This document shows, piece by piece, positions 1 through 64,000 of a stretch of 64,000 nt of DNA. The notes beneath the pieces were generated by a model. That model saw only the letters and a program-made list of their open reading frames with translations, was not told the DNA's origin and searched no databases. Every line of letters starts with the position of its first letter. Position 1 is the stretch's first letter. Where the stretch lies: NCBI GenBank assembly GCA_903848955.1, contig CAINHS010000051.1:1-64000 (forward strand), read 5' to 3'. Made by a program: the position numbers and the translations under genes. The stretch is from an uncultured beta proteobacterium. GTDB taxonomy: Bacteria > Pseudomonadota > Gammaproteobacteria > Burkholderiales > Rhodocyclaceae.

Positions 1-32
1 AGGTTCGCGGCAAAGCGTGGCATGCGTTGATT

Positions 33-182
33 ATATGTCTCGGATGCGCTGCATCCGAGACGGATCTCTGCACACCTGGAACGCCGCTTCGCGGCCAGGT
101 GTCCCAGCGATATGTCCCCGCCCCTCCGGGGCGGGGACGGTATCCCCGTGTGGGATATGTCCCGGATGCGCTGCCTCCGGGA
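33..182. repeat. Cluster of REP-like palindromes (at least four hairpins, three introduced by ATATGTCYC)
   Basis: GTCTCGGATGC-gct-GCATCCGAGAC (37-61), ACACCTGG...CCAGGTGT (72-102), GTCCCCGCCCC-tcc-GGGGCGGGGAC (114-138), TCCCGGA...TCCGGGA (160-182); ATATGTC at 33, 110 and 155. Confidence 0.75.
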
Positions 183-325
183 TGGTATGGGTCAGGGCCG
201 GGAGCCACGCCGCATTGTTGCCTCACTTGCACCAATGATTTGTGGCTACCCGTCTTGGTTATGGGCCGGCGGATGCGTAAAGTACGGCCTTCGCCTAACG
301 ACCGTCTCGGACGAAACCAACCGGA

Positions 326-910
326 ATGAATCGCAACCTCAGCACAGCTTCCGCTCCGCGCTATTCGGGCCTGGCCATCGGCCTGCACTGGCTGATTGCC
401 GTCGCCATCCTCGCCACCTTTGCAGTCGGCCTGTACATGCACGATCTGCCGCTGTCGCCGCAGAAACTCAGGATCTACTCCTGGCACAAGTGGGCCGGTG
501 TCACGGTCTTCCTCTTCGTCGTGCTACGCCTGGGCTGGCGCCTCCGGCACCGGCCGCCCGAACTCCCCGCGGCAATGCCGGCCTGGCAGCGCAACATCGC
601 CACCGCGACCCACGTGCTGCTCTATCTGCTGATGTTCGCCGTGCCCCTTTCCGGCTGGCTGATGAGCTCGGCCAAGGGCTTCCAGACCGTCTGGTTCGGC
701 CTGCTGCCGCTGCCCGACCTGCTGTCGAAGAATGTCGAACTGGGAAAACTGCTGGCGGAGGTTCATGAACTGCTCAACTTCACCATGGCGGCCCTGGTGA
801 TCGCCCACCTCGGCGCCGCGCTCAAACACCATTTCATCGACCGCGACGACGTGCTCACCCGCATGCTGCCCGCGCCCGGCAGCACAACCTTGTCCGGAGA
901 CGGAAAATGA
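326..910 (+). CDS. Cytochrome b561 family membrane protein
   Basis: RYSGLAIGLHWLIA, YSWHKWAGV, HVLLYLLMFAVPLSGW, HELLNFTMAALVIAHLGAALKHH; conserved membrane histidines. Confidence 0.93.
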   Translation: MNRNLSTASAPRYSGLAIGLHWLIAVAILATFAVGLYMHDLPLSPQKLRIYSWHKWAGVTVFLFVVLRLGWRLRHRPPELPAAMPAWQRNIATATHVLLYLLMFAVPLSGWLMSSAKGFQTVWFGLLPLPDLLSKNVELGKLLAEVHELLNFTMAALVIAHLGAALKHHFIDRDDVLTRMLPAPGSTTLSGDGK

Positions 911-1485
911 AATCCTCATTGCGTGACGTCGCGTTTGGCTGCGCCCTGCTCATCAGCCTGCCGGCCGCAGCCGTCGAGTACTCCCAGGTGCAGATCAACA
1001 AGAGCGCCCTGTCCTTCGTCTCGAAGCAGATGAACGTGCCGGTCGAAGGCCAGTTCAAGAACTTCCGCAGCAAGCTGGCGTTTGACCCGGCGCGGCCGGC
1101 TGCGGCGAAGGCCGAACTGGAGATCGACCTGGCCAGCATCGACGCCGGCTCGAAAGACGCCAACGATGAAGTCGTGAGCAAGGCCTGGTTCAACACCAGG
1201 GAATTCCCCGTCGCCAAATTTGTATCCACGACAGTCAAACCCCTGGGCGCCAACCGCTTCGAGGTTGCCGGCAGGATGACCATCAAGGGGCGCACACTGG
1301 ACCTGGTCACGCCCGTCACGCTGCGCCAGGAAGGCAACAGCGCCAGCTTCGATGGCAGCCTGGTGCTGAAGCGCGCCGACTATGGCATCGGCGACGGCGT
1401 CTGGGCCGACTTCGGCACCGTCGCCAACGAAGTGCAAATCAAATTCCGTCTGGTGGCCACCGCAGCTGCGACCACCGCCAGGTAA
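907..1485 (+). CDS. YceI family periplasmic protein
   Basis: Signal peptide then YceI pattern (SLAFVSKQMNVPVEGQFKNF, FNTREFPVAKFVSTTV, GRMTIKGRTLDLVTPVTL). Confidence 0.9.
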   Translation: MKSSLRDVAFGCALLISLPAAAVEYSQVQINKSALSFVSKQMNVPVEGQFKNFRSKLAFDPARPAAAKAELEIDLASIDAGSKDANDEVVSKAWFNTREFPVAKFVSTTVKPLGANRFEVAGRMTIKGRTLDLVTPVTLRQEGNSASFDGSLVLKRADYGIGDGVWADFGTVANEVQIKFRLVATAAATTAR

Positions 1486-1520
1486 GCCCCGCAGCAAACC
1501 CCTTCCCCAGGAGAAAACCC

Positions 1521-2087
1521 ATGAAAAAATTCACTCTCGCCCTTGCCCTTTCCGCCTTCTCGGCCGCCACCCTGGCGGCGCCGGAAACCTTCAACATCGA
1601 GGCGACGCACACCGCGCCGCGCTTCGAATACAACCACTTCGGCTACTCCAACCAGTTGCACCGCTTCGACAAGACCAGCGGCAAGATCGTCTTCGATGCC
1701 GCCGCCAAAACAGGATCGGTAGACGTGACCATCGATGCCACCTCGGTCAATACCGGATATGCGCTGTTCAACCAGCACATCCAGGGCGAAGACTATTTCG
1801 ACACGGCCAGGTACCCGGTCATCACCTTCAAGTCGACCAGGGTGAAGTTCGAAGGCGACAAGCCCGTGGCCGTCGAGGGCAACCTGACCATCAAGGGCGT
1901 CACCAAGGCGATCACCCTGACCCTGACTTCCTTCCACGCCATGCCGCACCCGATGGCCAAGAAAGATGCGATCGGCGCCAACGCAATAACCAGAGTCAAG
2001 CGTTCGGAATTCAACATGGGCAAGAACGCGCCTTACGTCAGCGACGAGGTCACCCTCTCCATCGCCGTCGAAGCCATCAAGGAATAA
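1521..2087 (+). CDS. YceI family periplasmic protein
   Basis: Signal peptide; FNIEATHTAPRFEYNHFGYSNQLHRFDKTSGKI, FDTARYPVITFKST, GNLTIKGVTKAITLTL. Confidence 0.95.
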   Translation: MKKFTLALALSAFSAATLAAPETFNIEATHTAPRFEYNHFGYSNQLHRFDKTSGKIVFDAAAKTGSVDVTIDATSVNTGYALFNQHIQGEDYFDTARYPVITFKSTRVKFEGDKPVAVEGNLTIKGVTKAITLTLTSFHAMPHPMAKKDAIGANAITRVKRSEFNMGKNAPYVSDEVTLSIAVEAIKE

Positions 2088-2113
2088 TCGTCGCCGGAAC
2101 CGGCGCGAACCTG

Positions 2114-3145
2114 CTACAGCGCGATCGTGGTGACCTGGTGCGACAGTGCCTCGATGCCGCCTTCGTCGAGTTGCAGCAGGCGCCGGCCGAGGGCGACGAA
2201 ATGCAGGCTGCCGGCCGCGGCGGCCTCCGGCAGCAACTCGCCGCCACCGGCACTGGCGCTCGCCGCATAGGCGACGATGAGACGCGGAAACAGTTCGCGG
2301 CGCATGCCATCGAAGGTCGAGAACCAGAAATGCAGCGAGTCCTGTGCGCCCCGCTGCAGCAGAGCGGGCAAGGTCACCAGGCAATCGGCGAGGTTGTCAC
2401 GCACGGCGCGGGACAGCAGTTCGGCGCGTTTGCCGCGAAAGCCCGCAAGCAGCCCTGACCAGTCGTCGCCCAGCAGGCGTCCGGCAGCCCTTTCGCCTTC
2501 CTCGTGCAGCACCAGAGTTTCGACTTCGCCGTCGGTCATGCGCTCGATGGCGCCCTGCGGATCAACGTCGAAGCCGTAGCCGAGCAAGGCGGCTTCCAGC
2601 GCACCGCGCTGCTGCCTGACACTCCAGCCTTCCGCCAGCTCCCACAACCACTGCCGCAGCGCCTCGCGGCGCACGATCAGCGTGCTGCCCTGCGATGCCG
2701 CCGGGATAGCCGAAACATCACGCGCATATTCATAACCGCAGACCAGCAGGCGGGCATCGCCGCGCCGTTCGTCGCGAGCGAGTTTGCCGAGGAAAAAGTG
2801 CGGCTTGTGGAAGCGCCCCACCCCGGCGCCATACATCAGGCCGCTGCCGGCCAGCGCAGCGTTGACCTGCTCGGCGGCGAAGGGATCAAAGTCGCGACCG
2901 GCCACCGGCACGGCAACGAAATCCGCTTCCATCATCTCCTCCCAACGCCGCTCGCGCTCGGCGATCCAGCGTCCCACGTCGTCACGCGGCGGCGCCACGC
3001 CGCAGGGCAGTCGATGCTGCCAGCGATAGAACTCGCGCATCGCCAGCAGGTAACTGCACAGGCTGACATCGCGCGCATGACGCGCATCGGCAATGTCGCA
3101 GTTGGTCTGTACCGCATCAACCAGCGCTGCCATGCCGGCGATCAT
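2114..3145 (-). CDS. Conserved hypothetical protein (Sfum_1244-like)
   Basis: Long ORF; start at MIAGMAALVDAVQTNC overlaps the upstream ORF stop; family name from memory. Confidence 0.6.
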   Translation of the reverse strand: MIAGMAALVDAVQTNCDIADARHARDVSLCSYLLAMREFYRWQHRLPCGVAPPRDDVGRWIAERERRWEEMMEADFVAVPVAGRDFDPFAAEQVNAALAGSGLMYGAGVGRFHKPHFFLGKLARDERRGDARLLVCGYEYARDVSAIPAASQGSTLIVRREALRQWLWELAEGWSVRQQRGALEAALLGYGFDVDPQGAIERMTDGEVETLVLHEEGERAAGRLLGDDWSGLLAGFRGKRAELLSRAVRDNLADCLVTLPALLQRGAQDSLHFWFSTFDGMRRELFPRLIVAYAASASAGGGELLPEAAAAGSLHFVALGRRLLQLDEGGIEALSHQVTTIAL

Positions 3146-3594
3146 CGCGGCCCTCCGGCACCGCGGCGCCGCCCCTTCCACGCCGCCACGCCCTGCACGA
3201 TCTCGGAAAAAGGCAGCTCGCCGAGTTCGCCGTAGCGCTCCTGGGCGAGGCGCACCAGGCGTCGCACATCAGGCGCCACCGCATCGGCATCGAGCAGGGC
3301 CTTCAGGCCGTCGAGTCCGCCGCACTGCAGCTTCATCAGCATCGCGTGCGGCAGGATGCGCTGCGGGCCGCTGAGGCCAAGCGCAAAAGCCGACTTGTCG
3401 CGCAGCAGGGCCGCCATCTGTGCGCACAGAGCGCGCGCCACCGGCTGGGCGCAGGCCACCGTTTCCCGTTCGGCGATCTGGTGCCGCACCGCCAGTTCGC
3501 ACGCGGCATGGCGCGCCAGCAAGGCGCGCTCGAAGACGCAGGGCAAGCGGTTGATCTCGCCCCGGGCGTGGCGGAAGGCCGCTTCGTCGACCAC
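3142..3594 (-). CDS. Conserved hypothetical protein
   Basis: 150 aa ORF translationally coupled to the 2114-3145 gene. Confidence 0.6.
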   Translation of the reverse strand: MVDEAAFRHARGEINRLPCVFERALLARHAACELAVRHQIAERETVACAQPVARALCAQMAALLRDKSAFALGLSGPQRILPHAMLMKLQCGGLDGLKALLDADAVAPDVRRLVRLAQERYGELGELPFSEIVQGVAAWKGRRRGAGGPR

Positions 3595-3598
3595 GGAA

Positions 3599-3832
3599 CT
3601 AGTTGTCCTCCCCCGTCACCGGCTGTTCGCCGCGCGGCGTATTGAGCAGGTCTTCCGCTTGCAGTTCGTTGTCGGCAAACATGGTCTTGATGGTCTCGCC
3701 CGGCGCCAGGCCGGCATCGCGACGCAGGCGCTTGGCTTCGTCTGAGGCCTCCTTGAAGCTGTCGAACCGGCTGATTTTTGCGAGCTGACGAATCGGCCCG
3801 ACGGGTGTCACCCTGTAGATGTAGTACGGCAT
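3599..3832 (-). CDS. Small conserved hypothetical protein
   Basis: Internal start MPYYIYRVTPVGPIRQLAKISRFDSFKEASDEAKRLR. Confidence 0.6.
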   Translation of the reverse strand: MPYYIYRVTPVGPIRQLAKISRFDSFKEASDEAKRLRRDAGLAPGETIKTMFADNELQAEDLLNTPRGEQPVTGEDN

Positions 3833-3837
3833 CCGGC

Positions 3838-4209
3838 TTACTCCACGTAACGTTTGCTGGCCCGGCGACGGCCCGGCTTCGATTTTTGAACAATGACGCC
3901 CCTGATGGCGCCGAGGTCGGCAATATCTGCAGCGGGATAGGCCGGATTCAGCGCCTGCAGGCGCCAAGCCTCTCCATGCCGGACCAGCTGGCGGAAAGTC
4001 CACTCGCCCTCAAGTCGGGCGAGAACATACGAACCGTCGCCGGCCAGACCTTCAGGCTCGATCAGGATCACCTCGCCCTCGACAAACTCCGGTTCCATGC
4101 TGTCGCCGAGAACCATCAGGACGAAGGGTTCGGCCGCGGAACAGGCGTCGAGTTCAGGGGCGATGCCCTGCGCCTGAATGGGAATGATGCGTCGCGGTTT
4201 CTCGGCCAT
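3838..4209 (-). CDS. S24/LexA-like peptidase-domain protein without HTH
   Basis: FVLMVLGDSMEPEFVEGEVILIEPEG...GSYVLARLEGEWTFRQLV is the S24 (Ser/Lys) fold; no N-terminal DNA-binding domain. Confidence 0.85.
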   Translation of the reverse strand: MAEKPRRIIPIQAQGIAPELDACSAAEPFVLMVLGDSMEPEFVEGEVILIEPEGLAGDGSYVLARLEGEWTFRQLVRHGEAWRLQALNPAYPAADIADLGAIRGVIVQKSKPGRRRASKRYVE

Positions 4210-4213
4210 GGTA

Positions 4214-5689
4214 TCAAAGCGCCTCAACATGCAATTGGCCGGGCGGTACGCCTGAAGCCAGCAGCATGGCGGCCAGTGGCTCCACGCATCCGGCGGCGCC
4301 GGCAAGATAAATATCGCTCAGCGGCAGGGTAGCATTCGCCGCCAGCAAGGGCGACAGCTCGTCAATCGTCAGCGGCAGGTAGTCGAATTCGTCGAGCGCC
4401 GCGGCCCATGCCCGGCACTGCCCGGGAAGATACTGGCCGCCAGGCCGCGCACTGGCCCAGTAGAGCGAAATCGACTCGGCGGCGTCCAGCGCAATGGCAT
4501 GTTCGATCAGGCTGCTCACGGGGGCAAAGCCGAGGTCGATGGCAATGAAGACCAGCGGACGCGGCGAGCCCTGCTGCAGTATGAAGCTGCCCCATGGCCC
4601 CCATACCGAGATGTCGTCGCCGGCCTTGATCCTGCCGTCGAACAGGCATTGCGAAAAGACATGTGACGGGGCTTGGCCCTCGGTGCGACCGACGTGAAAG
4701 AGCAGGTTGCGGTCATCGCAGGGACAGCTCGCCACCGGGTATTCCCCGTGAAGATCGCTGCCGCTCACCTTGCCGGCGCTGAGTCCCAGCGTGACCCGTT
4801 GCCCGGCGAGAAAGCGCAGGCGGTTGCTGCGCGGCATTTGCAGGTGCAGGCGCATCACCTCGTCGCTCAGCCGATCGACGCTGCGTACCCTGGCGACGAT
4901 GCGCTGCTCGGGGATGTCCTCCGGCACGCCCGCTTCCAGCACTTCCAGCACGAGAGCGGAACTGAGCGCCGTGCAAGAGCACATCAGGATATGGTTCTGA
5001 GCCTTCTCGGCCTCCGAGAAACGGTAGTCATAGGGCGTCACGGAGCGTGCCTCGCCGGCTACCACACGCGCCTTGCACAGGCCGCAGATGCCGTTGCCGC
5101 AACCATAGTTGGGCGCCAGTCCGGCGCGCAGAGCCGCCTGCAGCAGGGTCTCCGAACCCTCGACAAAGAATTCCCGACCCGATGGCTTGACCGTGACGTG
5201 CGCCGACATGACGCTCAGCATAGCATCTAGTGCGGCCACGTCCCGGGCTGGCGCCGGAACGGCCAGAGCCTCTGCCAGTCCGTCGTCCAGCAGCCGGATC
5301 AGTTCGGTCGCGGAGGGCGGCGATGTCGCCGCAAGCCTCGCCTGCAGGGATTCGAACAGGGTGTGGTAGCGCATCAGCGTGCGCTGCAATTCGGTGAGTT
5401 CCTGCCCCTGTGCAAACAGGCGTTGGGCCAGCGCTTCCTGCGTCGGCAGGATGCGCTCGCGCAGCCGCCTGGCAAACGCATCTTCGCGAATCGCCCGGGT
5501 CTTCTCGAAACTGCCCGACTCCTCCAGATCGAGTTCCGGCCGGGTCCGCAGCAAGTCATCCGTTGCCACCATGCCATCGAAGGACTGCAGTTCGCCGTCG
5601 CGGATCTGCTTCTGCAAAGCAATGCGCGAAATGCCGAGCAGGTGTGCGGCGCGGGAAATGGTCAGCCATTGCGACATGCCGTCAAGCAT
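4214..5689 (-). CDS. Fusion protein: N-terminal HTH (MerR/excisionase-like), plant-type [2Fe-2S] ferredoxin, ferredoxin-reductase-like domain
   Basis: MSQWLTISRAAHLLGISRIALQKQIRDGEL; YGCGNGICGLCKARV...LMCSC (C-x4-C-x2-C...C); GPWGSF. Confidence 0.85.
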   Translation of the reverse strand: MLDGMSQWLTISRAAHLLGISRIALQKQIRDGELQSFDGMVATDDLLRTRPELDLEESGSFEKTRAIREDAFARRLRERILPTQEALAQRLFAQGQELTELQRTLMRYHTLFESLQARLAATSPPSATELIRLLDDGLAEALAVPAPARDVAALDAMLSVMSAHVTVKPSGREFFVEGSETLLQAALRAGLAPNYGCGNGICGLCKARVVAGEARSVTPYDYRFSEAEKAQNHILMCSCTALSSALVLEVLEAGVPEDIPEQRIVARVRSVDRLSDEVMRLHLQMPRSNRLRFLAGQRVTLGLSAGKVSGSDLHGEYPVASCPCDDRNLLFHVGRTEGQAPSHVFSQCLFDGRIKAGDDISVWGPWGSFILQQGSPRPLVFIAIDLGFAPVSSLIEHAIALDAAESISLYWASARPGGQYLPGQCRAWAAALDEFDYLPLTIDELSPLLAANATLPLSDIYLAGAAGCVEPLAAMLLASGVPPGQLHVEAL

Positions 5690-5759
5690 AGCGAAGCGGC
5701 GGCGCGTGGCGATTTCAATTTCTTATGGCCGCCTGCAGCGTTCCGGCAGTGCCACCTTG

Positions 5760-6212
5760 TCAGTTGCCGGTCATGCGTTCGATGTCCGGTCCCTTGTGGC
5801 AGGCGGCGCAGTCGGCCAGGCTCTTGAGCTTGCCCTTGCGCCAGAGACGGATCGCACCCTGATGCTTGCGCACAAACCAGTCGGCGCTGGTGATGCGCGG
5901 CACGTCGTCGCGGCTGGTAAGGGAACGATTGGCGGCGGCATTGCGTTCCAGGAAGGCTCCGATCTGCTGCCGCAGCGTCGTCTCAAGACTGGCGTCGACG
6001 CCGTAATGCTTGTCCAGCCGCGACATGATGTCGAGCCAGTCGTCCGCCGGCAGCAACGCCGGCGGAAAGGCGATGTGGCAGGCGCTGCATTCGGCGCGCC
6101 AGGCGGCATTGTCCTCGCGCGGCTGCCAGGCGTCGTCGCGCGCGGCGGCGGAAAACGGCACGGCGATGAGCAGCACAAACACCAGTTGTGCGGCCGATGG
6201 CAAATTGATCAT
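5760..6212 (-). CDS. Diheme cytochrome c (DHC family)
   Basis: Signal peptide from MINLPSAAQLVF; CSACH and CAACH. Confidence 0.88.
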   Translation of the reverse strand: MINLPSAAQLVFVLLIAVPFSAAARDDAWQPREDNAAWRAECSACHIAFPPALLPADDWLDIMSRLDKHYGVDASLETTLRQQIGAFLERNAAANRSLTSRDDVPRITSADWFVRKHQGAIRLWRKGKLKSLADCAACHKGPDIERMTGN

Positions 6213-6280
6213 GAAGCATTCCGATGTCGAGTCTGCGCCGGCATCGACGCAGCGAACCAAATCACGCCTGCCGATGAAAG

Positions 6281-6311
6281 CACAAGCGCCCCGGCAGGCG
6301 GGGCGCTTGTG
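6281..6311. terminator. Perfect 12-bp intergenic hairpin, possible terminator or processing site
   Basis: CACAAGCGCCCC-ggcaggc-GGGGCGCTTGTG just downstream of the cytochrome c4 stop; no long T tract. Confidence 0.6.
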
Positions 6312-6329
6312 TCGCGAACGCGGGGACGC

Positions 6330-6986
6330 CTATTTCTTCGGTGGTGCGAGCTGTGCCATGTAGTCGGCCAGCGCTTCCAGATCGGCGGTCGAGTAGGGCT
6401 TGATCGCCTTCACCATGTCGGGATTCGCGTTGCGACGGTCGCCGTCACGGATGAACTTCAATTCCCGCAGCAGATAGTTGTAGTGCTGGGCCGCCACCAT
6501 GGGATAGAACTTCTCGGCGTTGCCCTCGCCCTTGCCGCCATGGCAACTGGCGCAGTCCCTGTCGTAGATCTGCCGCCCGGCCGCGACGCCGGTGCCGGGA
6601 CCCTTGCCGTTTTCGCTCGAAATCGGCAGCCCCTGCACATAAATCGCAAGATCGGCGATCTCGAAGGCGGTCAGCGCATGGTCGTCGAGGTAAGGCTCCA
6701 TCTTCGGATTGCTACGGCGGCCGGCGCGAATGTCGGCGATCTGCTTGATCAGCACCGTCGCATGCTGACCGGACAGGCGCGGATAGGCACCGCTGGTGCG
6801 GCCCGACGCATCCTTGCGGTGACAGCCGACGCAGGAATCGAAAGCCTTCTCGCCGCGGACCGGATCACCCTTGCTTTCCAGGGCGGCCTTCAACTCCCCT
6901 TTCAATTCGTTCCAGGCCGGCGTCTGTGCCACGGCCGCCAGGGGCAGGGACAGCACTACCATCATCGTTGTCAGAAACTTGTTCAC
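6330..6986 (-). CDS. Cytochrome c4-type diheme protein
   Basis: CVGCH and CASCH in duplicated class I cytochrome c domains; signal peptide. Confidence 0.92.
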   Translation of the reverse strand: MNKFLTTMMVVLSLPLAAVAQTPAWNELKGELKAALESKGDPVRGEKAFDSCVGCHRKDASGRTSGAYPRLSGQHATVLIKQIADIRAGRRSNPKMEPYLDDHALTAFEIADLAIYVQGLPISSENGKGPGTGVAAGRQIYDRDCASCHGGKGEGNAEKFYPMVAAQHYNYLLRELKFIRDGDRRNANPDMVKAIKPYSTADLEALADYMAQLAPPKK

Positions 6987-7013
6987 GAGTATTTCTCCTG
7001 ATTTCGCAGCATT

Positions 7014-7655
7014 TTACTTTGCGCCAAGGCCGGCAATGTACTGTGCCACGGCGTTGATTTCTTCTTCGCTCAGGCGCTTGGCGGTGACGCGCATGTAGCG
7101 GCTGACGTCGTTGTTGCGCTCGCCGGCCGCAAAGTTTTTCAGTTGCTGGGCCACGTAGGTGGCATGCTGACCGCCGATGCGCGGGTAAATGACATGGCCG
7201 ACGCCTTCCGGCTGGTGACAGCCGACGCAGGCCGGCACGCCGGTTTCTTCGTTGCCATCATGGAAGATCAATTTGCCCAGGGCGACGGCCTTCTTGTCTT
7301 CGGCCTCTCCCGCCTTCATCTTCTGGCTGCTGAAATACGTGGCCAGTGGTGCCACATCTTCCGCCTTTAGCGCAGCGACGACCGGAGCCATGATGTCGCT
7401 CTTGCGTCGCCCGGACATGAAGTCCTTCAACTGCTTGACGATGTACTCCTCCTGCAGACCGGCGATCTTGGGGAACATGGGAATGACGCTGTTGCCATCC
7501 CCGGCGTGGCAAGCGACGCAGACCGTGGCGGCGATGGTCTTGGCATCCTCTGCCGCCGCCGGCCCTGCCAGCATCGCCGCCAGCACCGCGGCAATGACGA
7601 CGACGGCGCGGCCCGGCCCGGCCTTGTGACTGCGATCTCGATCAACTTTGTTCAA
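7014..7655 (-). CDS. Cytochrome c4-type diheme protein
   Basis: CVACH and CVGCH; signal peptide. Confidence 0.92.
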   Translation of the reverse strand: MNKVDRDRSHKAGPGRAVVVIAAVLAAMLAGPAAAEDAKTIAATVCVACHAGDGNSVIPMFPKIAGLQEEYIVKQLKDFMSGRRKSDIMAPVVAALKAEDVAPLATYFSSQKMKAGEAEDKKAVALGKLIFHDGNEETGVPACVGCHQPEGVGHVIYPRIGGQHATYVAQQLKNFAAGERNNDVSRYMRVTAKRLSEEEINAVAQYIAGLGAK

Positions 7656-7692
7656 TTTTCAGCTCCTCCGGCAGGATATGGCAACGTCAGTC

Positions 7693-10659
7693 TCACAGCT
7701 TGTAGTGGATGAACACGCCGATGACATTGGCGCGATAGCTCTGGGGCCCGGCATCGAGCAACAGGGTGCCGCTGTCGTAATTGGCGACGGCCCCCGTGAT
7801 CACGCCGTCGTAATGCCAGTCCTTGACCTTGCCGATCTCATAGCGGTCGAACAGGCGTATCGACAGCTTCTTGTCGATCGGGATGAGGAGGTTGAGGTTC
7901 AGGGTGTGCTGGACGTAGGTCATGTTGGGCAGGGCACTGCCGGCGATCACGGCCGCTGCCGCTTGTGTCGCGGCGACGTTGCTTATCGCCGTGCCGCCGT
8001 AGGCATAGTCGATCCGGGTCGTGCTGTTCGAGTAGGTGTAGTCGAGGCCGAACCGCAGACTGCCGAGATCCTTCTGCATGCCGAAGCCGAACACGTCGTT
8101 GCGGTCGTCATTGGTCGATGACCAGGCCGACGACAGCGGACGCCCGCCGTTGGTGCCGCCGATGTTGTCGGCACAGGCCGAGTAGCCGTACAAAGCCAGA
8201 TTGGCGGCGGTGCAGGCCGTATTGACGAGGGAGGCCTGGCCCGAGTTCAGATTCATCGCCTTCTTGCCTTGCTGGTAGGTGTAGAAGGCGTAGAAATTCT
8301 CAGAGGTCGAGGGCTGGTAATTGAGATCCAGGCTCAATGAATTCTGCGTGTCCTTCTCGAGACCGTAGAAGGAATCGGGATACTTCACGTCCTTCATCTG
8401 CAAGGTGGCGCCCAGATCCAGGTCTTCCCGCGCCAGGAAGTTCAGGCGGGCATTGAGGATGTTCTGGTCGCGATCGGCCTGATCGTACTTGCGGAAGTAG
8501 TACGAGTAGCGGTTGAAGAAATTGGCATTGAGGTTCGGATATTGACCGATGCCGGCACCGGTGGCGGCCGTGATATTGGCAAGCAGCGTGGCGATATCGA
8601 GCCCCGGCAACCCTTGGCCGAGATCCTCGAAAGTCCGGTAGCGATACTCTCCACCGCGCTTGCGGTCGGTCTCTGCAGAAAGACGCAATGTGGTGTCCCC
8701 GAGGGCGCGGTTGACATAGCCCAGCTTGAACTTGTCTTCCCAGGTCTTTTCGCGTTCGCGGAAGTTGCGCTTGAAGTCCTCCCGTTCCAGGGCGGCATTG
8801 ATGCTGCTGGTCCGGGTCAGATCGTAGTCCGCGGTCACGCCGTAATTGTCCTGCTTGGTCGATCGCGCCTGGCCGAACACGGGAATGTTGACACCCGAGG
8901 CCACCGTATTGGCGCCTGTCCCGAACTGACAAGTAGCGATCAAAGCATTGCCGGCGAGCCCGGGAGGGACGTAGCAGCTTCCCGCCGTACCCGGCGTCGC
9001 GCCGGGCCGCAGGCCGACTACGCCGTCAAAGCCGCCGAGACCGTTGCCTTCCGCGATGCCCCTGCCGAACTGGCCGGTGAGGGGGTTGTAGGCGATGTAG
9101 CCGCCCTTGTTAACCGTCTCGTAACTGCGGAAACTGCCCTTGACGCTGAGGTCCTCGACCGGCTTGAGAGACAGGCCCAGATCCAGCAGCTTGTTGTCGA
9201 TGCGCTGCCTGGAGGTCGCCTGGCTCAAGGCGGCGGTGGTATTCCAGTTTGACACCAGGCCGCTGTTTGCAGCGTAGCCGATGTTGTTGCTGGTCAGGTT
9301 GGTGATGCCGGCCGCCGCATACTGGGCGCTCTGGGCTGCCGAGATCGGCGCCAGGAGGTCGTCGTTCTGCCGGTTGCTGCCCCAGGACACCGCCGCGGTG
9401 AAGCGCCCCTTGTAGAAGTCGGGTAGCTGGCGTGCAAATTCGCCCTTCAGATTAAAGGCGTGGTTGTCCGGATACAGGTCGTAGGTGGCCGCCTGCACCA
9501 CGCCGTTGCCGCCGGCAACGCCGAGCAGCGGATACTGCACGTTCAGCGTGCTGATGTTGTTGCGGAACATCGACATGGAGGCGCGCAGATTGGCCTGGGT
9601 GAGCGAGTCGGCATACTGCAGACCCGCCAGAAGTTCGTGGGTATCGTAGTCGATGGGTTCGGCGATTTCGCTCGAGATATTGGCCTCGTTCATGGCGAAC
9701 GGCCGGCTGCCCTTGCGCTTCTCGCTGCTGTAGCTGGCATAGCCTTTCCAGAAGTTGTCCAGCGTCGCTTCGAGGCGCAGCCCGCCCTTCTTGCGCACCA
9801 GGGACAGTTCGCTGTCCGCAGTTGCCGCCGCCTTGTTGCTGAGGGCCAGCGCCATGTTGGACTGTTCCGAGCCGGCAACCAGCGCACCTGCGGCGTTATA
9901 GGTGCCGACAATGCCGTTGATGCCGGCGAGCGCCGTGCCGTTGGCGTAGAGTTTGCCGTTGTAGGCCCAGCATGGAGCAATCGCAGTACAAGCACCGGCG
10001 GCACCATAGGCGGCGAGACCGAGCGTGGTCGCCTGGGCGGCGAGCGTGCCTGATGTCACTGCCCTCGGCGCGGCAAGCCCGGTCGTCAGATCGCCCGACC
10101 CCTCGCCGTTGTAGATCGACTTCCAGTTGTCGCTGAAAACGTGGATGGTCTCGCTGTAGAACAGTTTGGCCTTCCAGTCGTTGTAGCGCCCGAATTGCAT
10201 GCCGTAAAACTGGTCCTGCCGCCCGGCGCCGCCGCCGAAAGCCTGGATGAAGTTGGCGCTGTCGGGCTTTTCCGCTTCAATCTCGAAGTAGTCGAGATAG
10301 GCGCCGTTCTTCAAGTCCTTGTACTTGCGGAACAGCGCGTTCTTCCTGCCGGCGTCGCCGCCGATCACGCCGACCTCGACGCCGCCGGAATATTCCCAGC
10401 CGCCCGCGGTCTTGTTGCCGCCTTCAGCGGCGCGGTCGTAGGGGATGCCGTAAAGCTGGCCTGACGGCGAGTGGCGCACGGTATCGAGCCCGTCGTCCGC
10501 CAGGGGGCGCGGCACGGCCGAGCGGCCGGGCGGATTAAGGGCGTTGCCGAGGGCGGTGTCGACGCCGACGGCCGAGTCGGCGCGGGCGGAACCGGCACCC
10601 CACTGGGCAAGGGCGACGCCGACGCAGGCGGCGATTATTTTCAAGCGGGGACGAGTCGT
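7693..10659 (-). CDS. MtrB/PioB family decaheme-associated outer-membrane beta-barrel protein
   Basis: Signal peptide from MTTRPRLK; long alternating amphipathic strands; adjacent to decaheme cytochrome; ends in aromatic barrel-type terminus FIHYKL. Confidence 0.92.
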   Translation of the reverse strand, partial: TTRPRLKIIAACVGVALAQWGAGSARADSAVGVDTALGNALNPPGRSAVPRPLADDGLDTVRHSPSGQLYGIPYDRAAEGGNKTAGGWEYSGGVEVGVIGGDAGRKNALFRKYKDLKNGAYLDYFEIEAEKPDSANFIQAFGGGAGRQDQFYGMQFGRYNDWKAKLFYSETIHVFSDNWKSIYNGEGSGDLTTGLAAPRAVTSGTLAAQATTLGLAAYGAAGACTAIAPCWAYNGKLYANGTALAGINGIVGTYNAAGALVAGSEQSNMALALSNKAAATADSELSLVRKKGGLRLEATLDNFWKGYASYSSEKRKGSRPFAMNEANISSEIAEPIDYDTHELLAGLQYADSLTQANLRASMSMFRNNISTLNVQYPLLGVAGGNGVVQAATYDLYPDNHAFNLKGEFARQLPDFYKGRFTAAVSWGSNRQNDDLLAPISAAQSAQYAAAGITNLTSNNIGYAANSGLVSNWNTTAALSQATSRQRIDNKLLDLGLSLKPVEDLSVKGSFRSYETVNKGGYIAYNPLTGQFGRGIAEGNGLGGFDGVVGLRPGATPGTAGSCYVPPGLAGNALIATCQFGTGANTVASGVNIPVFGQARSTKQDNYGVTADYDLTRTSSINAALEREDFKRNFREREKTWEDKFKLGYVNRALGDTTLRLSAETDRKRGGEYRYRTFEDLGQGLPGLDIATLLANITAATGAGIGQYPNLNANFFNRYSYYFRKYDQADRDQNILNARLNFLAREDLDLGATLQMKDVKYPDSFYGLEKDTQNSLSLDLNYQPSTSENFYAFYTYQQGKKAMNLNSGQASLVNTACTAANLALYGYSACADNIGGTNGGRPLSSAWSSTNDDRNDVFGFGMQKDLGSLRFGLDYTYSNSTTRIDYAYGGTAISNVAATQAAAAVIAGSALPNMTYVQHTLNLNLLIPIDKKLSIRLFDRYEIGKVKDWHYDGVITGAVANYDSGTLLLDAGPQSYRANVIGVFIHYKL

Positions 10660-10716
10660 CATGCAAGAACTCCCGGAGGTATTGAACTGAGCCATTTAGC
10701 AGTCTCCCGTATCAGG

Positions 10717-11724
10717 TCAGCGCTGGAAGCGGGCGCCGGAAGGACTGTTGCTGCCGTGGATCGCCGAATGGCATTCCTGGCAGGAACGACCGGTCATGCG
10801 CTTGGTCGGGAGATTGCCCAGTGCGCCACCCATCTGGTTGGTGGTGGCAATCGCCGACGCGGTATTGCCCAGCGTATTGTTGCCCCACACGGCGTGGCCC
10901 ATGGTGCCGGTGGTGCTGTGGCAGCCGGAACAGAGGAAGGGCCGCGTCTGCACCAGCAGCTTGTCGGCGTTGGAGCCGTGCGCATAGTGGCAGTTCAGGC
11001 AATTCTCGCGCACCGGCGCATGCTCCCAGAGGAAGGGACCGCGCTTCTCCATGTGACAGGTGTAGCAGAGTTCATTGACGCTGTCGGCCTTGAGCAGTCG
11101 CTTCGAACTGCTGCCGTGGGGGTTGTGGCAATCCTCGCAGGTCATCTTGCCTTCGGGCACCGGCATGTGCGACTTCTTGCGGAACTCGGCGCGCTGCTGC
11201 TGATGGCAGGTCTGGCAGGTTTCCGTGATGCCGGCCTTCTTCATCAGGCCGTTGGCGGAAAACCGCGCCATCGGATTGTGGCAGTCGGAGCAGGCAAGCT
11301 TGTTGGTGGCGTGGATCGAACCCGGCCAGTGCAGACGCTGACCGCCGGAATGGCAGTTGAGGCACTGCCCGTTCTGGCGCTCGATGGCGGTACCCCACTC
11401 CTTGGAAAAGCCGATGATCTTGTTCTTGTCCTTGGTGTCGACGGCATGCAGCGAACCGGGGCCGTGACAGGCTTCGCAGACCGCCTTCTCGGTTTCGTTG
11501 CGCGGGTTTTCGCGGAACACCTTGGCGTGCTGGGTGTGGCCGAAAAGGCTCTTCTCGGTGTCGTGGCACTCACCGCAGCGCTTTTCGCCGACGATCCGGG
11601 CATTGGCCATCGGATCGCCTTCGGCCGAGGCTGAGGCCGCGTGGGCAGGCGCCAGGCCGAACAGCAGTGCCGCAGCGGCAAGCGCGCAGGACCTGAGGAA
11701 CGTGACTGTATGATTTGTTGCCAT
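10717..11724 (-). CDS. DmsE/MtrA/PioA-type decaheme c-type cytochrome
   Basis: Ten CXXCH motifs counted: CGECH, CEACH, CLNCH, CSDCH, CQTCH, CEDCH, CYTCH, CLNCH, CSGCH, CQECH; signal peptide. Confidence 0.96.
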   Translation of the reverse strand: MATNHTVTFLRSCALAAAALLFGLAPAHAASASAEGDPMANARIVGEKRCGECHDTEKSLFGHTQHAKVFRENPRNETEKAVCEACHGPGSLHAVDTKDKNKIIGFSKEWGTAIERQNGQCLNCHSGGQRLHWPGSIHATNKLACSDCHNPMARFSANGLMKKAGITETCQTCHQQQRAEFRKKSHMPVPEGKMTCEDCHNPHGSSSKRLLKADSVNELCYTCHMEKRGPFLWEHAPVRENCLNCHYAHGSNADKLLVQTRPFLCSGCHSTTGTMGHAVWGNNTLGNTASAIATTNQMGGALGNLPTKRMTGRSCQECHSAIHGSNSPSGARFQR

Positions 11725-12013
11725 GCGTGAATATCCCCTTTTGCCTTGGTACCGGGCGACCTGTGGGCGCGCGGTTTGCTGCGGTTACAAGCAAGGTGCT
11801 GCTGCACACTGAAACGGACGCGTCGTCGAGGGGAGACACGATGGCACGTCTGGCGACGGCCTGATTCCGGATCCTCCCTTGATGTCGGGTTGCCGTCGCC
11901 GGCTCCACCTGGAGGGGAACACGGTCGCAGCAACCTCACTGTTGAAACCTGGACAACTAGGAAACCACTTTAGCAAGCAGGTCTGAAGGCAGGCTTAGGC
12001 AAGGGCCTGAATA

Positions 12014-12029
12014 CTTAAGGCGTGTTAAG
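12014..12029 (+). promoter_or_regulatory. Candidate OmpR-type regulator site: TTAAG direct repeat
   Basis: cTTAAGgcgtgTTAAG, 10-bp period, upstream of the response regulator. Confidence 0.4.
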
Positions 12030-12109
12030 ATTTTCCCAGAGTCGTGAAATCTGCTTACGGCCGGAAGCCGCTCGCGGCTTGGACGCGATTCGAATGAGAT
12101 CCGAGGCCC

Positions 12110-12775
12110 ATGAAACTGCTGCTTGTCGAGGATGACCCCCTGCTCGGGGATGGCTTGCGCGCCGCTCTCGGCAAGGCGGGCTTCGCCGTCACCTGGGTAA
12201 GAGACGGCAAGGCGGCACTGGACGTTCTTGGCGCCACCGAGTTCGCCGCCATGGTGCTGGACATCGGCCTGCCGGTGATGAACGGACTGGAAGTGCTGCG
12301 CGAACTGCGCAGCACGAACAACGCCCTGCCCGTGCTCATGCTCACGGCGCGCGACACCACGCGCGACAAGGTGATCAGCCTGGACCGCGGCGCCGACGAC
12401 CATCTGGTCAAGACCGCGGACATGGAGGAGTTGATTGCGCGCGTGCGCGCCCTCATCCGCCGCTCCGGCCGCAGCACCGGCGGCTCCCTCAGCGTCGGCG
12501 AACTGACGCTGGACCTGGTGGCGCATACCGTCAGCCGGAACGGCAAGGCGGTAGCCGCTTCCGCTCGCGAACTGGCCCTCTTGCGCGCACTCATGGAAGG
12601 CGTCGGACGCGTCCTCACCCGCAGCCAGCTGGAGACGTCTCTGTATGGCTGGGGCCGGAATGTGGAGAGCAATGCCGTCGAGGTGCATATCCACAATTTG
12701 CGCCTCAAGCTCGGCGCGGACAGCATCAAGACGGTGCGCGGCGTCGGCTACACCCTCGCCAGGCCCGCGGCGTGA
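12110..12775 (+). CDS. OmpR/QseB-type response regulator
   Basis: LLVEDDPLLGDGLRAAL receiver; winged-helix C-terminus (RSQLETSLYGWGRNVESNAVEVHIHNLRLKLG). Confidence 0.95.
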   Translation: MKLLLVEDDPLLGDGLRAALGKAGFAVTWVRDGKAALDVLGATEFAAMVLDIGLPVMNGLEVLRELRSTNNALPVLMLTARDTTRDKVISLDRGADDHLVKTADMEELIARVRALIRRSGRSTGGSLSVGELTLDLVAHTVSRNGKAVAASARELALLRALMEGVGRVLTRSQLETSLYGWGRNVESNAVEVHIHNLRLKLGADSIKTVRGVGYTLARPAA

Positions 12776-14265
12776 TCGCCCGCCTGTCGCTGAGCCGGCG
12801 CCTGCTGCTTACGCTGCTCTTCGGCACGTTCGCCTACTGGGCCGGCGTCGCCTGGTTCACCCTGCGCGACAGCGTCGATGAAGTATATGAACTGTTCGAC
12901 GCTCATCTGGCCCAGACCGCGCTGGCCTTGCTGCGGGTCACCGATCCGGACGACAAAGATCCGATCGCAATCCCCGGCAACCGGGAATCGCCCGCGCTGG
13001 CCGAGATTTTCACGCAATGGCCGGACTTGCCCGAACGTCTGGTGAAAAGCCGCTCGCTAGCCGCGAATACTGCCGGTCAGGGCGTGCCGCCGCTGCCGGT
13101 CGTCGCCGGCCCGACCGGGCAGGGACCGAATCACCTGCTCTACGCCGAGTACGAAAAGAGGCTGCGCTACCAGATCTGGAACGGGGTAGATCATTTGCTG
13201 CTGAAGTCGGCCAACGCGCCGGCCACGGTGATGACCGGGCAGGACGGTTTTTCCGAAACCACCGACAGCCAGGGCCAGATCTGGCGACACTATGCCGTCT
13301 GGGACATGCATCATGACTTCCGCATCGTGGTGAGCGAGGCCCACGATCTGCGCAACAGCCTGGTGCGCCGCATCGCCCTGCGCCTGGTCAGCCCGCTGGC
13401 GCTGGGCTTGCCGCTGCTGATTTTCCTGCTCTGGCTTGCGATCGGCCGCGGTCTGGTCCCGCTCGGCACTCTGGCGCGCGAGATGGCGAACAGGCAGCCC
13501 GACAACCTGGTGCCGCTGGATGCCGCGAGCGCCCCCGAGGAAGTGCGCCCCATGGTGCTGGCGCTGAACGAGTTGCTGCAGCGCATGAACCATACCCTGG
13601 ACAACGAACGGCGCTTCACCGCCAACGCCGCCCATGAGTTGCGCACTCCGCTGGCCGCCATCCAGGCGCATTTGCACGCCGCGCGCGCCGCCGACGGCGA
13701 AGCCGAGCGAATGCATGCCATGGACCAGTTGCAGCGCAGCGTTGAACGGGGCATACGCCTGCTCGGACAACTGCTGACGCTGGCCCGTCTCGACCCCGAA
13801 CAGGCCTTGCCCGATGCACAGCCGGTAAGCCTGGGCGAAGTGGCGCAAACGGCGTGTGCGGAACTGGCGCCGCTGGCACTGCAACGCGAGCAGGTGATGG
13901 AACTCGATGTCGAGCCCGGCTTGCCGCCGCTGCTCGGCAATGCCGACATGCTGTCGATGCTGATCGGCAATCTGGTGGATAACGCGATCCGCTACACGCA
14001 GCGCGGCGGCCACATCGGCGTCAGCATCCGGCGCGAGGCCGCCGGCCTGGTGGTCGAGGTCAGCGACGACGGTCCGGGCATTCCCGAGGCGCAACGCGAG
14101 CGGGTATTCGAGCGCTTCTATCGCATTGCCGGCCATGAAAAACCGGGGACCGGACTCGGACTCGCAATCTGCCGCCGCGTCGCCGAACTTCACGACGCCC
14201 GTATCGCCATCACGGGCGGGCCCGGCGGCCTCGGCGTAAGCGCCAGGGTAATGCTGGCAGGGTAG
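12772..14265 (+). CDS. QseC-type sensor histidine kinase
   Basis: FTANAAHELRTPLAAIQAHL H-box; NLVDNAIRYT, DDGPGIP, GTGLGLAI. Confidence 0.95.
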   Translation: MIARLSLSRRLLLTLLFGTFAYWAGVAWFTLRDSVDEVYELFDAHLAQTALALLRVTDPDDKDPIAIPGNRESPALAEIFTQWPDLPERLVKSRSLAANTAGQGVPPLPVVAGPTGQGPNHLLYAEYEKRLRYQIWNGVDHLLLKSANAPATVMTGQDGFSETTDSQGQIWRHYAVWDMHHDFRIVVSEAHDLRNSLVRRIALRLVSPLALGLPLLIFLLWLAIGRGLVPLGTLAREMANRQPDNLVPLDAASAPEEVRPMVLALNELLQRMNHTLDNERRFTANAAHELRTPLAAIQAHLHAARAADGEAERMHAMDQLQRSVERGIRLLGQLLTLARLDPEQALPDAQPVSLGEVAQTACAELAPLALQREQVMELDVEPGLPPLLGNADMLSMLIGNLVDNAIRYTQRGGHIGVSIRREAAGLVVEVSDDGPGIPEAQRERVFERFYRIAGHEKPGTGLGLAICRRVAELHDARIAITGGPGGLGVSARVMLAG

Positions 14266-14377
14266 CCAAGGGCGTGGCATCACGCCGCTTGGCACGGCAA
14301 GAGCCGGCAAGTCTGCGCAGGACAAAGGAATCAGCGGACCCGGTCTTGCCCCGACTCCCGGCGGCGACGGCAGCGGG

Positions 14378-14890
14378 CTACTTTGACTTGCGCACCGCCG
14401 CCAGAATCCCCTGCATCAGCGCCAGCGGTGCAGGCGGGCAGCCGGGGATGCGCAGATCGACGCCGACCACGTTCTCGATCGCACCGCAGCTGGCATAGCT
14501 CTCGCCGAAAACACCGCCGTTGCAGCCACAGTCGCCCACCGCGATGACCAGCTTGGGGTCGGGCGTACAGTCGTAGGCGATGCGCAGCGCATTCTCCATG
14601 TTCTTGGTCACCGGTCCGGTCACCAGCAGCATGTCTGCATGGCGCGGACTGGCAACGAACCTGATGCCGCGGCCCTCGAGGTTGTAGTAGGGATTGTTGA
14701 GGGCGTGGATCTCAAGTTCGCAGCCGTTGCAGGAACCGGCATCAACCTCGCGGATGGTCAGGGCCCGGCCGAGGATATGCAGAATCTCGTCGTGCAGCCG
14801 GTCGATCTCGCGCTGCGGCCCTTCCCCGGCGTCGGGCGTCGGCTCGGTAAGGATGCCGGTGCGGAAGATGTGGCGCAGCAGGCGGATCAC
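14378..14890 (-). CDS. hyfI: NuoB/HycG/HyfI-like small subunit of hydrogenase-like complex
   Basis: GSCNGCELE...GDCGCNGG...PGCPP cluster ligands; GTG start overlaps hyfG stop. Confidence 0.88.
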   Translation of the reverse strand: MIRLLRHIFRTGILTEPTPDAGEGPQREIDRLHDEILHILGRALTIREVDAGSCNGCELEIHALNNPYYNLEGRGIRFVASPRHADMLLVTGPVTKNMENALRIAYDCTPDPKLVIAVGDCGCNGGVFGESYASCGAIENVVGVDLRIPGCPPAPLALMQGILAAVRKSK

Positions 14891-16461
14891 AGATCGGCTC
14901 CTGAATAGGACAGATTGAAGGACTTGTTTATGAGCGGGAAGTCGGGGACGATGTCCTTCATTACCGCATGTTCCAGGGCCGGCCAGGCCTGCCACGACGG
15001 GTCGTGCGGATGCACGCGGGCGAACTTGCCGTCGCTGTCGAACTGAACGCCGACCAGCACCTCGCCGCGCCAGCCTTCGATCACGCCAAGCCCGCCGGCG
15101 TCGGCGACCGGCGCGACATCGGCGCGCGTTTCGCCCAAGCGCATGGCGGCGGCAATTTCGCGCAGCAAGCGCAGCGATTCGGAAACTTCGTCGAAGCGGA
15201 CGGCAACCCGCGCGGCGACGTCACCGCGCTCGTCGATGGCGGGGCGCACCCCCAGTTCGGCATAGGGCGGCGGCGGCGTATATCCCTGCCGGTGCGCCCG
15301 GCCGTCGAGCAGAATGCCGCTGGCGCGGGCGCCCATCCCGGTCAGCGACAGTTCGCGCGCCAGGGCGGCGCCGACCACGCCGGTAGTCACGAAACGGTCC
15401 TGCAGGCCGGAGTGCTCGTCATACAACGCACGCAATTCCTTCACCTGCCGGCCGACGTTATCGCACTGCAAGACAATGGCATCGAGCGCAGGGCGATCGA
15501 CATCCGCGGCGACGCCGCCGGGTACGATGCAATCCATCATGAAACGGTGGCCGAACACCTGATGATTCAGGCGCAGCCAGTCTTCCTTCAGGCGCAGGAA
15601 CTGGGTCAGGCCAAACGCGAAGGCGGCGTCATTGCCTAGCGCGCCGAGATCGCCCAGATGATTGGCGATGCGCTCGCGCTCCAGCATCAGTGCCCGCAGC
15701 AGCAGCGCCCGCCGCGGTGCCGCGACCCGGCACGCCGCCTCGACCGCCGCGGCGAATGCCCAGGCGAAGGCACAGGTGGAGTCGCCGGAGACACGGCCAA
15801 CCAGTCGCGCACCGCGGGCGATATCCGCGCCGATGAACAGTTTCTCGACGCCCTTGTGCTGGTAACCCAGCCGCTGCTCCAGGCGCAGCACGCGCTCGCC
15901 GACCACCGAAAAGCGGAAATGACCGGGCTCTATGATTCCGGCATGGATCGGGCCGACCGGAATTTCGTGCGCGCCCTCGCCGCCAACCTGGACGAAATCG
16001 TAGTCGCTGGGGAAATTCTGGAAACCGAGCCCCATGCCGACCTCGTGCACGGCATCGTGGCGCAATGGATACCAGTCCGCCGGCCAGGCGCCGTGGCGCA
16101 ACCAGGGCCTCTGGTCGCCGCCTTCGGTGGCGATGCCGACCAGGTCGCGCGTGGCGCGCTGCATCCGGTTGGCTGCCGGGAAAATGCCCGACAGGTCGGG
16201 ATAGGCCGGTTCATCGGCCGGCAGAGCGAGGCTCAGCCAGGCATGGCCGGTGTCGAGGCCGAACACGCAATGCAGGTGAAAGCCGCCGCCACGCCGGCGC
16301 GAGTCCGAACCCCACATCGCGGCCAGGCGACCGCCGGCCAGGTGCGCGGCCGCGGCGAAGTCCTTGAGTTCCTCGCCGCTCGACACGCGCCCGCGCCAGA
16401 CCGGCGCGCCGGCACCGGGCTGCGGCATGAATTCGATGGTCGAATCGTCGCAGAGAATCAT
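14887..16461 (-). CDS. hyfG: HyfG/HycE-like large subunit (NuoC-NuoD fusion) lacking NiFe-binding CxxC motifs
   Basis: RLGYQHKGVEKLF, LLRALMLERERIANHLGDLGALGND; first CxxC replaced by RVSGDSTCAF; C-terminus KSFNLSYSGADL. Confidence 0.88.
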   Translation of the reverse strand: MILCDDSTIEFMPQPGAGAPVWRGRVSSGEELKDFAAAAHLAGGRLAAMWGSDSRRRGGGFHLHCVFGLDTGHAWLSLALPADEPAYPDLSGIFPAANRMQRATRDLVGIATEGGDQRPWLRHGAWPADWYPLRHDAVHEVGMGLGFQNFPSDYDFVQVGGEGAHEIPVGPIHAGIIEPGHFRFSVVGERVLRLEQRLGYQHKGVEKLFIGADIARGARLVGRVSGDSTCAFAWAFAAAVEAACRVAAPRRALLLRALMLERERIANHLGDLGALGNDAAFAFGLTQFLRLKEDWLRLNHQVFGHRFMMDCIVPGGVAADVDRPALDAIVLQCDNVGRQVKELRALYDEHSGLQDRFVTTGVVGAALARELSLTGMGARASGILLDGRAHRQGYTPPPPYAELGVRPAIDERGDVAARVAVRFDEVSESLRLLREIAAAMRLGETRADVAPVADAGGLGVIEGWRGEVLVGVQFDSDGKFARVHPHDPSWQAWPALEHAVMKDIVPDFPLINKSFNLSYSGADL

Positions 16462-16463
16462 GG

Positions 16464-17915
16464 CTAGCCCAGCATGCGCGCGGCTTCATGGAACCAGCGC
16501 GTCAGGTAAGGCGGAATGTAGAGACCCAGCATCAGCACGATGCCGAGATGGAGGAACACCGGCGTGATGGCGGGAGCATGCGGCAGACGCTTGGCCTCGG
16601 TTTCGCCGAACACCATGGGCTGCACCTTGCCGAAGATGGCGGCGAAGGCCACGCCCAGCGCCAGCAGCAGCACCGGCGTCGCCCACGGGTGATGCTTCAT
16701 GGCGTAGGTGAGAATCATGAACTCGCTGGCGAAGACGCCGAACGGCGGCATGCCGAGGATCGCCAGCGTGCCGAGCATCAGCCCCCAGCCGATCAGCGGG
16801 TTGATGCGGATCAGGCCGCGGATGTCTTCCATCAGCTGGGTTCCGGTCTTTTGCGTGGCATGGCCGACAGCGAAAAAGATGGCGGACTTGGTCAGCGAGT
16901 GCATGGTCATGTGCAGCAGGCCGGCGAAGTTGGCCACCGCACCGCCCATGCCGAAGGCGAAGGTGATCAGCCCCATGTGCTCGATCGACGAGTAGGCGAA
17001 CATGCGCTTGACATCCTTCTGCCGCGACAGGAAGAAGGCGGCGACGAGCAGCGTGAACAGGCCGAAGCCCATCATCAGATTGCCGGCGAACTCGCCTGGA
17101 ATGGCGCCGTCGGCCAGCACCTTGCAGCGCAGGATGGCGTACAGCGCGACGTTGAGGAGCAGGCCGGAAAGCACCGCCGACACCGGCGTCGGGCCTTCGG
17201 CATGGGCGTCGGGCAGCCAGTTGTGCAGCGGCGCCAGGCCCACCTTGGTGCCGTAGCCGACCAGCAGAAAGATGAAGGACAAGGCCATGATGGCCGGTTC
17301 GAGCTGACCCTTGACCTCGACCAGATGAGTCCACAGCAGCGCGTTGCCGGTCTGGCCCAGCACACGTTCGGCGGCGAAGTAAAGCAGGATGGTGCCGAAC
17401 AGGGCCTGGGCAATACCGACGCCGCAAAGGATGAAATACTTCCACGCCGCTTCGAGGCTGGCCGGTGTGCGGTAGAGCGAAACGAGCAGGACGGTGGTCA
17501 GCGTCGCCGCCTCCATCGCCACCCAGAGAATGCCGAGGTTATTGGTGGTCAGCGCCACCAGCATGGTGAACATGAAGAGCTGGTACATGCTCTTGTAGAG
17601 ACGCAGGCGCGCTGCCGTGAGCTTGCCGTGCTCGCGCTCGTTCCTCATGTAGGGGCCGGAAAAGATGCTGGTGGTGAGCCCGACGAAGGCGGTCAGCGCG
17701 ACGAAGAAGACGTTTAGAGAGTCGATGAAGAAATGTTCGCCGAAGGCGAAGCGCGGGCCGTTGGCGACGATTTCGACGGTGAGGCCGGCGGCGGCGAGGA
17801 AGGTGCCGAAGCTGGCGATGATGTTGAGGTTGGGCGCCCATTCGCGCTCGCCGACCACCGTCAGCAGCGCGCCGCTGACGAGGGGGATAAACAGCATGAT
17901 GACGAAGAAATCCAT
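16464..17915 (-). CDS. hyfF: HyfF-like proton-translocating membrane subunit
   Basis: NuoL/M/N-type antiporter fold; TKVGLAPLHNWLPDAHAEGPTPVSAVLSG. Confidence 0.92.
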   Translation of the reverse strand: MDFFVIMLFIPLVSGALLTVVGEREWAPNLNIIASFGTFLAAAGLTVEIVANGPRFAFGEHFFIDSLNVFFVALTAFVGLTTSIFSGPYMRNEREHGKLTAARLRLYKSMYQLFMFTMLVALTTNNLGILWVAMEAATLTTVLLVSLYRTPASLEAAWKYFILCGVGIAQALFGTILLYFAAERVLGQTGNALLWTHLVEVKGQLEPAIMALSFIFLLVGYGTKVGLAPLHNWLPDAHAEGPTPVSAVLSGLLLNVALYAILRCKVLADGAIPGEFAGNLMMGFGLFTLLVAAFFLSRQKDVKRMFAYSSIEHMGLITFAFGMGGAVANFAGLLHMTMHSLTKSAIFFAVGHATQKTGTQLMEDIRGLIRINPLIGWGLMLGTLAILGMPPFGVFASEFMILTYAMKHHPWATPVLLLALGVAFAAIFGKVQPMVFGETEAKRLPHAPAITPVFLHLGIVLMLGLYIPPYLTRWFHEAARMLG

Positions 17916-17920
17916 GGCCG

Positions 17921-18589
17921 TCAGCTGTCCTTGAGGCGTTCCATGTGGCGGATATCGAGACTGTCGAACTGGTCGCGAATCTGGAAGAAGAACACGCCGA
18001 GGATGATGACGCCGACCAGCACGTCAAGCGCAATGCCCAGTTCCACCACCATCGGCATGCCGTAGGTGGCGCTGGTGGCGGCGAGGAAGAGGCCGTTTTC
18101 CATGGCCAGGAAACCGACCACCTGGGTGATGGCCTTCTGCCGCGTGATCATCATCAGGAAGGCCAGCATCACGGTGGCCAGGGCGATGCCCAGGGTGCCG
18201 CGCGTGATGGTGTGCGACAACTGCGAGATCGGCAGGGCGACGTTGAAGGCGATGATGACCAGTCCGATGCCGACCAGCATGGTAGTCGGAATGTTGATCA
18301 GGGACTCGACCTCGCCCTTGACTTGCAGGCGGCGCACCAGACGGTGAAGAATCCACGGCAGCAGGATCGCCTTCAGCACCAGCGTCAGGGCGGCCGACCA
18401 GTACAGATGCGACTGCCCGGTGGTCACTGCCGCCACCACGGTCGACAGGCACAGCGTCAGCCCCTGCAGGGCGAACAGGTTGATCAGCTGCAGCACGCGC
18501 CGCTGCGCCAGCATGGCGAAACCCAGCAGCAGGATCACCGAGGCGAAAAGATTGATGAGCTGCGCCGAAAATGGAATTGCCACGTTCAT
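17921..18589 (-). CDS. hyfE: HyfE-like membrane subunit
   Basis: Internal start MNVAIPFSAQLINLF; position in hyf cluster; NuoK-like C-terminal part. Confidence 0.88.
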   Translation of the reverse strand: MNVAIPFSAQLINLFASVILLLGFAMLAQRRVLQLINLFALQGLTLCLSTVVAAVTTGQSHLYWSAALTLVLKAILLPWILHRLVRRLQVKGEVESLINIPTTMLVGIGLVIIAFNVALPISQLSHTITRGTLGIALATVMLAFLMMITRQKAITQVVGFLAMENGLFLAATSATYGMPMVVELGIALDVLVGVIILGVFFFQIRDQFDSLDIRHMERLKDS

Positions 18590-19542
18590 ACCCGGCTCTC
18601 CAGCAACAGGCGCACCAGGAGGCCGAGCACGGCCAACAGGAAAGCGGTGCCGAGAAACTCGGGAGCGCGGAAGATACGCATCTTGGCATTGATGGTCTCG
18701 ATCACGGCCAGCAGGAAACCGCCGATGGCGAGCTTGAACAGCAGCAGCGGGATCGCCGCCACCAGCGCGGCAAAACTGTCGCCGGCGGCGATGCCCCAGG
18801 GAAAGAACAGCGCCAGGCCGAGGCAGGAATAGGCGTACATCTTGAGGCTCGCCGCCCATTCGATCAGCGCCAGATGGCGACCGGAGTATTCGAGGATCAT
18901 CGCCTCGTGGATCATGGTGAGTTCGAGGTGGGTGGCCGGATTGTCGACCGGCACCCGCGCGTTCTCGGCGAGGGAGACGAAGGTGAAGGCGATACCGGCA
19001 AAGGCAAGGCTGGGGTAGATGACGAAATCGCGGCGGGCCATGGTCTCGACGATGGTGGCGACGGAGGTCGACTGGGCGGTCAGGGCGAGAGTGAAAATCA
19101 CCATCAGCAGGGCCGGCTCGGCGAGGAAACCGACCAACATTTCGCGCCGGCCGCCGAGGCTGCCGAAGGAGGTGCCGACATCCATCGCCGCCAGCGAAAT
19201 GAAGATGCGCGCCAGGCCGAAAACGCCGACCAGCGCCAGGGCGTCGGCAGCGGGAGCGAGCGGCAGATCGGTCGACAGGCTGGGAATGATGGCGCAGGCC
19301 AGCACCATGCAGCCGAAGATGACGAAGGGTGCGGCGCGGAACAGCGACGAAGCGCCATTGGCCAGCACCACATCCTTGTGGAACAGCTTGTGCAGCATGT
19401 AGTAAGGCAGCAGCAGGGGCGGCGCGCTGCGGCTCTGCAGCCAGGCACGGCACTGCCCCACCCAACCCGACAGCAGCGGCGCCAGCAGCAGCGCCAGCAG
19501 GATCGCGAAGGTCTGCCCCAGCAGTCCGGAAACGCTGATCAC
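18586..19542 (-). CDS. hyfC: HyfC/NuoH-like membrane subunit
   Basis: ENARVPVDNPATHLELTMIHEAMILEYSGRHLALIEWA. Confidence 0.93.
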   Translation of the reverse strand: MISVSGLLGQTFAILLALLLAPLLSGWVGQCRAWLQSRSAPPLLLPYYMLHKLFHKDVVLANGASSLFRAAPFVIFGCMVLACAIIPSLSTDLPLAPAADALALVGVFGLARIFISLAAMDVGTSFGSLGGRREMLVGFLAEPALLMVIFTLALTAQSTSVATIVETMARRDFVIYPSLAFAGIAFTFVSLAENARVPVDNPATHLELTMIHEAMILEYSGRHLALIEWAASLKMYAYSCLGLALFFPWGIAAGDSFAALVAAIPLLLFKLAIGGFLLAVIETINAKMRIFRAPEFLGTAFLLAVLGLLVRLLLESRV

Positions 19543-19560
19543 AGCCGCATCCTCAATCTC

Positions 19561-19612
19561 CTGCCCATCGGGCAGGGCTGAGCAGTCACCTCCCCCGCCT
19601 GGCGGGGGAGGT
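19561..19612. other. Two strong inverted repeats in the hyfB-hyfC gap
   Basis: CTGCCC-atc-GGGCAG (19561-19575) and ACCTCCCCCGCC-t-GGCGGGGGAGGT (19588-19612). Confidence 0.7.
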
Positions 19613-19672
19613 CGGGCGGGGGTGCCCAGATTTGCGCCGGCAAGGCGCGGCCGGCAGGGCGCGCTTTGCTTA

Positions 19673-21682
19673 TCACGGCCGGGCCACCAGCAGGAGTACG
19701 AGCAGGGTCACGAAGCTGTACATCAGATAGACGGCGATGCGCCCTCCCTGCAGGATCGTGACGAGTGTGGACACGCGGCCGACCAGTTTTGCCAGCGGCA
19801 GATAGAGCCAGTACCAGAAATGATCCTCGACCTTGACGGTGTAATACGGCGCGGTGTCGCGGGCCGTCGGCAGATGCCGCTGCATGCGGAACATGGGTCC
19901 GAAAATGCGCCGGATCGGCTGGCTGAAGCCCTCCGCCGTATCCTGCGCCCGCGGTCCCTGGAAGTAGTAGCCGCAGTCCCAGGCCGTGGTGCGGCGGACG
20001 CGGCCATGATAGAGATGGCGCACCAGCCAGCGCCCGAGCAGCAGCGCGACGGCGATGGTGACCAGAAAGATCACCGGTTCGTAGCTGGCGCGCTCCGGCG
20101 AGATCGGCGCCAGCATCCACCAGCCCTGCTGCTCCAGCTTGTCGGCCAGGCCGGTGCCGAGGAGCTGGCGCGTCGCGGCATCGATGCGCGAAATCACCGT
20201 GGACGGCAGGATCCCCAGCAGCAGGGTAATCAGCGCCAGCCAGACCAGGCCGGACTTCTCCCACGGACCCGCATCCTTGGCGTCCTTCAGCCCCGGCTCG
20301 CGCATCTGGCCGAGAAAGATGATGCCGTAGAACTTGACCATGGCGAAGCCGGCCAGCGCGGCGACGAGAGCGACCAGCGCCGCCGCCACCGGCACCACCA
20401 TGTTGAGCCACGGGTGCGGCAGACCGGGCGAGAAGAGGAAACTTTGCAGCAGCAGCCACTCCGAAACAAATCCGGACAGGGGCGGCAAGCCGGCGCTGGC
20501 GATCACTCCGGCGAGCGCCAGCCAGGCCACCCAGGGCATGCGATGAATCAGGCCGCCGAGCTTGCCGAGGCTGCGTTCCCTGGTCGCATGCAGCACCGAT
20601 CCGGTACAGAGAAACAGCAGGCTCTTGAAGCCGGCATGGGCCAGGCAGTGGTACAGCACTGCGGTCATGGCCAGCGCCGCCAGCGCCTCCATGCGATAGG
20701 CATGAAAAATCTGCGTCAGGCCTATGCCGACGGCAATGAGCCCGATGTTTTCGATCGAGGAATAGGCCAGCAGCCGCTTCATGTCGTTTTGCACCGTGCT
20801 GTAGAGCACGCCGAACAGCGCCGTGACCAGTCCGACGGCGAGCGCGACCACACCCCACCACCAGATCGTCTCGTGCAGCAGGTCGAAGCTCACCCGCAGC
20901 AGGCCGTAGATGGCGGTTTTGAGCATCACGCCGCTCATCATCGCCGACACCGGCGAGGGTGCTGCCGGGTGCGCCTCCGGCAGCCAGACGTGAAGCGGCA
21001 CCAGGCCGGCCTTGGCGCCGAAGCCGGCGAGCGCCAGCAGATAAGCCGCCGAGGCCCAGAACGGCGACAGGCCCTGGCTGCGCATGCCGGCGAAGCTGTA
21101 GTCACCGGCGCCGCCGGTCATCACGGCGAAGGAGAGCAGGATGGCGATGGCGCCGATATGGGCGATCAGCAGATAGAGAAAGCCGGCACGGCGGATTTCC
21201 TCGTGGCGATGATCGGTGGTGACGAGGAAGAAGGACGACAGGGCCATGGTCTCCCACGCCACCATGAAGGCGTAGGCGTCGTCGGCCAGCAGCACCAGCA
21301 GCATGCTGGCGAGGAAGACGTGGTATTCGAGGCACAGCACCCCGGGCGCGGTGCCTTCACCCTTCCTGAAATAGCCGGCGGCAAAGATGGAAATGCCGGC
21401 CGAGACGAAGCCCAGCAGCAGTGCGAACACCGCCGAAAGATTGTCCAGACGCATGTGGAAGGGCAGATCCGGCAGGCCGATGACCAGCACTGCGGTTTGC
21501 GCCGGCCCGCCGAGCGAGCCCAGCGCCACCAGGCCGACCAGCACGCCGACGAGGGCGCCGAGCGGAAACAGGGTCTTGCTGATGAAGCGCGTGTTGCGCG
21601 GCGCCACCAACCCCAGCAGACCGATTGCCAGCCAGGTGCAGGCGGCTGTCAGCAGGGTATCGATGGGGAGAAGGCTGGTCAT
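19673..21682 (-). CDS. hyfB: HyfB-like proton-translocating membrane subunit
   Basis: NuoL/M-type fold; GFGAKAGLVPLHVWLPEAHPAAPSPVSAMMSG. Confidence 0.93.
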   Translation of the reverse strand: MTSLLPIDTLLTAACTWLAIGLLGLVAPRNTRFISKTLFPLGALVGVLVGLVALGSLGGPAQTAVLVIGLPDLPFHMRLDNLSAVFALLLGFVSAGISIFAAGYFRKGEGTAPGVLCLEYHVFLASMLLVLLADDAYAFMVAWETMALSSFFLVTTDHRHEEIRRAGFLYLLIAHIGAIAILLSFAVMTGGAGDYSFAGMRSQGLSPFWASAAYLLALAGFGAKAGLVPLHVWLPEAHPAAPSPVSAMMSGVMLKTAIYGLLRVSFDLLHETIWWWGVVALAVGLVTALFGVLYSTVQNDMKRLLAYSSIENIGLIAVGIGLTQIFHAYRMEALAALAMTAVLYHCLAHAGFKSLLFLCTGSVLHATRERSLGKLGGLIHRMPWVAWLALAGVIASAGLPPLSGFVSEWLLLQSFLFSPGLPHPWLNMVVPVAAALVALVAALAGFAMVKFYGIIFLGQMREPGLKDAKDAGPWEKSGLVWLALITLLLGILPSTVISRIDAATRQLLGTGLADKLEQQGWWMLAPISPERASYEPVIFLVTIAVALLLGRWLVRHLYHGRVRRTTAWDCGYYFQGPRAQDTAEGFSQPIRRIFGPMFRMQRHLPTARDTAPYYTVKVEDHFWYWLYLPLAKLVGRVSTLVTILQGGRIAVYLMYSFVTLLVLLLVARP

Positions 21683-21754
21683 GTCGGCGGCAATAATGAT
21701 GGCGGATTCTATCAGCGGCGCGGCAAGCCGCGCCGCCTTGCCGCCGCTGGCGGC

Positions 21755-23971
21755 TCAGCCAAAACGCTGCTCCGGCACAGGCGCCGGTGCCGGGACCGGG
21801 CGCAGGCCATCGGCGGCGCCGAGCTTCCCCTCGCGCGAAAAGATTTTTTCCAGGGCTCGCTCGGTCGTGGCGAAAAAGCTCTTTTCACCGATCGCGGCGT
21901 ACAGGCCGGTGGCCTGCATGACATCAACCACCTGCTTTTTCAAGCCGGCGAAGAGCACGACGATGCCGTTGTCGCGCAAGCGCTCGACGATGTGGTGGAT
22001 CACTTCCTCGCCCGAGGCGTCAAGCTCGTTGATGCCGTCGCCGACGATCAGCAGGTAGGGTGCCTGGGGATTGTTGGCCACCGCCTCGAGGATGGCGTCC
22101 TCGAAAAAGGCGACGTTGGCGAAATAGAGCCGGCCGTCGAAGCGTACGGCGGTGACGACTTGCGACGGCGGCAGATTGTGTACCCGGGTATCGCGCAGCG
22201 TGCCGTCCGCAAGACGCCCGAGAATGACCACGCGCGGCGACATGGTGCGATAAAGGTAGAGGCCGATGGCCAGGCCGGCTCCGGTCATGATGCCGCTGTC
22301 GAGATGCGGCGCGAACCCCAGGGTGGCGACGAAGGTGGCCACGGCGGCGATGCCGTCATGCCGGCTGGCCTTCCAGGCATGCTTGACGGCATCGACATTG
22401 ATGAGGCCGATCACGGCCATGATGATTACCGCCGCCAGCACCGCCTGCGGCAGATGGTAAAGCAGCGGCGTCAGGAACAGCAGCGTCAGCAGCACGAACA
22501 GGCCGGTGAACACCGAGGACATTCCGGTCACCGCCCCGGCGTTGATGTTCACCGCCGAGCGTGAGAAGGAACCCGAAACCGGGAACGCCTGAGTCAGGCA
22601 ACCGGCGATGTTGGCCAGGCCCTGACCGATCAGTTCCTGGTTCGGATCGATCTTCTGCTTGGTCTTGGCGGCGATGGCCTTGGCGATGGAAATGGCTTCC
22701 ATGAAGCCCACCAGCGAAATCACCATGGCGGCCGAAAGCAGGCTGCCCAGCATCTCCCATGAAACGGCCGGCAGACCTGCGGAGGGCAGGCCTTGCGGGA
22801 CATTGCCGACCACTTCGCCGCCGCCCGTGAGCTTCATGTTGCCCTGAGCCGCCCGGGCGATACGCCAACGGTGGCCATCTGCCGTCTTCCCGGCCGGCAC
22901 CCGGCCCTCGGCATAGAGTTCCGCCGCCTGGCCTTCGGCGGCAACGACGCGTTCAAAGGCAAAGTTGCGGATGACGCGGTTGCGGCGACGATTCTCGTCC
23001 TCACGGTCCTTGAGCTGAAGGCGGAGCAGGTCCACCTCATAGTTGAGGGTCACCGCCTCATGGGAAAGTCCGCCGCGATCCTTGCGCACGGCCTTCAGAT
23101 CGTTGGCCCGGACAACGATCTGGTCGTTGATCTCCTTGATGCGCACCTCGGTGCGGACGAACTCGGTCAGCAGGGCCCGGGCTTCCGGCTCCGCCACCTG
23201 GTCGATGGTGGCCGTGGCGTTGCGCTCGAAGCCGATCAGCCACGATGCCGCGGTGGTCACCGCCACGGCGATGAGGACACCCGGCAGTTTCGGCGCCTTT
23301 TTGCGGATCAGCCACATGATGGCGATGGCCGTCGCGCCCATGGCCAGGGTCGGCAGATGCGTATCGCCCACCAGCTTGGCGACACCCCAGATGTCGTTGA
23401 TGAAGTGTTCGGAGCGGCCCATCGGCACGCCGATCAGCTTGTTGACCTGAGACAGGCCGATGATCATGGCGGCGGCGTTGGTAAAACCGACGATGACCGG
23501 GTGGGAGAGGAAGTTCACGATGACGCCAAGCTTGAACACCCCGAGAAACAGCTGGACGACCCCGACCAGCAGGGCCAGCATGATGGCCAGCGCAACGTAC
23601 TGCTCCGAGCCGGATGCGGCCAGCGGTGTCAGCGCCGAAGCGGTCAGCAGCGAGACCACCGCCACCGGGCCGGTGCCGAGCTGGTGCGACGACCCCCACA
23701 GCGCCGCCACCATCACCGGCAGGAAGGCGGCGTAGAGCCCGTAGTAGGCGGGCATGCCTGCCAGCTGGGCATAGGCCATCGACTGCGGTACCAGTACCAG
23801 GGCGACGGTCAGGCCGGCAAGGAAGTCGGCCCGGAGAGTGCGTGCCGAGAAGGGGAACCAGCGCAGAAAAGGGAAAAAGCGGCGTAGCATCGAATGGGCA
23901 GGCATCGTAGTAACGGTGGGGTTGCTCAGCCGCCATCCGGCGGCGGGCGCCGGCAGCGGTAAGATGCTCAA
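21755..23971 (-). CDS. SulP family inorganic anion transporter with C-terminal STAS domain
   Basis: DFLAGLTVALVLVPQSMAYAQLAGMPAYYGLYAAFLP; GSFSRSAVNINAGAVT; STAS domain LLIVGDGINELDASGEE; central charged insertion. Confidence 0.93.
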   Translation of the reverse strand: MSILPLPAPAAGWRLSNPTVTTMPAHSMLRRFFPFLRWFPFSARTLRADFLAGLTVALVLVPQSMAYAQLAGMPAYYGLYAAFLPVMVAALWGSSHQLGTGPVAVVSLLTASALTPLAASGSEQYVALAIMLALLVGVVQLFLGVFKLGVIVNFLSHPVIVGFTNAAAMIIGLSQVNKLIGVPMGRSEHFINDIWGVAKLVGDTHLPTLAMGATAIAIMWLIRKKAPKLPGVLIAVAVTTAASWLIGFERNATATIDQVAEPEARALLTEFVRTEVRIKEINDQIVVRANDLKAVRKDRGGLSHEAVTLNYEVDLLRLQLKDREDENRRRNRVIRNFAFERVVAAEGQAAELYAEGRVPAGKTADGHRWRIARAAQGNMKLTGGGEVVGNVPQGLPSAGLPAVSWEMLGSLLSAAMVISLVGFMEAISIAKAIAAKTKQKIDPNQELIGQGLANIAGCLTQAFPVSGSFSRSAVNINAGAVTGMSSVFTGLFVLLTLLFLTPLLYHLPQAVLAAVIIMAVIGLINVDAVKHAWKASRHDGIAAVATFVATLGFAPHLDSGIMTGAGLAIGLYLYRTMSPRVVILGRLADGTLRDTRVHNLPPSQVVTAVRFDGRLYFANVAFFEDAILEAVANNPQAPYLLIVGDGINELDASGEEVIHHIVERLRDNGIVVLFAGLKKQVVDVMQATGLYAAIGEKSFFATTERALEKIFSREGKLGAADGLRPVPAPAPVPEQRFG

Positions 23972-24046
23972 TCATAGACGCCCGACCTGCCGCCGGACGG
24001 ATACATTTTTTATATTTCAATCAGCCGCGCATATTGACCGTTCGCC

Positions 24047-24598
24047 ATGGGACACAGACTCTCGAAAATTTACACCCGTACCGGCGACGCCGGCACTACC
24101 GGCCTCGGCGACGGTTCGCGCGTCGCCAAGGATGCCCGCCGCGTCGCCGCCATGGGCGACGTCGATGAGCTCAACTCGCTGATCGGCGTCATTCTCTGCG
24201 AGGAGCTGCCCACCGACGTGCGTGAACTGTTCACCGGCATCCAGCACGATCTGTTCGATCTCGGCGGCGAACTGTCGATCCCTGGCGCAACGCTGCTGAA
24301 AGCCACGCAACCGGCACGACTGGAAGCCGCGATCGACCGCTACAACGCAGATCTGGGACCGCTCAAGGAATTCATTCTGCCCGGCGGCAACCGGGCCGCC
24401 GCCCTGACCCATCTGGCACGTACCGTCTGCCGCCGCGCCGAACGCGTCACGGTTGCGCTTGCCGCCGGGGAAGCGGTGTCGGACGCCGCAAGGCAATACC
24501 TCAACCGCCTCTCCGATCTGCTCTTCGTCCTCGGGCGCTGGCTGAACCGGGCCGCCGGCGGCGGCGATGTCTTGTGGCAGAAGGGCAGGAACGCCTGA
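24047..24598 (+). CDS. Cob(I)yrinic acid a,c-diamide adenosyltransferase (PduO type)
   Basis: KIYTRTGDAGTTGLGDGSRVAKD; GGNRAAALTHLARTVCRRAER. Confidence 0.95.
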   Translation: MGHRLSKIYTRTGDAGTTGLGDGSRVAKDARRVAAMGDVDELNSLIGVILCEELPTDVRELFTGIQHDLFDLGGELSIPGATLLKATQPARLEAAIDRYNADLGPLKEFILPGGNRAAALTHLARTVCRRAERVTVALAAGEAVSDAARQYLNRLSDLLFVLGRWLNRAAGGGDVLWQKGRNA

Positions 24599-24640
24599 GA
24601 GCAAGGCGAAGGCGCAACAACCGGCGCCGCGGTGAAGCGT

Positions 24641-25171
24641 CTAGCGAATGCGCGAACGCCGGGCTTCCATGCACTCGAGGAGTTGCGCGCTGACGCCGCG
24701 CAGGCGCTGATTCAGCAGCATCAGCAATTCCATCATCAGTTTGACGCCGATGCGCGGCTCGTCGGCAATGATGCGCGAAAGACTTTCCCGGTCGAGCACC
24801 GCCACTTCGACCTTGTCCAGCGCAATGCAACTGGCAAAGCGCGGCTCGCCGTCTATCAGCGACATCTCGCCCAGGGTCTTGCCCGGACCGGCCGTGCCCA
24901 TGATCTGCGGCAAGCCGCGCACGTCCTTCTTGACGATCTCGATGCTGCCGTCGAGCACCAGCATCATGAAATCGCCTTCGTCACCCTCGCGGATGATTTC
25001 CGTGCCCAGCGGCGCGCGGTAGCAGCGCATGTAGCGGGCGAGGCCTTCCAGCTCATCGGGTTCGAAGTCCTCGAACAACTGGATGACCTCGATGATCTCG
25101 CTGATGCGGCCGACGAACGGCATGGCATCACCGAGAAACTCGACGCTGGGGATTCTCTCTATCGAAATCAT
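24641..25171 (-). CDS. Stand-alone cyclic-nucleotide-binding domain protein
   Basis: Internal start MISIERIPSVEFLG; EIIREGDEGDFMMLVLDGSIEI...GKTLGEMSLIDGEPRFASCIA; no HTH follows. Confidence 0.88.
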   Translation of the reverse strand: MISIERIPSVEFLGDAMPFVGRISEIIEVIQLFEDFEPDELEGLARYMRCYRAPLGTEIIREGDEGDFMMLVLDGSIEIVKKDVRGLPQIMGTAGPGKTLGEMSLIDGEPRFASCIALDKVEVAVLDRESLSRIIADEPRIGVKLMMELLMLLNQRLRGVSAQLLECMEARRSRIR

Positions 25172-26169
25172 GGCTTTGGCATTATAGCGCCGCCCAGCAG
25201 GGCAAGCACCAGCAGCAGCCAGCCGAGCGTCGCGGCCAGCAGATGCGGATCGGCCAGCAGTTCCTGCGCCGGATCGCCGCCGCCGCCGCGGGCATGCAGC
25301 CGCCACAGGTAACGCAGCATGCCGTAGAGGACGAAGGGCACCGTCGCGATCAGGCCACGCGTGCCGTGCAAGGCCACGGTCTCGGCGCTGACCGTGTAGA
25401 GGGCGTAGGAAATCACCGTGCCGGCCGCCGCGACGCCGATGAACTGGTCGAGCATGGGCGCCGTGTAGTGTTCCAGCACGCGGCGGTGACCGGCGCTGTC
25501 GGCCTGCAGGGCGTTGAGTTCGGCACGGCGCTTGGCGAAGCCGAGGAACAGCGTCAGCATCAGGCCGCACAGCAGCAGCCACTGCGACGGCGCGATGCCG
25601 ATGCCCAGCGTCCCGGCCAGGATGCGCAGCATGAAGCCTGCCGCGATGATGAAGACATCGAGAATGACGACGTGCTTGAGGCCCAGGCTGTAGCCGACGT
25701 TGAGCACCACATAGACCAGAAATATCCAGGGCGCCGAACCGGCAAACTTCCAGACGATGACGCCACCGAGAAGCAGGCATGCCGCGCCCAGCGCGACGGC
25801 CGCCGCAACGCTCACGGTTGCCGCTGCCAGCGGCCGGTGCTTCTTTTTCGGATGCAGCCGGTCCTGCTCGCGATCGATCAGATCGTTCATCACGTAAACG
25901 GCAGACGCCAGCAGGCAGAAGGCGGCAAAGGCAGCCAGCGCCTGTCCCAGTTTGGCCGGATCGCTCCAGGCATGGCCGAACAGCAGGCCGACAAAGACGA
26001 AGCCGTTCTTGAGCCACTGGTGGGGGCGCAGCAACCTGAAATACGCGCCCCACCCCCCGTCCCCCGCCCCGGGGGCGGCGGTGACGGGTGTTCGTCCGCT
26101 GGCGCGGACTCCCTTGTGTTGGCTTGCCCCGACTCGGGGCGGCCCTTCGTCGGGGCTCAACGGCGGCAT
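25168..26169 (-). CDS. UbiA-family prenyltransferase, decaprenyl-phosphate phosphoribosyltransferase-like
   Basis: LLRPHQWLKNGFVFVGLLFGH, VYVMNDLIDREQDRLHPKKKHRPLAA; true start may be downstream. Confidence 0.88.
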   Translation of the reverse strand: MPPLSPDEGPPRVGASQHKGVRASGRTPVTAAPGAGDGGWGAYFRLLRPHQWLKNGFVFVGLLFGHAWSDPAKLGQALAAFAAFCLLASAVYVMNDLIDREQDRLHPKKKHRPLAAATVSVAAAVALGAACLLLGGVIVWKFAGSAPWIFLVYVVLNVGYSLGLKHVVILDVFIIAAGFMLRILAGTLGIGIAPSQWLLLCGLMLTLFLGFAKRRAELNALQADSAGHRRVLEHYTAPMLDQFIGVAAAGTVISYALYTVSAETVALHGTRGLIATVPFVLYGMLRYLWRLHARGGGGDPAQELLADPHLLAATLGWLLLVLALLGGAIMPKP

Positions 26170-27686
26170 GTCTCCCCCGGAAAATATCTATCGCACATGT
26201 AACACGCAGTTTGCGGCAACCACGCCGGAAGTGCATAGTACTTCTGCCTGACGCCGGCCAGCACCCCGTCGCGGTAGGCGGCGTAGTCGAAGCCCTCGCC
26301 CTTCACCCGCCAGAAGCGCGCGCCGCGCAGTTCGAAGCTGTCGCTGCTGACCTGGCGGAAATACTTGCGATAGTCGTCCAGGTTCGGCGCGGACTTCCTC
26401 AGGATCAGGATGTTGCGGCCCGCCAGCAAGCGGAAGTCGGTCACCAGGTCGTCGTGCCGGGCATGGCTCGACGCCGCGCCGAAAACCATGACGTAGCGGC
26501 GCAGGTTGTAGCCCAGAGTTACCGCATTCGAATAGCCGTCCATCGCCAGCACCCAGTCGCCGCTCCCGGCCGTGTAATACGGCGGCAACTCCTGCGCCAA
26601 CCCGCGGGGCTCGAAGCTGAGCACGATGCCGTCATACAGGCGGGTTTTCTGCCAGGTTTCCAGCGGCAGGCGGGAGACAATCAGTACGACGGCGATGTGC
26701 AGCAGCGCAAAGCCGGCGAAGAACAGGCCGAGACGGCGCAGGCCGCCGGGATCCAGGCGCAGCGCCAGCCAGATCATGACAAACGGCACGAAGGAAAGCA
26801 GCCAGTGCAGGCCGATCTGCTTGACCGGCGAGAGCAGGGCAAACAGCAGAAACGGCACCCAGGCCAGGGTGCCCAGTGTTGCCGGCAGCGCAGATCCGGC
26901 ACCCGGGTCGGCGGCCGCAGTCCGGCGCCGGCGCCATGCCAGCCACAGCACCGGCGGGCCGAGGACATAGAGCAGCGTGAGCGCATACAGCAGCGGCGTC
27001 TGCAGCGACCAGCCGGCATCGTCGTGACGGTTGACGAAGTTGAACATATAGTTCGGCCAGCAATGGCCGCTGTTCCACCACGCCATCAGGGCCAGCGCCG
27101 GCAGGGTGCAGGCATAGGCGACGGCGAGGCCGGCAAAGGCACCGGGCGTGCGCCGGCGCAGGACATCGACCAGATAGGCAAAACCGAGAATCGCCGCGAA
27201 ATACTTGGAGAGCACCGCCCCGGCCAGCAGCACACCGGCCGCCAGATACCAGCGCGGCGCGTCGTCGCGGGAGGCGCGAATCCATGCCAGGCCGGAAAAT
27301 ACGCTGAAATAGACTAGCGGCGTGTCGGTGGTGATGAACACGTTCCAGACATTCACCGGCGCCAGCAGCACCAACAGGGCCGTCCACAGCCGGCGCTCCT
27401 GGCCGATGCCGGCAACCAGCCGCGGCAAGGCGAAGTAGGCCGCCAATGCCAGCACTGCCGGTTGCAGGATGGCCGGCAAGCGCAGCCACCATTCGACATC
27501 GCTGATGCGCAGCAAGGCCGCCAGCCACCAGCCGATCATCGGCGGGTGATCGTAGAAACCCCAGTCCGGCTTCCAGCCCCACCAGATGAAATAGGCCTCG
27601 TCGCCGGTAATCGGAAAGGCGGCCGCCAGCCAGAAACGGAATATCAGCGTCAGAACCAGCAGCGCGGCGAAAAGGCGGCCGGTCAT
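26157..27686 (-). CDS. ArnT/PMT-like glycosyltransferase (GT39/83 type)
   Basis: AAAFPITGDEAYFIWWGWKPDWGFYDHPPMIGWW. Confidence 0.9.
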   Translation of the reverse strand: MTGRLFAALLVLTLIFRFWLAAAFPITGDEAYFIWWGWKPDWGFYDHPPMIGWWLAALLRISDVEWWLRLPAILQPAVLALAAYFALPRLVAGIGQERRLWTALLVLLAPVNVWNVFITTDTPLVYFSVFSGLAWIRASRDDAPRWYLAAGVLLAGAVLSKYFAAILGFAYLVDVLRRRTPGAFAGLAVAYACTLPALALMAWWNSGHCWPNYMFNFVNRHDDAGWSLQTPLLYALTLLYVLGPPVLWLAWRRRRTAAADPGAGSALPATLGTLAWVPFLLFALLSPVKQIGLHWLLSFVPFVMIWLALRLDPGGLRRLGLFFAGFALLHIAVVLIVSRLPLETWQKTRLYDGIVLSFEPRGLAQELPPYYTAGSGDWVLAMDGYSNAVTLGYNLRRYVMVFGAASSHARHDDLVTDFRLLAGRNILILRKSAPNLDDYRKYFRQVSSDSFELRGARFWRVKGEGFDYAAYRDGVLAGVRQKYYALPAWLPQTACYMCDRYFPGETCRR

Positions 27687-27698
27687 GGCGCCGGCTTG

Positions 27699-28766
27699 TC
27701 AGTGATCGGCCAGGGCCAGACGGCGAGCCTTCACCGCAGCGGCGAGGATGTCCAGCGCGGCCAGGGTGTCCTCCCAGCCGATACAGGCATCGGTAACGGA
27801 AACGCCGTACTCGAGCGCTTGGCCGGGCGTCAGGTCCTGACGGCCCTCCTTCAGGTGCGACTCGATCATCACGCCGAAGATGCGGTCTTCGCCGGCCGCC
27901 ATCTGCGCCGCGACATCCCGCGCCACGTCGATCTGGCGCTTGAACTGCTTGCTGCTGTTGGCATGCGAGAAATCGATCATGACGCGCGCGGCGAGGCCGG
28001 CTTTGCCGAGTTCGGCGCAGGCGGCTTCCACCGCCGCCGCCTCGTAGTTCGGCGCTTTGCCGCCGCGCAGGATGACATGGCAATCCTCGTTGCCGTTGGT
28101 GGAAACGATGGCCGAGTGGCCGGCCTTGGTCACCGAAAGAAAATGATGCGGGCTGGCCGCGGCCTTGATCGCATCCACGGCGATGCGGATGTTGCCGTCG
28201 GTGCCGTTCTTGAACCCGACCGGACAGGACAGGCCGGAAGCCAGTTCGCGGTGAACCTGCGATTCGGTGGTGCGCGCACCGATGGCGCCCCAGCTGATCA
28301 GGTCCGCCGTGTATTGCGGCGTGATGGTGTCGAGAAACTCCGTTGCCGCCGGCAGGCCGAGTTCGTTGACCTCCCACAACAGCTTGCGCGCCAGACGCAA
28401 GCCTTCGTTGATCCTGAAGCTGCCGTCCATCCGCGGATCGTTGATCAGCCCCTTCCAGCCGACCGTGGTACGCGGCTTTTCGAAATAAACCCGCATCAGG
28501 ATCAGCAGGTCGCCGGCAAAGCGCTCCGCCGCCTGCTGCAGCAGGCGCGCGTATTCCATCGCCGCCTCATAGTCATGGATCGAGCAGGGGCCGACCACCG
28601 CCACCAGCCGGTCGTCGGCGCCGTGCAGTACGCGATGCACCGCCTGACGCGCCTCGTAGGTCGTCTCCGCCGCCGCATCGGTGGTGGGAAACTCCCGCGC
28701 AAGATGGGCGGGGGGCGAGAGTTCCTTGATCTCGCGAATGCGGACGTCGTCGGTGATGTGTTTCAT
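27699..28766 (-). CDS. aroG: 3-deoxy-7-phosphoheptulonate synthase
   Basis: VVGPCSIHDYEAAMEYARLL, KPRTTVGWKGLINDPRMDGSF, DFSHANSSKQ; start at MKHITDDVRI. Confidence 0.95.
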   Translation of the reverse strand: MKHITDDVRIREIKELSPPAHLAREFPTTDAAAETTYEARQAVHRVLHGADDRLVAVVGPCSIHDYEAAMEYARLLQQAAERFAGDLLILMRVYFEKPRTTVGWKGLINDPRMDGSFRINEGLRLARKLLWEVNELGLPAATEFLDTITPQYTADLISWGAIGARTTESQVHRELASGLSCPVGFKNGTDGNIRIAVDAIKAAASPHHFLSVTKAGHSAIVSTNGNEDCHVILRGGKAPNYEAAAVEAACAELGKAGLAARVMIDFSHANSSKQFKRQIDVARDVAAQMAAGEDRIFGVMIESHLKEGRQDLTPGQALEYGVSVTDACIGWEDTLAALDILAAAVKARRLALADH

Positions 28767-28909
28767 GCTTCGACCTGAAGGCGGGTAAAGGCGTGATTCT
28801 ACCGGTCGGGCGCGTGCCGGACTGCGACGTTGTGGTTTTCCCTGATTCCCATTCCGCGCGCCAGGGGGTAAAGTCCATCTCCGTTGCCAAAACAAGCCAG
28901 GGGGATCAC

Positions 28910-29506
28910 ATGTTCCAGGTTCGCATTCACGGCCGTGGCGGTCAGGGCGTCGTAACGGCCGCGGAAATGCTCTCGATTGCCGCGTTCGAAGAGGGTCGTC
29001 ACGCGCAGGCCTTCCCCAGTTTCGGCTCCGAGCGCATGGGGGCGCCGGTGGTGGCCTTCTGTCGCATCGCCGACAGGGAGATCCGTTTGCGCGAACCGAT
29101 CATGGAGCCGGATGCGCTGATCATCCAGGATCCGACCCTGCTGCATCAGGTGGACGTATTCGCCGGACTGAAGAAAGGCGGCTATATCCTGATCAACACC
29201 AACAAGAGCTTTGAAGAACTGGGCCTGAGCGAGTTCATTCGCGACTGGCCTCACGAACGCCTGTGCACGGTGGCGGCCACCGAACTGAGCAAGAAGCATG
29301 TCGGCCGGCCGATGCCGAACGTGCCCCTGCTGGGAGGCTTCGCCGCCGTGGCCGGCGTGATCAAGCTCGAGTCCGTGATCATGGCCATCAACAGCAGGTT
29401 CTCGGGCAAGGTGGCAGCCGGCAACATCGCCGGCGCGACCGAAGCCTACGACATCGTTCGCGCCGAGATGGAAGAAGCGCGCCGCGAGGAGGCTGCCCAT
29501 GCTTAA
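28910..29506 (+). CDS. 2-oxoacid:acceptor oxidoreductase gamma subunit
   Basis: MFQVRIHGRGGQGVVTAAEMLSIAAFEEGRHAQAFPSFGSERMGAPV. Confidence 0.93.
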   Translation: MFQVRIHGRGGQGVVTAAEMLSIAAFEEGRHAQAFPSFGSERMGAPVVAFCRIADREIRLREPIMEPDALIIQDPTLLHQVDVFAGLKKGGYILINTNKSFEELGLSEFIRDWPHERLCTVAATELSKKHVGRPMPNVPLLGGFAAVAGVIKLESVIMAINSRFSGKVAAGNIAGATEAYDIVRAEMEEARREEAAHA

Positions 29507-30752
29507 GCAGTGTGAAGGTTCCCACGCCGTCGCCGAGGCGGTTGCCCTGTGCCGGCCGGAAGTGATCTGCGCCTACCCGATTTCGCCGCAGACGCACATC
29601 GTCGAGGGCCTCGGCGAAATGGTCAAGTCGGGAGATCTGACCGATTGCGAGTTCATCAACGTCGAATCCGAATTCGCCGCCATGAGCGTCGCCATCGGTT
29701 CTTCCGCCACCGGCGCGCGCACTTACACGGCCACCGCCTCGCAGGGCCTGCTGTTCATGGTCGAAGCCGTCTACAACGCGTCGGGCCTGGGCCTGCCGAT
29801 AGTCATGACGGTGGCCAACCGCGCCATCGGGGCGCCGATCAACATCTGGAACGACCATTCGGATTCGCTCTCGCAGCGCGACTGCGGCTGGATACAACTG
29901 TTCGCCGAGAGCAACCAGGAGGCGCTCGACCTGCACATCCAGGCCTTCAAGCTGGCGGAAGAGCTGTCGCTGCCGGTGATGGTGTGCATGGACGGCTTCA
30001 TCCTCACCCACGCCTACGAGCGCGTGGATATGCCGACCCAGGCCCAGGTCGACGCCTTCCTGCCGCCCTACGAGCCGCGTCAGGTGCTGGATCCCGCCGA
30101 TCCGGTGTCGATCGGCGCCATGGTCGGCCCGGAAGCCTTCATGGAAGTGCGCTATCTCGCCCACGCCAAGCAGATGCAGGCACTGGAGCGCATTCCGCAA
30201 CTGGCCGAAGAGTTCAAGCAGGTGTTCGGCCGCGAATGCGGCGGCCTGGTCCGCACCTACTGCACCGAGGATGCGGAAACCATCGTCATCGCCATGGGTT
30301 CGGTACTCGGCACGATCAAGGACACCGTGGATGAAATGCGCGCCGCCGGCCACAAGATAGGCGTACTCGGCATCACCAGCTTCCGTCCCTTCCCGCTGCT
30401 GGCGGTAGCCGCAGCACTGAAGAACTGCAAGCGCTTCGTGGTGTTGGAAAAGAGCCTTGCCGTCGGCATCGGCGGCATCGTCGCGACCAACGTGCGCATG
30501 GCCGTCACCGGCATGGGTCTGAAAGGCTATACGGTGGTGGCCGGACTTGGCGGCCGCGCGATCACCGTGAAGGCGCTCACCGGCTTGTTCGACAAAGCGG
30601 GCCGCGACGAACTCGAGTTGCTGACCTTTCTCGACCTCGACTGGAATGCGGTCAACAAGCAGTTGGAGCGCGAAAAACAGACCCGGCGCTCGGGACCGGC
30701 TGCGGAAGCCATGCTGCGCGACCTCGGTACGGTCGCTTCGAAAATCGCCTAG
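29499..30752 (+). CDS. 2-oxoacid:acceptor oxidoreductase alpha subunit
   Basis: EGSHAVAEAVALCRPEVICAYPISPQTHIVEGL. Confidence 0.93.
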   Translation: MLKQCEGSHAVAEAVALCRPEVICAYPISPQTHIVEGLGEMVKSGDLTDCEFINVESEFAAMSVAIGSSATGARTYTATASQGLLFMVEAVYNASGLGLPIVMTVANRAIGAPINIWNDHSDSLSQRDCGWIQLFAESNQEALDLHIQAFKLAEELSLPVMVCMDGFILTHAYERVDMPTQAQVDAFLPPYEPRQVLDPADPVSIGAMVGPEAFMEVRYLAHAKQMQALERIPQLAEEFKQVFGRECGGLVRTYCTEDAETIVIAMGSVLGTIKDTVDEMRAAGHKIGVLGITSFRPFPLLAVAAALKNCKRFVVLEKSLAVGIGGIVATNVRMAVTGMGLKGYTVVAGLGGRAITVKALTGLFDKAGRDELELLTFLDLDWNAVNKQLEREKQTRRSGPAAEAMLRDLGTVASKIA

Positions 30753-30763
30753 GAGCCGCCGCA

Positions 30764-31777
30764 ATGCCACTGCAACCCGTCAAGTTCTACCAGACCGGCA
30801 CCTTCACCGTCGGCAACCGCCTGCTCGCGCCGGAAGATCGCAGCGTGCAGGCCAACATGCAGCGTACCAACTCGCTCAATTCGGGGCATCGCGCCTGCCA
30901 GGGCTGCGGCGAGGCGCTCGGCGCCCGCTACGCGATCGACGCGGCGATGAACGCCAGCAACCGCCAGTTGATCGCCGCCAACGCCACCGGCTGCCTCGAA
31001 GTGTTCTCCACGCCCTACCCGGAAACCTCATGGCAGATTCCGTGGATACACTCGCTGTTCGGCAATGCGGCCGCGGTCGCCACCGGCATCGCCGCGGCAA
31101 TCAAGGTGAAAAGGCAAAAGGGCCAAAGCGGCGATGTCCGCGTCGTCGCGCAGGGCGGTGACGGTGGCACCACCGACATCGGCTTCGGCTGCCTGTCGGG
31201 CATGTTCGAGCGCAACGACGACGTGCTCTACATCTGTTACGACAATGGCGGCTACATGAACACCGGGGTGCAGCGCAGTTCCGCCACGCCGCCGGCGGCA
31301 CGCACCGCGACCACCATGCCGCTCGGCCCCGAGCCGGGAAATCCCTTCGGCCAGGGCAAGTTCGTCCCGGCCATCGCCATGGCTCACGAGATCCCCTACG
31401 TCGCCACGGCCACGGTGGCCGACCTGCGCGACCTGGAGCACAAGGTGACCAAGGCCATGGGTCTGCGCGGCGCGCGCTATATCCACATTCTGGTGCCCTG
31501 CCCGCTGGGTTGGGGCACGGCGTCGCACGACACCATCCGCATGGCTCGCCTGGCCAAGGAAACCGGCATCTTCCCGGTGTTCTCGGCTGAATATGGCGAA
31601 ATCAAGTCGGCGTTGGCGATACGGCGACCGCTGCCGGTCGAGGAGTACCTGCGGCCGCAGAAGCGCTACGCCCACCTGTTCGGCAAGAGTCCCGCCGTGG
31701 CGACGATTGCGCGAATACAGGCGCAGGCAGACAAGAACATCCGCAAGTACGGCTTGCTCGAAAAGGAGGTTCGCTGA
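30764..31777 (+). CDS. 2-oxoacid:acceptor oxidoreductase beta subunit (TPP-binding)
   Basis: GHRACQGCGEALGARYAIDA, VVAQGGDGGTTDIGFGCLSG, CYDNGGYMNTGVQRSSATP. Confidence 0.94.
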   Translation: MPLQPVKFYQTGTFTVGNRLLAPEDRSVQANMQRTNSLNSGHRACQGCGEALGARYAIDAAMNASNRQLIAANATGCLEVFSTPYPETSWQIPWIHSLFGNAAAVATGIAAAIKVKRQKGQSGDVRVVAQGGDGGTTDIGFGCLSGMFERNDDVLYICYDNGGYMNTGVQRSSATPPAARTATTMPLGPEPGNPFGQGKFVPAIAMAHEIPYVATATVADLRDLEHKVTKAMGLRGARYIHILVPCPLGWGTASHDTIRMARLAKETGIFPVFSAEYGEIKSALAIRRPLPVEEYLRPQKRYAHLFGKSPAVATIARIQAQADKNIRKYGLLEKEVR

Positions 31778-31778
31778 A

Positions 31779-33404
31779 ATGGACAAGCCCTTTGCCATCA
31801 CCCTCAATCCGGGCTCCTCGCTGGCCAATCACACCGGCTCCTGGCGCACTTCGCGTCCGCTCTATCTCGACCGCCTGCCACCCTGCAACGCCGCCTGTCC
31901 GGCCGGCGAGGACATCCAGGGCTGGCTGTTCCATGCCGAAAGCGGCGACTACGAGAAAGCCTGGCGTGTGCTGACCGAGAACAACCCGATGCCCGCAATC
32001 ATGGGCCGCGTCTGTTACCACCCCTGCGAAGGCGGCTGCAACCGGCAACATCTCGACGAGTCCGTCGGCATCAACTCGGTCGAGCGCTTCCTCGGCGACG
32101 AGGCGATCAAGCGCGGCTGGAAGTTCGACAAGCCGGCGCATTCGACCGGGAAACGCGTGCTGGTGGTCGGCGCCGGGCCCTCGGGCTTGTCTGCCGCCTA
32201 TCATCTGGCGCGGTTGGGACACGCCGTGGAAATTCACGAGGCCGGGCCGCTGGCCGGCGGCATGATGCGCTTCGGCATACCCAAATACCGCCTGCCGCGC
32301 GAAGTGCTCGATGCCGAAGTCGGACGCATTCTCGAAACCGGCGTCGTACTGCGGCTCGACACCAAGGTTGCCAACATCGCCGAGAGCATGAAGGCCGGCA
32401 AGTTCGACGCCGCTTTCCTCGCCGTCGGCGCGCATATCGGCAAGCGCGCCTACATTCCGGCCGGCGACGCGACCAAGATCATCGATGCGGTGTCGGTGCT
32501 GCGCAGCATGGAGGGCGAGGACAAGCCCCTGCTCGGCCGCCGTGTGGTGATCTACGGCGGCGGCAATACGGCCATCGATGTGGCGCGCACCGCCAAGCGG
32601 CTTGGCGCTTCCGAATCGATCATTGTCTATCGCCGCACCCGCGAAAAAATGCCCGCCCACGACTTCGAGGTCGAGGAGGCCCTGCAGGAGGGTGTGATGA
32701 TGAAGTGGCTGTCCACCATCAAGCAGGCCGGCGAGGGCAACATCACCATTGAAAAAATGGAGCTCGACGAAAAGGGCTTCCCGCAATCCACCGGCGAATT
32801 CGAGACGCTCGAAGCCGACTCGGTGGTGCTGGCGCTGGGCCAGGACGTGGATCTGTCGCTGCTCGAAGGCGTGCCCGGCCTCGAAATCAATGACGGTGTG
32901 GTGCGCGTCGGCGACAACATGATGACCGGCGCCGCCGGCATTTTTGCCGGTGGCGACATGGTGCCTTCCGAACGTACCGTCACCGTCGGTGTCGGTCACG
33001 GCAAAAAGGCCGCGCGCCACATCGACGCCTGGCTGCGCGGCGAAACCCATGTGCCGCCCGCCAAGCACGAGATCGCCGGATTCGACCGGCTCAACACCTG
33101 GTATTACTCGGAAGCGCCGCACACCATCAGGCCGATGCTCAACATCATCCGCCGCCAGTCGACCTTCGATGAAGTGCTCGGCGGCCTTGACGAAACCAAT
33201 GCCCAGTTCGAGGCACGACGCTGCCTCTCCTGCGGCAACTGCTTCGAATGCGACAACTGCTACGGCGTCTGTCCCGACAATGCCGTCATCAAGCTCGGCC
33301 CCGGCAAGCGCTTCGAGTTCAACTACGACTACTGCAAGGGCTGCGGCATGTGCGTCACCGAGTGTCCCTGCGGTGCCATCAAGATGGAGGCGGAGGAAAT
33401 CTGA
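31779..33404 (+). CDS. GltD-like FAD/NAD(P) oxidoreductase fused to C-terminal ferredoxin domain (PadH-like plus delta subunit)
   Basis: CNAACPAGEDIQGW...CYHPCEGGCNR; GAGPSGLSAAYHLARLGH; CLSCGNCFECDNCYGVCP...CKGCGMCVTECPCGAI. Confidence 0.92.
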   Translation: MDKPFAITLNPGSSLANHTGSWRTSRPLYLDRLPPCNAACPAGEDIQGWLFHAESGDYEKAWRVLTENNPMPAIMGRVCYHPCEGGCNRQHLDESVGINSVERFLGDEAIKRGWKFDKPAHSTGKRVLVVGAGPSGLSAAYHLARLGHAVEIHEAGPLAGGMMRFGIPKYRLPREVLDAEVGRILETGVVLRLDTKVANIAESMKAGKFDAAFLAVGAHIGKRAYIPAGDATKIIDAVSVLRSMEGEDKPLLGRRVVIYGGGNTAIDVARTAKRLGASESIIVYRRTREKMPAHDFEVEEALQEGVMMKWLSTIKQAGEGNITIEKMELDEKGFPQSTGEFETLEADSVVLALGQDVDLSLLEGVPGLEINDGVVRVGDNMMTGAAGIFAGGDMVPSERTVTVGVGHGKKAARHIDAWLRGETHVPPAKHEIAGFDRLNTWYYSEAPHTIRPMLNIIRRQSTFDEVLGGLDETNAQFEARRCLSCGNCFECDNCYGVCPDNAVIKLGPGKRFEFNYDYCKGCGMCVTECPCGAIKMEAEEI

Positions 33405-33428
33405 CGCGAGCCGGCACCAGGCCGGCGA

Positions 33429-33454
33429 TGTAGCGGCGGCTCGCTGCCGCTACA
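33429..33454 (+). terminator. Hairpin downstream of the oxidoreductase operon
   Basis: TGTAGCGGC-ggctcgct-GCCGCTACA, 25 bp after the stop. Confidence 0.5.
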
Positions 33455-33666
33455 CGACAGACACTCCCGCGGCGCGGCGCCTCCGGCGCACGACAACGCA
33501 GACGATGCGGGCGGTGGTCCGCGGCCGCGGCAAACGGCTTAGCGTTCTGCCGCCTTTCCGCTTGCAGCGCGCCGTCACAAGAACGCACACCATCCACGCT
33601 CCGGGCGTGGCCACGCCAGGTCGGACCCGGCAGCCTATGCCTTTAGTCATACATCATCTTTTCATC

Positions 33667-33694
33667 TTGACATTCATACCCTTGCGCAGATAAT
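33667..33694 (+). promoter_or_regulatory. Sigma-70-like promoter
   Basis: TTGACA-N16-GATAAT upstream of the GTG start at 33729, with AAGGGGG Shine-Dalgarno-like sequence. Confidence 0.7.
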
Positions 33695-33728
33695 TCTCAA
33701 TATCTGGAATCAATAAGGGGGCAGTTTT

Positions 33729-35093
33729 GTGAGCAAGATCGAGACCTGTAGCATCGTCCGTCCGGTTGCCGTTACGGCGCACAAGGGCACGCGCCGCAAG
33801 CTGTTTGCGGCAGCCATCGGCAGCATGTTCGCCGCGACAATGGCAGTGGCGGCGCCTGCGGACGACATCAAATCCCTGCTCGATCAGGGCAAGCCGGAGG
33901 AAGCCTACGCACTCGGGAAATCGGCGCAGCAAGAGCTCGGGGTTGCGGCTTTCGATTTGTATTTCGGTATCGCCGCGATTGACTCCGGGCATGTCGGCGA
34001 AGGCGTCCTGGCGCTGGAACGGCACGGCTACGCCCAACCGGAAAACCTGCGCGCCCGGTTGGAACTGGCGCGGGGCTATTTCCTCCTGAACGAGGATGAG
34101 CGGGCCCGCGAAGAGTTCCTGCAGGTCAAGGCGCAGAACATCCCGGCCGATGTCAGCGCGGCGGTCGACCATTACCTGGAAAGCATTGCCGATCGTGCCG
34201 ACCGGCGTATGCCCCGGGCCCGCTTCTTTGTCGAGGCGGGCATCGGTACCGATTCCAATGTAAACGGCGGTGTCGGCAATTCCCTGGTCAGCGTGCCGGT
34301 ATTCGGCACTATCAATTTGTCATCCCAGGCGACGCGCACCGGTTCCGGTTTCAGCCACCTTGCCGCGGGGGGGCTGTGGACGCAGCCGCTGTCGGCGCGG
34401 ACGACACTGGTCGGCGGGCTGGACGCCGAATTGAAGGGTTATTGGCAGGACGACAAATACGATCAGACGACGATAGCTGCTCAGGCCGGGATCGTGCATC
34501 GCGACGACGCCTGGACTTACCGCGGCAGTCTGGTGTATTCGACGCTGTGGCTGGAGAGCGATCGCTACCGTTCCATCAGCGGGCTGGCCGTCGAGGCGAG
34601 CCGCACGCTTTCCGCCACTCAGTCGCTGAGCGCCAACGGCAGCGTCTTCCGTCTCGATTACGGCGGCGCCAGTTCCTTCCGCACCGGTGACCTGACCAGT
34701 CTGGGAGTCGGCTACCGGCAAGCTTTCAGCGGCGAATGGGCCCCGCTCCTCGCTGTTTCGGCGTCCTACGCGGAGGAAGACAACAAGCGCGGACGCGGCG
34801 AGTATTCGCGGGACATCTACGGCTTGCGCGCCGCCGTGACGGTCGCGCCCGCAGCGCAGTGGATGGTTACGGCGGGCATCTCCTATCAGGACCACCGCTA
34901 CCGTGACGACGATCCCTTCTTCGCGCTGCGCCGCGCCGACACCTATCAGGCCATCGACCTGACGGCGATTCACGCCCTGAGCAAGCAACTCTCGCTGCGC
35001 GGAGAACTGTCCTACGCCGAGAATCGTTCGAATATTGCACTCAACGCCTATTCACGGACCGTCGCCGGCATCAAGCTGCGCTACGATTTCTGA
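33729..35093 (+). CDS. TPR plus outer-membrane beta-barrel protein, Slam (surface lipoprotein assembly modifier)-like
   Basis: TPR-like NLRARLELARGYFLLNEDERAREEFLQVKA followed by beta-barrel ending in VAGIKLRYDF; GTG start. Confidence 0.72.
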   Translation: MSKIETCSIVRPVAVTAHKGTRRKLFAAAIGSMFAATMAVAAPADDIKSLLDQGKPEEAYALGKSAQQELGVAAFDLYFGIAAIDSGHVGEGVLALERHGYAQPENLRARLELARGYFLLNEDERAREEFLQVKAQNIPADVSAAVDHYLESIADRADRRMPRARFFVEAGIGTDSNVNGGVGNSLVSVPVFGTINLSSQATRTGSGFSHLAAGGLWTQPLSARTTLVGGLDAELKGYWQDDKYDQTTIAAQAGIVHRDDAWTYRGSLVYSTLWLESDRYRSISGLAVEASRTLSATQSLSANGSVFRLDYGGASSFRTGDLTSLGVGYRQAFSGEWAPLLAVSASYAEEDNKRGRGEYSRDIYGLRAAVTVAPAAQWMVTAGISYQDHRYRDDDPFFALRRADTYQAIDLTAIHALSKQLSLRGELSYAENRSNIALNAYSRTVAGIKLRYDF

Positions 35094-35104
35094 GGAACAC
35101 CGCC

Positions 35105-37108
35105 ATGTCATTGAATCTGTTGAATCGCTGCATGTCCCGCAAGATGCTGGTGCTGCTGATGCTCGCGGTCGCCGCGGCACAGGCATGGGCTGCGGTACCC
35201 ATCGGCCGGGTACTGGCCGTTACCGGTCAGTTGCAGGCGCAACGCGAAGGCAAGGCTGTGGAACTCCTGCCCGGCGCCGAAGTATTCGTCGGCGATGCCT
35301 TGACGACGGCATCAAACTCGCAGGCCCAGGTCCGCTTTGACGACCAGTCGATCGTCGCGCTGCGACCCGACACCCAGTTCCGGGTCGATGCCTATTCTTT
35401 CAAGGACCCGCGGCAGAACGAAGCGGGATTCTTCAGCCTGCTCAAGGGCGGATTCAGAACCATCACCGGACTGATAGGCAAGACCAACCGGGATGCCTAC
35501 AAGGTGGCCACGCCCACCTCGACCATCGGCATCCGCGGCACGCATTATCTGGTGCGCCTGTGCGACAAGGATTGCAAGCAGGATGACGGCACAGCGGCGG
35601 CGGCCGGACTGTATGGCGGCGTCGTCGAGGGTCGCATCGCCGTCGGCAACGAGGCGGGCACCCATGAGTTGGGCGGCGGCGAATATTTCTACGTCGCCGA
35701 TCTCAAGTCACTGCCCCTGCCGCTGGCGGCCCCACCCGCATTTCTGCGCGAAAAGCCCGCGTCGATAGGCAAGGCGCAGGGCGCCGCCGGAGGTGCCGAT
35801 GCCTCGGCGCGCGTTGCGCCGGCGCCGCAGACTGATGCTGCGACCGGCGCGCCGGTCTCCGCCGTGGCGAGCAGCCTGCTGCCGGCCTTGCGCGTAGCCG
35901 ATCTGAGCACGGCTTCGTCGTCACTCGCACACGTTGCGCCCGTTACCATCGACAACGGCGGCGGGAGTACTGGCGGTGGCGGCTTCGTCAATGTCGGCGG
36001 CAGCGGAACACTGCGCGGTCAGGTGATCTGGATGACCACGGCCGACCTCGACTTGCACCTGAAAACCCCCGGCGGCGCCGAAGTCTATTTCGCCAATTCT
36101 CAGGTGACGCTGCCCGGCGGCGCCATCGCCAAGCTTGATCATGACAATACCGGCGGCGTGATCGACGTCGCCCCGGATCAGAGGGTCGAGAACATCGTGG
36201 TAAACGGCACGGCCATTCAGGTCGGAACCTATACCTACTTTGTGTACAATTTTTCCGGCAACAATGGCGGCGCCCCGACCACGGCGCTGGTGAAAGTCTC
36301 GGGTGCGGACGGCACAACCACGCAATACTCGACCACTCTGGCGGATCACGCCACCTCGCCCGACTATGTGGTCAGCTACAGCGGATCCGCCGGCAGCACG
36401 GCCGGCGCTTCGGCCTACAGTGCGGCCTGGGCACACGCCGCCACTTCGCCATCGACCTATACCAACTCTAATGCCAGCGGGAATTTTTCCGGCACCGGCC
36501 TCACCGCTACTTCGCTGCAGGCATTGGGCGGCGGCACCACGGCAATCGGAGGCGTCAGCCGCAATGGTTCTGCGCTGGTGGATGCCGGCTCCAGTCTTGA
36601 GGCCGGCAACGTGACCTGGGGTCGCTGGTCGAGCGGACTGGCCAACTACCCGTCTTCGAATACGCCGGCCGGCGGCATTCATCTGGCGATCGGTGACGCC
36701 ACTCCCGCCTCGGCGATTCCCGTCACCGGCACGGTGCCCTACAGCCGGGTAGGAGGAACCCTGCCCACCGATAGCGGCGGCAATGTCGGGACATGGAACG
36801 GCGGCAGCCTGGTGCTGAACTTCAGCGACCGCAGCGTTACCACCGGTACCCCTCTGTCATGGAGCGTCGCCAACCATAATTATTCCGCCACCTTCAGTGC
36901 TGTTGCCATCGGCAGCGGCAACACCGTTCTGACCAGCGCCGGTACCTGCACGGGTGGCGGATGCGGCACGGGATCTCCGATCAACTACCTCAATCTGAAC
37001 GGCACGCTTGCCGGATCGAGCGCCCAGGGAGCCATCCTGAGCATAACGTCGCAGACCAGCGCGGCAACATTCCCGACCACCTCGTCGGTCCAGGTCTTCA
37101 AGCGATAG
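35105..37108 (+). CDS. FecR-domain secreted protein with YfaP/DUF2135-like middle and glycine-rich C-terminal beta domain
   Basis: Signal peptide; FecR pattern VFVGDALTTASNSQAQVRFDDQSIVALRPDTQFRVDAYSF...TPTSTIGIRGTHYLVRLC; middle TADLDLHLKTPGGAEVYFANSQ. Confidence 0.82.
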   Translation: MSLNLLNRCMSRKMLVLLMLAVAAAQAWAAVPIGRVLAVTGQLQAQREGKAVELLPGAEVFVGDALTTASNSQAQVRFDDQSIVALRPDTQFRVDAYSFKDPRQNEAGFFSLLKGGFRTITGLIGKTNRDAYKVATPTSTIGIRGTHYLVRLCDKDCKQDDGTAAAAGLYGGVVEGRIAVGNEAGTHELGGGEYFYVADLKSLPLPLAAPPAFLREKPASIGKAQGAAGGADASARVAPAPQTDAATGAPVSAVASSLLPALRVADLSTASSSLAHVAPVTIDNGGGSTGGGGFVNVGGSGTLRGQVIWMTTADLDLHLKTPGGAEVYFANSQVTLPGGAIAKLDHDNTGGVIDVAPDQRVENIVVNGTAIQVGTYTYFVYNFSGNNGGAPTTALVKVSGADGTTTQYSTTLADHATSPDYVVSYSGSAGSTAGASAYSAAWAHAATSPSTYTNSNASGNFSGTGLTATSLQALGGGTTAIGGVSRNGSALVDAGSSLEAGNVTWGRWSSGLANYPSSNTPAGGIHLAIGDATPASAIPVTGTVPYSRVGGTLPTDSGGNVGTWNGGSLVLNFSDRSVTTGTPLSWSVANHNYSATFSAVAIGSGNTVLTSAGTCTGGGCGTGSPINYLNLNGTLAGSSAQGAILSITSQTSAATFPTTSSVQVFKR

Positions 37109-37129
37109 GCCGGCAGTACCGGCACGGCA

Positions 37130-37152
37130 ACCGCCCTCGCGCAGAGGGCGGT
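37130..37152. terminator. Bidirectional terminator hairpin between convergent genes
   Basis: ACCGCCCTC-gcgca-GAGGGCGGT between stops at 37108 and 37173. Confidence 0.6.
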
Positions 37153-37172
37153 GCCACCCGGGCACTCGTGCG

Positions 37173-37502
37173 TCAGACGCAGCCGGTGGGCTTGGGCATT
37201 CCGGCGTAGCGGGCCGCCTGCTTGGCCGGACCGTAGGGGAACAGGTCGAACAGGTATTTCTTGTCGCCGAATCGATCTCCCAGCGCAGCGCCGATAAGTT
37301 TCGACATGACGCGAAGATTGGGCGCAGTGCCGTTGTCCGCGTAGTACTCGCGAATCCAGCGCACCACCTGCCAGTGCTCGTCGGCGAGTGCAAGCTGGTC
37401 ACGCTCGGCGAGGCATTTCGCCACGTCCTCGCTCCAGTCGTCGAGCGTGGCCAGATAGCCCTCGGCGTCGGTTTCAATCTCGCGGCCATTGACGTTGATC
37501 AT
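37173..37502 (-). CDS. TusE/DsrC/DsvC family sulfur-relay-like protein
   Basis: INVNGREIETDAEGYLATLDDWSEDVAKCLAERD...LFPYGPAKQAARYAGMPKPTGCV. Confidence 0.94.
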   Translation of the reverse strand: MINVNGREIETDAEGYLATLDDWSEDVAKCLAERDQLALADEHWQVVRWIREYYADNGTAPNLRVMSKLIGAALGDRFGDKKYLFDLFPYGPAKQAARYAGMPKPTGCV

Positions 37503-37803
37503 GTTTTGTTTCTCCGTAGAAGAGGTTGGAAGGAAGTAATACCTGACTATTTTTGTCGGATTATAAAGACGCTCGCCTGCCGGCCCATAGAGTCTTTTGC
37601 ATCGGCCATCGCAAGCATTTATCGCCAGGTAGCAACTATCGGCCGCGCCCCGGTGTTGGCCGCGCGGTTCAAGCCACGGCAACACGTCGCTGTGGACGCA
37701 AGGCCCGCAAATCCGGATAATTCGTCCGGTTGCAATTGCTGATGACCTGCGCAAGGGTGCATCCCGGCGCGGGTCAATTTTTTCCACTGTCCGAGAGAGC
37801 ACA

Positions 37804-39672
37804 ATGGCCGCCGTCATGCCCGCCCCCGCCGCCAGCCGGCTTCTACTTTCCGGCAACGAAGCCGTTGCCCGTGGCGTCTGGGAGTCCGGCGCGCGCGTCG
37901 CCGCCGCCTATCCAGGAACCCCCGCTACCGAGATCATCGAGTCGCTCGCGCGTTACCCGGATCTGCACACCGAGTGGTCGGTGAATGAAAAGGTTTCCAT
38001 GGAGGTCGCCCTCGGCGCTTCCATGACCGGCGCCCGCGCCTTCTGCGCCATGAAGCATGTCGGTCTCAACGTCGCCAGCGACTGCCTGATGACCATGACC
38101 ATCACCGGCGCCTATGGCGGCCTGGTGATCGCCGTCGCCGACGACGTCGGCATGTCGTCGTCGCAGAACGAGCAGGACTCGCGCTTCTGGGGCCGCTTCG
38201 CGCACATACCGGTGCTCGAGCCGGCGGACTCGCAGGAAGCCTATGAGATGACGCAATACGCCTTTGCGCTCTCCGAACAGCACCAGACGCCGGTGCTGCT
38301 GCGCCTCACAACGCGCATCTGCCACGTCAAGGGGCTGGTCAGCGTAGGCGAACGCGAAGCCCACGAACCGGCCGGCTTCGTCAAGAACCCGGAACGCTGG
38401 GTGATGGTTCCGGCCTTCGCCAAGATGCGCATTCCCGGACTGTTTCAGCGCGACGAGACGCTGCGTGCCGTTTCCGAAGCCTCGCCGCTCAACGTAATCG
38501 AGCCGGGCAGCGACCGTCGTGTCGGCTTCGTCGCCTCGGGCCCCGCCTACATGCACGTCAAGGAAGCCTTCCCCGATGCCCCGGTGCTGAAGCTGGGATT
38601 CTCCTATCCCTGGCCACCGGAAAAAGTCCGCGCCCTGGCGGCAATGTGCGACCTGATGGTGGTGGTCGAGGAAACCGAATTGTTGCTCGAAACGGAAATC
38701 AAGGCGGCCGGCATTGCCTGCCACGGCAAGGACGTGCTGCCGAGAATCGGCGAACTGTCGCCGCAAGTGCTGGGCCCCGCCGTCGATCGTCTGCTCGGCA
38801 AGGCAGCGGTGGCGCCGGAAGCCGCCGCCACCCCGATGAAGGTATTCCCGCGACCGCCCACGCTGTGCGCTTCCTGCCCGCACATGGGCATCTACTACAC
38901 GCTGTCGCAGTTGAAGAACATCATCGTCACCGGCGACATCGGCTGCTACACGCTCGGCGCCGGCCATCCCTGGAATGCGCTGGACAGCACCATCTGCATG
39001 GGCGCGACGATGGGCGTCGCACTCGGCATCGACAAGGGCCGCGGCGAGGCCGACAGGAACAAGCGCATCCTGGCCGTGATCGGCGATTCCACCTTCATGC
39101 ACATGGGCATGCAGGGTCTGCTCAACATCACCTACAACAAGGGCAACATCACCGTCCTGCTGCTCGACAACAACACCACCGGCATGACCGGCGGCCAGGC
39201 CACGCCGGCCTCCGGCCGCGACATCCACGGCCAGGAAGCGCCGCGTATTGACCTGGCCAAGGTGGTCGAGGCGCTCGGCGTGGCCAACGAGCACATCAAG
39301 ATAGTCGATCCCTACGAACTGCCGACGCTGTTCAAGACCATCCGCGAAGAGGTCAAGCACGAGGGTCCCTCGGTGATCATCGCCCGCCGGCCCTGCGTGC
39401 TGACCGACGGCTTCAAGCCCTTCCGCCCCTACCTGGTCGACACGGACAAGTGCACCGGTTGCAGCAACTGCCTCGAGGTCGGCTGTCCGGCGATCCATGT
39501 CACGCGCCGCGAAAAGGTGATCAAGAACTCGGGCAAGGAAGTCGAACTGGCTTTCGTCAATATCGACAATCAGGCCTGCACCGGCTGCGGCCTCTGCGTC
39601 CAGCCCTGCGCACCCGATGCCATCCAGCATGTGGCACGGCACGACATCCCGATCCACATCGTCAAGACATGA
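37804..39672 (+). CDS. iorA: Indolepyruvate ferredoxin oxidoreductase alpha subunit
   Basis: LLSGNEAVARGVWESGARVAAAYPGTPATEI; C-terminal 2x[4Fe-4S] ferredoxin (CTGCSNCLEVGCPA, CTGCGLCVQPCAP). Confidence 0.95.
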   Translation: MAAVMPAPAASRLLLSGNEAVARGVWESGARVAAAYPGTPATEIIESLARYPDLHTEWSVNEKVSMEVALGASMTGARAFCAMKHVGLNVASDCLMTMTITGAYGGLVIAVADDVGMSSSQNEQDSRFWGRFAHIPVLEPADSQEAYEMTQYAFALSEQHQTPVLLRLTTRICHVKGLVSVGEREAHEPAGFVKNPERWVMVPAFAKMRIPGLFQRDETLRAVSEASPLNVIEPGSDRRVGFVASGPAYMHVKEAFPDAPVLKLGFSYPWPPEKVRALAAMCDLMVVVEETELLLETEIKAAGIACHGKDVLPRIGELSPQVLGPAVDRLLGKAAVAPEAAATPMKVFPRPPTLCASCPHMGIYYTLSQLKNIIVTGDIGCYTLGAGHPWNALDSTICMGATMGVALGIDKGRGEADRNKRILAVIGDSTFMHMGMQGLLNITYNKGNITVLLLDNNTTGMTGGQATPASGRDIHGQEAPRIDLAKVVEALGVANEHIKIVDPYELPTLFKTIREEVKHEGPSVIIARRPCVLTDGFKPFRPYLVDTDKCTGCSNCLEVGCPAIHVTRREKVIKNSGKEVELAFVNIDNQACTGCGLCVQPCAPDAIQHVARHDIPIHIVKT

Positions 39673-39784
39673 GCGCACTCCGCAGGGCCGCCCCAAGGAT
39701 GGCGCATTCATCACATGAAGCCGCGCAGCGGCGCACCGCAGTCGCCCCCTTCCAAGGGAATGGGGTCGGGGGGAGAGTCGTACC

Positions 39785-40414
39785 ATGAACCAGGACCAGA
39801 TCACCAATATTCTCGTCTGCGGCATCGGCGGCCAGGGTGTCATGACCGCCACCGAGATTCTTGCCGAAGCCGCCATCGCCGAAGGGCACGATGTCAAGAA
39901 GACCGAAGTCGCCGGCATGGCGCAGCGCGGCGGGGTGGTCACCTCGCATCTGCGCTTCGGCCGCAAGGTACTCTCGCCGCAGATCGCACCGGGCACCGTT
40001 CAGGTCCTGCTCGGCTTCGAGGGCGCCGAGGCCCTGCGCTGGTCGCACTATCTGCGGTCCGACGGTCTGGCGCTGGTGAACAACGCCCGGCTGGTGCCGC
40101 CGGTGGTCGACCTCGGCCTGTTCGACTACCCCGACGATCCGCCGGGGCAGATGCGCGCCGCGGGCCATCGCGTGGTGTCCTTCGATGCCATGTCGATTGC
40201 CAACCAGTTGGGCGAAGTCAGGCTCGGCAACACGGTCATGCTCGGCGCCATTGCCGACTACCTGCCGTTTGCACCGGACATCCTGCTGGCCTGCATCGTC
40301 AAGCGTTTCGCGCGCAAGGGCGATCAGGTGGTCGACGCCAATCGCCGCGCGTTTGCGGCAGGACGCGAGGCCGTCGCCAGGCAACTCGGTGCGAACGAGC
40401 CGGCACCGGCCTGA
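39785..40414 (+). CDS. iorB: Indolepyruvate oxidoreductase beta subunit
   Basis: NILVCGIGGQGVMTATEILAEAAIAEGHDVKKTEVAGMAQRGG. Confidence 0.94.
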   Translation: MNQDQITNILVCGIGGQGVMTATEILAEAAIAEGHDVKKTEVAGMAQRGGVVTSHLRFGRKVLSPQIAPGTVQVLLGFEGAEALRWSHYLRSDGLALVNNARLVPPVVDLGLFDYPDDPPGQMRAAGHRVVSFDAMSIANQLGEVRLGNTVMLGAIADYLPFAPDILLACIVKRFARKGDQVVDANRRAFAAGREAVARQLGANEPAPA

Positions 40415-40548
40415 CCGCCGGGCCGATGAAGCGCTATCGACAACGCCTGATAGCCGGATGATCACCACGGCCGGCAGCGCGTGAGGCAACTCGCCGTGCC
40501 CGCCGCGGCCAGGCTTCTCAACTTTTACGGCTGGCGGAGAAAGACACC

Positions 40549-41412
40549 ATGACTGCAAAAATTATTGACGGCAACGCGCTGTCCACAGAAATCCGCGGCG
40601 AGCTGGCCGCACGCGCCGCAGCGCTCAAGGACAAAGGCATAACGCCCTGCCTCGCCGTGATTCTGGTCGGCGAAGACCCGGCGTCGGCCGTCTATGTGCG
40701 CAACAAGGTCGCCGCCTGCGAAAAGGCCGGCATGCTTTCCCTGCGCGACGTTTATGCCGTCGACATCGATCCGGCAACGGTTTTCGCGCGCATCGCCGCG
40801 CTCAATGCCGACCCTTCGGTGCACGGCATACTGGTGCAGTTGCCGCTGCCGAAACACTTCGATGCCGAGGCAGTACTTGAATCCATCTCGCCGGCAAAGG
40901 ACGTAGACGGCTTCCACGCCGAAAATGTCGGCGCCCTGATGCAGGGCAATCCGCGCTTCATTCCCTGCACCCCTTACGGCGTCATGAAGATGCTGGAAAG
41001 TGCCAACGTGCCGCTGAAGGGCGCCGAGGTGGTCATCGTCGGCCGCAGCAACATCGTCGGCAAGCCCATGGCCATGCTGCTGCTGGCCAAGAGCTGCACC
41101 GTCACCATCTGCCATTCGCAGTCGAAGGATCTCGCCTTCCACACCCGCCGCGCCGACATCCTGGTCGCCGCCGTCGGCCGTGCCCGGATGATTACCGGCG
41201 ACATGATCAAGCCCGGCGCCACAGTGATCGACGTCGGCATCAACCGCACCGCCGAAGGCAAGCTGTGCGGCGACGTCGATTTTGAAAGTGCCAAGGAAGT
41301 CGCCGGTGCCATCACTCCGGTGCCCGGCGGCGTCGGTCCGATGACCATCACCATGCTTCTGGCCAACACCCTCGAGGCGGCAGAACGCGTTGCCGCCGGG
41401 GTCGCCCGATGA
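40549..41412 (+). CDS. folD: Bifunctional methylenetetrahydrofolate dehydrogenase/cyclohydrolase
   Basis: [61 protein letters not shown]. Confidence 0.97.
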
Positions 41413-41443
41413 ACGCATACGAACCGAAGCGGCCCCGCGCCTG

Positions 41444-42352
41444 ATGGACGTTTCTTCGATCCGGGACTACTTCACCGGCCTGCAGCAGCGCATCGTCGGC
41501 GAACTTGAAGCCATCGAAGGTTCGCCCTTCCTGCGCGATGTCTGGGACCGGCCGCAGGGTGGCGGCGGCATCTCCCGCCTGATTGAAGACGGCAAGGTGT
41601 TCGAACGCGGCGGCGTCAATTTCTCGCACGTCACCGGCGATCAGATGCCCGCCTCGGCCACTGCGCATCGCCCCGAACTGGCGGGTCGCCGCTGGCAGGC
41701 CATGGGCGTGTCGCTGGTACTGCATCCGCGCAACCCGTATTGCCCGACCTCGCACATGAACGTGCGCTTCTTCGTTGCCGAGAAGGACGGCGAGGAACCG
41801 GCCTGGTGGTTCGGCGGCGGCATGGACCTGACCCCCTACTACGGCTTCGAGCAGGACGCGGTGCATTTTCATCAGACCTGCTCCGATGCGCTGCAGCCCT
41901 TCGGCACAGATGTCCATCAGCAGTTCAAGGACTGGTGCGACCGTTACTTTTTCCTCAAGCACCGCAACGAAGCCCGCGGCATCGGCGGCATCTTCTTCGA
42001 CGATCTCAACCAGGGAGGCTTCGAGCGTTGCCTGGCGCTGACGCAAAGCGTCGGCGACCATTTCACCGCCGCCTACCTGCCGCTCATCGAGCGCCGCCGC
42101 GACACCCCCTATGGCGAGCGCGAACGCGACTTCCAGGCCTACCGGCGCGGACGCTACGTCGAGTTCAACCTGGTGTGGGATCGCGGCACGCTGTTCGGCC
42201 TGCAATCGGGCGGCCGCACCGAATCCATCCTGATGTCGCTGCCACCCATCGTCAAGTGGCGCTACGACTGGCATCCTGAAGAAGGCAGCGAGGAAGCCCG
42301 CCTCTACAGCGATTTCCTGCCGCCGCGCGACTGGATCGGGAAAACTCCCTAA
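41444..42352 (+). CDS. hemF: Oxygen-dependent coproporphyrinogen-III oxidase
   Basis: [77 protein letters not shown]. Confidence 0.97.
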
Positions 42353-43533
42353 AGCACCGCCGCCGCGCGATAGTGGCGTGCCGCCAGCGCCGGATCTTCG
42401 AGCTGGTCGAGCAGTTGTGCCAGTTCGACATGCGCGGCGCGTGAAGGCGCGATGGCCAGCGACGCTTCCAGATAGCTGCGCGCCTTGCCCCAGAGTTGCT
42501 GCTGACGGCACAGCCGGCCCAGAGTAAGCAGCAGGGCGTCGTCGCGCGGCATGCCTGCCAGCCACTTTTCGGCCTGCGCAATGCGGCCCAGAACATCGCC
42601 GGCGGGCTCTCCGCCGACGCCGCATTCCCCGTAGGTCAGCACCAGCGAAGCATCCCAGTACTCATCCAGCGCGTCTTCGATCACGCGCTGGGCTTCACGG
42701 CAATCGCCTGCTGCGGCCAGTGCGCGCGCCGTCTCCAGCGCCAGCGACGCCTGGCCGCGATCGACGTCATCCAGTTCGCGCCAATAACGCATCAGCCCCG
42801 CCGGATCTTCGCGCAAGGCACGCAGGGCTTCACGCACCGCGCGACTGCGGATCGGCGCTGCCTGTTCAGCGGTCAGCGCCTGATGTTTTTCCAGCTGACG
42901 GACAAGGCGCGCCACTTCGCGCCAGTTGCCCAGGCCCTGTTCGGCGCGCAGGCTGAGACGCAAGGCGGCGATATGCCGCCCCTGATGTGCAGCGAGTTGT
43001 TGCAGGGCGCCGCGGGCGTCGTCGAAGCGGCGTTCTTGGACAGCAAATTCGGCTTCGGTCATCAAGCGTGCCGCCTGCAAGCCGGCGCCATCGTGCTCGC
43101 GTACTCGCGCCGCCCATTCCGCCGTGCGCTCCGCGTCTCGCAGGGCGTGTGCCGCACGCCAGCCGGCGAGTGCCAGCATGCCGGACGCGGCGTGATCCGG
43201 ACGGGCGTTTTCGGCACAGCGCATGGCGTGCCCGTAACGCCCTTCCTGCAACAGCCGCCAGGTATCGCGCAGCGCCAGCGCGGCTTTTTCCTGCTGTCGG
43301 CGGCGGCGGAACTCGGCCACCGCGCGCGGCAGAGCGAGGGTATGGCTGACGGCCCGCGCCATCAGGTAAATCACCAGGAAAGCGGCGCTGCCTGCCAGCA
43401 GAAACAGGTTGAGCGACACTTCTGCCCGCCACGGCGGCAGCACCAGCAATACGTAGCCGTCGTTGTAGTAGGCGACGAGAGCGAACCCCACCGCCAGCCC
43501 GGCGAGAAGCAGCAGCCAGAACAGGGCACGCAT
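42349..43533 (-). CDS. hemY: Heme biosynthesis-associated TPR protein HemY
   Basis: Two N-terminal TM segments then TPR-like helices; downstream of hemCDX. Confidence 0.9.
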
Positions 43534-43545
43534 GGCTGTCCCCGC

Positions 43546-44604
43546 TTACCTGGCAGCGCCGCCGGCGCTGCGCTCGCGGAGGAATCTGAGATTGCGCAGG
43601 GCCGTCAAGGTTTCCGCCAGGCCCGGCAGATCAAAGCTGACATCGGTGGCCGCCAGCGACGTCAGGGTCGCCTGTGCCGCCTGCACTGCCTTGGCGCGGG
43701 TGTCGAAGTAGCGATCGAGCTGCTCGCGCGACTGGCGTATCTCTTCGCGAAAAGTCTTGCCGTCACGCTGCAGCAGTGCCAGGCGCGCGTTGAGCAGACG
43801 CAGCTTGAGGTTCTCGCGCAGGAAGAAACTCTGGTTGGGTGAAAGCAGCGCCGGATCGCTCTGGTCGATGCGCTCGATGCGCACCAGTTGCTTCATTTCG
43901 CGCCACAGCTCGGCGCCCAGTTCGCGCCAGTAATCGGCGCTCGCCGGCTTCGACGGCACCGGCGGCCTGGCGGCATCGGCTTTCGGCCGCTGCTCGTAGG
44001 CCAGCGGCAGAGCGTCGGCCGCGGCCACCACGCTTTCGATCTTCGCCGAGAGGCCGGTGACATTGGCGCCCGGCGTTGCCCTGAGACGTTCGATGTCGCG
44101 CGCAAGGAGCTTCCTGGCCGGCACAAACTGCGGCTGCACGGAGCGTGCGAGGCGGGCGTCAGCGGCTTGCAGCGCACTTAACGCAGCCTCCACATTGCCG
44201 GCGAACTGAAGCTGCTGCATGGCGATCACCACGGCTTGCTCGACTTCGGCCAGCACGCGCTCATCGCGGCTACTGGAGAGTTCCTGATACATGGCCTCCA
44301 GCGCCACCGCCTGGCTCTGTGTTTCGGCCAGCCTGGCTTCCAGCACGCCGACCTTGGCCTGCAGGGCCGCCAGCGCTTCCTGGCTTTGCCGGGCCAGGGT
44401 GCGACCTTCCCTGGCCAGCGAGTCGCCGTCGGCAAGGCGCCGCGCGAGCTCCTGCTGCAGACCGGTGACCTGCATGCGCATGTCGACCCATTGCGCCGCA
44501 ACCAGCACCATGGCGACCGCTACGATGCGCAGCGCCGGCCGGCGCCAGAGATTCCGCCACCCGTTGGCGGCCGGAGTCGAATCAGTTTGAGGAGGAGTTT
44601 CCAT
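43546..44604 (-). CDS. hemX: HemX-like membrane protein
   Basis: N-terminal TM and coiled coil; position between hemD and hemY; start METPPQTDSTPAANG. Confidence 0.88.
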   Translation of the reverse strand: METPPQTDSTPAANGWRNLWRRPALRIVAVAMVLVAAQWVDMRMQVTGLQQELARRLADGDSLAREGRTLARQSQEALAALQAKVGVLEARLAETQSQAVALEAMYQELSSSRDERVLAEVEQAVVIAMQQLQFAGNVEAALSALQAADARLARSVQPQFVPARKLLARDIERLRATPGANVTGLSAKIESVVAAADALPLAYEQRPKADAARPPVPSKPASADYWRELGAELWREMKQLVRIERIDQSDPALLSPNQSFFLRENLKLRLLNARLALLQRDGKTFREEIRQSREQLDRYFDTRAKAVQAAQATLTSLAATDVSFDLPGLAETLTALRNLRFLRERSAGGAAR

Positions 44605-45364
44605 GGGAGCCAAAGTATTGCATGAGTCCGGCCAGCAAACCGTCATCGCCGGGGCCGGTAGGTATCACCCGGGTCAAGCCCAGCGCCTGCGCCTGGGCTG
44701 CGATGCGGGCGTGAGGAACAAAGGCCGGCGTTTTTTTCAGCCACGCCTGGCCGAGGCGGCCGACCATGTCGTGGAAATTGCGCAGGCCTTCGCTGCTGGT
44801 CAGGGTCACGGCGTCGAGCCTCCCCTCCTCCCATAACTTGAGCAGGGGAGCCGGGTCGAGTTGCGGCTTGGCGCGACGGTAGCAGGTGACATAGTCGACG
44901 GCGGCGCCGCGTGCCTTGAGCGTTTCACCCAGCAGTTCGCGCCCGCCGTCACCGCGGAAAATGATCACGCGACGGCCGGCTACGTCGATCAGTTCGGGGA
45001 GTTCGAGCAGTGCTTCCGAATCAAAGCGCAGCGGCGGCGAGATGACCTCATGGATGCCGTGGCCGGCCAACGCCCTTTCGCTGCTCTTGCCCAAAGCGGC
45101 CACGCGCAGCGCGGCGGGCCAGGAGCGGCGCGGCAGAATCACGGCCAGCGCCCTTTCTATCGCATTCGGGCTGACGAAAACGGCAAGGTCGTAAGTGTCG
45201 AGACGGATCGCGACATCGAGCAGCGGCGAAATATCCGCAAGGTCGGAAATCTCCAGCACCGGGTAGAACACCGGCATGGCCCCCTGCCCGGCCAGCGCCG
45301 TGGCCAGATGCGCGGCCTGACCCGCCGGGCGCGTCACCACGACATGGCGGCCGGCCAAAGACAC
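44582..45364 (-). CDS. hemD: Uroporphyrinogen-III synthase
   Basis: VVTRPAGQAAHLATALAGQGAMPVFYPVLEI; LTSSEGLRNF. Confidence 0.92.
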   Translation of the reverse strand: MSLAGRHVVVTRPAGQAAHLATALAGQGAMPVFYPVLEISDLADISPLLDVAIRLDTYDLAVFVSPNAIERALAVILPRRSWPAALRVAALGKSSERALAGHGIHEVISPPLRFDSEALLELPELIDVAGRRVIIFRGDGGRELLGETLKARGAAVDYVTCYRRAKPQLDPAPLLKLWEEGRLDAVTLTSSEGLRNFHDMVGRLGQAWLKKTPAFVPHARIAAQAQALGLTRVIPTGPGDDGLLAGLMQYFGSHGNSSSN

Positions 45365-45366
45365 CG

Positions 45367-46317
45367 TCAGCTTCCGAGCGCTGCCAGGATTTCGGCGGCG
45401 CCCTGGCGGCGCAGTTCGGCAGCCAACTGCAGACCAAGCGCTTCCGGATCGGCAGCCGCGCCGACGAGTTCGGCATGCGCCATGCGCGTGCCGTCGGGCG
45501 ATGCAACGAAGCCGCGCAGATAGACACTGCCGTCACGCATTTCGGCAAAGGCTCCCAACGGGACTTCGCAACTGCCCGCCAACGCCCGCGACACCGCGCG
45601 CTCGGCACGCACGCAGGCGGCGGTAAGCGGGTCATTCAAGGGCGCCACCCAGGCCGCCACTTCCGGCCTCGAGGTTAGCGCTTCGATTCCCAGCGCGCCC
45701 TGCCCGGCTGCGGGCAGGGAGTCCTCGGCCGGCAGCACGGCGCGGATACGGTCAGCCAGACCCAGGCGCGTCAGGCCTGCAGCCGCAAGGATGATGGCAT
45801 CAAACTGGCCCTCGTCGAGCTTGCGCAAACGGGTATCGAGATTGCCACGCAGGGGAGTCACGGCAAGATAGGGATAGCGTGCATGCAACTGGGCTTCGCG
45901 ACGCAGACTGGAGGTGCCGACCACCGCGCCCGGCGGCATGTCGGCGAGGCTGGCGTACTTGCTCGAGACCAGCGCATCGAGCGGCACTTCACGCGGACCG
46001 ATGGCGACCAGGGAAAACTCCGGTTCCATCTGCATCGGCACGTCTTTCATGGAATGCACGGCAAAATCCGCGGCGCCCTCGAGCAGAGCCGCCTCCAGTT
46101 CCTTGACGAACAGCCCCTTGCCGCCGACCTTGGACAGCGGCCGGTCGAGAATCTGGTCGCCGCGCGTGGTCATGCCGAGCAACTCGACGCGACACGCCGG
46201 ATACAGTTGCTGCAACAGGCTGCGCACGTGCTCGGCCTGCCACAGGGCCAGCCTGGATTCGCGCGTGGCGATGACGATGCGTTGCGGGGGAAATTGAGGG
46301 GAAGGTACTGGGCTCAC
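45367..46317 (-). CDS. hemC: Porphobilinogen deaminase
   Basis: [56 protein letters not shown]. Confidence 0.97.
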
Positions 46318-46481
46318 TGGACGACCGATCGAGGGAAAAAGGAAGATTGGCTTGCACTGCCCGCTGGCCGCTTGCGGCGATCCTGCAGCAGCATGATTTT
46401 GCTGGCGATTCTAGCAGTCCGGCGGGCTTTCCGCGCAGCCGGCCAAGGCAAAAAGGATAGCGCTTCCGGCCGCGGCCGGCG

Positions 46482-46514
46482 ACACAAAAACAATGGCCGC
46501 CCGCAGGCGGCCAT
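46482..46514 (-). terminator. Rho-independent terminator after the D-Ala-D-Ala endopeptidase-like gene
   Basis: GGCCGCC-loop-GGCGGCC followed on the minus strand by ATTGTTTTTGTGT. Confidence 0.75.
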
Positions 46515-46534
46515 GGATCCGGCTGCGGAACAAA

Positions 46535-47491
46535 TCACCCGGCATTGTGACGCGGCGCCAGCGACGCGCTCTCGATCCAGCGCTTGATGCGATTGGCATC
46601 GCCGATGCGGGTCATCTTGCCCGCCGAATCGAGCAGCACGATGATGGTCGGCTTGTTGTTGAGCCAGGCCTGCATCACCAGGCACTTGCCGGCCTCGCTG
46701 ATGTAGCCGGTCTTGGACAGGCCGATCTCCCACGCCGGATTCCTCACCAGCGTATTGGTGTTGTGGAACTGCTGGGTCCGGCCGGCGATACTGAACTCGC
46801 CATCGGATGTCGTGGAAAACTCACGGATCAGAGGGTACTGATGCGCGGCATCGACCATCTTCGCCAGATCCCGCGGACTCGATACATTGGCCGCCGTCAA
46901 GCCTGTCGGATCCTGAAAACGCGTGTCGATCAGACCCAGCGTCTGCGCCTTCTGGTTCATGGCGGCGACGAACGCCTCGCGGCCTCCTGCATAGTGGCGT
47001 GACAAGGCTGCGGCCGCACGATTTTCGGAAGACATCAGGGCCAGGCGCAGCATTTCCTCGCGCGCCAGACGGGTGCCGACCTTGAGGCGCGAACGGGTAC
47101 CCTTGAGCATATCCACATCTTCCTCGCCGACGGTCAGGGTCTCGGTCAGGTCGGGCCTGGCGTCGAGCACTACCATCGCCGTCATCAGCTTGGTGATCGA
47201 TGCTATCGGCAAGACGGCGCCGGGGTTCTTTTCAAACAGGATGGCACCGGTGGCCTGATCCTGCACCAGAACAGCCGATGACTGCAACGCAAGATGCCGG
47301 GCGTCATCCAGTGACACGCCGCGCTGTGCGGATTTGGCGTGAACCCCGTGCCGGCTCTTGATCTGCCTCGTTATGCGAGTCTGCTTTTTTGCAGCAACCG
47401 CTTTCTTGTTGGTGGCGGCCTCGACCTCAACCGGCGCCACAGCCGCGCCGATCACTGCGGTAACCAACAACATCAGTAGCGTTCTGTTCAT
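46535..47491 (-). CDS. D-alanyl-D-alanine endopeptidase (PBP7/PbpG family)
   Basis: LPIASITKLMTAMVVLDA (SxxK), SSENRAAAALSRHYAGG (SxN), LSKTGYISEAG (KTG). Confidence 0.94.
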   Translation of the reverse strand: MNRTLLMLLVTAVIGAAVAPVEVEAATNKKAVAAKKQTRITRQIKSRHGVHAKSAQRGVSLDDARHLALQSSAVLVQDQATGAILFEKNPGAVLPIASITKLMTAMVVLDARPDLTETLTVGEEDVDMLKGTRSRLKVGTRLAREEMLRLALMSSENRAAAALSRHYAGGREAFVAAMNQKAQTLGLIDTRFQDPTGLTAANVSSPRDLAKMVDAAHQYPLIREFSTTSDGEFSIAGRTQQFHNTNTLVRNPAWEIGLSKTGYISEAGKCLVMQAWLNNKPTIIVLLDSAGKMTRIGDANRIKRWIESASLAPRHNAG

Positions 47492-47608
47492 GGAGATGCC
47501 CCTCCTGCGATTATTTCATTCTAGCAGAGGATGTCCCCTCCGCAATTAACGGTATCGGCATTTATCTTTCAAAATAAAGGAGTTGGCACTTGCATCTAAA
47601 CAATGACA

Positions 47609-48751
47609 TTAGGTCAATTCGAGAAACCGGCGCACCTCGTCCCGGCGCGCCAGAGTATCTGCGTAGCCAAGGTCTATCAGGGCCCGGGTATAGGGCCGCT
47701 CGAACAACAGATAACTGGTCAGTGCGCCGCCGTTGCGATTCATGGCGCCGATGCCGCGCAGCATCACCCGCACCGGCCACGGCAGGGCCATGGCATGACT
47801 TGCGGCAAGGTGATCCAGGCGCTGCGACGGCGCAATGGTCAGCACTTCAATCGGGCGCAGGCTCACACCTTTCTCGCGCCGGACATCCTGCGGAATCAGC
47901 GACAGCGTGTTGTTGATGCGGCTCATCCGTTCCAGATCGACCGACATGCTGTCGAGAAAGATGCTGGACAGCGCATGGCCGGCGATTTGCGCCAGCGAGG
48001 GATAGACCGCGGCACGCGGCCTCTCGTTCTCGTCGGCCATGCGCCCGGCGCCGATCACCAGTATCTTGTCGGCGCCGAGGTGGATCGCCGGCGAGACCGG
48101 CGCCACCTGCCGCATCGAACCATCGCCAAACCATTCCCGGTTGATGCGTACTGCCGGAAAAATGAAGGGGATGGCACTGGAAGCCATCAGATGATCGAGG
48201 GATAGCTCGGTTGCCGCCCCGACCCGTTGGCTGCGCCGCCAGGGCTCGATGTCGGGACGTCCCTGAAAAAAACTGACACTCTGCCCCGTCGAGTAACCCG
48301 AACAGGTGATGCTGACGGAATGCAGAGCCTGACTGTCAATGGCTTTGGCGATGCGACTGAAGTCGAGACTGTCGCGCAGCAAGCCGCGCAGCGGCGCGTT
48401 GTCCAGCAGCGAGCGCGGCGAATGCCTGGTCAGCCAGCCGACCGCCAGGGTCGATATCCAGCGCGCGCTGGAGACGCCCATGCTGACCGGGTCGGCGCGA
48501 TAAACCTGGTGGGCACGGAAGTTTTCCCAGATTTTGACCAGATTGTCCACGCCGGCACCGAAATCCTCGGCCGACACCGCCATCGACGCGGCGTTGAGGG
48601 CGCCGGCCGATGTCCCGCACAGAATCGGAAACGGGTTGCGGCGCGGTTCCGGCAGGAGTTCGCGGATCGCCTTCAGCACGCCGACCTGATAGCCGGCGCG
48701 GGCCCCGCCGCCCGTGAGAATCAGTGCGGTGCGGGACCCCGTCATGGGCAA
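47609..48751 (-). CDS. Patatin-like phospholipase family protein
   Basis: ALILTGGGARAGYQVGVLKAI, LCGTSAGALNAASMA (GxSxG), FGDGSMR. Confidence 0.94.
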   Translation of the reverse strand: MPMTGSRTALILTGGGARAGYQVGVLKAIRELLPEPRRNPFPILCGTSAGALNAASMAVSAEDFGAGVDNLVKIWENFRAHQVYRADPVSMGVSSARWISTLAVGWLTRHSPRSLLDNAPLRGLLRDSLDFSRIAKAIDSQALHSVSITCSGYSTGQSVSFFQGRPDIEPWRRSQRVGAATELSLDHLMASSAIPFIFPAVRINREWFGDGSMRQVAPVSPAIHLGADKILVIGAGRMADENERPRAAVYPSLAQIAGHALSSIFLDSMSVDLERMSRINNTLSLIPQDVRREKGVSLRPIEVLTIAPSQRLDHLAASHAMALPWPVRVMLRGIGAMNRNGGALTSYLLFERPYTRALIDLGYADTLARRDEVRRFLELT

Positions 48752-48752
48752 T

Positions 48753-51050
48753 TCAACTGCCGCCCTTGGCCTGCTGCTGCACCTCCACCGACAGCAAAGC
48801 GGTTACGTTGACAATGCGCCTGACGGTTGCGGTCGGGGTCAGGATATGCGCCGGACGCGCCGCACCGAGCAGCAGCGGACCTACCGTCAGTCCGTCGCCG
48901 GCCGTGGTCTTGATCAGGTTGAAGGCGATATTGGCGGCGTCCAGCGTCGGCATGATCAGCAGGTTGGCCTGGCCCTTCAGGCTCGAGTCGGGAAACACCT
49001 GCCGCCGCACATCTTCGGAGAGTGCGGCATCGCCGTGCATCTCGCCATCGACTTCGAGTTGCGGCGCGATTCTGCGCAGAATTTGCAGCGCACGGCGCAT
49101 CTTGATCGCGGTCGGCGTGTCCTCGGTACCGAAACTTGAATGCGACAGCAGTGCCGCCTTGGGCGTCAGGCCGAAGCGCGAAACCTCATCGGCGGCGAGC
49201 AGCGTCATCTCCGCCAACTGCTCGGCGGTCGGGTCGTAATTGACATAGGTATCGCCGATGAACAGGGTACGGCTGGGCAGGATCAGCATGTTCATGGCGT
49301 AGAAGTGCTCAATCCCGGGCTTCCTGCCAATCACCCGGTCGATGTAACGCAGATGCAGGGAATGCTTGCCGTAGGTGCCGCAGACAAGCGCATCGGCATA
49401 ATTGTTCCGTACCAGCATGGCGCCGATCAGGGTCGTGCGCCTTCTCACCTCGAGCTTGGCGTACTCGACACTGACGCCCTTGCGCGACATCAGGCCGTGA
49501 TAGTCCTTCCAGAGTTCCTTGTAACGCGGATCGGCATCCGGGCTGATCAGTTCGAAATGCTCACCGGCGCGGATCCTCAATCCATAGCGGGTAATGCTAT
49601 TTTCCACCACTTCGGGACGACCGATCAGTATGGGCTTGGCCAGGCCTTCGTCGCAGACCGCTTGCACGGCGCGCAGGACGCGTTCGTCCTCGCCTTCGCA
49701 GAACACCACGCGCGCCGGATTCTTCTTGGCGGCCATGAACACCGGACGCATCAGCAAACCAGTTGAATAAACGAAGTCATTCAACTGGTGCACATAGGCC
49801 TCCATGTCGGCAATGGGCCGCGTGGCAACGCCCGAATCCATCGCCGCCTGAGCGACTGCCGGGGCAACCATGAGGATAAGGCGGGGATCGAACGGTTTTG
49901 GAATCAGGTATTCGGGGCCGAAGGACAGATCCTCCGTGCCGTAGGCCGCCGTCACTACCTCCGACTGCTCGGCGTGGGCCAGCTCCGCAATCGCCCTCAC
50001 AGCCGCCAGTTTCATGGCCTCGTTGATGGTGGTTGCGCCGACGTCAAGCGCACCTCTGAACATGTAAGGAAAACACAGGACGTTGTTGACCTGGTTCGGG
50101 TAGTCCGAACGGCCGGTACCGATGATGGCGTCCGGGCGCACGGCCTTGGCGTCTTCCGGACGGATTTCCGGATCGGGATTGGCCATGGCCAGGATCAGGG
50201 GATCACGCGCCATGGTCTTGACCATATCGGGCTTGAGTACCCCACCCGTGGACAAGCCCATGAAGATGTCGGCGCCATGCATTGCATCGCCCAGCGTACG
50301 CGCGTCGGTCTTCTGCGCATAGCGCGCCTTCGAAGGATCAAGCCCCTCGCGGCCGGTGTGAATCACGCCCTTGCTGTCAACCGCAAAAACATTCTTCGGA
50401 TCGAGACCGAGACTGACCAGCAGATCGAGGCAGGCGATCGCCGCCGCCCCTGCCCCGGAACAGACCAGCTTGACCTTGGCAATGTCCTTGTTCACGACGC
50501 GCATGCCGTTCAGCACGGCGGCACTGGCAATGATGGCCGTGCCATGCTGGTCGTCGTGGAAGACCGGGATCTTCATCCGCTCGCGCAGCTTGGACTCGAT
50601 GTAGAAGCACTCTGGCGCCTTGATGTCTTCCAGATTGATGCCGCCAAAGGTGGGCTCCAGCGAAGCGATGATGTCGACCAGTTTGTCCGGGTCGTTCTCA
50701 TCGATCTCGATGTCGAATACGTCGACGCCGGCGAACTTCTTGAACAACACCCCCTTGCCTTCCATTACCGGCTTGCCGGCCAGCGGCCCGATGTTGCCCA
50801 GTCCCAATACCGCCGTGCCGTTGCTGACCACTGCCACCAGATTGGCGCGCGATGTGTACAAGGCCGCCGTCGCCGGATCGCGCACGATCTCGTCACAGGC
50901 AGCCGCCACGCCGGGCGAATAGGCCAGCGAGAGATCGGTCTGACTGGTCAGCGCCTTGGTCGGAGTGACGGCGATCTTGCCGGGTTTGGGATTGCGGTGA
51001 TACTCCAGCGCCGCAGCGCGAATGACTTCGTCCATTAGAGTCTTCTCCAT
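48753..51050 (-). CDS. maeB: NADP-dependent malic enzyme with C-terminal phosphotransacetylase-like domain
   Basis: [40 protein letters not shown] domain [16 protein letters not shown]. Confidence 0.96.
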
Positions 51051-51362
51051 TTTGTTCGAACTGCAATTGTATCGCTGCGTCGCCCGCAGGACTCGCCTCG
51101 GAACGACAACATCGGTGCGACATCGACGACACGGGCATGGGCATGGGGGAATTTCTGCAGTGCAATTGCCGCCGGCGATCTGACGCTGATTGTAGGACAA
51201 TCATGGGCGGGGTCTGAGCAGACGGTGGTTCCTCAAACGCAGGACGCATATGCCGCACTGGCTGACTCTCAAGCGCGAGTGCTTGAACCGGCGCCCGTCA
51301 ATCGGCGTCGCTGCGGATTGCCAGGCCGGCGTCGGGCACGGCAGCCTTTGTTGGAGACATGA

Positions 51363-52523
51363 ATGAACATCGCCGCACGGATGGCCCAGATCGCGCCATT
51401 TCACGTCATGGAGTTGATGGCGCGAGCGCAAGCGCTCGAAGCCGAAGGCAGGTCGATCGTCCATCTCGAGGTCGGCGAACCCGACTTCGCGACGGCCGAC
51501 CCGATTCTTGAAGCAGCCCGGCGCTTCCTCGGCGGCGGCCACGTGCATTACACGGCGGCTCTTGGCCTGCACCAGTTGCGCGAAGCAATCAGCGGCTTCT
51601 ATCACACCCGCTACGGACTCGACATCTCACCGGCAAGAATCGTGGTCACGGCCGGTGCGTCGGGTGCCTTGCTGCTGGCGCTCGGCGTGCTGGTCAATCC
51701 CGGCGACGAATGGCTGCTGCCCGATCCCGGCTATCCCTGCAACAGGCATATCGTGCGCCTGCTCGAAGGCAAGCCGGTTTCGCTCGCAGTGGGAGCTGGA
51801 GCCAACTACCAACCCACGGCGCGACAGGTTGAGCTTGCCTGGGCGGAAAGGACGCGAGGGCTGCTGGTGGCCTCTCCGGCCAACCCCACCGGAACTGTGC
51901 TCGACCCCGACAGCATGACGGCACTGGCCACGCTTGTCGCGGCCCGCGGCGGCGCGCTGCTGGTCGACGAGATCTATCACGGGCTGACCTACGGCATCGA
52001 TGCCGGAACCGCGCTGGCGATCAGCGACGAAGTATTTGTCATCAACAGCTTCTCCAAGTACTTCGGCATGACCGGTTGGCGCCTGGGCTGGCTGGTAGCA
52101 CCACAACGTCATGTGCGGGAGATCGAGAAGCTGGCGCAGAACCTTTACATAGCGCCGTCGACCGTGGCCCAGCACGCCGCCCTGGCGGCTTTTCAGGCCG
52201 ACAGCCTGACGATCCTCGAAGGCCGGCGCCATGAATTTTCCCTGCGACGGGATGCTCTGTTGCCAGGCCTGCGCGAGCTCGGTTTCAAGATCGCCGCCGA
52301 ACCGCAGGGCGCCTTCTACGTGTATGCCGACAGCAGCGGACTGGCCGCAGACAGTTTCAGCCTGGCCGGGCAAATCCTCAACGGAGCTGGCGTGGCGGCA
52401 ACGCCCGGACTGGACTTCGGCAGCAATGCGCCGCAAGACCACATGCGATTCGCCTACACCGTCGGCAGAGACCGGATTGAGGAAGGCCTCGGCCGCATGG
52501 CGGCATTCCTCAATTCCAGATAG
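51363..52523 (+). CDS. PLP-dependent class I/II aminotransferase
   Basis: VGEPDFATADPILEAA, ASPANPTGTVLD, INSFSKYFGMTGWRLGWLVAP. Confidence 0.95.
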   Translation: MNIAARMAQIAPFHVMELMARAQALEAEGRSIVHLEVGEPDFATADPILEAARRFLGGGHVHYTAALGLHQLREAISGFYHTRYGLDISPARIVVTAGASGALLLALGVLVNPGDEWLLPDPGYPCNRHIVRLLEGKPVSLAVGAGANYQPTARQVELAWAERTRGLLVASPANPTGTVLDPDSMTALATLVAARGGALLVDEIYHGLTYGIDAGTALAISDEVFVINSFSKYFGMTGWRLGWLVAPQRHVREIEKLAQNLYIAPSTVAQHAALAAFQADSLTILEGRRHEFSLRRDALLPGLRELGFKIAAEPQGAFYVYADSSGLAADSFSLAGQILNGAGVAATPGLDFGSNAPQDHMRFAYTVGRDRIEEGLGRMAAFLNSR

Positions 52524-52659
52524 GCCGCAACGCGGCGTCAGCCCGCAGAGCCGGGGGTTTGCCCGCCATGGCTTTGCATTCCCGGGACACCCCTTCGGGG
52601 GCAGGCTGTGCCGGTCTCAGACAATCCGCTCCGGGGATACCGTCTCCGCGTCCCGCGGA

Positions 52660-52701
52660 GACATAAAAAGAAAGCGCGTGCCGAATTAACAGCACGCGCT
52701 T
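52660..52701 (-). terminator. Rho-independent terminator of the histone H1-like gene
   Basis: AAGCGCGTG...CACGCGCTT followed on the minus strand by TCTTTTTATG. Confidence 0.8.
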
Positions 52702-52759
52702 GCTATCCACTGGGCGCCGCGATCAGTCCCGCAGGACTAAACGCAGGCCGATGCTACCG

Positions 52760-53404
52760 TCAGGGACGGGAACCGGTGGGAAACGGCCAGGCCGCAGCAG
52801 GATTCAGCGACGACTTGATGCCGGGAGCAGCCGCCGTTGAAGGCGCCGCAGCAGCAGCGGGCTTCGCGGCAGGCTTTGCAGCAGCCTTCTTCGGTGCAGC
52901 CTTCTTCGCAGCAGGCTTGGCAGCAGGCTTCGCAGCAGGCTTTTTGGCAGCAGGCTTCTTCGCAGCAGGCTTCTTGGCAGCAGCCTTCTTCGGTGCAGCC
53001 TTTTTCGCAGCAGGCTTCTTCGCAGCAGCCTTCTTCGGTGCAGCCTTTTTCGCAGCAGGCTTCTTCGCAGCAGGCTTCTTCGCAGCAGCCTTCTTCGGTG
53101 CAGCCTTTTTCGCAGCCGGCTTCTTGGCAACAGCCTTCTTCGCGGCGGGTTTGGCAGCAGCCTTCTTCGGCGCAGCTTTCTTCGCAGCGGGCTTGGCAGC
53201 CGGCTTCTTGGCAACAGCCTTCTTCGCGGCGGGTTTGGCAGCAGCCTTCTTCGGCGCAGCTTTCTTCGCAGCGGGCTTGGCAGCCGCCTTCTTTACAGCC
53301 GGCTTTTTGGCAGCTGGCTTCTTCGGGGCCGCAGACTTCTTAGCGGCGGGCTTAGCCGCAGCCTTCTTTGCGGCCGGCTTCTTGGCTTTCTTCTCATCAG
53401 CCAT
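52760..53404 (-). CDS. Histone H1-like Lys/Ala/Pro-rich DNA-binding protein (HctB/AlgP-like)
   Basis: Start MADEKKAKKPAAKKAAAKPAAKK; repeats of KKAAPKKAAAKKPAAKK. Confidence 0.92.
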   Translation of the reverse strand: MADEKKAKKPAAKKAAAKPAAKKSAAPKKPAAKKPAVKKAAAKPAAKKAAPKKAAAKPAAKKAVAKKPAAKPAAKKAAPKKAAAKPAAKKAVAKKPAAKKAAPKKAAAKKPAAKKPAAKKAAPKKAAAKKPAAKKAAPKKAAAKKPAAKKPAAKKPAAKPAAKPAAKKAAPKKAAAKPAAKPAAAAAPSTAAAPGIKSSLNPAAAWPFPTGSRP

Positions 53405-53891
53405 GTTGAACCTCCTTAACAAATTAACAGGAAAGAACCACCACTACTTTTTTACTGCAACCCGTCTGGGCTAGCACGGATTATCCAACGCTCCGATGCA
53501 ATCGAAAGCGACGAATTCCTCACGTTTATCCGCCTATCACTTGGTTTTGAAACCGCAGACGACAAACGCACAACAAACCATATATCATATTCCGGCAATC
53601 ACAAACCGGCGCATTGCCTGATCAACACTCGCTCGGACGCTTGAGCGCGGGCAGCATGCCGCGCCGCGCACCGGCCTGATGCGGCTAATCGATGAAGCGG
53701 AAGAAATGCGCGGTGAGGAACGATGCGGGCGACTCTGGCACGGATCATTTGCAGACGGTCGGGCGGACCAGTTGAGGTCGGAGGAATCGGCGCCCAAGGC
53801 ATCCTGCATTCAGATCTCCCGTCTTTATCGTTATGAAGCCGGAGGTGGTCGGGACGCTGCGACAGTACATCATCCCTTTTGCAACGACGAC

Positions 53892-53938
53892 CTACTATAT
53901 CTAGTGGGTCATTGTCGATCTCGCACTAATTGTAGTGG
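53892..53938 (-). promoter_or_regulatory. Tandem NrdR-box-like palindromes
   Basis: CTACTATATCTAGTGG (53892-53907) and GCACTAATTGTAGTGG (53923-53938), 31 bp start to start; compare recalled NrdR consensus acaCwAtATaTwGtgt. Confidence 0.65.
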
Positions 53939-53975
53939 TTGCTTTTTTTAACCGCAAGAGTTTTCTGCTGTCAAG

Positions 53976-53999
53976 CAAAAAAAAAGCGTTGCCGCTTTG
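53976..53999 (-). terminator. Rho-independent terminator of ampD
   Basis: Minus strand AAAGCG-gcaa-CGCTTTTTTTTT just after the ampD stop at 54006. Confidence 0.75.
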
Positions 54000-54005
54000 C
54001 CACAG

Positions 54006-54557
54006 TCATCGGCCTGCGTCTTGCACCCGAAGCCAATCAAAGCAGGGACCGGGATCAGTCTTGCGTCCCGGTGCGACATCGCTGTGACCCACCACCGCGG
54101 CAATCGGATAACGCCGGCGAAGTTCCGTGAGCAGGCTGTTGAGGCCCTGATACTGGGCCTCTTCGAATGGACGCCGGTCACAGCCTTCGAGTTCAATGCC
54201 GATGGAGAAGTTGTTGCAGTTCTCGCGGCCCAGCCAATTCGATGCGCCGGCATGCCAGGCCCGCTTGGAACACGGCACGAACTGGATCAGTTCGCCGTCA
54301 CGCCGCAGAAGAAAATGCGCCGAGACCTGCAGGCCCCGTATCTGGCTGAAGTACGGGTGCGCCGCGGGATCAAGGCAATTGGTAAACAGCTGGATGATTC
54401 CCGGTCCGCCGAATTCGTCGGGGGGCAGGCTGATGGCATGGATGACGATCAGGCGCACCTGTTCGTCCTCGGGCCGCTCATCGCAATTTGGTGACGGCAC
54501 ACGACGCGCGGCGGACAACCAACCCGCGTCGTCCTCCCCGGCCTGCCCCTGCTTCAC
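54006..54557 (-). CDS. ampD: 1,6-anhydro-N-acetylmuramyl-L-alanine amidase
   Basis: RLIVIHAISLPPDEFGG, VSAHFLLRRDGELIQFVPCSKRAWHAGASNWLGRENCNNFSIGIELEG, VGHSDVAPGRKTDPGPCFDW. Confidence 0.96.
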   Translation of the reverse strand: MKQGQAGEDDAGWLSAARRVPSPNCDERPEDEQVRLIVIHAISLPPDEFGGPGIIQLFTNCLDPAAHPYFSQIRGLQVSAHFLLRRDGELIQFVPCSKRAWHAGASNWLGRENCNNFSIGIELEGCDRRPFEEAQYQGLNSLLTELRRRYPIAAVVGHSDVAPGRKTDPGPCFDWLRVQDAGR

Positions 54558-55924
54558 TCGTTCATTCCCAGTCGCGCCATTCGATAGCGCAGGGAACGGA
54601 AAGTGACGCCGAGCAGCCGGGCGGCAGCGGTTCGATTGTTGTTCGACTGTTTGAGGGCATCCAGAACCGCCTGCCGCTCGACCTGGTCGAGATGGTCCTG
54701 CAGGGACCCGCCGGCCGTTGCGGCGACAACTCCAGGCAGCGGCGAAGGCGCCAGATTGAGATCAACCACGTCGATGCGGTCGCCTGCCATCAGCGCCAGG
54801 GCACGCTCCAGCACGTTCTCGAGTTCGCGCACGTTGCCCGGAAAAGGGTAGTCCTGCAGCGCCTCAAGAGCGGCAGCAGCCAGCGGTGGCGGGGTCACAT
54901 CAGCGGCCCGCGCCAAGCGTTCCAGGATGTGCTGCGCCAGCATCGGGATGTCATCACGGCACTCGCGCAAGGCCGGCATCCTCAGCTCGATGACATTCAG
55001 CCGGTAGAACAAATCCTGACGGAACCGTCCCTGCTCGACCAGCGTCTTGAGGTCCTGATGCGTGGCGCAGATGATGCGTACGTCTGCAATTTCCTCGCTG
55101 GCGGCGCCGAGCTTGCGCACACGCTTTTCCTGGATCGCCCGCAACAGTTTGACCTGCATCGGCAGGGGCAGGTCCGCAACCTCGTCCAGAAACAGGGTGC
55201 CGCCGTCGGCCATCTGGAAAAAACCTTCGCGATCGTCATTGGCGCCGGTAAATGCTCCCTTGCGGTAGCCGAAGAACTCGCTCTCCATCAGACTTTCCGG
55301 AATTGCGCCGCAGTTGACCGGCACAAAGGCGCGGTCGCGGCGGGCGCCCAGAGAGTGGATCAACCGCGCCGCGAGTTCCTTGCCGCTGCCCGACTCGCCG
55401 GTAATATGCACCGGGGCCTGGCTGCGCGCCACGCGATCGATCAGTGCGCGCACCTGCCCTATTGCCGGCGAGTCGCCGAGCAAGCCCGAGCCGCCGGCTG
55501 CGTCGCCCGCCGGATCGGAACCGGGCAACTCCAGCGCGGACTTGACCATACCCCGCAACTGGTCAAGCGACACAGGTTTGGCGATGTAATCAAAAGCTCC
55601 GGCCTTGAGCGCCGACACTGCATTTTCGGCACTGCCATAGGCGGTTATTACCGCCACCGGCAGATCGACCACGGTATCGGCGATATGGCGCACCAGTTCC
55701 AGGCCCTCGCCGTCGGGCAGGCGCATGTCGGTGAGACACAGCTGGTAGCGCTGACCGGCGAGCATGCGCCGCGCCTCGGCGATGGAGCCGACGCAATCCG
55801 CCAGCAAACCCATGCGCGCCAGGGTGAGATCCAGCAACTCGCGGATGTCCGCTTCATCGTCGACCACCAGGACGCGCTTGGCTTCGCCGCGGTTGCGGGC
55901 ACGGCTTTCATTCTTCAGCGGCAT
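54554..55924 (-). CDS. pilR: Sigma-54-dependent response regulator, PilR-like
   Basis: LVVDDEADIRELL; GESGSGKELAARLIH; ESEFFGYRKGAFTGA; Fis-type C-terminal HTH. Confidence 0.93.
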   Translation of the reverse strand: MPLKNESRARNRGEAKRVLVVDDEADIRELLDLTLARMGLLADCVGSIAEARRMLAGQRYQLCLTDMRLPDGEGLELVRHIADTVVDLPVAVITAYGSAENAVSALKAGAFDYIAKPVSLDQLRGMVKSALELPGSDPAGDAAGGSGLLGDSPAIGQVRALIDRVARSQAPVHITGESGSGKELAARLIHSLGARRDRAFVPVNCGAIPESLMESEFFGYRKGAFTGANDDREGFFQMADGGTLFLDEVADLPLPMQVKLLRAIQEKRVRKLGAASEEIADVRIICATHQDLKTLVEQGRFRQDLFYRLNVIELRMPALRECRDDIPMLAQHILERLARAADVTPPPLAAAALEALQDYPFPGNVRELENVLERALALMAGDRIDVVDLNLAPSPLPGVVAATAGGSLQDHLDQVERQAVLDALKQSNNNRTAAARLLGVTFRSLRYRMARLGMNE

Positions 55925-57486
55925 ACCAGACCCTCTGCGGCTACACGGAAATGGGCGCCCGGTGCGTCGTCCAGCAGTTCGAGGCGGGCGCCACTAGCCT
56001 CGCACAGTTCCCGCGCAATGTAGAGTCCGAGCCCGGTACCCGCGCCGTGTGTCGTAAAAAATGGCTCGAACACCTGATTGCGCTGCGCTTCATCGACACC
56101 CGGGCCATCGTCGATGACATGCAGTTCGACGCGGTTCGCGGTAGCCCCCGCCCTCGCCTCCAGACGCACGGCGCCGTCTGCCGCGCTGGCATGGCGCAAG
56201 GCATTCCCCAGCAGGTTCCACAACACGCGATAGAGGTGGCCGCGGTCGAAACGCAGTTCGACATCGCCCTCGCCGACATATACCCGCCTGCGCGCCGATT
56301 CGTCGTGCAACACCAGCTCTTCCAGGAAGCCGGAGAGAAAGGCTTGCCAGCGCAGTGTTTCCGGTTGCGCACGGTCGCGGCGGCCGAGTTCCAGCACATC
56401 GGTGACTAGCCGATTTAGGCGGAGGGTGTTGTCATGAATGATGCGGGCGAGCCGCTGCCGCAGCGGATCGGTATCTTCCTCGGCCAGCAGTTCCGCGGCG
56501 TGGCTGATGGCGGCCAATGGATTGCGGATTTCATGCGCCATGTTGGCGGTGAGCCGTCCCAGCGCGGCGAGCTTTATCTGCTGTGCCTGGGACTGCACCC
56601 GTTCCATGTCCTCCAGGTAGATCAGCGCATGCCCCCCGGATTCGGCGGCGGGCAGATAGCGAACGCGCAACAGGCGGCCGCTTTTCTGCGGCAGCATCTC
56701 CACCATTTCGATGGACTGCGTGCTCCACGCCGCGCGGCGATCAGCCAGTCCGGCGGAAAGCGCCGCCAGTTCGGCGCCGTCGGCGGCCCGCACATCGAGC
56801 AATACTTCGGCGCGCGGGTTGAGCAGCCGTACCCGCCCGTCGCCATCGACCACCAGTACGCCGTCATCCATATCGCGGATGATCCGCTCGCTGATCCGCA
56901 ACTGGTCATTGAGTTCCCGCCCCCGCTGCCTGGCCAGCGTTTCGTTGGAGACCACCCGCTGCGCCAGCAGCCGGGCCACTATCGCCGTGCCGAAAAAGGC
57001 GATGCTGATGATCCCGGTACGGACGAAGTCGGCGGGGTCGGCTTCCCGGGTCAGGGCACGCCAGCTTTCTTCCAGCAGCATCGCCACCGAGGCCAGCGCT
57101 GCGTAAAACAATGTCATCCGCCCCTGCCCGACCAGAGCGGCACCGGCAACTACCACCAGCAGCAGGATGGCAATTCCACTCTTCTGTCCGCCGCTGGCGA
57201 ACATCATCAGGGTCAGGGCTGCAATGTCGGCAGCCACCTGCACGGAAAGCTGCAGGCTGAAGCGGCGCGGCCTGCGCAGCAACGCAACAAGAAACGCCAC
57301 CGCCAACAGGACATAGACTGCGGCGACACGGTCAAACAGTCCGGGGTCCTGCGTGCCGAGGCTCACCGTATCGCCGAAAACCAGCGCCGCTACCAGAAAC
57401 ATCAGAGCGATCGACAAGCGGTAAATCGAGAAGAAGCGCAGCGAGCGCCAGAAGGATTCGATTGCGTCGGCTTCCTGCGGCGCCAT
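55915..57486 (-). CDS. pilS: Sensor histidine kinase, PilS-like
   Basis: Six TM N-terminus; LTANMAHEIRNPLAAISHAAELL; GAGTGLGLYIARELCEASGARLEL; paired with pilR. Confidence 0.93.
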   Translation of the reverse strand: MAPQEADAIESFWRSLRFFSIYRLSIALMFLVAALVFGDTVSLGTQDPGLFDRVAAVYVLLAVAFLVALLRRPRRFSLQLSVQVAADIAALTLMMFASGGQKSGIAILLLVVVAGAALVGQGRMTLFYAALASVAMLLEESWRALTREADPADFVRTGIISIAFFGTAIVARLLAQRVVSNETLARQRGRELNDQLRISERIIRDMDDGVLVVDGDGRVRLLNPRAEVLLDVRAADGAELAALSAGLADRRAAWSTQSIEMVEMLPQKSGRLLRVRYLPAAESGGHALIYLEDMERVQSQAQQIKLAALGRLTANMAHEIRNPLAAISHAAELLAEEDTDPLRQRLARIIHDNTLRLNRLVTDVLELGRRDRAQPETLRWQAFLSGFLEELVLHDESARRRVYVGEGDVELRFDRGHLYRVLWNLLGNALRHASAADGAVRLEARAGATANRVELHVIDDGPGVDEAQRNQVFEPFFTTHGAGTGLGLYIARELCEASGARLELLDDAPGAHFRVAAEGLVCR

Positions 57487-57497
57487 CGTCTGCACGC

Positions 57498-57725
57498 TCA
57501 AGAACGGACTCCCAGCCTGCGGTGATCTTCGCTGCAGTAGTCCCGCCCGCCTTCGCTCAAGGACTCGTCGCGGGGGAAATTCACCCCGCAATGCGCGCAT
57601 CGCGCCATCGCTGCCGGCGCGTGCTCTGCGGCAGGCGGCCGGCTGCGTCGCTTTGATGCCCGCACCAGAGCATAGACTGCGGCGAGCACGACAATGAAGA
57701 GGAAAAATTTCGCCACGACTGTCAA
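57498..57725 (-). CDS. Small PP0621-like membrane protein with zinc-ribbon-like motif
   Basis: TM helix then [29 protein letters not shown]. Confidence 0.8.
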
Positions 57726-57740
57726 CCTCCCGCAGCAGGT

Positions 57741-57817
<77 letters not shown>

Positions 57818-57903
57818 ACGGCAAGTTGGTGGCAAGGAGAATCGTTGCGGGAACGGGCCCGGAAATTCAGCCCGAGAGATACTCCTTGCATACATCGCGG
57901 CAG

Positions 57904-58881
57904 TCAAAAACTTCTTTGCACCGCAAAGTCGGCCAATTGTAGCAGCGTTTCCCTGAACTTTGAATTCGCCAGTGGCGCCAGAGCCGCCTTGGCCATCTCC
58001 GCTTCGTCGACGCCATGCCGGCGCGCGGCATCAAGAGCCCCGCTGGACCGCACCGCCGCAAGAACTTCGGCGAAGCTGCCACTGTCGGCGTTTTCGATCG
58101 CGGCGCGCACCAAAGCCGCCTGCTGCGGGCTGCCGTGCTGAATGACGTGGATCAGCGGCAGGGTCGGCTTGCCTTCGGCCAGGTCGTCGCCGAGATGCTT
58201 GCCGGTTTCGGCCTCCTGCCCCGAGTAATCGAGCACATCGTCAATCAACTGGAATGCCGTGCCGATGTGCGTGCCGTAGGCCGCCATCGCTTCCTCGATC
58301 TCCGGGCTCGCCGCGCCGAGGATGGCACCGAGCCGCCCCGCGGCTTCAAACAGTTTGGCAGTCTTGTAGCGGATCACCCGCAGATAGTCCGCCACCTCGA
58401 CGTCGGCGTTGCGACAGTTCATCAACTGCAGGACTTCTCCCTCGGCGATTATGTTGGTCGCATCCGCCAGCACCTGCATCACGCGCATGCTGCCGACCCC
58501 GACCATGATCTGGAAAGCCCGCGAATACAGGAAATCGCCGACCAGTACGCTGGCCGGGTTGCCGAACACCGCGTTGGCGGTATCGCGTCCGCGACGCAAG
58601 GACGACTCATCGACGACATCGTCGTGCAGCAACGTGGCGGTATGAATGAACTCGACCACGGCAGCCAACTCGTGATGGCGGGTTCCCGAATAACCACAGG
58701 CACCGGCGGAAAGCAGCACCAGCGCCGGGCGCATGCGCTTGCCTCCGGCCGAGATGATGTATTCGGCGACCTGGCGAACCAGCACCACTTCGGAATGCAG
58801 TCGCTGCCGGACGACGGCGTCAACCGCGCGCATGTCGGCGTCAATGGGGGCATACAGACTGGCGAAATCCACGGCAACCAT
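57904..58881 (-). CDS. ispB: Octaprenyl diphosphate synthase-like polyprenyl synthetase
   Basis: GGKRMRPALVLLSAGACGY, LLHDDVVDESSLRRG, FQLIDDVLDYSGQ. Confidence 0.95.
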   Translation of the reverse strand: MVAVDFASLYAPIDADMRAVDAVVRQRLHSEVVLVRQVAEYIISAGGKRMRPALVLLSAGACGYSGTRHHELAAVVEFIHTATLLHDDVVDESSLRRGRDTANAVFGNPASVLVGDFLYSRAFQIMVGVGSMRVMQVLADATNIIAEGEVLQLMNCRNADVEVADYLRVIRYKTAKLFEAAGRLGAILGAASPEIEEAMAAYGTHIGTAFQLIDDVLDYSGQEAETGKHLGDDLAEGKPTLPLIHVIQHGSPQQAALVRAAIENADSGSFAEVLAAVRSSGALDAARRHGVDEAEMAKAALAPLANSKFRETLLQLADFAVQRSF

Positions 58882-58948
58882 AGCCTTGTATAAGCAAAGC
58901 CGCGATGCTATCAGAGGACGGTATGTTGCCGCCGCCCGCGCCAGGCAT

Positions 58949-59740
58949 TTATTGCGGCCGGCCCTCCTCCGCAATCTGCCCTCTGGTTCTGAGCAGTGCC
59001 TTGAGCTGCGGCCATTGCCGGCGACTGACCGGCAATCGTTCCGCAGTTCCGTCCAGAATCACCTGCCAGTGCGCCTCTGCATCGCCTGCGTCGGCGGCGC
59101 GCTCCACTCCCGTCACGGCGCCGCGGGCAACGAGGCAGTTGCGGTGAATGCGCAGGAAGCACTCGCTGAATTCGGCCTCAAGCTGCACCAGCGATTCCTC
59201 GAGAAGATACTCGCGCTCTGCGGTGCGCGCGGTGACATATTTTTGTTCCGCCTTGAGATACAGGATTTCCGCCACCGGCACCAGCAGGATGCGGCCGCGC
59301 TCCAGGCAGGACAGGTTTTGCCGGATAGTCAGCGCCGATTTTTCGAGACGGACCGCTTCATCGGCGCGCCGCCTGGCTTTGCGCAAGGCATCTGCCAGAC
59401 GCGCAGCGCGCACCGGCTTGACCAGATAGTCGAGTGCCGCCAATTCAAAAGCCTGCACCGCATATTGATCAAAGGCGGTGACAAATATGACGACTGGAGC
59501 GCCCGGCAGTCGTGCCAGATGGCGGGCCAGTTCGACACCGTCCATGCCCGGCATTCGAATGTCGATCAACGCAACGTCAAGCACGGTGGCTTGCGCCCGT
59601 TCCAGCGCCGCAAAACCGTCAGCCGCCTCGGCCGCAACAATGCTGGGGACTTCGGCGGCGATGTCGCCGAGCACGTCGCGCAGGCGGGCGCGCGCCGGAG
59701 CCTCGTCATCGACCAGCAGGATGCGCAGCACATCGCTCAT
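58949..59740 (-). CDS. LytTR-family response regulator (AlgR-like)
   Basis: ILLVDDEAPARARL; LytTR domain YVTARTAEREYLLEESLVQLEAEFSECFLRIHRNCLVARGAV. Confidence 0.93.
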   Translation of the reverse strand: MSDVLRILLVDDEAPARARLRDVLGDIAAEVPSIVAAEAADGFAALERAQATVLDVALIDIRMPGMDGVELARHLARLPGAPVVIFVTAFDQYAVQAFELAALDYLVKPVRAARLADALRKARRRADEAVRLEKSALTIRQNLSCLERGRILLVPVAEILYLKAEQKYVTARTAEREYLLEESLVQLEAEFSECFLRIHRNCLVARGAVTGVERAADAGDAEAHWQVILDGTAERLPVSRRQWPQLKALLRTRGQIAEEGRPQ

Positions 59741-60825
59741 CTTTCCGTCACCGGGCGATAGGGAAACTCGATGGAAACATGAAAGCGGCCGGCGCAAATC
59801 TGCGTGGTCAAGGTTGCCTCGAGATCGAAAAACAGCATCAGGCGCTCGCGGATATTTGTCAGAGCCATCTGATTGCCGTGGCTATGCCTGTCGGCGGCGG
59901 CCATCGGGTTGGAAAGTTCCACCCGCAGCCGGGAATCCTTGCGCTCGAAACGGATGGTGATTTCACCGGGCTCGGTCGCCGGTTCGATGCCGTGATAGAC
60001 GGCGTTTTCCAGCAGGGGTTGCAGCATCAGGGGCGGCACCAGCGGATCCGGCGGGCAGGCCGCCATGTCCCACACCACGCGTACGCGCTCGCCCAGTCGC
60101 AGACGTTCGAGATTGATGTACTGCCGCGCCACCAGAATTTCCTCCGACAGCGGAACCAGATCCGCATTCTCGCGCATCAGCACGCGAAACAGGTCTGCCA
60201 GTTCCTCCAGTGCCGTCTCTGCCCGATGCGGATCGGAACGCATCACGCCCAGCACGGCGTTCAGGGCATTGAACAGGAAATGCGGCCGGATGCGCGCCGT
60301 CAGTGCCAGCAAACGCGCCTCCGCCAGAGCGGGTGAGCGCGCCCGTGCGCTCATCCCGAACCATGCCAGCAACAAGGCGACAGCAATCACCACCCATAGT
60401 GAAATTCGACTGAATCCCGCCGCGTCCGGCTCTATCAGATGCATCGCCGCAAAAAAACTGCGCACGGCCGCCGTTACCAGCAGTGTCAGGAGGACCACCA
60501 GCACGGCACCCAGCCAGCGCGGCAGGCGCGCCAGCCAGGTGCTGGCCAGACTCAGAAAGGCCAGGCTGACCAGCGTCACCGGCTCTATGACAGCAGCAAG
60601 TTCAACGAATTCGGCGAAGAACAATCGCCACTGGTGATTGGCCGCCAGCGTGCCAAGCAAGGCACCCAAATTCACGATGACCAACACCCGCAACCAGACA
60701 TCAGGTTTGCGCAAGTCCGGCGGGCCGGCGAGCGGCGGGTTTTCCTTTATACTTCGCACTTGATTCAATTGCCCGTCACCTTTGATTTTCCAGTGTTTTT
60801 TATTGTACACATTGCCTGCTGACAT
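59737..60825 (-). CDS. Sensor histidine kinase, LytS/AlgZ-like
   Basis: [57 protein letters not shown]; overlaps the response regulator start. Confidence 0.93.
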
Positions 60826-60837
60826 GGCAGCCCGATT

Positions 60838-62241
60838 ATGACAGAACCGCAACATCCGGCCTCTCCGGAAATCCAGACAGCGTGGTCCGGCCGCTTTTCC
60901 GAGCCTGTTTCCGATCTCGTCAAGCGTTACACCGCTTCGGTGTTTTTTGACCGGCGCATGTGGCGTCAGGACATCCGCGCTTCGCTGGCGCATGCGCGAA
61001 TGCTGGCGCGCCAGGGAATAATCGCCGCCGCAGATCTGGCGGCCATCGAGCAGGGTATGGCCAGCATCACCAGCGAGATCGAAGCCGGCAGCTTCAACTG
61101 GAATCTTGACGACGAGGATGTGCATCTCAACATCGAGAAGCGTCTCACGGCTCTGGTTGGCGATGCCGGCAAGCGCCTGCACACGGGCCGCTCGCGCAAC
61201 GACCAGGTGGCCACCGACATCCGGCTCTGGCTGCGCGATGCCATAGACGACATCGACGGCCTGCTGCGCAACTTCCAGAAGGCCCTGCTTGACGCTGCTG
61301 ACGCCCACGTCAATACGCCGCTGCCCGGCTTCACGCATTTGCAGGTGGCACAACCGGTGACCTTCGGCCACCACCTGTTGGCCTATTTCGAGATGCTGCG
61401 CCGCGACCGCGAGCGCTTTGCCGACTGCCGCCGCCGCGTCAACCGGCTGCCGCTGGGCGCGGCTGCCCTGGCCGGCACCACCTTCCCGATCGACCGCGAG
61501 GCGGTGGCGCGCGAACTCGGCTTCGATGACATCTGCGAGAACTCGCTGGACGCCGTTTCCGATCGCGATTTCGCCATCGAATTCTGCGCCGCTGCGTCAT
61601 TGGTGATGACCCATGTCTCGCGCTTCGCCGAAGAACTGATTCTGTGGATGAGTCCGCGCATGGGCTTCATCGATCTCGCCGACCGCTTTTGCACCGGCTC
61701 GTCGATCATGCCGCAGAAGAAAAATCCGGATGTGCCGGAACTGGCGCGGGGCAAGACCGGACGCGTGTTCGGTCACCTGATGGGCCTGCTCACCCTCATG
61801 AAGGGCCAGCCGCTGGCCTACAACAAGGACAACCAGGAAGACAAGGAACCCCTGTTCGACACAGCCGACACGCTGATCGACACACTGCGCATTTTCGCCG
61901 ATCTGGTGCCGGGGATCCGGGTCAAGCCGGAAGCCATGACCGCCGCATTGCGTCAGGGTTACGCCACCGCCACCGATCTCGCCGATTACCTGGTGAAGAA
62001 GGGGCTGCCTTTCCGCGACGCGCATGAAGCGGTCGCCCGCGCCGTGCGCGCCTGCGAGGCACGGTCTTGTGACTTGCCGGATCTGACGCTCGAGGAGTTG
62101 CGCTCCTTCTCGCCGCTGGTGGACGCTGACGCTTTCGCGGCATTGACCGTGGCCGGTTCGCTGGCCGCCCGCGACCACCTCGGCGGCACCGCGCCGTCTC
62201 AGGTAAGCGCCGCAATTGCACGTTCCCGCGCACGACTCTGA
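60838..62241 (+). CDS. argH: Argininosuccinate lyase
   Basis: [63 protein letters not shown]. Confidence 0.98.
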
Positions 62242-62245
62242 CCGC

Positions 62246-63565
62246 ATGTCGATGCCAATTCCGGAGCGGATCGGCAAGTACCATATTCGAAAGAAGCTCG
62301 GCGAGGGCGCCACCGCCAGCGTCTACCTTGGCTTCGATCCTTTTGCCGAACGGGAAGTTGCGGTCAAGGTCATCTTCCCCGAGGTGCTGCGCGACAAGCA
62401 ACGCGGCCGGCTTTATCGTCATCTGCTGATGACCGAGGCTTCGCTGGCGGGAAAACTCATGCATCCGCACATCGTGCAGATTTTCGATGCGGTCCTGGCT
62501 GAAGACCAAAGCTACATTGTGATGGAGTACGTGCCGGGCGGCACGCTGGAACCCTTTTGCACCCCGAGCACGCTGTTGCCTGTAGACCGCCTGGTAGAGA
62601 TGATTTTCAAATGCACCCGGGCCCTCGACTACGCCTTTCGCGCCGGCATTATCCATCGCGATATCAAGCCGGCCAACATCCTTCTGGCAAACGCCGCCGA
62701 CAGCATCGAGCGGGACAGCGGCGACATCAAGATCTCCGACTTCGGCGCCGCCATCCTGAGCAGCGGCGACCAGTCACGCACCCAGGTCTCGGGCGTCGGC
62801 TCGCCGGCCTACATGTCGCCGCAACAAGTGCGCGACATTACGCTCAATCACCAGACCGACATCTATTCTCTGGGTGTGGTGATGTACCAGTTGCTCACCG
62901 GGCGCTTGCCGTTCCACTCCACTTCCAACTACGGCATGATTTATCAGATCTGCAATGGCGATCCGCCGCCGCCTTCGACCTTGCGTGCCGACATGCCGCC
63001 CGGTCTCGACGCGGTGGTCGCCCGCGCCATGGAAAAGGAAATCGAGGAGCGCTATCAGACGTGGGAGGAGTTTTCCCACGATCTCGCCCAGTCCTTCCGC
63101 AACAGACAGATTTCGACGCAGCGCATGGCATTCCCGGACAGCGAGAAATTCGAGGCCCTGCGCTCCCTGCGTTTCTTCGCCGGGTTTTCCGATGTCGAAC
63201 TTTGGGAAGTGGTGCGCTTCTCGCGCTGGAAGGAGGTGGCGGCAAGCACCGCGATCATGAGCGATGGCGAGCGCGGCGATTTTTTTGCTTTCCTGCTTGA
63301 CGGCGAACTGGCGGTTTCAAAGGACGGCCATTGCCTCGGGGTTCTGGCGGCAGGTGAATGTTTTGGTGAAATGGCGATCATCCGGCGCGGCGGACACGTC
63401 CGTGGTGCCGACGTGATCGCGCTGACTGCAACCCGCGTTGTGGCCATTTCGGCGCAAGCGCTGCAGCATGCGTCGGAGGTCTGCCGGATGCACTTTTATC
63501 AGGGCTTTCTCGACGTCATTGCCGGTCGTCTGGCGGATGCCAATACCCGGCTGGCATCGCTTTGA
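62246..63565 (+). CDS. Ser/Thr protein kinase with C-terminal cyclic-nucleotide-binding domain
   Basis: LGEGATASVYLG, VAVKV, IIHRDIKPANILL, ISDFGAA; C-terminal FFAFLLDGELAVSKDGHCLGVLAAGECFGEMAIIRRG. Confidence 0.94.
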   Translation: MSMPIPERIGKYHIRKKLGEGATASVYLGFDPFAEREVAVKVIFPEVLRDKQRGRLYRHLLMTEASLAGKLMHPHIVQIFDAVLAEDQSYIVMEYVPGGTLEPFCTPSTLLPVDRLVEMIFKCTRALDYAFRAGIIHRDIKPANILLANAADSIERDSGDIKISDFGAAILSSGDQSRTQVSGVGSPAYMSPQQVRDITLNHQTDIYSLGVVMYQLLTGRLPFHSTSNYGMIYQICNGDPPPPSTLRADMPPGLDAVVARAMEKEIEERYQTWEEFSHDLAQSFRNRQISTQRMAFPDSEKFEALRSLRFFAGFSDVELWEVVRFSRWKEVAASTAIMSDGERGDFFAFLLDGELAVSKDGHCLGVLAAGECFGEMAIIRRGGHVRGADVIALTATRVVAISAQALQHASEVCRMHFYQGFLDVIAGRLADANTRLASL

Positions 63566-64000
63566 CAGGCGGGTTCGGCGACGGCCTGGATGCAATTGCG
63601 GCGGCGATTGCCGGGCGCACAGCAACCCCCTTCACCACGTCTTCGGTCAGACCCGTCAGCGGCGGATCGATTCATCGGGCCTGGCACATTGCCGACGGCG
63701 CCCGCAGCTATTTCGTCAAGACCAATGGCATTGCCGCGGCGCCGATGTTCGCTGCGGAGGCGCAAGGACTGCAGGCACTGGCGGCAACCGGGGGCGTGCG
63801 GACGCCGGCTGTGGTCGCGCTGGGCCGGACCGCAACGCAGGCCTTTCTTGTCCTCGAGCATCTTGATCTGACGACACTTGAAGCGGACGCCGGCGCCCGC
63901 CTCGGCGCCGCGCTGGCACTGCTGCATCGCGTCAGCGGCGAGTCTTTCGGCTGGCCCGACGACAACTTCATCGGCGCCACACCGCAGTGCAATGCACCGC
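63562..64000 (+). CDS. Fructosamine kinase family protein, truncated by window end
   Basis: Open frame from TTG 63562: RPVSGGSIHRAWHIADGARSYFVKTN...MFAAEAQGLQALAATGGVRTPAVVALG. Confidence 0.8.
   Translation, partial: MTGGFGDGLDAIAAAIAGRTATPFTTSSVRPVSGGSIHRAWHIADGARSYFVKTNGIAAAPMFAAEAQGLQALAATGGVRTPAVVALGRTATQAFLVLEHLDLTTLEADAGARLGAALALLHRVSGESFGWPDDNFIGATPQCNAP

Follow-up and report, generated by a model that had tools for sequence, protein, structure and literature searches.

A predicted NrdR operator maintained at a former nrdAB site upstream of a histone H1-like gene in the Rhodocyclaceae

Between ampD and a gene for a histone H1-like protein, the window (the whole 64-kb stretch of DNA that was analyzed, from a genome judged to be Sulfuritalea) carries two NrdR boxes in tandem, arranged around a predicted promoter in the manner of a textbook NrdR operator. 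The explanation that we lean toward, with only modest confidence, is that the tandem belongs to a promoter through which NrdR repressed an ancestral nrdAB operon, and that this promoter was kept by selection after the operon was deleted and now feeds the histone H1-like gene. NrdR normally controls ribonucleotide reductase (RNR) and is described as an RNR-specific repressor. There is perhaps an even chance that in much of the Rhodocyclaceae NrdR has gained a non-RNR gene, encoding a histone H1-like protein, and that DNA compaction is thereby tied to the dATP/ATP ratio. If true, this would directly link the supply of DNA precursors to a bacterial histone-like protein, with a sensor of the dNTP pool controlling DNA packing. 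A canonical two-box operator with a readable history, conserved in some 20 genera but with no RNR gene behind it, also offers a clean and testable example of how a regulator can hold on to a promoter whose original target has been lost. The features of the locus, in the order in which they are read on the minus strand, are:

54554-55924, minus strand: PilR/NtrC-type sigma54 response regulator, a conserved neighbor (synteny)
54006-54557, minus strand: ampD (PF01510), left flank of the lost operon and synteny anchor
53983-53998, minus strand: ampD intrinsic terminator, upstream of the promoter
53952-53957, minus strand: predicted -35 element TTGCGG; the TTGC columns are conserved in genomes with and without nrdAB
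53929-53934, minus strand: predicted -10 element TACAAT; TA(C/G)AAT is conserved in both classes of genome
53923-53938, minus strand: predicted promoter-proximal NrdR box, GCACTAATTGTAGTGG (minus strand CCACTACAATTAGTGC), 11/16 to consensus, containing the -10
53892-53907, minus strand: predicted promoter-distal (downstream) NrdR box, CTACTATATCTAGTGG (minus strand CCACTAGATATAGTAG), 12/16 to consensus
53816-53820, minus strand: Shine-Dalgarno sequence GGGAG of the relic nrdA start, shared by every Sulfuritalea compared
53585-53809, minus strand: open frame of 74 codons that begins at the old nrdA start, MQDALGADSSDLNW..., no family match
53478-53519, minus strand: histone-proximal conserved element, GGAATTC ... 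GATAATCC, within a block with homology to the gap between nrdB and the histone gene in nrdAB-bearing relatives
52760-53404, minus strand: histone H1-like gene, 214 aa, start at 53404 (PF07382 HC2, 80 bits; NF038053 hist_H1_lk_Burk, 96 bits)

Boxes were scored by the number of letters matching the 16-bp NrdR consensus ACACWATATATWGTGT; the palindromic boxes of an NrdR operator resemble acaCwatATatwGtgt. Both palindromes contain a central ACTA-N4-TAGT, and they lie 31 bp apart, start to start, just as the initial annotation had described them. The helical spacing that it pointed out also held: the 15-bp spacer corresponds to an integral number of helical turns (14-17 bp) and falls within the spacing bound most strongly by the four NrdRs tested (PMC12051234). 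Both boxes possess the C/G pairs that were found to be needed for NrdR binding (PMC9110341). On the minus strand the ampD terminator (53998-53983) does precede the boxes, as first annotated; it is followed by TTGCGG, 17 bp, TACAAT within the first box, and then the second box, at roughly +15 to +30 relative to the predicted start site (near 53922). The boxes thus overlap the predicted polymerase site and start site. Two -10-like sequences, TACAAT and TATAGT, had been proposed; since the -35 sits 17 bp before TACAAT, the former, within the upstream box, is the likely -10, and TATAGT is not. Most relatives have TTGCAG as the -35, versus TTGCGG in the window. A simple scan of the minus strand of the interval returned neither a terminator nor a sigma70 consensus promoter.

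In these respects the tandem resembles the NrdR operators of nrdAB and nrdRJ in Streptomyces coelicolor, Escherichia coli and Pseudomonas aeruginosa, which likewise have two palindromic 16-bp boxes with a 15-bp spacer that overlap the -10 and start site. NrdR itself is encoded in the genome (L001; TIGR00244, 184 bits), as the initial reading of the boxes demanded, and its translation has the specificity residues D15 and R17 together with the arginine run. In the S. coelicolor NrdR structure, D15 and R17 contact the boxes (PMC9110341). Thus, on the basis of its sequence, the tandem between ampD and the histone gene qualifies as an NrdR operator, and NrdR would be expected to bind it. Unlike the known operators, however, it is followed by a histone H1-like gene rather than an RNR gene. 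The absence of an RNR gene had been noticed at the outset, and no gene of family PF02867, PF00268 or PF13597 was found near the tandem. Location of the nrd genes elsewhere in the genome, proposed in the initial annotation as a check, gave NrdJ as the sole ribonucleotide reductase, encoded by the only PF02867 gene, on another contig; NrdB and NrdD were looked for in the genome, and neither was found.

Although an RNR operon is missing here, the same site does precede nrdAB at the orthologous locus of relatives. Among 40 ampD neighborhoods across the Burkholderiales, the order pilR-ampD-[boxes]-nrdA-nrdB-histone was found in many families, and among 84 neighborhoods of the same family it is present in 14 genomes, as far as their contigs extend. 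This bears out the statement in the initial annotation that nrdAB lies near ampD and histone-like genes in other betaproteobacteria. A box-only order, pilR-ampD-[boxes]-histone, occurs within those 84 neighborhoods in 28 genomes of 19 genera, plus Sulfuritalea; in most of the other neighborhoods ampD is followed by different genes, and boxes are absent. On its left side the deletion has its edge after the nrdA start, where the Shine-Dalgarno sequence and the ATGCAG that opens nrdA in many nrdAB-bearing relatives are retained; the right edge falls about 80 nt past the nrdB stop. Positions 53400-53550 are homologous to the nrdB-histone gap of one nrdAB-bearing relative, G214 (75% over 160 bp, E 2e-20). 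The GGGAG and the ATG at 53809 are both present as first noted and look like the old nrdA start with its Shine-Dalgarno sequence, although the frame that follows is no longer NrdA. The resemblance of 'LQMIRARVARIVPH' to an NrdA N-terminus did not survive, as tblastn of the interval gave nothing better than noise; the suggested comparison of 53405-53890 with NrdA and NrdB likewise returned no coding remnant, only noise, so that the Shine-Dalgarno sequence and ATGCAG start are all that is left. Relatives carry nrdA and nrdB between the same flanks and behind the same promoter, and judged from this shared gene order the locus is, beyond reasonable doubt, a former nrdAB site.

Class I NrdB is present elsewhere in some box-only genomes, which means that the locus was lost, and not always the class I enzymes. 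Those Sulfuritalea genomes that were checked yielded no class I NrdB. A quick NrdJ tree, in which several deep forks are weak, places the box-only genomes in two clades. G214 (L205), which has the order ampD-boxes-nrdAB-histone, is nested within one of these clades on that tree, and thus several losses, or one loss and a regain, are needed. G214 has either kept the ancestral state or regained it by recombination.

In the mechanism that we propose, the deletion, with one edge shortly after the nrdA start codon and the other shortly beyond the nrdB stop, joined the promoter to the histone gene that had lain downstream of nrdB. When dATP is low, NrdR would come off the boxes, and RNA polymerase would start near 53922 on the minus strand. 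The transcript would cross the relic nrdA ribosome-binding site, from which a short leader frame under weak constraint would be translated. The transcript would then reach the histone gene without encountering a terminator, supplementing that gene's own proximal promoter. When dATP is high, NrdR tetramers loaded with dATP/ATP would occupy both boxes and shut the promoter. We infer both the direction of this control and the identity of the histone gene as its target.

The gene next downstream is the histone gene in every box-only site with a resolved histone call, the exact start in G239 being the exception. In G227, G204 and G191, which lack the relic start, the distance from box to histone ATG is only 218-276 nt (218 nt in G227). 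Because the histone gene is next in box-only genomes, even those without the frame, it is the simplest common target, and scans of the window and of 10 relatives turned up no terminator between boxes and histone gene. Several points count against it. The distance from the boxes to the histone gene in Sulfuritalea, about 490 bp, is long; the histone gene probably has a proximal promoter of its own; and G261 and G244 keep the histone gene although their boxes are unrecognizable. Box and histone gene may be together only for lack of rearrangement. In Sulfuritalea as well as in other genera, the approximately 190 nt before the histone start (53405-53600, minus strand) are conserved above most of the interval; they have the constant motifs GGAATTC ... 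GATAATCC ... CCCAGACGGGTTGCAG and no Rfam match. This conserved element is probably the histone gene's own promoter and leader.

The downstream gene belongs to the HC2/HctB family (PF07382, NF038053), above the curated cut-offs. The literature searched did not connect this family with NrdR and contained no case of NrdR acting through two boxes on a gene outside ribonucleotide reduction. Nor did it yield anything on RNR in Sulfuritalea or on an association of histone H1-like genes with ampD or nrdA. The published non-RNR target of NrdR is P. aeruginosa topA, where an NrdR box is likewise found at a gene for a protein of DNA topology (PMC4409342). However, topA has a single box, for which reason it is disputed as a target, and is activated by a mechanism that has been questioned (PMC12051234), whereas the site described here has two boxes in canonical repressor geometry.

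The main rival explanation, possible but distinctly less probable, is that the retained promoter drives an independent NrdR-repressed small RNA, or a small leader protein from the old nrdA start, and not the histone gene. It ranks ahead of the other alternatives on account of a strong terminator that stands, after about 230 nt, between the boxes and the histone gene of four related genomes (G265, G205 and the pair G276/G224), so that the transcript should end before the histone gene in these genomes. The intrinsic terminators of G276 (L176) and G224 (L194), about 230 nt after the boxes, show paired changes between the two species. The Shine-Dalgarno sequence and ATGCAG persist in every Sulfuritalea that was compared, as they do in several other genera. 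All 23 distinct species with enough sequence have the frame from 53809 open for 74 codons or more, while the other forward frames have about one stop or more within the same stretch. This persistence of the open frame suggests that the short transcript itself matters. On the other hand, a pN/pS of 0.65-0.83 and an unalignable C-terminus indicate weak protein constraint, and five genomes (G227, G191, G204, G233 and G239) have the boxes but no such frame. The 74-aa product matched no family in Pfam or NCBIfam, and most of the interval beyond the relic start is poorly alignable, even between sister species; a search of 52600-54600 against Rfam gave only a chance match far below the gathering score. 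The frame thus fits a translated leader, as it would be in transcription of the histone gene from the nrdAB promoter, better than a strongly constrained protein.

The case that the promoter has been maintained comes from the sites themselves. Information per column in the 26 box-only sites is 1.43 and 1.51 bits for the boxes and 0.36 for the spacer, compared with 1.55, 1.60 and 0.31 bits, respectively, in 14 nrdAB-bearing sites. Over 27 distinct sequences from Sulfuritalea and its nearest relatives, mean pairwise identity is 0.98 for the promoter-distal box, 0.90 for the promoter-proximal box and 0.59 for the spacer and downstream sequence. All 28 box-only relatives have the starts of their two boxes 31-32 bp apart, and the promoter-proximal box is retained in 28 genomes that have no nrdAB at the locus. 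Since the boxes are conserved as they are in nrdAB-bearing sites, and the -35 TTGC is conserved along with them, the operator and promoter have been maintained since the loss; on this comparative evidence the promoter and both boxes are under purifying selection. An NrdR-binding decoy, or a DNA-bending site that tunes free NrdR or local architecture with no important transcript, would also account for retained boxes, and the better symmetry of the tandem relative to the nrdJ site of the same genome and the sharp bending of DNA by NrdR (PMC9110341) are in its favor. However, the conserved -35 (TTGC) and -10 elements would be unnecessary for a decoy, and we consider this improbable.

Still less probable is a passive, decaying scar of a recent nrdAB loss. 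The initial annotation had proposed a scar of a lost operon, and the operator does stand at the former nrdAB site, but it is not decaying: about 20 genera retain the boxes, conserved as in nrdAB-bearing genomes, with the 15-bp spacer free to vary. The boxes have decayed in a few genomes (G194, G253, G261 and G244), so that decay is possible where selection does not oppose it. Finally, chance palindromes or sites of another regulator are hardly credible, for although only 11-12 of the 16 consensus letters match, the same site precedes nrdA in three distantly related species and is found in nrdJ promoters throughout the family, and the resampling controls speak against it.

In these controls, by which chance was excluded, sequences were resampled with a first-order Markov model; a tandem with at least 11/16 in each box, which occurs a single time in the 64-kb window, appeared in none of 60 resampled windows and in 1 of 3000 resampled intervals. 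With no mismatch allowed, the strict single-box pattern has two sites in the 3.6-Mb genome, the ampD-histone tandem and the nrdJ promoter. Of 31 Sulfuritalea genomes, 27 contain the strict tandem pattern, each of them a single time, and all 13 genomes of good quality are among these; a reversed control pattern had 0 matches in the 31. An exact search for the tandem core in 84,980 species returned 27 loci, 24 of them Rhodocyclales-type, as judged by the record or the ampD-histone context. The remaining three, from Pseudoduganella violaceinigra, Yanghanlia caeni and an Oxalobacteraceae MAG, all have the tandem directly before nrdA, with ampD or a pilR-like gene opposite in two. In two Oxalobacteraceae sequences (L051 and L069) the identical tandem lies before nrdA and adjoins ampD or pilR.

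The nrdJ promoter has the same box core as the ampD-histone tandem, which is the more symmetric of the two. Nearly all family members without nrdAB beside ampD have tandem or near-tandem boxes before nrdJ, and it looks as if NrdR control had shifted to nrdJ upon loss of nrdAB.

Further observations concern related sites. The Sulfuritalea nrdJ operator (L002 1044-1090 and orthologues) consists of one strong box, ATACTATATCTAGTAG, and a second element, 31-32 bp further, of which only the half site CACTAG is conserved. Among nrdAB-bearing genomes, the nrdJ upstream regions (L209-L268) are without NrdR boxes in 7 of 11. A more distant family contains a genome, G048 (L100), with an extra NrdR-like tandem between nrdB and the histone gene, at about 8344-8391 in the ampD orientation; its boxes score 10/16 and 13/16, are 32 bp apart and lie behind TTGACA. 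This extra pair speaks in favor of the histone gene as the target. Another Sulfuritalea, G011 (L048), has a second PF02867 gene besides nrdJ, with an open frame of 854 codons.
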